Virus record (IMG/VR): IMGVR_UViG_3300007539_000152
Location: 1-27,642 of that record
Length of the DNA stretch: 27,642 nt
Strand: one strand, 5' to 3'
From: a virus
Positions within the stretch are counted from its first letter, which is position 1. Every line of letters starts with the position of its first letter. Below are positions 1-27,642 of the stretch, in pieces. Position numbers and translations under genes: made by a program. The notes below the pieces were generated by a model. It was given only the letters and a program-made list of their open reading frames with translations. It was not told where the DNA came from and searched no databases.

Positions 1-938
1 AATCTCCCTTTATTAAAATCGAAAATATGAAATAAATTTGGTAAAACAACTGCGCTAGGGTGTAATCCTGTATATTGGATAAAACCTGACTTAGAGGTTT
101 CTAAAACTATTTCATCATCTTCAATTGAGTATTGAATGAATTTCTCACTATTCGCACAATACCAGTATTTGAACTCGTCATTATCGATAAAAACTTTCTT
201 TTTAGGCTTTTCGCCTTCGCTTTCATAGCGTCCGGCTACACTTTCAACAACTTTCAAAACTTCCTTTTCATCTAATGGGTTTGATTGTTCATTATTCCAT
301 TTAAAAGCTGCTTCTTCAAGTTCTTTTTGATCTGGATTTTGATTTCCCTGTATACCTGAGAGAAATTTAAATAGTGTATTGTTTCTACCACCTACCGCAG
401 TGTCCACCAACTTTTTTTCTTTCTTTTCTTCTCTAGATAAAGAAAGTAAGTATTTTCTAAACTTGGGCGATATCTTCCTAATTTCAGCTTTCTGAAGATT
501 ATACCCATGATTAGGGAAATGATACAATAGAGTGTCACCACTAATAATATCAAGTGGAAGGCCAGAAAGCCCAATTTTTCTATTGTTAAACTCTGAATCG
601 TACTCATAAAAATAATGAACCCCTTTTTTAGTTGTTTGTTTTAATGTTTTTTGATCTTCTGGAAACTGACTCATTATTTTATCGTGTGTTTCCATATCGT
701 CAAAATCGACCACGAATATATTTGAACTTTTGCCACAAATCAAACCAAGCCCGCAAACTGGTTTCCCAGGTGCGCACATAACTTCTTCAACTGGTTTATG
801 TAGTGTATTATGTTTTTGCCAAGAATTATTTACTTGATTTGCAGCTATCTTTTTTTCAATCCCGTTTTCATCTTTGACCCTTTTGAAAACGTGATAAGCT
901 GTAAAATGAATATTTTGATCTAAAAAAAATTTTTCCAT
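1..938 (-). CDS. Primase-polymerase (PrimPol plus PriCT), C-terminus cut by the window edge
   Basis: The reading frame is open from the ATG at 938 to the window edge (312 codons seen, no stop), so the gene is partial at its 3' end. Residues about 30-150 look like a bifunctional DNA primase/polymerase (AEP superfamily) domain. The putative metal-binding motif is VVDFDD with the acidic pair D78/D80, followed by a KKGVHYFY motif (H108) and LDIISGD (D130). Residues about 183-238 match the primase C-terminal domain pattern (GGRNNTLFKF, then a conserved NPLDEKEV-like segment). In this family a superfamily 3 or similar helicase often follows; here it would lie outside the window. The role is replication priming or initiation. 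AAAGGG sits just upstream of the ATG as ribosome binding site, and a sigma-70-like promoter lies at 1063-1091. Family assignment is from motif recognition only. Confidence 0.82.
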   Translation of the reverse strand, partial: MEKFFLDQNIHFTAYHVFKRVKDENGIEKKIAANQVNNSWQKHNTLHKPVEEVMCAPGKPVCGLGLICGKSSNIFVVDFDDMETHDKIMSQFPEDQKTLKQTTKKGVHYFYEYDSEFNNRKIGLSGLPLDIISGDTLLYHFPNHGYNLQKAEIRKISPKFRKYLLSLSREEKKEKKLVDTAVGGRNNTLFKFLSGIQGNQNPDQKELEEAAFKWNNEQSNPLDEKEVLKVVESVAGRYESEGEKPKKKVFIDNDEFKYWYCANSEKFIQYSIEDDEIVLETSKSGFIQYTGLHPSAVVLPNLFHIFDFNKGR

Positions 939-1087
939 TGATACCCTTTGTTTTATTTATACCCATAATTTAAAAAAGGAGCCGCACGCCTTCAAAGGGT
1001 ATAAAATGTTATGGCTTTTACAAAAAATAGCTAGTTTTCTGCTGCGGCCCCTATTGATTAAAATTATAAAAATATATTTTAATATAT
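939..1087 (-). other. Intergenic leader upstream of the primase-polymerase
   Basis: I see no convincing ORF in this 149-base gap. It holds the predicted promoter (1063-1091) and a leader of about 115 bases before the ATG at 938. The leader is richer in G+C than its flanks, with segments such as GGGGCCGC and GGAGCCGC that could form secondary structure. A regulatory leader is possible, but I recognise no known riboswitch class. Confidence 0.45.
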
Positions 1088-1091
1088 TCAA
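1063..1091 (-). promoter_or_regulatory. Sigma-70-like promoter for the primase-polymerase gene
   Basis: Read on the minus strand: -35 TTGAAT (1086-1091), a 17-base spacer, and -10 TATAAT (1063-1068). The -35 box overlaps the TGA stop of the preceding gene. Box sequences, spacing and spacer sequence closely match the promoters at 3375-3403 and 4310-4338. Confidence 0.7.
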
Positions 1092-1660
1092 CCGAAATTT
1101 CTAATTAAATATCTTTTTTCCTTAAAGGATTCATAAAATTTTATTTTTAATTGTTCGGCATAGTCTAACAGTAAAGATTCTATATAATCTTTTCTATCTG
1201 GTTTATCGTATTTTTCGAAAATTTCTTTTATTTCAGGGGTTAATTCTTTTTTAATCCAAATTATGGGATCTTTCATGCACTCTTCAACAAAATTCAATAG
1301 CTTCATATTGATCCCATTTTCTAACATGATTTTTTCCAGGTCTTCACCCCAATATTTATCAATCGATTTCACTTGAATTTTTAAGAATGAATTAAAATTT
1401 CGTTCGTTGTGATGAAACTTTTTAAAGTCTTCAATTATTCGACCATAGACTAAATCTATCAAATGGTTATTGGCATTTAATAGCTTATTTAGATTATCCA
1501 TGCCTAGAATTTTTTCTTGTTCTTCTAGTCTGGCGTTTAGTTTTTCATAGGATTCAATTTTATCAGTAACCAATTTTTTAAAAGGCTTGTAGTCTTCTTT
1601 TTTCCATGTATCAAAGTCTACAAACTTTAAAATACTCTTTATAAGGTCAACCGCTCCCAT
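1088..1660 (-). CDS. Unknown early-region protein, 190 aa
   Basis: I do not recognise this protein. It is highly charged and rich in Lys, Glu and aromatic residues, with no signal peptide or membrane segment. Residues about 15-60 (through KLNARLEEQEKIL) look helical or coiled-coil. It starts with ATG at 1660, 17 bases after the stop of the upstream small gene, and ends in TGA at 1088 inside the -35 region of the next promoter. Its position between the tRNA-like cluster and the primase-polymerase suggests an early or replication-associated role, but that is inference from location only. Confidence 0.75.
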   Translation of the reverse strand: MGAVDLIKSILKFVDFDTWKKEDYKPFKKLVTDKIESYEKLNARLEEQEKILGMDNLNKLLNANNHLIDLVYGRIIEDFKKFHHNERNFNSFLKIQVKSIDKYWGEDLEKIMLENGINMKLLNFVEECMKDPIIWIKKELTPEIKEIFEKYDKPDRKDYIESLLLDYAEQLKIKFYESFKEKRYLIRNFG

Positions 1661-1677
1661 GTTCTAAAATATAGTGT

Positions 1678-1866
1678 TTATATTGGTGATCGTGCAAGTT
1701 TTTGTTCACACCCAGCTAATAAAAGCTCTTTTTCTATAAAATCAGTAAGTCTTTTAATTTCATTCTTTTGCGCTTGTATTATATCTTTTTTTCAATCGTT
1801 TTGTTCTTCTAGCAATGCTATTCTATCATAGAGTTTTTCTACTGTATCTTTAAATCCTTTTTTCAT
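1678..1866 (-). pseudogene. Small coiled-coil-like gene interrupted by one in-frame TGA
   Basis: The ATG at 1866 overlaps the stop of the upstream gene (ATGA, 4 bases), the usual sign of translational coupling. The frame reads 24 codons to a TGA at 1792-1794. It then continues open for 37 more codons, in the same frame and with the same Lys/Glu/Ile-rich helical character, to a TAA at 1678. Residues before the stop include KLYDRIALLEEQND and after it KKDIIQAQKNEIKRL. This pattern fits a single nonsense change (TGG to TGA would restore Trp), a readthrough stop, or a sequence error. A frameshift is excluded because both halves are in one frame. The function is unknown. The intact product would be about 62 aa. 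Confidence 0.6.
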
Positions 1867-2084
1867 TTCAGCACCTTAAAAAGTTTTGTAACTTCATCGT
1901 ATAAATCAAAGTCATTTTCAATGTGTTTTGTTAATGCTTTGATCATAGCTTTTTTAATATCTAATGCACAAGGTTTGCTACTTGGAGTCATTATACATTT
2001 AATATAGTCTTTTTTTACTTCTCTTCCTAATATGCGCGAAACTTCAACGGCTAACAATTCATAATCAATTTTTAAATTTATCAT
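1863..2084 (-). CDS. Unknown small protein, 73 aa
   Basis: I do not recognise this short, Lys/Ile-rich, predicted soluble protein (starts MINLKIDYELLAVEVSRIL). It contains two cysteines but no CxxC pair, and no membrane segment. The start ATG at 2084 lies just downstream of the tRNA-like genes and is preceded by AAGAAGGAT, a good ribosome binding site. Its TGA stop overlaps the ATG of the TGA-interrupted gene that follows. Early-region position is the only functional hint. Confidence 0.7.
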   Translation of the reverse strand: MINLKIDYELLAVEVSRILGREVKKDYIKCIMTPSSKPCALDIKKAMIKALTKHIENDFDLYDEVTKLFKVLK

Positions 2085-2107
2085 AATCCTTCTTTCTTAA
2101 AAAAATT

Positions 2108-2210
2108 TAGTGAGGCAGGATTCGAACCTGCACACATTGCTAGTACAATGCTATTGGGTGGAACTAGATTTTTACCCTTTTTTAGCGTCTACCATTTTCG
2201 CCACTCACTA
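2108..2210 (-). tRNA. tRNA-Leu-like gene with an oversized anticodon region
   Basis: On the minus strand the acceptor stem is a perfect 7 bp (TAGTGAG with CTCACTA). The D arm carries the leucine-type sequence GCG...TGGTAGACGC, and the T arm is perfect (GCAGG TTCGAAT CCTGC). A variable arm of the class II type is plausible (CATTG, 6-base loop, CAATG). Between the D stem and this variable arm there are about 33 bases where about 18 are expected, and no normal 5-bp stem with 7-base loop can be drawn. The best pairing there is GGGT with ACCC around a 14-base loop. No anticodon can be assigned. CCA is not encoded; the discriminator base is A, as in tRNA-Leu. Total length is 103 bases. It may be a degenerate, intron-like or repurposed tRNA. 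Confidence 0.6.
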
Positions 2211-2216
2211 CTTTAC

Positions 2217-2297
2217 TGCACTGACAGGATTCGAACCTGTAACCTACCTTTAGACGTTTAAAACTATTGGTTGCGCTATCCATTACGCTACAGTGCA
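2217..2297 (-). tRNA. tRNA-like gene (Arg-like D arm) with an oversized anticodon arm
   Basis: The acceptor stem is a perfect 7 bp (TGCACTG with CAGTGCA). The D arm is GCGT-loop-GCGC with ATGGATAG in the loop, reminiscent of tRNA-Arg. The T arm is perfect (ACAGG TTCGAAT CCTGT) and the variable region is a normal 5 bases (AGGTT). The anticodon arm spans 26 bases instead of 17. It can pair ACC with GGT, then an AA/AA mismatch, then TAG with CTA around a 10-base loop. No standard anticodon loop results, so the amino-acid identity is open. CCA is not encoded. It lies 6 bases from the Leu-like gene and shares its anomaly. Confidence 0.6.
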
Positions 2298-2380
2298 AAT
2301 ACACTACCTCTCATTCGACAAGCCTGCCCGGGAATTCCCAGACCCTACACTGAGCTGCGTTTCTTGCCTACTGTAGTGCA
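2298..2380 (-). ncRNA. Structured, GC-richer segment between SSB and the tRNA-like genes
   Basis: There is no ORF here. The segment is visibly richer in G+C than its surroundings. On the minus strand TGCACTAC near the 5' end can pair with GTAGTGTA near the 3' end, like an acceptor stem. A strong internal hairpin can form (GTCTGGG, loop AATT, CCCGGGC). Near the 3' end GTCGAAT resembles a T loop (consensus TTCGAAT) but its flanking stem is weak. It could be a decayed third tRNA or a structured RNA; I cannot complete a cloverleaf. Confidence 0.35.
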
Positions 2381-2761
2381 TTAAAATCCTAAATCATCCA
2401 AATCAGGTTCATTTGATGGTAAATTTTGACCTTTAGAGTCTAAAAATTCAATTTTATTCGCTCTGACTAGTGTTTTATATCTTTTCTTCCCGCTCTCTTT
2501 ATCATCCCATGATTGAGTTTCTAACTCGCCAATTATTAAAACCTGAGAACCTCTTTTTAAAAATTGACTAGCTGTTTTTGCAATTCCACCCCAACAAACA
2601 ATATCGGTCCATTGTGTAATTTCTTTTGGGTTACCTTGTTGATCTTTCCAACGCTTTGTTGATCCAAGATTGAAGTTGCAAACCTCACTTGATCCGGCTT
2701 GCCTTAATTCCGGATCTCTTCCCAAATAACCGATTAAATTTACTTGGTTCATATATGCCAT
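2381..2761 (-). CDS. ssb: Single-stranded DNA-binding protein
   Basis: This 126-aa protein coats single-stranded DNA during phage replication and recombination. Residues 1-108 form the SSB OB-fold, recognised from MNQVNLIGYLGRDPELR at the N-terminus, NFNLGSTKRWKD, the TDIVCWGGIAKTASQFLKRG core and VLIIGELETQSW. The short tail ends in the acidic, Phe-terminated DLDDLGF, which in bacterial SSBs recruits partner proteins. It is slightly shorter than typical bacterial SSBs because the linker is short. The start at 2761 has AAAGGGAA upstream; M4 is an alternative start. It sits in a recombination block with the Gp157-like and ERF genes, 1 base after the preceding small gene. Confidence 0.95.
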   Translation of the reverse strand: MAYMNQVNLIGYLGRDPELRQAGSSEVCNFNLGSTKRWKDQQGNPKEITQWTDIVCWGGIAKTASQFLKRGSQVLIIGELETQSWDDKESGKKRYKTLVRANKIEFLDSKGQNLPSNEPDLDDLGF

Positions 2762-2762
2762 T

Positions 2763-2867
2763 TTATTCCCTTTCGTTTTGCTCTTTTAAATCTTGAGCGT
2801 AGTTGTTTAACACTTCTTTAACTGTTGGGGCTTCATATCTAGCCCCGTTTATATATAATACTATCAT
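2763..2867 (-). CDS. Very short unknown protein, 34 aa
   Basis: The ATG at 2867 overlaps the TGA stop of the Gp157-like gene (ATGA) and the TAA at 2763 is 1 base before the SSB start, so the ORF fills the gap exactly. The product begins MIVLYINGARYEAPTVKEVL and ends in a charged tail. The first 11 residues look like a beta hairpin (LYINGARYEA). No family is recognised. Support is the tight coupled spacing only. Confidence 0.55.
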   Translation of the reverse strand: MIVLYINGARYEAPTVKEVLNNYAQDLKEQNERE

Positions 2868-3346
2868 TTTAACCCCAAGCTATATTTTAAATATGCGCCT
2901 TGGATTTTCTCACCTTTTAATAAAAGTTCTTTAACCAATTTTTGGGAAACCTTCTTTTCAATCTTCGTTTCTTCAAACTTGTATTTATCAGTTATTAAAT
3001 TTTCATCAACCACAAGTGAAGGGTTAGAGTTTCTTTTAACTTGAATTTCATCGTCTTCAAGCTTTTCGCCATCCCAAAGGGTTAACACATATTGCTCAAA
3101 AAAATTGATATAATTTTTCAAAGTTTTCATTCTTTTATCAAGATTTCTTTTACGATCTTGTAAAGCTTCAAGATTATATTTATTTTCTTTAATCAATTTG
3201 GCTATTGATAGAATTTTTCTATCTCTATCGTCTTCCATCATTTCAAAAGCCGCGTAAGCTTCATCATCAATAATTTCTCCCGTTTCCGGATCAATGGAGT
3301 TTGCTAATCTAAATTCCATCTCTTTTGTTATTTCATATAAATTCAT
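2864..3346 (-). CDS. Siphovirus Gp157-like protein
   Basis: This 160-aa protein resembles the Gp157 family (Pfam Siphovirus Gp157), which is commonly found beside phage annealing proteins. Seen in the sequence: an N-terminal MNLYEIT start, an acidic segment at residues 18-40 (IDPETGEIIDDEAYAAFE), a long helical region with LIKENKYNLEALQDRKRNLDKR-type spacing (residues 50-90), and a C-terminal basic segment. The biochemical role of the family is poorly defined; it is usually placed in the recombination/replication module. It is preceded by the promoter at 3375-3403 and a good ribosome binding site (AAGGGTAT). Its TGA stop is overlapped by the next ATG. Confidence 0.8.
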   Translation of the reverse strand: MNLYEITKEMEFRLANSIDPETGEIIDDEAYAAFEMMEDDRDRKILSIAKLIKENKYNLEALQDRKRNLDKRMKTLKNYINFFEQYVLTLWDGEKLEDDEIQVKRNSNPSLVVDENLITDKYKFEETKIEKKVSQKLVKELLLKGEKIQGAYLKYSLGLK

Positions 3347-3374
3347 AATATACCCTTGTTAAGTGTGTTTCTAT

Positions 3375-3403
3375 ATTATAGAAATATATCTAAATATATT
3401 CTA
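3375..3403 (-). promoter_or_regulatory. Sigma-70-like promoter for the Gp157-SSB block
   Basis: Minus strand: -35 TAGAAT (3398-3403), 17-base spacer, -10 TATAAT (3375-3380). The predicted start point is near 3368, leaving a leader of about 22 bases that carries the AAGGG ribosome binding site. It shares spacer sequence with the promoters at 1063-1091 and 4310-4338. Confidence 0.7.
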
Positions 3404-3406
3404 CAT

Positions 3407-3958
3407 TTATTTTAATTCTTTTGATTTTTTAGTAAATAAATTTTGGATGTCTTTTGTGTATTGGTTTTTAGTTTGCAAATCTTGTTTAAATTTGGTTAAT
3501 TGATCAATTGAAGTTATTTTTTGTAATCTTTCCGCAATTTCTTGCGTTTTAACTTCTGTTGAGTCAGCGTCTTTTGTATCATCAATCGCATATAAACCAT
3601 TTAAAGCATATTTTCTGGCATACGAACTGGTTGCGCCTGTAATTTGTGCCGCGTCCATGCCTTTTTTTGTCTCCGGCTCTCTTGCCATTCCTGTTGACTC
3701 TAAACAATTAACCCCTTTGTTTGGGTCTGAATCAGCATCAAATAAAATTATATGCGATTGCACATAGTGCCAACCGTCTATACATTTTATTGAATCCTGA
3801 ATAACTTGAACTAATCCAAATTCTTTTAAAAGTGGCTTAACCGCTTCCAAAATATCCTCGCAAGAACGATAGTTGTAATTACCGAATTTATTTCTTTGTC
3901 CTTTAGGTGCTTTCAATTTTGACTGCACCTGTAAAAGTTTTTTGTAAATATTATCCAT
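3407..3958 (-). CDS. erf: ERF-family single-strand annealing protein
   Basis: This 183-aa protein belongs to the ERF superfamily of phage recombinases, which anneal complementary single strands during recombination and genome circularisation. The diagnostic region is residues 96-131: ETKKGMDAAQITGATSSYAR followed by KYALNGLYAIDDTKDAD, the conserved ERF signature. The N-terminal part (YNYRSCEDILEAVKPLLKE, residues 28-46) also fits the family. The C-terminal 40 residues are a charged tail. It is encoded next to Gp157-like and SSB genes, the usual partners. Its start overlaps the preceding 49-aa ORF by 8 bases. Confidence 0.92.
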   Translation of the reverse strand: MDNIYKKLLQVQSKLKAPKGQRNKFGNYNYRSCEDILEAVKPLLKEFGLVQVIQDSIKCIDGWHYVQSHIILFDADSDPNKGVNCLESTGMAREPETKKGMDAAQITGATSSYARKYALNGLYAIDDTKDADSTEVKTQEIAERLQKITSIDQLTKFKQDLQTKNQYTKDIQNLFTKKSKELK

Positions 3959-4100
3959 GTTTCGCCTCTAACATTTTTATAAAGTGTGAATTTCTGCGAT
4001 TAAATAAATGGTTACGATAACATTTTAAATAAATATCAATATCAAAAATGCTTTTATTAATCATCCAATTTCTAGTTATTGATTCGCTAAATAATTTCAT
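3951..4100 (-). CDS. Short basic protein of unknown function, 49 aa
   Basis: The ATG at 4100 overlaps the TGA of the upstream 60-aa gene by 4 bases and the TAA at 3951-3953 overlaps the ERF start by 8 bases, so the ORF is embedded in a coupled array. The product (starts MKLFSESITRNWMINKSIFD) is basic, with aromatic residues and no CxxC motif. No family is recognised. Confidence rests on the tight overlaps. Confidence 0.6.
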   Translation of the reverse strand: MKLFSESITRNWMINKSIFDIDIYLKCYRNHLFNRRNSHFIKMLEAKHG

Positions 4101-4279
4101 TTTTGGACCTCCCATTGTGTAGATGAAATTTGTTTAGCAATTCCCCCGAATTTCTCTTTCATAACTAACCCAAAATCAGGATCTTTTGAAGTGAATACAT
4201 AAATTCTAGGATCCCTGGTTTTATCAACATCGAATTTAAAACGCTTGCTAGTTAAATAAGACATTATTCTTTTAATCAT
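4097..4279 (-). CDS. First early gene: unknown protein, 60 aa
   Basis: This small mixed alpha/beta-looking protein (starts MIKRIMSYLTSKRFKFDVDK) is not recognised. It has a basic N-terminal helix, then likely strands (RIYVFTSKDPDFGLVM) and a C-terminal TQWEVQK. It is the first gene after the promoter at 4310-4338 and has a strong ribosome binding site (AAGGGTATA) before the ATG. It heads the coupled set 60 aa, 49 aa, ERF. Small leading early genes in phages often modify the host, but nothing here shows that directly. Confidence 0.7.
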   Translation of the reverse strand: MIKRIMSYLTSKRFKFDVDKTRDPRIYVFTSKDPDFGLVMKEKFGGIAKQISSTQWEVQK

Positions 4280-4309
4280 TTTCTATACCCTTGATAAATG
4301 CTTTTCTAA

Positions 4310-4338
4310 AGTATAGAAATATATATTAATATATACAA
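4310..4338 (-). promoter_or_regulatory. Sigma-70-like promoter for the early ERF block
   Basis: Minus strand: -35 TTGTAT (4333-4338), 17-base spacer, -10 TATACT (4310-4315). The predicted start point is near 4303, with a leader of about 24 bases to the ATG at 4279. The spacer and the bases around the -10 match the promoters at 1063-1091 and 3375-3403. Confidence 0.7.
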
Positions 4339-4345
4339 GTATATT

Positions 4346-4966
4346 TTAAATATTTTTTATGTAATTGTGGATTAAGTGATCTGTGTTGAAAATTTTTCCT
4401 AAAAATCTTCTGACTTTTGAAATTTGTATTTGTTTGATTGGCTTTTTATATCCCCAGGGATGACGTGTAACCTGGTCTGAACCGTTTTTATAGATTCTTA
4501 TATCTTGGATTCCGCTTTTTTTAATGTAGCTCACACCTTGTTTTTTAACAAAATTTGGAGCACCGAAACCAATTATTGATTTTATGTTGTAGCCACTTTT
4601 ATATAGTAGTACACCAATAAAAAACGCTATTGGTACGCCTCTTGAATGTGCTGAAATATGAATCTCTCTATCCTGATACTTCTTTAAATAATAATCAATC
4701 TTTTGTACAAACTTTGGAACGTTTTTCCAGAATCCGCGGGGAACCCTTCCAAATCCATCAACTTTTTTACCAAGAATTTTTAAGTTTTCTAACCAATCTT
4801 TTGAATCATTAGAGCCAGCCACACCAATTTCAATCATATCATCAGAAACCCAAACGCATAAACGTTCATTTTTTTCATTTATATAATAAATATCATCGCC
4901 TACTCTATCCTGTGCGTATGCGATATTTGCAACCTGTAAAGCTCTTGCTTTTCCTCGAATATTCAT
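4346..4966 (-). CDS. Class-3 lipase / alpha-beta hydrolase in the lysis position
   Basis: This 206-aa protein matches the class 3 lipase pattern. Visible features are VAGSNDSKDWLENL (residues 49-62, the GT/DWL-type segment near the oxyanion region), the nucleophile elbow ISAHSRGVP with S108, FGAPNF (134-139), NGSDQVTRHP with the likely acid D164, and a C-terminal DHLIHNYI giving H197 or H200 as the catalytic base. A Ser-Asp-His triad in the right order is therefore present. There is no signal peptide. The gene overlaps the holin-like gene by 4 bases (ATGA) and closes the late transcript before the early promoter. By family it should hydrolyse an ester lipid; a role in envelope disruption during lysis is inference from position. 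A virion or host-lipid role is possible too. Confidence 0.82.
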   Translation of the reverse strand: MNIRGKARALQVANIAYAQDRVGDDIYYINEKNERLCVWVSDDMIEIGVAGSNDSKDWLENLKILGKKVDGFGRVPRGFWKNVPKFVQKIDYYLKKYQDREIHISAHSRGVPIAFFIGVLLYKSGYNIKSIIGFGAPNFVKKQGVSYIKKSGIQDIRIYKNGSDQVTRHPWGYKKPIKQIQISKVRRFLGKIFNTDHLIHNYIKNI

Positions 4967-5253
4967 AGAAATAAACCTATCAATTTGTTAATACCAACTC
5001 CCGCGCCTGAACTCAAAAGCATACAAGCTGCAAAAACTTTTTTAAAATTACCGTCAACCTCTTTTTGTCGCTCTCTAATCTTTTTACCTATCTTGTCTAA
5101 ATCTGACTTGTTTTGTTCAGCAATTAATTTAGTCTCTATTAATTGGTCATGATCTTTTTGAACGCTAGATAGAAGGCTATCAAGCTTTTTATCCACACCC
5201 TCAAACTTGGGATTAAAATGGTCAATTAAAAAGTTTATTTCTTCCGTATTCAT
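4963..5253 (-). CDS. XhlA/holin-like protein with one C-terminal membrane segment
   Basis: The 96-aa product begins with a long amphipathic, coiled-coil-like region (residues 5-70, rich in Lys, Asp, Glu and Gln). It ends with a hydrophobic segment, residues 72-96 (VFAACMLLSSGAGVGINKLI then GLFL). One C-terminal transmembrane helix after a coiled coil is the layout of hemolysin XhlA-type proteins and some phage holin partners. It sits between the fibre genes and the lipase gene and overlaps both neighbours by 4 bases. The functional call is by architecture and position. It could instead be a membrane-anchored spanin-like or superinfection protein. Confidence 0.6.
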   Translation of the reverse strand: MNTEEINFLIDHFNPKFEGVDKKLDSLLSSVQKDHDQLIETKLIAEQNKSDLDKIGKKIRERQKEVDGNFKKVFAACMLLSSGAGVGINKLIGLFL

Positions 5254-5450
5254 TTTAAGGATTTCACTTCTAATTCAGTAATTTCAATTCTCGTTTCAAC
5301 TTTAAGAATTAATTTTTCCGTTGGAATTATTTCTTCATCTTCAAAATATTTATACATATCTTCCACACTTTCAAATTCAGGATAACCTAAATTATTTGTT
5401 ATAACCTCTTTTGTGATATGTTGAATTTTACTAGGCTTTGTCAATGTCAT
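5250..5450 (-). CDS. Small acidic protein downstream of the tail fibre, 66 aa
   Basis: This is a small acidic protein of unknown family (starts MTLTKPSKIQHITKEVITNN). The middle is acidic and aromatic (VEDMYKYFEDEEIIPTEKLI) and the C-terminus looks like a short beta or helical segment with alternating charges. It starts 14 bases after the fibre gene stop, and its own stop overlaps the holin-like start (ATGA). Small proteins in this place can be fibre assembly partners or lysis regulators; no motif supports either. Confidence 0.65.
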   Translation of the reverse strand: MTLTKPSKIQHITKEVITNNLGYPEFESVEDMYKYFEDEEIIPTEKLILKVETRIEITELEVKSLK

Positions 5451-5464
5451 TTTGTATCTGTCCT

Positions 5465-8400
5465 TTAGATTAATTTAATCCACAATCTATTTGCGTTTGC
5501 TGTAGCACTTGGTAAAGTAGTTGGCAAAGTGTAAGGAGATCCCAAAACCTCTCTCATACCAATTGCAGCAAGCCCGCCACCGTCATTAATTCCGTAATAA
5601 TTAGAAGTCCCAGGATCTCCCGAAACTGCAACCCAATATTCAGTATCAGCCGTTAAATCTACCGTACTTGAAAAGGTAAGCGTAACAATTCCAGCCGTCG
5701 ACGTTACCGTGCTAGATAAACTAGCCAAAGAGGTTCCAGCGGAATTATAAATTCTAGCATCCATTAAAGTGGCATCAGCACCAACGGAATTACAATAAAT
5801 TAACATACTAGTAACAGTCATTGAATGATTCATGTAAACTTTATGGTAATATGCATCAGTATTCATATTTAACGTAGTGTTAGCCATACTGAATGGGAAT
5901 GTTTCGTGTATACCTCTTAATGTGTATTGAGTTGTCTTAACATCATCGGCAGTCAGTAAAACTTCGTCAATATTATTTGCGGTTCTCTTAACTGTAATTG
6001 GAGAACTACCAAAAGAGTCAAAAGCGTCATTGGCTAAAACACCGATTTGTAGTTGATCATTTTCCGCTTTAATTACCCATTTAGTTTCATTTGCTGTTCC
6101 TCCGTCCTCTTGTAATACAATATGGTCGGAAGTGTCTTTGACATGTAATCGACCATTTGCACCACTTGCGCCAAGATTTAATCCAAAATTACCACCAGAA
6201 ATTGTTACACCTGTATGTCGTGTTACTCTACCGCCTGAACTTAATGTCATCATATTTTCATAAGATCCGGTCATACTCAAAATGTCAATTTCGCCAGTAC
6301 TAGGGATTTGAATCCTTATTGAATTATTGGTTCTTATAAAAAATGCGTTTGCATCAGTAGTTCCGATGTCAACACTTCCAGTTTGGCCACCGTTTACAAT
6401 GTCACCTGTTCCGGTGCCTAATAAATCTTTATTACTTAATCCATTATAAAAATATAAATTAGTTCCGTTATACCATAAATCACCATCATTTGGTGTTGTT
6501 GGATTCACTGCGGAGCTAGATTCAATATTAAATGTAGCGTAAGAAGTTGTGGCCTCTGGAAAGTTAACCAATGCATTACCATTAGATGGATGACCTATGC
6601 CAACTGTATTATTATTGTCAACTCCAAAAAATGTTAAACCGCTTCCACCTTGTTCAGATATTCTAAATGTGTCTGATCCATCTATACCAACCAAAAACTG
6701 AACGTTTCCATTTTCAAAACTTAGTTTTGATTCATAAGTTGACGCAGCAACCAAACTAAGATAAGTATTACCTAATGATGCATTATCTTTAATGGTTAAG
6801 TTTGCTTCTTGAGCAATATTTAACATGTTAGCTGGTGTTTGATGTCCTATGTTAACATGATCATTATTAGGCCCTATGAAAATATTGCCCTTTGTAGCGT
6901 TTTGAGTTGAACTTAACGTTAAATCTCCATTAGCATCGTTTGATCCATGGATCGTTCCATTACCAGCACTAGAGGAAAGAGCAATTGCTTGGTTTCCAGT
7001 TCTACCAGACCCTAAAACATATTGTGTGTGATCATCATCTGAAAGCCCGGTAAGTCCTCCGTGATCAGTTCCAGCCGCAGCAATTAAATCAACATTAGAA
7101 GAACCATTATAGAAATATAAATTTGTACCATTCCACCATAAATCGCCACTTGTTGGTGTTGTTACATTAACTGCCGCGCTGGCTGTTACTCTTAAGGCAC
7201 TATATCCCGTCGTATTAGCTGCCGTAATTAATGAACCGGCTTTTACATTAACATTTGAAGTTTTATCAATCTCCAAAGCCAAAACAGCATCTCTGGATGT
7301 TCCAGAGTTGGTCCAAAATCTTAAATGAGCACCACCAAAGCCAGAGCCATAATTACCAAGACCAACAAAGTCAATATATCTTGTAGAATTCGCGCCAGTG
7401 TCTCGAACTGTGTTTATATGTAATCCATCATAATAAATATTATTTGCACTTGTATCGTTTAAAGCATAAGTTTCACCGCCGGATTTATCGTAAAACCCAA
7501 GTATTGAAAGTGTTGGGACTGGTGAATCCGGGGAAACCTGGAAAGCGTCACCCTGAACACCAATGACCATTGAATCTTTCATTGAATGGCTAAAATATTT
7601 CGCTTGCTCTTGTATATGGTTAGAAACCGCGCCCCATGTTAAACCACTTCCCCCGTCCGTTTCTTCAATAGAATAATAATAAGAGGCATATTTAGCGCAC
7701 CTGTAGGCACCTTCAAAATTCAAAGATGTTTGACTATGAATAATCGCGCCTTTACGTCTTCTATTTATATATTCATGGTCAGAACTTGTGTATTGTTGCC
7801 CACTTAATAAATTTACACTTGGTAAGGTTGAGGCTTCACTTAATATAAAAACGTCTGATAAATTATTGTCCCAATAAACTTTCGGTACATCAACACCAGG
7901 GTTAGCAATAACAATTGTGGCACCTTTTGATTTTGCATGCGAGTAAATTTGGCCATAATCACTAATTTCAGAACTTAAATCACTTTTAAAATCTGTACCA
8001 GCTCCACCCAAAGCAACATAGTCGAACCCGTCCCAGAATTCATCTATAAAAATTCCGTCAATATTTGGGTAATAATTATACCAATCATCAATTTTTGCAT
8101 TTGTATTGGTTACAAAGTCAGTGTCGTTGTAAGCTGCATTTGCATTTAATGTAGGATAATAACCATAGGCAGTACCACCGTATAAACTAGTAACATAACC
8201 AATTACACGGCACCCTATGCCCTGTAATCTTTCAATCATAGTGGTAATGTCACTATTAACATGAGATCCGTTAGGGTCAGAATCCAAAGGGTACCCACTA
8301 GATGGGTTTAAAATTACAGTAAATCCAACTTGAGGGTATTTAATTCTAGCATCTATAATATCTTGATAATCTGATAAACTAAGTGATCCAGTATTAATAT

Positions 8401-8728
8401 AAATTGGAACTAAAATATTGTTCTCGTAAGAACTGGCCGTAAGTATATCCTCATTAGCTTCGGTTATACTACTTTTAACCTCTTCAATAGCTGCGTTTAC
8501 ATCTGTAGCCGATCCACTCCAGTTTATCCCAATACTTGAGGCAAAGTCATTTGAAGCGTTTGAAATGTGTTCATCACTTGAAAAAGTTAAAAATGTATCA
8601 TCAACTTTTCTATAAGCAAACCCCTCTGTCGTTCCATTCGTAAAGAATGAAATCATTCGATCGTCTAAATTACCTTGTGAAGTGGTTTTACTTGTTGTCT
8701 CATTAAATTGAACTAAAATTTTCGCCAT
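5465..8728 (-). CDS. Tail fibre with a Spherulin-4/GH135-like glycosidase domain
   Basis: This 1087-aa protein is probably the receptor-contacting fibre or spike. Residues 1-60 are a likely virion-anchoring segment. Residues about 103-305 resemble the Spherulin-4 / GH135 TIM-barrel family: ILVPIYINTG, VILNPSSGYP, RVIGYVTSLYGG, then IDGIFIDEFW with an adjacent acidic pair D229/E230, IVIANPG and FILSEAS with E298. The acidic pair plus a later Glu is the layout expected for catalysis in this family, whose studied members cleave galactosamine-containing polysaccharide. Residues 556-571 contain the phage fibre motif HGGLTGLSDDDHTQY. A 31-residue unit is repeated at 518-548 and 739-769. Residues about 945-1087 form a beta-rich domain (DTEYWVAVSGDPGTSNYYG) that may bind carbohydrate. 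No C-terminal chaperone domain is recognised. Substrate is inference. Confidence 0.85.
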   Translation of the reverse strand: MAKILVQFNETTSKTTSQGNLDDRMISFFTNGTTEGFAYRKVDDTFLTFSSDEHISNASNDFASSIGINWSGSATDVNAAIEEVKSSITEANEDILTASSYENNILVPIYINTGSLSLSDYQDIIDARIKYPQVGFTVILNPSSGYPLDSDPNGSHVNSDITTMIERLQGIGCRVIGYVTSLYGGTAYGYYPTLNANAAYNDTDFVTNTNAKIDDWYNYYPNIDGIFIDEFWDGFDYVALGGAGTDFKSDLSSEISDYGQIYSHAKSKGATIVIANPGVDVPKVYWDNNLSDVFILSEASTLPSVNLLSGQQYTSSDHEYINRRRKGAIIHSQTSLNFEGAYRCAKYASYYYSIEETDGGSGLTWGAVSNHIQEQAKYFSHSMKDSMVIGVQGDAFQVSPDSPVPTLSILGFYDKSGGETYALNDTSANNIYYDGLHINTVRDTGANSTRYIDFVGLGNYGSGFGGAHLRFWTNSGTSRDAVLALEIDKTSNVNVKAGSLITAANTTGYSALRVTASAAVNVTTPTSGDLWWNGTNLYFYNGSSNVDLIAAAGTDHGGLTGLSDDDHTQYVLGSGRTGNQAIALSSSAGNGTIHGSNDANGDLTLSSTQNATKGNIFIGPNNDHVNIGHQTPANMLNIAQEANLTIKDNASLGNTYLSLVAASTYESKLSFENGNVQFLVGIDGSDTFRISEQGGSGLTFFGVDNNNTVGIGHPSNGNALVNFPEATTSYATFNIESSSAVNPTTPNDGDLWYNGTNLYFYNGLSNKDLLGTGTGDIVNGGQTGSVDIGTTDANAFFIRTNNSIRIQIPSTGEIDILSMTGSYENMMTLSSGGRVTRHTGVTISGGNFGLNLGASGANGRLHVKDTSDHIVLQEDGGTANETKWVIKAENDQLQIGVLANDAFDSFGSSPITVKRTANNIDEVLLTADDVKTTQYTLRGIHETFPFSMANTTLNMNTDAYYHKVYMNHSMTVTSMLIYCNSVGADATLMDARIYNSAGTSLASLSSTVTSTAGIVTLTFSSTVDLTADTEYWVAVSGDPGTSNYYGINDGGGLAAIGMREVLGSPYTLPTTLPSATANANRLWIKLI
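6422..6514 (-). repeat. Second copy of the NGTNLYFYNG unit in the tail fibre
   Basis: This encodes residues 739-769 of the fibre (SAVNPTTPNDGDLWYNGTNL and onwards). It is strongly similar at protein level to the copy at 7085-7177. Within it GDLW-NGTNLYFYNG is almost unchanged. Confidence 0.8.
7085..7177 (-). repeat. First copy of the NGTNLYFYNG unit in the tail fibre
   Basis: This encodes residues 518-548 of the fibre (SAAVNVTTPTSGDLWWNGTN and onwards), the partner of the copy at 6422-6514. A looser relative (PSEGDSSYVQEDKRVYYYNG) occurs in the neighbouring 1650-aa protein at 13095-13181. Confidence 0.8.
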
Positions 8729-8738
8729 CTATATACCT

Positions 8739-11700
8739 TTAAAAATCAAACGGGTTGTAGTCTTCGTCGCTGTCCGCGTATGTATCATCATCAAATTGGT
8801 AATCGTTTATACTTGCTGAAATATCACCAGTGTTTCCCGTTGGATAAGTACCAACTTGAGAAGCATCCTTAAAAGGCCATAAATCAGATACTTGTATTTG
8901 ATAATCTATCAAATTACTAGAAATATCGCCCGTCTCACCATCCCATCGGTAATCATAAAAATTATTAATAATTTCTGGTGGTAATGCGCTAAACATTGTG
9001 ATTTTACTTCTTCCGTTGTAGTAGTCTGGTTTTATGCCTTTTACAAATCCGTCAACATTTACATTATTACTATAAAAATAACTTTTAAATCTGATAAAAT
9101 CACCTTCAACAACTTTATTTCCATTCACATTAGTATTATATATAGTGTAACTCATTGGTACGTCAAATGAAAACTCCCATGCATTAAAAATATAATAATT
9201 TAAGCATTTTTGGATATATCCATAAACTGAGCTTACACTATTTAAACTTTCACTGTAAAACCATTCTAAATCAATGGTCTTTGTCACTTCTTCACCAGTT
9301 GAAAAGTAGTTTTTAGAAAATACAAAATAGTCTTGATACCTAACTTTTATAGGATTTGAAAAAATATCGTCAATTCCATCAATTTGTAATTGATTATTTG
9401 AATCAAGATAAATTACAACCTGATTTTTATATTCTTTCTTTGCCCAATCCCAATAATAATTAAAAACAAATTTATTATAAATTTCAGTCGATTTTCTAAA
9501 CTTAATTTTACTTACTGAATCTTTTAAAACTATTGAGTCATCAAAAGTAATAACAGGTTGACTATAATCAGTGGTAACCAATGATTTAAAATTAATTGAT
9601 CCGTCATCCTTAATTACTGCGCTGCAAAATAAATTGTTTGCAATTTCGCGTGTTATATCTGACACTTTTTGGTTTTCAAAAAATTGCTTTCTGGTTTTCC
9701 AAGTTTCGCGTCCTGTTAAACCTGTAAATGATAATTCTTTATTTAATTTTTTATCAAAAATATTTGTCGCAATCTCTTGCGGGCTTTCTAAAATATTTTC
9801 GTCGGAATCAACTCGGCCACCGTCTAATTTTACATAAAACGTGCCTTTTTCTATGTCGAATTCTTTTTCGTAAGAAATATACATTTCAGTTATATCAATA
9901 TCTTTTCTAGCAGTATCAATAGAAACTCCAGAAATCCCATTATAAAACCCTGAAACCTCAAAACTAACCCTGGAAACATCCGGTTTAGTTGGAAAGCTAA
10001 ATGAACTAATTGGAGTAAATGAAACCTGAATAGCTACCGCATTCCCAAATAAATAAGATCCTGAGTCAAATAAACTTGAGTTAAGGGTAATTAATTCTTT
10101 TCCAATATGACAAGTAACCCCACTACTTAAAGTGGTTGTTCCGCTTCCTGTGTAGTCACCGTCAACCGTACCACCCAGCCAGCTAGGTTTATTATTAATA
10201 CAAATAAATGAACTATCGCCCTCTGTAACATTTAATAATGAATCGCTAAATGATCCGCTGAAGGCTGTTGATTTTGTATTATCATTAAATATTACCTGTA
10301 CAGTAACAAAAACCCCATCAACATAATTATCAATGGCTACACTTGATTTTCTTAAGGTGAACTCCTTAATAACTTGAGTTAGTAATAAATTAACATTTTG
10401 AGCACCAATCAATTTGTCGCGCATGTCTTGATCAACTTGGAAATACCTTACAAATGCGGCACCCTCATTGTATATACTGTTTGCGTTGAATCTGTCAGCC
10501 CATGATTTATAATCAATACGAATAGCGTTTAAATTGCCGCCGTTTGACTGCGCATCCAATGTGTTTGTTACTCTTCTATTTGTTTCTGAATTTATCCAAG
10601 CGTAATTAACCAAAAACCATCTATAAGAATTATTGGTTAACTTGTTTAAATGTGAATTATTACCAAAATTTTCCCTATAAGTTTTTTCATACTTTGCGAA
10701 AATACCGCCAGTAGTTGCTGAACCTCCGTCATAAGCTCCAGAATTTCTTATTAACAATAATTCCGTTGATCCTTCATTAGGCATTATTAAATCAATTTTT
10801 TCAATCCCTGCAATATCATTTGCCCCAACTGGAATATGTTGAGCTATTGCCGTGCCTTCAATCACATTTGTATAAATATCGTTTCTTAAATCATCTTTAT
10901 AAACTTTGGACAAAGTAAGCTTTTTATCTTCTAAGCTTGAAAGACCATTATTAAAAGCTCTAACATTAATACTTAATTGAGTAGTTTTCTCAATTCCCGT
11001 GTTGTCTTCGTCTGCAATGAATAAGCCTTCCGGATATTGAATGTATTTGTCTTGCTCTTCATCGAAATAATAAACTTTAGGGCTTTTTTGACTGGTGGTA
11101 AACCCTTTGCATTTGACTTCATCAATAGCAAATTTAATTGATCTTGAAACAATCTCTATTCTATCACCAGCTTGCAAGCCTAAATCAACACCGTTTGGTA
11201 ACCAAATTTTTACCCTACCCGACGCTTGTATTGCTTCATAAGCAAAAATTCTACTCGAACCTGTTCCAGATCCGCCAGAAAAAACAACATTTACAAAATT
11301 TGTTCCGGCATTATTTTTAAAATCATCATTTACTGAATCAGTACTTATATTTGTTTCAATCTTTTGATACCCGGATTCTATAACAACGCTGTAAACGTAA
11401 AATATTAAAGAATCTTGACCATTTACCGTCAGTAGCTCGGAAGGTTGGTTATCAAAAATAACATTTTGCATTCTAGCATAATTCCACCGCCCATAACTTA
11501 AAGGTAATGGTAAACCTTTAAACTCTTCACTAACTTGACCGCTTATTGATGTTAAGTCCGAACCTTCTAAAACCTTGTCAGGAATAACGAAATCTTTATT
11601 AAATAAATATGAAGGCTCAACATCGAATTCATAATTATAATAATCGATTGAATTATTTTTATTAACTCCCGATCTAATTAAAACTTTTTGATCTGCTCCG

Positions 11701-13691
11701 CTAGTGTTATCATAAACGTAAAATCTTACTTTTGCACCAAAGAAATTATATTTCTCTAAATCTATGTGCCTTCTACTTGAATTATCGATTGCAAATTTAA
11801 AACCCTGTGGAGTTGACACCGCTGGACCTTGATCAATATTTATATTTGACGTTGGAAAACGAATAGAGTTTTTGTTTATTATCCCGGTCAAAAAATTGTT
11901 ATTAGATGTTAAAGCATTTGAAACACTAATAGTTTGAAATGTTGGCAAATTTGTACTAGTATCACTGTAAGAACTATAAATTATACCGCTAGTTTCATTA
12001 ATAACATTTTCATCTATTCTTGCGTTTGAATTTGTTCCTATTGATTCTGAAAGACTTGTGCCTGCCGTAATCCTATAAACTTCTGTGTAATAAATACCAG
12101 AAAAATACTCCCTAAATGCGTAAACATGCCCATTATTATCTATGATAATATCTTCAAACTCACCAACTGGACTTGTTTGAACTGTAATTATTCTATCCCA
12201 TGAAACACAATTGTCAGTTGATTTAAATACATAAGTATGACTCCCGCTAAAATGAGAGCCGCACATATAAAAGGCATCGTCTTTTTTAACCATTTTGTGC
12301 GATCGATTCAAACCAATATTTACCACTGTATCGTCACTAACTAAAGTCGCTGTTACTCCACCATCCAAAGATTTATAAACACCGTCACCCCTTACATAAA
12401 AATAAATCGCGTCATCATCTGGATTGTATACGATTCCACTTCTAGTGGTCAAACATAAACTAGCAGCAACGGAAAAACCCTGGCTCCATGTTGAGCCGTT
12501 ATCAGTTGAATAATACAAATACCATGTACTCGTATTTGATGTGACCATAACTAATCGGCCGTCATTCATCGAAACCATTCCGCGTGGTTCACCTGTAATT
12601 GATGAACTTGATATTGTCCAGTTTGCGCCGTCATCCGTAGAATATGCAACTTTCCCGGCATAAGTAGGAGAGCCCTTACCAATAAATACAATCCAAGAAT
12701 CATTAAAAGAATGGTAAATAATACCTTCTCCTATGTAACTATCACCGCCTGAACTATAAATTGTAGTTTCTGCGTCTGGAGTTGTTGAGCCGTCGTTAAA
12801 TCTTAAACATAATGTGTCGCCATTATTAATAACAGCGCTTCCTGTGCTGCCTGAAATCAATATCATTCCGTCACTTTGACGAATCGCTATTCCTTGCCGC
12901 CTTCTCGTTTCTGTGTCGTCTGTGTGTACAGTCTGAATTGTTGTATCATAACCAACTGTCGCATTTTCCAAAACAAATTTATTATAATATGTTTCGGTTA
13001 ATTGAGTTGTTGAAAATGCAGCCCAGCGAAACACACCATTTAACAAGCCTAAATCAGGATCATCAACAATTTTTTGTTGTAAATTTACACCTTTATCAAT
13101 CTGAATCCATGATGAACCATTATAATAGTAAACCCTTTTATCTTCCTGAACATAACTTGAATCACCCTCAGAAGGACTTGAAACACTCGCTAAATCAGAA
13201 ATTAAAGCAAGATTATTTGTAATTCCAATCAAGTTAGGCTCGACCTCAATTAAAAAATCAATTGTAGAAACTGTGTTTATTTCATCCGTTGAACCTGTCC
13301 CCGAATATGATAAACTTAATTCAATCTCATAAAGTCCATTTGTTGAGCTGAAAGCTTGTTCACCATCCAAATTAAAGTTTAAAAGGTATGCGTAAAAAGT
13401 GGTTGCAATATTGGGCCCAAAAATTTCCTCTCCACTTTGACCTTCAATCTGAACCTTTTTCCCAGAATTATTAATTAAATAATCTTTGATCGTTTGGTAA
13501 TCTGATTCATCAATTTGAACTAACTTAATATTAGCAATTCGCTCTTTTCTTGCTCCAAAATTCACAAATTCTAATGTATTATCAGTGTGAACTAATTTTT
13601 TGAGTGTATCATTATATAAATAGCCACCCGTATTATTTCCTAATACAATATTAAAATTAACTGTTGGAATACTTGAGCCGAGAAATTTCAT
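8739..13691 (-). CDS. Large tail protein with Asp-box (sialidase-like) repeats
   Basis: This 1650-aa protein lies between a small distal tail protein and the fibre, where the central tail hub or host-contact protein is expected. Residues 1-145 look like a tail-tip attachment domain. Residues 171-199 carry a YYYNGSSW motif. Residues about 260-570 hold Asp-box motifs of BNR/sialidase-type beta propellers: STDDGANW (351-358), STDNGSTW (395-402), SLDGGVTAT (441-449, Trp missing) and STDNCVSW (491-498, Gly replaced by Cys). They are 40-50 residues apart, as expected for propeller blades. The C-terminal half contains GLTGRETWKTRKQFFENQKV and long beta-rich stretches that may be the hub. The Asp boxes show the fold, not an enzyme; I do not see the sialidase arginine triad clearly. 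It overlaps the upstream gene by 4 bases. Confidence 0.75.
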   Translation of the reverse strand: MKFLGSSIPTVNFNIVLGNNTGGYLYNDTLKKLVHTDNTLEFVNFGARKERIANIKLVQIDESDYQTIKDYLINNSGKKVQIEGQSGEEIFGPNIATTFYAYLLNFNLDGEQAFSSTNGLYEIELSLSYSGTGSTDEINTVSTIDFLIEVEPNLIGITNNLALISDLASVSSPSEGDSSYVQEDKRVYYYNGSSWIQIDKGVNLQQKIVDDPDLGLLNGVFRWAAFSTTQLTETYYNKFVLENATVGYDTTIQTVHTDDTETRRRQGIAIRQSDGMILISGSTGSAVINNGDTLCLRFNDGSTTPDAETTIYSSGGDSYIGEGIIYHSFNDSWIVFIGKGSPTYAGKVAYSTDDGANWTISSSSITGEPRGMVSMNDGRLVMVTSNTSTWYLYYSTDNGSTWSQGFSVAASLCLTTRSGIVYNPDDDAIYFYVRGDGVYKSLDGGVTATLVSDDTVVNIGLNRSHKMVKKDDAFYMCGSHFSGSHTYVFKSTDNCVSWDRIITVQTSPVGEFEDIIIDNNGHVYAFREYFSGIYYTEVYRITAGTSLSESIGTNSNARIDENVINETSGIIYSSYSDTSTNLPTFQTISVSNALTSNNNFLTGIINKNSIRFPTSNINIDQGPAVSTPQGFKFAIDNSSRRHIDLEKYNFFGAKVRFYVYDNTSGADQKVLIRSGVNKNNSIDYYNYEFDVEPSYLFNKDFVIPDKVLEGSDLTSISGQVSEEFKGLPLPLSYGRWNYARMQNVIFDNQPSELLTVNGQDSLIFYVYSVVIESGYQKIETNISTDSVNDDFKNNAGTNFVNVVFSGGSGTGSSRIFAYEAIQASGRVKIWLPNGVDLGLQAGDRIEIVSRSIKFAIDEVKCKGFTTSQKSPKVYYFDEEQDKYIQYPEGLFIADEDNTGIEKTTQLSINVRAFNNGLSSLEDKKLTLSKVYKDDLRNDIYTNVIEGTAIAQHIPVGANDIAGIEKIDLIMPNEGSTELLLIRNSGAYDGGSATTGGIFAKYEKTYRENFGNNSHLNKLTNNSYRWFLVNYAWINSETNRRVTNTLDAQSNGGNLNAIRIDYKSWADRFNANSIYNEGAAFVRYFQVDQDMRDKLIGAQNVNLLLTQVIKEFTLRKSSVAIDNYVDGVFVTVQVIFNDNTKSTAFSGSFSDSLLNVTEGDSSFICINNKPSWLGGTVDGDYTGSGTTTLSSGVTCHIGKELITLNSSLFDSGSYLFGNAVAIQVSFTPISSFSFPTKPDVSRVSFEVSGFYNGISGVSIDTARKDIDITEMYISYEKEFDIEKGTFYVKLDGGRVDSDENILESPQEIATNIFDKKLNKELSFTGLTGRETWKTRKQFFENQKVSDITREIANNLFCSAVIKDDGSINFKSLVTTDYSQPVITFDDSIVLKDSVSKIKFRKSTEIYNKFVFNYYWDWAKKEYKNQVVIYLDSNNQLQIDGIDDIFSNPIKVRYQDYFVFSKNYFSTGEEVTKTIDLEWFYSESLNSVSSVYGYIQKCLNYYIFNAWEFSFDVPMSYTIYNTNVNGNKVVEGDFIRFKSYFYSNNVNVDGFVKGIKPDYYNGRSKITMFSALPPEIINNFYDYRWDGETGDISSNLIDYQIQVSDLWPFKDASQVGTYPTGNTGDISASINDYQFDDDTYADSDEDYNPFDF

Positions 13692-14083
13692 ATTTTAACC
13701 AATCTTATATTTATTTTATACCAGTTTGTCTGTTCTCTTTCAGCTTGATCAAAACCAATTATTCTACAATTATTTGACGAACCCCTATTGTTATCGTCAA
13801 ATAAATCATACCCGGTTGCTGTTGCTGTTATTTGTGTATTATAGTTATTTTGTAAAAATGATTCTAGGGCATCATATAAACTTCTGTGTATTCTTAAAGC
13901 TAACTTAATGGTTATAATTACATTGTCGGATAAAGTTACATTTACTTTTTTACCTGTATTCCAGGTGTTATTGTCTGCCCTGTGTGCAATGTCTAAAGTT
14001 TCTCTAGATACATCTATAGGGGTTAATATTTCATAACTATTTGTAAAAGTTACTGAACCCGTACCCGTGAAAGTTAAACTCAT
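13688..14083 (-). CDS. Small distal tail protein, 131 aa
   Basis: This beta-rich protein (starts MSLTFTGTGSVTFTNSYEIL) is encoded between tape measure and the large tail protein, overlapping both by 4 bases (ATGA at each end). In siphophages this slot usually holds a distal or minor tail protein that joins tube and hub. Residues 40-70 and 110-131 look like beta strands (NVTLSDNVIITIKLALRIH, NWYKINIRLVKI). The first 145 residues of the next gene have a similar beta-strand pattern, so the two may interact. No named family is recognised with certainty. Confidence 0.65.
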   Translation of the reverse strand: MSLTFTGTGSVTFTNSYEILTPIDVSRETLDIAHRADNNTWNTGKKVNVTLSDNVIITIKLALRIHRSLYDALESFLQNNYNTQITATATGYDLFDDNNRGSSNNCRIIGFDQAEREQTNWYKINIRLVKI

Positions 14084-15885
14084 ACTAAGATTTCTCCTTT
14101 ATCAATTTGATCATTAAAGAAATCTCTAAAATCTGTGAAATTATCTCTTAACATATCCCCAAAAGATTGGTCATTAGCTGCGTTTATAGTTGGTGCAAAA
14201 GTCACATTATTTGTAATATTTCGGCTTTGTGCGTTTCTATCGTTAATAGCGTTAATTCCACCCGCTCCGATTCTGTTAGTTGCATCCTTTGTTAAAATAC
14301 CCTCACCAGCTGTTAAAAATGTTGGCTGATTTGCGTCCCTTGTTCCTAACCCTTGAACAATTCCACCACGATTAAAATTTTGGCCTTTGATCTTTGCAAC
14401 ATTAGCCAAGCCAGCAACAACAACCGCAGCAGCAGCAGCAGGGCCAAAAATACCACCTTGTGCCAAAGCTTTGTTCGCGGCCACATAAGTATTCATTACA
14501 GAATCAGCAATTGCAAGAGCTTTATTATTTTCAAAAGCTTGGCTCAATGAACCTGTTATTATTTGCAATCCGTTTAAATTTTCCGCAACTCTTTTGTCTT
14601 TTTCTTTTTGCGTTAATTCTGTTGATTTCTTTTCAAATCCAGTTATTAGGCTTAATTCTTTTTTCTTATTCTGAATTACTTTTGTTGTTGTATCATCAGA
14701 CATTTTTTTTATCGCCTCATATTTAGCGGACTCAATCATAATTTGCGCTTGTGCGCCTTCTGAAATAGCTAAATTTATATCAGCTTGATTTGTCATTACA
14801 CTTTCAACAATATCTGCCATGTTGCCTTTAAAGCTTTCGGTAAATTCTTCCCATTTACCATTAGTCGCTTCAAAAGCTCCCTGTAAATCACCAGTCATTG
14901 CAAGAGCAATCCCCTTAAACCCGCTTACTGATAATTTTACAACATCTAAGAGTACTTGACCAAAATTGGTTAATACTGAAATACCATTTTGAAAAACATT
15001 CCAAAGAGTTCGCAAAACTAAAACTGCCTTGTTTGCATGTTCAGTCATAGTTAATAAATGAACTCCCATGTTTTGGAAGAAATTACCTTTTAATAATTCT
15101 TCCATTCTATCACGAACCCCCCTTAAGGCATCTCTGAATAAATCCCAAATTCCAGAATCTAACATTGTTCTAATTGCTGCTTGCATTTGGTCTTTAATTG
15201 TAGAGACCAAACCTCCAGCAGTTTCAGAAAGTTTCAGCATAGCGCCATCATTTGCGCTTAAAGCATTTTGTAAAACTTTCCAAGCTTCTTCGCCTTGTGC
15301 TTGAGTTTGTAATTTTTCAATTTGATTTCTTACTTGACCACTGATTAAACCAAGTTCTTGTAATCTTGATGCACTTTCACCTATTGGCCTATTTGCTTGT
15401 AATCCTGAGTAAGCACGACCAATATGAACCGCTAAATCATCTATTCTTTCACCACTAATTGCCGCAGCATCACCAACAAGTTTTAATCCATCCCCTGTGG
15501 CTAAAGCTGTGCCGCCCAATGTTTGTAAAACCTTTGAGGCTTTTGCAATTTCATCTAATTGAAATGGTGTGGTAGCTGCAAATTGAGAAAGTTCCTGCAT
15601 TCTCTCGTTTGCTGCATCCGTACTTTTTAATAATGTTTCAAATTGTAGAGTCAAACTTTCGGTTTCTTGACCTACATCATAAAATGCTTTTGTAACCAAA
15701 CCAACACCAGCCGCACCAGCGAAACCAACAACGGCAGTTTGCAAATTGCCTATACTGATTTTAGTATCTCTTAACTTTCTGATAGTTTTATCAGTAGTTG
15801 CCTGAGCCTTACCCATTGCTGTAGAATAAGCTCGGGTAAAGTTATCAGCAAATTCTAATACGGTTTTAATGGTTTGTTCAGCCAT
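14080..15885 (-). CDS. Tail tape measure protein
   Basis: This 601-aa protein sets tail length and is passed into the host envelope during DNA entry. The N-terminal part (residues 1-45) is Ala/Thr/Lys-rich and helical, followed by a hydrophobic segment (49-67). Residues 70-225 match the tape-measure domain of lambda-like and TP901-like phages (FETLLKSTDAANERMQELSQ, TTPFQLDEIAKASKVLQTLG, AGGLVSTIKDQMQAA). A second hydrophobic, Ala-rich segment lies at 476-498. The C-terminal PTFLTAGEGILTKDATNRIG (521-540) is the motif common near the end of these proteins. The length predicts a rather short siphovirus tail. It follows the two chaperone genes, overlapping the second by 8 bases. Confidence 0.93.
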   Translation of the reverse strand: MAEQTIKTVLEFADNFTRAYSTAMGKAQATTDKTIRKLRDTKISIGNLQTAVVGFAGAAGVGLVTKAFYDVGQETESLTLQFETLLKSTDAANERMQELSQFAATTPFQLDEIAKASKVLQTLGGTALATGDGLKLVGDAAAISGERIDDLAVHIGRAYSGLQANRPIGESASRLQELGLISGQVRNQIEKLQTQAQGEEAWKVLQNALSANDGAMLKLSETAGGLVSTIKDQMQAAIRTMLDSGIWDLFRDALRGVRDRMEELLKGNFFQNMGVHLLTMTEHANKAVLVLRTLWNVFQNGISVLTNFGQVLLDVVKLSVSGFKGIALAMTGDLQGAFEATNGKWEEFTESFKGNMADIVESVMTNQADINLAISEGAQAQIMIESAKYEAIKKMSDDTTTKVIQNKKKELSLITGFEKKSTELTQKEKDKRVAENLNGLQIITGSLSQAFENNKALAIADSVMNTYVAANKALAQGGIFGPAAAAAVVVAGLANVAKIKGQNFNRGGIVQGLGTRDANQPTFLTAGEGILTKDATNRIGAGGINAINDRNAQSRNITNNVTFAPTINAANDQSFGDMLRDNFTDFRDFFNDQIDKGEILV

Positions 15886-16198
15886 TTTTTACACTCCTAA
15901 AATGATTTAAGCGGCTTTTATATAATTGAGCTGCTTCTATAAATTTGCTTGTTTGCTCATTGTATGAGCCAAGACCACCAAAGTCTACACCGAATTGATA
16001 CATTGAAATAAATTCACTCAATGAATCGGGAATAAATTTTGATGGGCAATTATAATATTCAAAGAGTGTTTCGTTAAATGGTATTGTTTCAACGGGTGTT
16101 TCTAATACTGCTTCACACCCATTTAAGGCACGCATGAAGTTATTACCATGGCACGAATGACATTTTAAAGTAATATAACCAGCATGCGCAGCGGCCAT
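15878..16198 (-). CDS. Tail assembly chaperone, downstream (T-like) part
   Basis: This 106-aa ORF contains CHSCHGNN (residues 14-21), a possible metal-binding Cys/His cluster, and ends in a helical, basic segment. Its ATG overlaps the stop of the upstream chaperone (TAATG). It lies in the -1 frame relative to it, with a slippery heptamer 5 bases upstream of the ATG. It is therefore most likely made as the extension of a G-T fusion of about 257 aa, in the manner of lambda gpGT, and possibly also from its own ATG by coupling. Position directly before the tape measure gene supports this. Confidence 0.72.
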   Translation of the reverse strand: MAAAHAGYITLKCHSCHGNNFMRALNGCEAVLETPVETIPFNETLFEYYNCPSKFIPDSLSEFISMYQFGVDFGGLGSYNEQTSKFIEAAQLYKSRLNHFRSVKNG

Positions 16199-16650
16199 TA
16201 TATTAAACCCTCTTTTTCTTCCTCTGTTAATTTATTACTTATTGTCAATTGAACAGCTAAATCAGCCAAAACACGAATATTTAATGAATTAATTATAAAT
16301 TTTGAGTCTACATTTTCTGTATTTTCTATTTTTTGACCGTTTGAATCTACTAAATTTCGAGCATTTAAAAGCTTTTTAGCCAAAACATCAGAAGCAGATT
16401 TAAAAACCTCTAACTTAACATCATCCCCAACCGTTCCTTGGCTTTTTATAATTTCCATTTTAGAGGTAAAATCAAGTTTTTCAATAGTATTTAATGGCTC
16501 AAATGTGAATATTGGCCATAAATCTTTCGGTAATTCTTTGTAAGAGTTTGGAATTATTTCAATTTGATCATCTAAATTAAAACCGCCTAAAGCTTTTAGC
16601 TTTTCTCTGACCTCTTCGGTCATTTTTCTTTGAATTGTTTGTGACATCAT
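16198..16650 (-). CDS. Tail assembly chaperone, upstream (G-like) part
   Basis: This 150-aa protein is encoded between tail tube and tape measure, the invariant place for tail assembly chaperones in siphophages. It is acidic to neutral and helical, with ELPKDLWPIFTFEPLNTIEK (residues 38-57) and a C-terminal segment LTEEEKEGLI. The start has two consecutive ATGs; the first at 16650 is used here. The last codons contain the slippery sequence GGGTTTA in the correct frame for a -1 shift into the next ORF. In lambda, G and GT together wrap the tape measure during tail assembly. Confidence 0.78.
   Translation of the reverse strand: MMSQTIQRKMTEEVREKLKALGGFNLDDQIEIIPNSYKELPKDLWPIFTFEPLNTIEKLDFTSKMEIIKSQGTVGDDVKLEVFKSASDVLAKKLLNARNLVDSNGQKIENTENVDSKFIINSLNIRVLADLAVQLTISNKLTEEEKEGLI
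16204..16210 (-). promoter_or_regulatory. Candidate -1 programmed ribosomal frameshift site (GGGTTTA)
   Basis: Reading frame 0 is GAG GGT TTA ATA TAA, so the heptamer is G GGT TTA, exactly the X-XXY-YYZ form. Slippage would give GGG TTT and continue as AAT ATA ATG into the downstream chaperone frame, bypassing the TAA two codons later. This is the lambda G/GT arrangement. I have not resolved a downstream stimulatory structure; a GC-rich patch follows the heptamer. Confidence 0.75.
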
Positions 16651-16685
16651 ACACCTATTTAAAGTTAATCTTTATATAAATATAT

Positions 16686-16710
16686 AAAAAAAGCCCCAGT
16701 TAAGGGGCTT
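16686..16710 (-). terminator. Rho-independent terminator after the tail tube gene
   Basis: Minus strand: AAGCCCC, 6-base loop, GGGGCTT, then a run of T. It forms a 7-bp perfect stem 25 bases after the tail tube stop. It probably lowers expression of the chaperones and tape measure relative to the abundant tube protein, and may be partial. Confidence 0.85.
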
Positions 16711-16734
16711 CAAAGGTGCGGGTATATGATGTTA

Positions 16735-17703
16735 TTATGCATTCGCACCTTGGAGTAATTCTAAGCTACTTGCTCCGTCTGTGTCAACTATACCAAATGT
16801 AATTGCCCTGGTTACTGATCCCTCAGCGTCCGCGCGTTGTACATCGATTACTTGACCAGTTGTAACTGTCATTGTTAAAGCTGGAGCCGTAGTTTTAACA
16901 GGAATTGTTAGGGTTCGGGTAGTCCCTGCTAAATGGTCAGTTCTCAATGTGTCAGTTGCAACTAGGTCGAGTTTTGGGTCCATTGTAATTGAACTTTCAG
17001 TGTCTGCAATCATAGCATGTAAAAAACCTTCTGTACCGCCTTGATCTCTTAATAATTCTACCGAATTTCCTAAATTAAATTCAAATGAATTTGTTCTTAG
17101 TGATTGAGATCCCCAGGTAATATCCACTCCAAGCATATTTGGGGGTACTGTTGTGTCAAAACCAGTTCCTAGCAATGGAGTTGACAACTCTTCGGCCTCA
17201 CCGCTGAAAATGCCAGTGTATTCAAAAGCCATTTGAATTGGCTCACCACTTGCACCGTATGACATTACAACGTTACCCATTGCGCCATAAAATTTATAAA
17301 TCTTTTGCGATCCCCCCGCACATTCTAAATCTCTCACTTCAAGGGTAATTGTTTTGCAATCATAATCAGCATCACGGGTCCAACTCATACCAGTTGTAGT
17401 GTATGTAGTTTCTTTCATTCCGCATGATTGAACTAATTTTTCCCAGGCTGGAACTGTAGCAACTGCGCCAGAATCAGCCAAATGTACTATAAATGAAACT
17501 GTTCCAGCTCTTGCACCAATTAATGCCGCGTCGCGCCCGTGGTGTCCTCTTGCATATTTTCTGTTATGCATTTCAACTTCTAAATTAATTGAAACGTCAA
17601 AAGCTCTTATGTCAAAATCACCATTGGCCAAACTTTCAGCCGTTCCAACTGTGCTTTCAATCTTTGAGCCTATAACCGCCTTATTTAGGTTAAATACTGC
17701 CAT
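16735..17703 (-). CDS. Major tail (tube) protein
   Basis: The 322-aa product has the features of a siphophage tube subunit: a beta-rich N-terminal core with the segment FDIRAFDVSINLEVEMHNRK (residues 30-49), SFIVHLADSGA, a central YKFYGAMGNVVMSYGASGEP (136-155) with FEYTGIFSGE, and a C-terminal beta domain. It lies between the tail terminator candidate and the chaperone pair, and is followed by a strong terminator, both typical for the major tail gene. The start has a clear spacing from the preceding small gene (6 bases). It has no sheath-like neighbour, which supports a non-contractile tail. Confidence 0.85.
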   Translation of the reverse strand: MAVFNLNKAVIGSKIESTVGTAESLANGDFDIRAFDVSINLEVEMHNRKYARGHHGRDAALIGARAGTVSFIVHLADSGAVATVPAWEKLVQSCGMKETTYTTTGMSWTRDADYDCKTITLEVRDLECAGGSQKIYKFYGAMGNVVMSYGASGEPIQMAFEYTGIFSGEAEELSTPLLGTGFDTTVPPNMLGVDITWGSQSLRTNSFEFNLGNSVELLRDQGGTEGFLHAMIADTESSITMDPKLDLVATDTLRTDHLAGTTRTLTIPVKTTAPALTMTVTTGQVIDVQRADAEGSVTRAITFGIVDTDGASSLELLQGANA

Positions 17704-17709
17704 GATTAA

Positions 17710-17859
17710 TTATCCTTTGCTTTCTTTTTTTTTCAATTTTATCGGCATCACTTTATTTTTAATGTCTTCTGTGATCTCAGTCACTTCTAAAACATCTCCG
17801 GCGCAATACCATCTATTATTTAAATATAATTCTTTTTTTGGTAAAACTCGTACTTTCAT
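17710..17859 (-). CDS. Short tail-module protein, 49 aa
   Basis: The ATG at 17859 overlaps the stop of the upstream gene by 1 base (TAATG) and the TAA at 17710 is 6 bases before the tail tube start, so it fills the gap. The product begins MKVRVLPKKELYLNNRWYCA and continues GDVLEVTEI, then a basic tail ending KLKKKESKG. The pattern of short strands around LYLNNRWY-GDVLEV suggests a small beta-barrel fold, as in several short phage head/tail-region proteins. Function unknown. Confidence 0.7.
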   Translation of the reverse strand: MKVRVLPKKELYLNNRWYCAGDVLEVTEITEDIKNKVMPIKLKKKESKG

Positions 17860-18368
17860 TATACTAACACCTCAGGGTTTGTTATGTCTTGATTATATCT
17901 TACAGTAATATTGAATAAAAGCCTTCCAGCGCATCCGGACGCATCCGCAAAAAATGGCTCTCTTATGTGTCCGGTATATAAAACAATAAAACTGTTTCCA
18001 TTTAAGCAATCATTATTGAAAAACAACTTTTTAAGATCTGAAACCGCTTTATTTATTTCTTGATCGGCTGTGTTAACATCAGAAGCCCCCACACGGACCT
18101 CAATTTTAAAATCAATATCATTTGTATAGCTTTGACCATTTGCTGCTAATTGATTCATAGATGGTTTTTCGACAACCTCTTCACCATAATGAACCAATGT
18201 CACGGGGAAAATATCAGAAAACGCATCCCCTGATTGAATAGCCTCCACCATGTCAAAATCTTTAGGGTTAACAGACGTTGAATCCCAGGTGAAATTATAA
18301 CCGCCACCGGTTGTCATTCCACCAATTAAGGTTGCTATTTCGTCGTAAATATCGGTTAAATGTGGCAT
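17859..18368 (-). CDS. Tail terminator / head-tail joining candidate, 169 aa
   Basis: This 169-aa protein has the layout of tail terminators (lambda gpU class). An N-terminal helix (MPHLTDIYDEIATLIGG) is followed by VTLVHYGEEVV, then a beta strand DIDFKIEVRVGA (residues 84-95) and a helix QEINKAVSDLKKLFF, ending with strands (GRLLFNITVRYNQ). It is the last gene before the small protein and tail tube, where the terminator is normally found. The sequence match is weak by eye, so position carries most of the weight. Confidence 0.65.
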   Translation of the reverse strand: MPHLTDIYDEIATLIGGMTTGGGYNFTWDSTSVNPKDFDMVEAIQSGDAFSDIFPVTLVHYGEEVVEKPSMNQLAANGQSYTNDIDFKIEVRVGASDVNTADQEINKAVSDLKKLFFNNDCLNGNSFIVLYTGHIREPFFADASGCAGRLLFNITVRYNQDITNPEVLV

Positions 18369-18371
18369 TTA

Positions 18372-18764
18372 CTAACCTCTGAAAAGTTCTACACCATCTC
18401 CCACGGTGTCTACTTCATCTTGAATGTCGTTTAAAATCATTTCGCGTGACATTTTATCCCGATACATAAAAAATTGTTTTTGAAAATGCTTAAACAGGTC
18501 TAAATATATATCGTTTTGATTTGTACCGCCTCTATTAACTTGTCGTCCGTTTACGTAAATATATCTTTCTGCAATATCCATTGAACACTTATAAATAAGC
18601 ATTGTTTTTACTTCGTCGTGTAATGTTGCTGGAATCTCCGAAACTTCAACATTCTTGGTTAATACATAAGTTTCAAACCAGTTGTCAACATCTGTTATGT
18701 CGGCAGCTTGAACAACTGAGGCAATTTTAGCGTGTTTAATATCTGTAGTTTCAATATAAGCCAT
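18372..18764 (-). CDS. Head-tail connector / neck protein candidate, 130 aa
   Basis: This mostly helical, charged protein (starts MAYIETTDIKHAKIASVVQA) has a helix-rich core (DEVKTMLIYKCSMDIAERYI, residues 50-69) resembling head-tail adaptor proteins, which are small all-helical rings below the portal. It lies between the gp10-like and terminator-like genes, overlapping the former by 1 base (TAATG) and ending 3 bases before the latter. Another neck component is possible. Confidence 0.55.
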   Translation of the reverse strand: MAYIETTDIKHAKIASVVQAADITDVDNWFETYVLTKNVEVSEIPATLHDEVKTMLIYKCSMDIAERYIYVNGRQVNRGGTNQNDIYLDLFKHFQKQFFMYRDKMSREMILNDIQDEVDTVGDGVELFRG

Positions 18765-19153
18765 TATTTACCTATTTTCTTTATATCTTTAAATATACTA
18801 TTTATTACCCGTTTTTCCTCACGTTTACCAGCATTATGTAAAAATGGGTCAGGGTCCCAAGTTCTAAAACCTTCATGTATTCTTGGGCCATAACTAGCAA
18901 TTACATTGTCAATCTGAGCAACACCAATTAATTGATCAATTTTATCAAAATCCTCAACTAATGCGCGATCTTGTAAAGTGTGAGTATCATTCTTAAACCT
19001 GTGATTATTTCTAGCACTTTCCAAAATTTGAGTTACACCTCTCTTAATGCCGATCCTTATAGTTTCGTGCATTTCTTCGGGGTATCTCTTGGCAATAGTT
19101 TTGAAGCTATCACCAAGAGAAGAAGATATATCAATCTTGAATTCTAAACCCAA
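18764..19153 (-). CDS. HK97 gp10-like tail completion protein
   Basis: The 129-aa protein fits the HK97 gp10-like family (neck or tail completion). There is a long N-terminal helix with regularly spaced residues (FKTIAKRYPEEMHETIRIGI), then strands with VIASYGPRIHEGFRTW (residues 84-99), where family members have a YG-x-x-E-x-G-type segment, and DPDPFLHNAGKREEKRVINS at 100-119, matching the usual PFL-x-x-A helix near the C-terminus. It lies between the virion protein at 19154-20794 and the connector candidate. Confidence 0.75.
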   Translation of the reverse strand: MGLEFKIDISSSLGDSFKTIAKRYPEEMHETIRIGIKRGVTQILESARNNHRFKNDTHTLQDRALVEDFDKIDQLIGVAQIDNVIASYGPRIHEGFRTWDPDPFLHNAGKREEKRVINSIFKDIKKIGK

Positions 19154-20794
19154 TTAAAAATCCTCTCGACAGGACAAAGTAACATCAATAGTATTTGAGC
19201 TTGCACTTTGTCCGCTAACCGTCAACGTTTCGCCAGGAGCTAAGAAAACATCTAATTCATCTAAATTTTCTTTTGTTGAATCCTCTTTAGCTAGTGTAAT
19301 ACTATCCACAACTTGTCCACCTGTTATAGTAGTTCCTGCTGTATCATAATCAACCACACTTGTATTTGTGCTAATATCAGTATAAGAAGGAGTTCCGCCC
19401 AAAGTTGTATTTTTAATAAACTTAATAATAGCATTTTTTGTTCCATCTGTTGCAGCTGAACCAACTCTTAAGCGTACTGTTATCTTATTGTTTTTACTTG
19501 CAAAAGTTGTTTTATTTCTAATAGTTAAAATATTTTCTTCTGTTGTAACCGCTTTTTCATTACTAATTGAATTTGCTGGACCTGTTATCTTATCGGCCCC
19601 CTCAGTAAAACAAGCCATTGAAGAAGTTGAAACACTAATATTTGTTGTATTAGTTGTGTTATTAGATTCAGCGGCTAATGGAAAAGATGGGTTAAACATT
19701 GAAGGTTCAGTGTAAGTATTAGCATATTGCACACGATGAACAACTGTAAACTCACCCGTAACAGGATTTTCAACGTAATATTTAATCTCTCCAAATCCTA
19801 ACCATTGATAACTAATTTCAAATACATTCCCCTTAGTAGGATCTAAAAGCATGTTTGATGGATTATCATCCCCATCATTGCCATCTAATGTGTCAACATT
19901 CCAAGAGCTTTGCGCAACAAATGTTGTGCTCGTATTTGATCTTAAAAATAAACCGAATGTTTCGCCAGAATATCCAAATCCAACCCCATTGTCATCGTCA
20001 AACGCGCCTATGAGCTGGCTATTTCCAGCAACACCAGTTGTAAAAACACCAGTAAATCTTAACAATGTACCTTGTCCGGCTCTGTATTTTGCAAATGCTT
20101 TCGTTTCCATTCTAGCATCAGAACTTGAAGCAGCACCAGAAGAAACAACCGCTTTTGCGTTGCTTTGTGTTACCGTTCCACTTCCATTTGTTGTAGTTGT
20201 TACAACATCAGCATTAATATTATAAGCAAAATATAATTGAACTATTGGTGTCAATGGGGATGTTCTCAAATCACCAAAAGCACTCAAAGGGTCGCTAATA
20301 TGGGTTCTTAAATGTCCCTCAACATCCACGGGAACATTTCTAAAGTTGCCCGCTGGGTCTTCACCCATAATTGCAGATCTAACTAGATCAACATCCACTT
20401 GATTATTAATAGTCTGGTCTAAAGTAGATGTTAAACCCTTTGATTGTGCTGTATGGTATTTAGTTGATAATCTAAATTCGCCTTGTGGAGTTGCCCCGTT
20501 GGTGTATCTAACTCTGAAAAATTTAGTGATTGGAATGACTGTAAACGCACCACCAAACGCAGTCTGTGAAGCGTTGGCAATCATTGTCATATCTTTTATT
20601 CTATCCCAGTTTTCACCATCCATTGAAAATTGTAATTCTAAACCATTTGTGGCACTTGCCACGTCACTGTGTACGGCAACTGTGATTAAACTGTATTCCT
20701 CAACGTCCTCGGCATTTCCTGTAAAAGTTGCTCCAGCCCCTAACAATGTGCCATTGATGCTGGAATTAACTTCCGATATTCTAGCAAGTGACAT
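19154..20794 (-). CDS. Virion-associated protein downstream of the coat gene, 546 aa
   Basis: This beta-rich, Ser/Thr/Asn-rich protein appears to have three parts. Residues about 30-115 form a beta-sandwich-like domain (LELQFSMDGENWDRIK, FFRVRYTNGATPQGEFRLST). Residues 235-400 form a larger beta domain with TLLRFTGVFTTGVAG, a loop region rich in Asp and Gly (DTLDGNDGDDNPSN), and GFGEIKYYVENPVTGEFTVV, a pattern known from phage structural proteins. Residues 410-546 are a C-terminal strand-rich region. No signal peptide. Its place between the coat protein and the neck genes suggests a head fibre or decoration protein; a tail attachment role is also possible. It begins directly after the stop of the preceding Lys-rich gene, with no gap. 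Confidence 0.65.
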   Translation of the reverse strand: MSLARISEVNSSINGTLLGAGATFTGNAEDVEEYSLITVAVHSDVASATNGLELQFSMDGENWDRIKDMTMIANASQTAFGGAFTVIPITKFFRVRYTNGATPQGEFRLSTKYHTAQSKGLTSTLDQTINNQVDVDLVRSAIMGEDPAGNFRNVPVDVEGHLRTHISDPLSAFGDLRTSPLTPIVQLYFAYNINADVVTTTTNGSGTVTQSNAKAVVSSGAASSSDARMETKAFAKYRAGQGTLLRFTGVFTTGVAGNSQLIGAFDDDNGVGFGYSGETFGLFLRSNTSTTFVAQSSWNVDTLDGNDGDDNPSNMLLDPTKGNVFEISYQWLGFGEIKYYVENPVTGEFTVVHRVQYANTYTEPSMFNPSFPLAAESNNTTNTTNISVSTSSMACFTEGADKITGPANSISNEKAVTTEENILTIRNKTTFASKNNKITVRLRVGSAATDGTKNAIIKFIKNTTLGGTPSYTDISTNTSVVDYDTAGTTITGGQVVDSITLAKEDSTKENLDELDVFLAPGETLTVSGQSASSNTIDVTLSCREDF

Positions 20795-20962
20795 TTAAAC
20801 CTCGTCTTTTTTAGCTTTTTTCTTTTTTGGAGCTTCTTTTTTTGGCTTTTCGCCTTCTAATTTAAAATCTTTGTATTTCTCTGCATCGCATTCATTACAT
20901 ACGATCTTTTGACCTTTTGAATTAACTAAAGTCACTGTTTCAACAATATGTCTATTAATCAT
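20795..20962 (-). CDS. Short Lys-rich protein after the coat gene, 55 aa
   Basis: The ATG at 20962 is preceded by an AAAGG ribosome binding site. The TAA ends exactly where the next gene's ATG begins. The product has a small N-terminal part with a CxxC pair (KIVCNECD, residues 19-26) and a tail made almost only of Lys, Glu, Pro and Ala (residues 36-55). The CxxC could bind zinc; the basic tail could bind DNA or the acidic coat lattice. No family recognised. Confidence 0.7.
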   Translation of the reverse strand: MINRHIVETVTLVNSKGQKIVCNECDAEKYKDFKLEGEKPKKEAPKKKKAKKDEV

Positions 20963-20984
20963 AATAAGCCTTTAAAAAATGAAT

Positions 20985-21002
20985 AAGGGGCTTAAGCCCC
21001 TT
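20985..21002 (-). terminator. Palindromic hairpin after the coat protein gene
   Basis: AAGGGGC, loop TTAA, GCCCCTT: a perfect stem lying 9 bases beyond the coat stop codon. The T run on the minus strand comes only after several intervening bases, so it may be a weak terminator or an mRNA-stabilising end. The coding of a short gene just downstream implies readthrough. Confidence 0.6.
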
Positions 21003-21011
21003 TTATGTGTA

Positions 21012-22172
21012 TTAACCTGCGATTCTTACTGCGTGTTCTGGATTGACAGCTTTCACACCAAATAAAATGTCGTACTCGAAAAGAGTTTGTTTATTTTGAC
21101 GTGAAACCTCTAATCTAAACGGAATACCTGTTACAGGGTCAACCGCTGTTAAGATTTGATTTCCAGAAGTTACAGCAGGCGCGCCTAGTGATCTAATCGC
21201 TAAAGCAAATGCATTTTTTTGGAATGCTAAGTTTACAACATGGTCAGTTTTGATAGTCAATACTGCGTCATCAGCCCATGCAACTTTCGCAGCTGGTGAA
21301 AATGTCAATCCAGTGATAGCATTTCCTGAAGCTGTTACAGTGTTAGTAGCTGTATACGTTTGAGTATCGCCCGCAACTGTGAAGATATCACCTTGCACAA
21401 TAGTACCAGTCAAAGAAGTGTCATCTAAGTTAATAGAAGTGTCACCAACTTGAACAGAAGCATTATTAATTAAAGCATCATTATCGCCAGTTGTTCCAGA
21501 TAATGTTCCATGTGTATGAGTTGGGATATTTTGGTTCATGTACCACTCGAAACCAAATTTTCTACCCATTACACCCTCACGGATTACGGATTCGTCCGCT
21601 GATTGAGAAACATCTCTGAAAGCTGCTAATTGCTCAACGTTTTCCTGTGCAAATTCGTCGATGAACATCTTTCTATCTGTTACAGGTGCTAAATTAGTTG
21701 AAAGTTTTCTTTTAGCTTCTGAGATTAAAGAAGTGTCAGAAGCGAAAGGAGTTGTTCCCGCTGTTCCTGAGTACTCATATACATCCTTATATTCGGCCAA
21801 AAGCTTAGTATCAACATCATTCGCAAGAGCTTTTAACGATTCACTTGCTTGTAAAGGAATTGTTCCTACTCCATCGGCAATTTCAGCCATTTGTTTATCT
21901 GTAAGATAGAAAGAACATTTTCTCCACTGATTTAACGTTAATGTAACATTGGTAAGCGTAGAATCTTCCCCAGATAACGGAGTATTAGAAGGTGAAACGT
22001 CCGAAACTGTTCTTGAATCGCCTTTTGTGAAACTGATAGTGTCACCTTTTTGGGCAACTTGAGCAGAAAAGTCCGTTTGAACGTTTCTTGGTGTTTGTGC
22101 ATTTTCTCTAAATGCTAAAATAGATTGAGCAAAGATTTTGTCAACCACGGCACTAGTTAAAGTATTAGCCAT
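21012..22172 (-). CDS. Major capsid protein, P22 coat-like
   Basis: This 386-aa protein resembles the P22 coat protein family of HK97-fold capsid proteins. Recognised segments are MANTLTSAVVDKIFAQSILA at the start, GDTISFTKGD (residues 43-52), VTLTLNQWRKCSFYLTDKQM (76-95), VDTKLLAEY, GRKFGFEWYMNQNIPTHTHG (203-222, highly typical) and NLAFQKNAFALAIRSLGAPA (314-333). Residues about 225-310 look like the inserted domain seen in P22-type proteins (TSINLDDTSLTGTIVQGD). It follows a scaffold gene and is itself followed by a hairpin. Confidence 0.92.
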   Translation of the reverse strand: MANTLTSAVVDKIFAQSILAFRENAQTPRNVQTDFSAQVAQKGDTISFTKGDSRTVSDVSPSNTPLSGEDSTLTNVTLTLNQWRKCSFYLTDKQMAEIADGVGTIPLQASESLKALANDVDTKLLAEYKDVYEYSGTAGTTPFASDTSLISEAKRKLSTNLAPVTDRKMFIDEFAQENVEQLAAFRDVSQSADESVIREGVMGRKFGFEWYMNQNIPTHTHGTLSGTTGDNDALINNASVQVGDTSINLDDTSLTGTIVQGDIFTVAGDTQTYTATNTVTASGNAITGLTFSPAAKVAWADDAVLTIKTDHVVNLAFQKNAFALAIRSLGAPAVTSGNQILTAVDPVTGIPFRLEVSRQNKQTLFEYDILFGVKAVNPEHAVRIAG

Positions 22173-22190
22173 TTTTTTTCTCCGGTTTTA

Positions 22191-22865
22191 TTAACCGCTT
22201 ACAACCTTTTCACCTCTTGCAATGGCTTCTAAATTAGCGCCAAAGTCAGAACGTGAAACAGTCCTAGACGGTTCGTTTTGGTTTAATGAGTTTTGTTCAC
22301 CACTTCCACCCGCATTTTGTATAACTTGTAGATGTGGATTTTTTTCAACAAATGAAGATACACCCTCGCTTATTGAATTATAATTAGTTTCGCCATCAGA
22401 AAAAATAAATCCATCATTTTCAACTTTGATTTTTTTCTCTAAAGAATCTTTCACGAATGGTAAAAGGTCTTTAGAAACGTTTGAATTATTCAAAGCATTA
22501 ATTAATTCATTGTCTCTTTTAGCGTTCATGGCCTCAGTAGCTTTTTGAGCGGCTAATTTTTTTGATTCTGATAATTCCTCCTGAATATTGTTAACTGTGA
22601 ATTGTAATTTTTCCAATTCAGTCATTGAGCTTTTAGCTTTTTCCTCTTTGGATTTAACTAAATTAGTCAATTGCTCCACAATATTTTGTTCCTTATCTAA
22701 TCCTAAATTTTCACTAAGTGAATTAAGCGTGCCTGACAATTCAGAATTTTTTTGTCTGCGTTGCTTACTCTCTTCGTTCAACTCTGTAAATTTACCACTA
22801 ATTAAATTAAATGCATCTTCACCAAGATCACTTTTAACTTTGTTTAAAACTTCTTGTAAGTCCAT
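22191..22865 (-). CDS. Capsid scaffolding protein
   Basis: This 224-aa, strongly helical and charged protein (starts MDLQEVLNKVKSDLGEDAFN) has a coiled-coil-like central region (about residues 30-125, Lys/Glu/Gln/Leu-rich: KQRRQKNSELSGTLNSLSEN) and a C-terminal part that is less ordered, with NEPSRTVSRSDFGANLEAIA near the end. Phage scaffolds look like this and sit directly before the coat gene, as here (18 bases apart). It guides coat assembly and leaves the mature head. No protease domain is visible. The ribosome binding site is AAAAGGAAAAAAC. Confidence 0.85.
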   Translation of the reverse strand: MDLQEVLNKVKSDLGEDAFNLISGKFTELNEESKQRRQKNSELSGTLNSLSENLGLDKEQNIVEQLTNLVKSKEEKAKSSMTELEKLQFTVNNIQEELSESKKLAAQKATEAMNAKRDNELINALNNSNVSKDLLPFVKDSLEKKIKVENDGFIFSDGETNYNSISEGVSSFVEKNPHLQVIQNAGGSGEQNSLNQNEPSRTVSRSDFGANLEAIARGEKVVSG

Positions 22866-22932
22866 GTTTTTTCCTTTTCTAAGGTTTTATATCCCCAAAA
22901 CTTCGGAGATGGTTTATATATCTTTAAATATA
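22866..22932 (-). other. Short intergenic region with hairpin before the scaffold gene
   Basis: This 67-base gap contains a 6-bp stem, 8-base loop hairpin (ATCTCC and GGGGAT, at 22891-22910) without a clear T run. The start of an exact 22-base repeat shared with 18782-18803 also falls here and runs into the MuF stop codon. I see no ORF and no good promoter. Confidence 0.5.
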
Positions 22933-24051
22933 CTATTTTATGTCGTTTTCAACAATTCTGGTCTTAATTTCTTTCGGTTTTTCAAAGCCTCTAACTGCTT
23001 TCATATAAGAAATCTTACCATTATTAAAATCTTTCCTATTTTTCTCACCCATTAATAGTGATTTTTGCTTTTCAGGTAGCCTTTTAATTTGTCCAATACC
23101 ATTTTTTAATTTAAAATCTCTCGGGTCCGCATCACCTTTATAAACTGGTATCAAATAACATCTGCAATTAGGGTGAGCTGGTTGTTGTGGTATTCTACCC
23201 TTTGGAAATACACCCTTTCCCATTCCAAAATTTGTATTTGCGTATACATCACATTGATCGTAAACCTCTTGGTGACCGTTTGATAATTTCCACTTGTAGC
23301 CAACTACATCGTCATCGTTTTTGTGTTTTAAATGAAATCCCTCAGTCCAGGCCCGTCCAACCTCAGTACGTGAAATTCTTTCTGCTACATAGCGCGCCTT
23401 TTCGTCAATCGCTTTATTGATTGTTCTTGCGATTTTCTTTTTGTCTTGCTCTTCAAAAGCATCTAAGAATTTTAAATAAGCCTTTTTGGTCCTGGTCAGG
23501 TTCCCCCGTGTAAGTTCCCGCCTAAGTTTCTTAACTTCTTTTAAAGTCTTTTCATCCCTTGTTGATCTGCTAAGCCTTGCAATACTTTTTCTTATTGGGT
23601 CGCTGTCAATCTCGCCCTTTCTAACTCTATCCCTAACATTTTTAATAATCTTTTTGATTGAGTCACCTTCACGAATAATGGTTGTTATGTCATTGGCAAC
23701 CGCTCTTTTAACTCTATTTGTTGCTCTTTGAATCCTTTTTGATGCCGTGATTCCATCTTCAACCCAGGAACGTGTATAAATCTTTTTACCGATCGTTTCA
23801 GCGTCTGGAGTTCCAATAAATCCACCATAACCAAGTTCAACGGCTTTAACAATATTCTTTTGAATCAATACTTCCATTATGGCTGCATATTCGCCAGTTT
23901 CAAACAAACCAACAATAAACGACCTTAATTTAGGATCGTCTAAGTTTTTATTTATTTCATCAATTGTTTTTTTAGAAAATTCTGAATAACTTGAGTCAAA
24001 CTCTTTTTCAATTTCTTCTGTCTGCTCTTCCTTATTCGATCGGTTCGACAT
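22933..24051 (-). CDS. MuF-like minor head (morphogenesis) protein
   Basis: The 372-aa product carries the phage Mu F-like domain in its C-terminal half (residues about 215-304). Recognised are RYVAERISRTEVGRAWTEGF (220-239, the family's Arg-Thr-Glu signature), then YDQCDVYANTN with C267 and PAHPNCRCYLIPVY (291-304). The N-terminal half is helical and basic. In other phages these proteins sit near the portal in the head interior or assist assembly. The gene overlaps the portal by 20 bases. Its stop is TAG. Confidence 0.9.
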   Translation of the reverse strand: MSNRSNKEEQTEEIEKEFDSSYSEFSKKTIDEINKNLDDPKLRSFIVGLFETGEYAAIMEVLIQKNIVKAVELGYGGFIGTPDAETIGKKIYTRSWVEDGITASKRIQRATNRVKRAVANDITTIIREGDSIKKIIKNVRDRVRKGEIDSDPIRKSIARLSRSTRDEKTLKEVKKLRRELTRGNLTRTKKAYLKFLDAFEEQDKKKIARTINKAIDEKARYVAERISRTEVGRAWTEGFHLKHKNDDDVVGYKWKLSNGHQEVYDQCDVYANTNFGMGKGVFPKGRIPQQPAHPNCRCYLIPVYKGDADPRDFKLKNGIGQIKRLPEKQKSLLMGEKNRKDFNNGKISYMKAVRGFEKPKEIKTRIVENDIK

Positions 24052-25396
24052 CGTCTATAAAATTATTCGGGTTTGTCTCTTCCACTTTCGCTTGTTCATC
24101 TATTGATTCTTGAATTTCTTCCATCGTATCTTTACCAACATATTGAAAAGCATTATAAACAGAAATCTTTTTAACATGAGCGTTTCCAACCGGACCAAGA
24201 TTCATTTCCATTAGATCTATGGCTTTTTGAATTTCTTTTTCTGCATCAATGAAAGTAAATTTTCTAGTGTATGAAACTTCAACCTCTTCACCACCACCAA
24301 AATATAATTGAATCATTTTCCAAACTTGATTCTCCATATTTTCAGCACTCAAAGCGCGTCCACTTAATACAGTTTCGGTTTTCTCATAATCCCAACGTTT
24401 AGATTCACCACTCGTTTGAGATTGACTTTTAATAATAGCTAAGTTTGACATATCATACATTGTCACGACTAATCGAGCCATGTTTTCAATCAAAATCTTT
24501 ATAGGCTCAACTGGTGGAGAAATATATGCCGGTCCTTTACTAGCTTTCGGGTCAAATACTAAAGCGTTTGATGTTCCTAATGTTTCTTGATCCTTACTGC
24601 TAGTTTTGGGAAGCGTTAAAACTGCGTACATTTGGTTATCTTCTTGTTCTTGAACATTAGAGGTCAAATTATATAATCTATGTGCAGCCTTCGCCACTTG
24701 GAAAAAGTCTGAAATTGGGTTTAAATCATCTGAATCCGTACCGTAATATTGAATTATCGGGATAACACCCAATTTATTATCTCCGTCATCTTGAATATCA
24801 CCTTTTTCAGATTCAACCCACCACTTTTCACGGGTCCAGGTCTTCCAGGTTTTCAACTCTTCACCGTTGACCATTCTTTTGGTATAGTATCTGATTTTTA
24901 AAAGGTTTCCAAACTTGTCATACTCTGTTTTATCTTCATCAACTCGATTTTTCGTAATTAAAACTAAATACGGCAAATCTCTATTTTCTATGGCTGAGGC
25001 TTTGTTAGTATCGGGATTAACAGAGTTTTCAACTAATATATATGTTTTACCCTGCAAAGTTGCTTCCCTGGTGGCACGTTTGAAAAACACGTTTGCTGAA
25101 TTGCCTTTTTTATCTATATCTTTTTCTATTCTTGATAATATATCACTTTGAATGTCTCTTTGTGGTTCTGTTTTATACAAACTATCAACATGAGCGTTAA
25201 TTATTGGTTTGAAAACGTTCAAATACCAAGCATTATTTTTTCTTGTTTGGTATCTTTGCCCGCGCTCCCTCCAATGTGGAACAATATACTCACCACTTTT
25301 AAAACCATCAGAACCATTAAAAGCATGGTCTAATATTTCATAATCTGTCAGGGTTGCAAAATCTATATTTCCTACTACGGTATCATCTAAAGCCAT
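24032..25396 (-). CDS. Portal protein, DUF4055-like
   Basis: The 454-aa protein is placed between TerL and MuF genes, the standard position of the portal. It is shorter than most portals and most closely resembles the DUF4055 portal group: a YIVPHWRERGQRYQTRKNNA segment (residues 37-56), PIINAHVDSLYKTEPQRDI (64-82), a long central beta/helix region and a helix with SNVQEQEDNQMYAVLTLP. The portal forms the dodecameric ring through which DNA is packaged and ejected. It starts 3 bases after TerL and overlaps MuF by 20 bases. Confidence 0.85.
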   Translation of the reverse strand: MALDDTVVGNIDFATLTDYEILDHAFNGSDGFKSGEYIVPHWRERGQRYQTRKNNAWYLNVFKPIINAHVDSLYKTEPQRDIQSDILSRIEKDIDKKGNSANVFFKRATREATLQGKTYILVENSVNPDTNKASAIENRDLPYLVLITKNRVDEDKTEYDKFGNLLKIRYYTKRMVNGEELKTWKTWTREKWWVESEKGDIQDDGDNKLGVIPIIQYYGTDSDDLNPISDFFQVAKAAHRLYNLTSNVQEQEDNQMYAVLTLPKTSSKDQETLGTSNALVFDPKASKGPAYISPPVEPIKILIENMARLVVTMYDMSNLAIIKSQSQTSGESKRWDYEKTETVLSGRALSAENMENQVWKMIQLYFGGGEEVEVSYTRKFTFIDAEKEIQKAIDLMEMNLGPVGNAHVKKISVYNAFQYVGKDTMEEIQESIDEQAKVEETNPNNFIDDVEPIE

Positions 25397-25399
25397 TTT

Positions 25400-26593
25400 T
25401 TAAGCCCAATCTAAATCAACTGAATCAATATCCACTCTTTCATGATCTCTTGAATGTATTCCGTACCTTAAAGCGTCCATAGAGTGATCATTAAATTTTA
25501 CGGGTTTGTCAAGTACATTCCCGTCTTTATCTTCTTTAAATTTATAAAATTTAATCTCTTTGTGTAAGTCGGTCGAGTCTTTAGTGATAAAAAGTTTATA
25601 CCCTTTTACCGTTTTTATGCCATGTTCAACCGCTTTTGATGCTGGTTTAATATTAAATCCAGCTCGATAAATCTCTTCAATACTCTTTGGCTCGGCTGCA
25701 TCTGCGTAAATCTCATTATTTCTTAAGTCTAATTCTGGATATTTTTCATCTAATTCACTTAATACAGCTTTTAAATCATCATTAGTCAAACCTTTCTCAT
25801 AAATCAATTGTTTAACGTAACAATGATTTTCTTTAAATGCGCACTGAACCAAGCTGGTAGGCACATTAAAACCAAAGTCGAGACCAAAAACAACTTCGTC
25901 AATATTACTAGGTATTTCATCGCATAATTCCCAATTTGTATAAATAGTTGCACCGCTTGAACCTCTTTCGCCTAATCCGTAAACTTTCCAATAAACGGGG
26001 TCCTCTTCTTTTAGACGTTCAATTTCTTTAACAAGTTCCACAGGTAAGAACGGATTATCTAAATAAGTTGATTTTATAAAACAAACATCATTACGAGTCA
26101 ATATTTTATCATAAATCCAATGATACTCATCAGAAGGATTGTAATCTAATAATATTTTACCTGTGGTTCTGAATAATAATTGTTTAAAATCCTCATAACT
26201 AAGCTCATTAGCTTCATTAATAAATAACCAATCTCTTTTACGTCCTCTAATCTTCTGCGGGTCATCAACCGCTAAAAACTCTATCAAGTTCCCAGCAAAG
26301 TTAATAAAATTATCCGTTTTATTATGGTTGTTCGGATCGTACCATTTATGAGTATTCATCACCTCGATAAAATCTCTTAAAACTGAGGCTTTAATTGAAG
26401 GAGTTGTCTTCCTAACCACTGATAATACTTTATTTTGGCCGTAATGCTTTTGCAAAAGAACTAAAAACATTTGTGAAGCCGAATAAGTTTTACTGGACCT
26501 GGTGCCCCCCTGAGACACGATTATTTTATATTTCGGATCATGCCAGGCATCCCAAAGTTGTTCGAATACAGGTGTAACTTTAAGATTTATCAT
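25400..26593 (-). CDS. terL: Terminase large subunit, PBSX family
   Basis: This 397-aa packaging motor has both domains visible. ATPase: variant Walker A GGTRSSKT (residues 29-36), Walker B with catalytic Glu DWLFINEAN (121-129, E127), and motif III DYNPSDEYHW (150-159). Nuclease: GLDFG (237-241, D239), YADAAEPKS (296-304, D298) and NDHSMDALRYG (368-378, D369/D373), the three acidic clusters of RNase H-like terminase nucleases. These match the PBSX-type TerL group. It is preceded by TerS and a 57-codon gene that overlaps it by 14 bases. Confidence 0.96.
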   Translation of the reverse strand: MINLKVTPVFEQLWDAWHDPKYKIIVSQGGTRSSKTYSASQMFLVLLQKHYGQNKVLSVVRKTTPSIKASVLRDFIEVMNTHKWYDPNNHNKTDNFINFAGNLIEFLAVDDPQKIRGRKRDWLFINEANELSYEDFKQLLFRTTGKILLDYNPSDEYHWIYDKILTRNDVCFIKSTYLDNPFLPVELVKEIERLKEEDPVYWKVYGLGERGSSGATIYTNWELCDEIPSNIDEVVFGLDFGFNVPTSLVQCAFKENHCYVKQLIYEKGLTNDDLKAVLSELDEKYPELDLRNNEIYADAAEPKSIEEIYRAGFNIKPASKAVEHGIKTVKGYKLFITKDSTDLHKEIKFYKFKEDKDGNVLDKPVKFNDHSMDALRYGIHSRDHERVDIDSVDLDWA

Positions 26594-26753
26594 TAATTTG
26601 AATTATCTCACTTAAAGGTTTATTGTATTGAGGAACCATTTTACGATAAACTTTATTTAATCGTTTCATTTCTTTTCGTCGTTGTGACCTGTTGAGACCT
26701 TCTTTTTTCAGTTCTTGCAATATCTCTTGATCTAATGATTTAATTCGTTTCAT
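26580..26753 (-). CDS. Small basic protein overlapping TerS and TerL, 57 aa
   Basis: This frame runs from ATG at 26753 to TAA at 26580 and overlaps both the end of TerS and the start of TerL by 14 bases. It is preceded by AGGGGAAGAG, a good ribosome binding site. The product is helical and very basic (MKRIKSLDQEILQELKKEGL, then NRSQRRKEMKRLNKVYRK), suggesting nucleic-acid binding. No named family is recognised. Its place between the two terminase subunits suggests a role in packaging, but this is inference. Confidence 0.75.
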   Translation of the reverse strand: MKRIKSLDQEILQELKKEGLNRSQRRKEMKRLNKVYRKMVPQYNKPLSEIIQINDKS

Positions 26754-27165
26754 CTCTTCCCCTAACCACTTCTATTTTTATTTCATTATTCATTTTTTCA
26801 CCGCCAGACGTTAAATCAACCCTTTCTAAATATTGCCCCGTCATTTTATTGTATTGAGTTAACATTTTATCAAAAATATTTTTCTCTTTTGGGTCTGTTG
26901 AATCGGCAGTTTGCAATAAAACTTTTTTAATCTTTTGTAAAACCAATTCTTTAGGCAAACCAAGCTCAGCAAACATTTGAGCCGTCGTTAATTGCCTTTC
27001 TTTATCAATTAGGGGCTTAATTGCCCCTTTTACCCATTTTTCCTCTTTTGCTCTTTTTCTTATGGCCGGATCTGAGATTTGATACTTTTCTGATAATTCT
27101 ATATAACTAAAATTACCCGTTTCATAGTCTGCCTTTACGTCTGACCACGTATCTAAATCATACAT
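26740..27165 (-). CDS. terS: Terminase small subunit
   Basis: This 141-aa protein has an N-terminal helix-turn-helix (residues 18-45: NFSYIELSEKYQISDPAIRK, then RAKEEKW), which matches the DNA-recognition domain of small terminase subunits. A central helical region (residues 55-110) would be the oligomerisation domain, and a short C-terminal tail ends KIEVVRGRDETN. It is directly upstream of TerL. It recognises the packaging start on phage DNA; no such site is identified here. Confidence 0.85.
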   Translation of the reverse strand: MYDLDTWSDVKADYETGNFSYIELSEKYQISDPAIRKRAKEEKWVKGAIKPLIDKERQLTTAQMFAELGLPKELVLQKIKKVLLQTADSTDPKEKNIFDKMLTQYNKMTGQYLERVDLTSGGEKMNNEIKIEVVRGRDETN

Positions 27166-27168
27166 ATA

Positions 27169-27462
27169 CTAACCTTTAGCCTTAATTTTTTTGTCCAAAT
27201 TCGGGTTCTTAGGGGTATCAACGTAACCCTCGTATTGTGGTTCAGCTAAAAAGTGTTTAGCCTCTTCATAATATGGGTTTGATTTACGAATCCCAGCGAA
27301 AACAGTATTTAAGATAATTTTAAGATCTGAAATTGTTTTAACTTTATCCCAAAGAATTGGAGCAATCATTTTTGAATCGTCTGTTTCTTGTTCTAGTGCA
27401 GCAGCCACCCCTTCGGAGCAGTCTTTCACTATTTCTGCATCTTCAATATTTTCTTTAACCAT
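27169..27462 (-). CDS. Unknown small protein upstream of terminase, 97 aa
   Basis: I do not recognise this acidic N-terminus, mixed alpha/beta protein (starts MVKENIEDAEIVKDCSEGVA). The middle (KTISDLKIILNTVFAGIRKS, residues 41-60) looks helical; the C-terminus is basic and proline-containing. It starts with an 8-base overlap with the preceding partial gene and ends 3 bases before TerS. Position suggests a packaging or DNA-metabolism accessory. Confidence 0.65.
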   Translation of the reverse strand: MVKENIEDAEIVKDCSEGVAAALEQETDDSKMIAPILWDKVKTISDLKIILNTVFAGIRKSNPYYEEAKHFLAEPQYEGYVDTPKNPNLDKKIKAKG

Positions 27463-27642
27463 TTTTCATTGCTTCCATTTCTGCGGTTTTGTCTCGGTTT
27501 TTAGCTTTTTCATTATCGTAGTTATCGCCGAATCGAGCGTGTAATTTTTTAGCGTTTGCATTTATTACTTCAATCTCAGTGAATCCGAATTTTTTAAACA
27601 TAACCAATAGGTTGTAATAAATTCGAGCGTATGTTTTTTTGA
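27455..27642 (-). CDS. MazG-like nucleotide pyrophosphohydrolase, C-terminal part only
   Basis: The frame is open from the window edge to a TAA at 27455; the start lies outside. About 61 residues are visible. They contain EVINANAKKLHARFGDNYDN followed by EKAKNRD, the pattern (Asn-x-x-Lys-Leu-x-x-Arg-[Phe/Tyr] then Glu-x-Ala-x-Asn-Arg-Asp) found at the end of phage MazG-like NTP pyrophosphohydrolases. Such enzymes hydrolyse non-canonical or alarmone-type nucleotides. The catalytic part is not visible, so the call depends on the tail motif. Confidence 0.6.
   Translation of the reverse strand, partial: KKTYARIYYNLLVMFKKFGFTEIEVINANAKKLHARFGDNYDNEKAKNRDKTAEMEAMKNG

Follow-up and report, generated by a model that had tools for sequence, protein, structure and literature searches.

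Two adjacent tRNA-bodied genes with remodelled anticodon regions in a tailed-phage contig resemble the T5 stable RNAs

Two neighbouring genes of a tailed phage carry the acceptor, D and T arms of tRNAs around an anticodon region that cannot form a normal anticodon arm. We hold with moderate confidence that the pair are non-decoding tRNA mimics of the T5 RNA1/RNA2 kind, likely acting as decoys or competitors for tRNA-binding enzymes. The window (the whole stretch of DNA analysed, 27,642 bases) is the entire IMG/VR record IMGVR_UViG_3300007539_000152. Its genes, on the minus strand almost throughout, include those for a terminase, a portal, a P22-type coat protein, a tape measure, a lipase, ERF, a Gam-like protein and SSB. 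The two RNA genes lie on the minus strand downstream of SSB, with 5 nt between the Arg-like and the Leu-like gene, and a search of the window with the tRNA model found no normal tRNA genes. Another IMG/VR contig, L093, is identical over positions 20213-27642 and, judged by this identity, is the same phage; it extends the phage, and the RNA-gene locus lies outside it. The features of the two genes are the following.

2216 to 2297, minus strand: Arg-like tRNA-bodied RNA gene, 82 nt including G73 (cmscan RF00005, 49.5 bits; body scanner)
2291 to 2297, minus strand: Arg-like acceptor 5' strand TGCACTG, 7/7 pairs with CAGTGCA at 2217-2223 (sequence)
2273 to 2288, minus strand: Arg-like D arm GCGT-AATGGATA-GCGC (sequence, scanner)
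2246 to 2272, minus strand: Arg-like remodelled anticodon region AACCAATAGTTTTAAACGTCTAAAGGT, 27 nt against the normal 18 (excision tests)
2224 to 2240, minus strand: Arg-like T arm ACAGG-TTCGAAT-CCTGT (sequence, scanner)
2107 to 2210, minus strand: Leu-like tRNA-bodied RNA gene, 104 nt including A73 (RF00005, 35 bits; body scanner)
2204 to 2210, minus strand: Leu-like acceptor 5' strand TAGTGAG, 7/7 pairs with CTCACTA at 2108-2114 (sequence)
2185 to 2201, minus strand: Leu-like D arm GCGAAAATGGTAGACGC with A14, A15 and G18G19 (sequence)
2178 to 2184, minus strand: Leu-like 7-nt linker TAAAAAA before hairpin 1 (sequence)
2156 to 2177, minus strand: Leu-like hairpin 1, GGGT-AAAAATCTAGTTCC-ACCC, in place of the anticodon arm (computed fold)
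2134 to 2151, minus strand: Leu-like variable-arm hairpin GCATTG-TACTAG-CAATGT (sequence, pairing test)
2115 to 2131, minus strand: Leu-like T arm GCAGG-TTCGAAT-CCTGC (sequence, scanner)

A scanner that requires an acceptor, T8, a D arm and a T arm and leaves the middle free found exactly two matches in the window, these two genes; 498 kb of shuffled sequence gave no match. The folding z-scores of the two genes are -3.0 and -2.6. An Infernal search with RF00005, a check proposed in the earlier note, scored the bodies at 49.5 bits (Arg-like) and 35 bits (Leu-like), the Leu-like gene being absent from the cmscan listing of the window. Sequence, Infernal and scanner thus bear out the reading of this locus as two adjacent tRNA-like genes with an expanded anticodon region. 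The stems are complete in both: acceptor 7/7, D 4/4 and T arm 5/5 in the Arg-like gene, acceptor 7/7, D 3/3 and T arm 5/5 in the Leu-like one, each T arm with a TTCGAAT loop. Compared with a canonical tRNA, both have the 7-bp acceptor, the D arm and the T arm and lack the 5-bp stem and 7-nt loop with U33. ARAGORN called no tRNA in the window by default; in intron mode it forced two calls, Arg(tct) with an intron of 11 nt and Pyl(cta) in a misfolded form. There was neither an ARAGORN tmRNA call nor an Rfam tmRNA match in the window, so a tmRNA was rejected, and the RNAs matched no other Rfam family. Amber suppression or recoding was rejected because of stop-codon usage (TAA 16, TGA 9 and TAG 3 among 28 ORFs); a normal CUA loop is also missing.

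The anomaly lies in the middle of each gene. In the Arg-like gene 27 nt occupy the place of positions 26-43, and in the Leu-like gene 33 nt precede the variable-arm hairpin, against 18 normally; the earlier note had both counts right. It was also right that a normal 5-bp stem and 7-base loop cannot form. Single excisions from the Arg-like arm never gave a 5-bp stem with U33, the best giving 4 pairs in one test and 3 pairs in another (null p=0.93), and five pairs were reached by none of the excisions tried on the Leu-like arm. The Arg-like arm shows no clear alternative structure. Because its 3' half, from the anticodon onward, matches a tRNA-Arg(UCU) of a Yersinia phage at ~94% identity across 31 nt, the Arg-like gene most likely descends from a gene of that type. 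The view that neither gene has a readable anticodon is therefore fair in that no normal arm exists, but the Arg-like gene does retain the ancestral UCU triplet inside its enlarged loop.

In the Leu-like gene, the loop sequence ACUAG of the variable arm (2140-2144) is complementary over 5 bp to CUAGU of hairpin 1 (2163-2167), with P about 0.03, and p=0.15 in a separate pseudoknot scoring against shuffles. It is possible that the two hairpins are joined by this loop-loop kissing pair, in which case the RNA would have the same topology as the pseudoknotted RNAs described below. Its T arm is of the RCAGG-TTCGAAT-CCTGY type usual among Leu-type RNAs, and its acceptor differs from the AGTCAGG common among them.

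Two other parts of the window were noted in passing. An open frame that is primase-polymerase-like by inspection only (1-940, minus strand; start MEKFFLDQNIHFTAYHVFKRVKD) runs off the left end. The non-coding stretch that separates SSB from the Arg-like gene (2298-2382, minus strand) has a 10-bp terminal stem (AATGCACTAC/GTAGTGTATT) around two hairpins, and a loop-like GTCGAAT motif lies 5' of the stem's 3' strand; a search of this stretch against Rfam gave no match, and it may represent a third tRNA-derived RNA, altered further than the other two.

No homologue of the locus was found among cultured phages by blastn, nor with exact tRNA patterns of the window genes, and relatives of the SSB, ERF and MCP genes showed no copy of it (RF00005 search of 18, body scanner on all). 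The same architecture did turn up in other viral contigs. A pattern for a tRNA body with at least 5 extra nt between D stem and T arm (class I; acceptors lie outside the pattern) matched at least 45 contigs, with at least 41 true bodies and at least 38 unique arms holding 5 to 24 extra nt; although acceptors played no part in the selection, 28 of the 38 listed are fully paired there. Among the matches listed, roughly one arm in four can be put down to a simple insertion, a duplication or a class II tRNA; the others are restored by one excision no better than shuffled arms are. The same pattern applied to cellular genomes found, among the matches listed, mostly archaeal tRNAs, the introns of which excise to perfect stems with U33. 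A scan of viral contigs for Leu-type RNAs gave at least 120 entries, and the counts from all these scans are lower bounds and not rates. Among the matches listed, the body was intact in 99 of 123, and 97 of these 99 had no normal anticodon arm at the expected place. Of 101 Leu-type RNAs among the matches listed, 67 share the acceptor AGTCAGG, 75 the T arm type given above, 100 have U48 and 86 have A73.

Odd and normal arms were separated mechanically, and the odd group includes some class II tRNAs whose arm is shifted. Several candidates were set aside: in L110, L115, L118 and L121 a normal tRNA-Met gene overlaps a D motif that occurs by chance, L117 and L130 belong to the class II tRNAs and have normal arms, and the blastn matches of L427 in ECBP2-like phages are annotated normal tRNA-Arg genes or unannotated DNA.

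The phages concerned differ in type, judged by their replication genes. Some (L394, L399, L452) combine a near-complete tRNA set with several odd RNAs; in the fetched regions of L458 and L507, ARAGORN and the scanner found only odd RNAs, two or three in tandem, as in the window. Where the phage's tRNA genes encode CCA, the odd RNAs usually do so too (L257, L175, L193, XacN1), with L226 and L119 as exceptions. In Xanthomonas phage XacN1, an unannotated tRNA-bodied RNA (L516:30282-30387) with a 56-nt middle and an encoded CCA sits between annotated tRNA-Ser and tRNA-Lys genes. In Rfam the class registers only through weak matches to the tRNA family, in some cases close to a GOLLD or tmRNA gene, and a search of open-access papers found no description of it. 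Separately, a conserved tRNA-like element with an odd arm like ACTACCGCTCTCTATGACCCACGCCAAAATC and a mostly encoded CCA occurs in 2-3 tandem copies, about 110-215 bp apart, in L295, L338, L343, L347 (Pseudoalteromonas) and L375. In L286, L301, L303, L304, L305 and L306 (Bacteroidetes-group MAGs) and in L354, a CCTGCCTGCCGGCAGGCAGG-type palindrome is inserted beside the anticodon of tRNA-like genes, a feature shared by several genomes.

Comparison of related class members shows, at the level of sequence, that their tRNA shape is under selection. The fetched regions of L104 and L140 have only the odd RNA in common (94% over 64 nt), as do those of L108 and L124 (82% over 67 nt), and in both cases the acceptors are different and fully paired. 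L434 and L438 have matching middles and differing acceptors, and L495 and L500 differ by three compensatory changes within one stem. Of 100 distinct acceptors picked up by the scanner, 85 pair fully, compared with 3% once the 3' strands are re-dealt; the figure is inflated because the scanner itself demands 6/7 pairs. Stems that form crossing helices covary in L395/L427, L431/L465 and L104/L394. Their order (stem 1 5', stem 2 5', stem 1 3', an A-rich loop, stem 2 3', two bases, T arm) is that of a predicted H-type pseudoknot that links the variable region with the enlarged anticodon loop. Scored against shuffles, 24-30% of the middles reach p<=0.05 for such a pseudoknot where 5% is expected; the nested alternative does so in 8%.

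The nearest annotated prototypes of the class are RNA1 and RNA2 of phage T5 (AY543070), annotated as "tRNA-like stable RNA with unknown functions". RNA1 folds into a Leu-type body with a long hairpin on the anticodon stem, RNA2 into a tRNA body whose non-anticodon middle spans 60-70 nt. Matches to RNA1 occur in 484 phage records. Over 12 copies, 95.8% of cells pair against 88.6% in shuffles, and both sides have changed in 11 pairs against 5.2, a count as high being reached in 0 of 500 shuffles; 4 of these pairs are in the acceptor and 7 in the long arm, within its three stacked helices. None of 11 fetched RNA1 homologues carries an RNA feature. In one of the 11, that of Klebsiella phage vB_Kpn_K7_rec10 (L527), a short hypothetical protein (XSD94163.1) is annotated across part of the homologue. 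The earlier note's proposal that selection maintains the tRNA shape thus holds for the class, given the compensatory acceptor and arm changes in IMG/VR families and in T5 RNA1; as no relative with the window locus was found, selection is shown for other class members and is an extrapolation for the window pair itself.

How else might the pair be explained? They could be ordinary pseudo-tRNAs, recently decayed, whose anticodon arms were scrambled by indels while the other arms are not yet lost. This would suit the want of relatives in which the pair is conserved, the odd arms elsewhere that are plain duplications (L111, L122), and the less perfect acceptors of the class I odd set, fully paired (7/7) in 28 of 38 unique RNAs against 81 of 83 normal phage tRNAs among the matches listed. 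Yet all body pairs of the window genes are intact (16 and 15) though their arms need several changes, and the damage is confined to the same arm of both neighbours. A crude toy model of decay, in which each gene suffers two independent events and every one of them hits the arm, puts the probability of this at about 0.006 or less. Compensatory changes in class members also speak against decay. Decay, one of the ideas in the earlier note, is the less likely reading, and we consider it an unlikely account of the window pair that nevertheless keeps some weight.

Less probable still is that the body serves as a scaffold for a regulatory or antisense RNA, stabilizing and processing a variable cargo RNA that acts on a target by pairing or binding. 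Such a role would fit the hypervariable middle within a conserved body, the several different RNAs of this kind per phage, and the apical loop ACATCCRC and V arm of T5 RNA1, both almost invariant; A15-U48, A73 and an encoded CCA are kept, however, and a mere scaffold would need none of them. The decoy idea and that of a structured or regulatory mimic, both raised in the earlier note, remain standing, and sequence alone does not separate them. Its suggestion of short intron-like insertions removed by an unknown route, which would make the genes functional tRNAs, did not hold up and now seems highly improbable: ARAGORN can force its Arg(UCU) with an 11-nt intron, but in the Arg-like gene a 5-bp stem with U33 is not regained by any excision, archaeal introns from the same search restore arms routinely, and no BHB motif was seen on inspection of the window genes nor any Rfam intron in the window. 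We give equally little credence to the tRNA shapes serving only as RNase P and 3'-processing sites in an early transcript, which would suit the 5-nt spacing of tandem genes in an early region that is probably cotranscribed but leaves the conserved, covarying long arms and pseudoknots of relatives unexplained.

Returning to the reading of the pair as non-decoding mimics, they would derive from tRNA genes by replacement of the anticodon domain, visibly so for the Arg-like gene and tRNA-Arg(UCU). The remodelled arm would make the RNA unfit for the ribosome and leave that arm free to diversify. The two RNAs probably share a transcript with the early genes beside them on the minus strand, and would be expected to be excised and CCA-tailed as tRNAs are. 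As far as their sequences tell, class RNAs retain the parts recognised by RNase P, the CCA-adding enzyme and EF-Tu, and in the Leu type by LeuRS, while the decoding parts are gone; the window RNAs may be maintained for the acceptor and elbow half rather than for decoding. Most likely, by analogy, they would bind enzymes that recognise the tRNA body, as decoys or competitors. Defence effectors that cleave or modify tRNAs are candidate targets, as is LeuRS in the case of Leu-type RNAs. Recognition by LeuRS does not involve the anticodon, and the features that the enzyme does recognise (A73, A14, A15-U48, G18G19) persist in Leu-type RNAs that lack an anticodon; the same set is equally that of an ordinary tRNA-Leu ancestor.

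It is tempting to go further, if only tentatively, and to imagine that aminoacylatable, hypervariable, non-decoding tRNA bodies are widespread in environmental phages, where they serve in an arms race as decoys for, or inhibitors of, host enzymes that recognise tRNAs. They would be of Leu type, often pseudoknotted, several per genome and sometimes without a normal tRNA nearby, the window pair being a minimal two-RNA version and T5 RNA1 and RNA2 the cultured members. We regard this broader proposal as possible but doubtful. The class appears to be large and little recognised, and its only annotated examples, the two T5 RNAs, are annotated without a known function. If the stable RNAs of T5, and perhaps T4, join a single large class in which the tRNA ends are conserved and the decoding end has diversified, their role becomes a testable question, with RNA1 homologues at hand in hundreds of sequenced phages and a long arm that covaries. 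Non-decoding mimics would, if real, be added to the known roles of phage tRNAs, and phage annotation would be affected, since the 11 RNA1 homologues fetched go without an RNA feature.

Other known systems resemble the window genes in part. Archaeal tRNAs with short introns also have an intact body with extra bases in the anticodon region, but there excision restores a normal arm. tmRNA has a tRNA-like acceptor and T half without an anticodon, and pseudoknots as in the class, whereas the window genes have an intact D stem, measure 82-104 nt and show no tmRNA match. Defence-evading phage tRNAs, described as still working when host tRNAs are cut (PMC10264068; PMC11555353), are likewise products of phage tRNA genes, with altered anticodon loops in one study (PMC10264068); unlike them, the window RNAs have no arm able to decode. 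T4 RNA C (species 1 RNA) is a stable RNA adjoining the phage tRNA cluster, and its T arm, CCGGG-TTCGAAT-CCCGG, is the only part in common; the scanner finds in it neither a 7-bp acceptor nor a D arm. The T5 RNAs come closest. They are phage-encoded, and like the window genes they have a tRNA body of acceptor, D arm and T arm in which the anticodon domain is replaced by a long non-anticodon domain. They are longer (144 and 125 nt), have acceptor helices of 6 and 8 bp in computed folds, and sit among normal tRNA genes, of which the window has none. RNA1 has a Leu-type D arm, a variable arm and U48, and the T arm of RNA2, GCAGG-TTCGAAT-CCTGT, is like those of the window; the likeness between these annotated stable RNAs and the pair described here is one of architecture rather than of demonstrated sequence homology.
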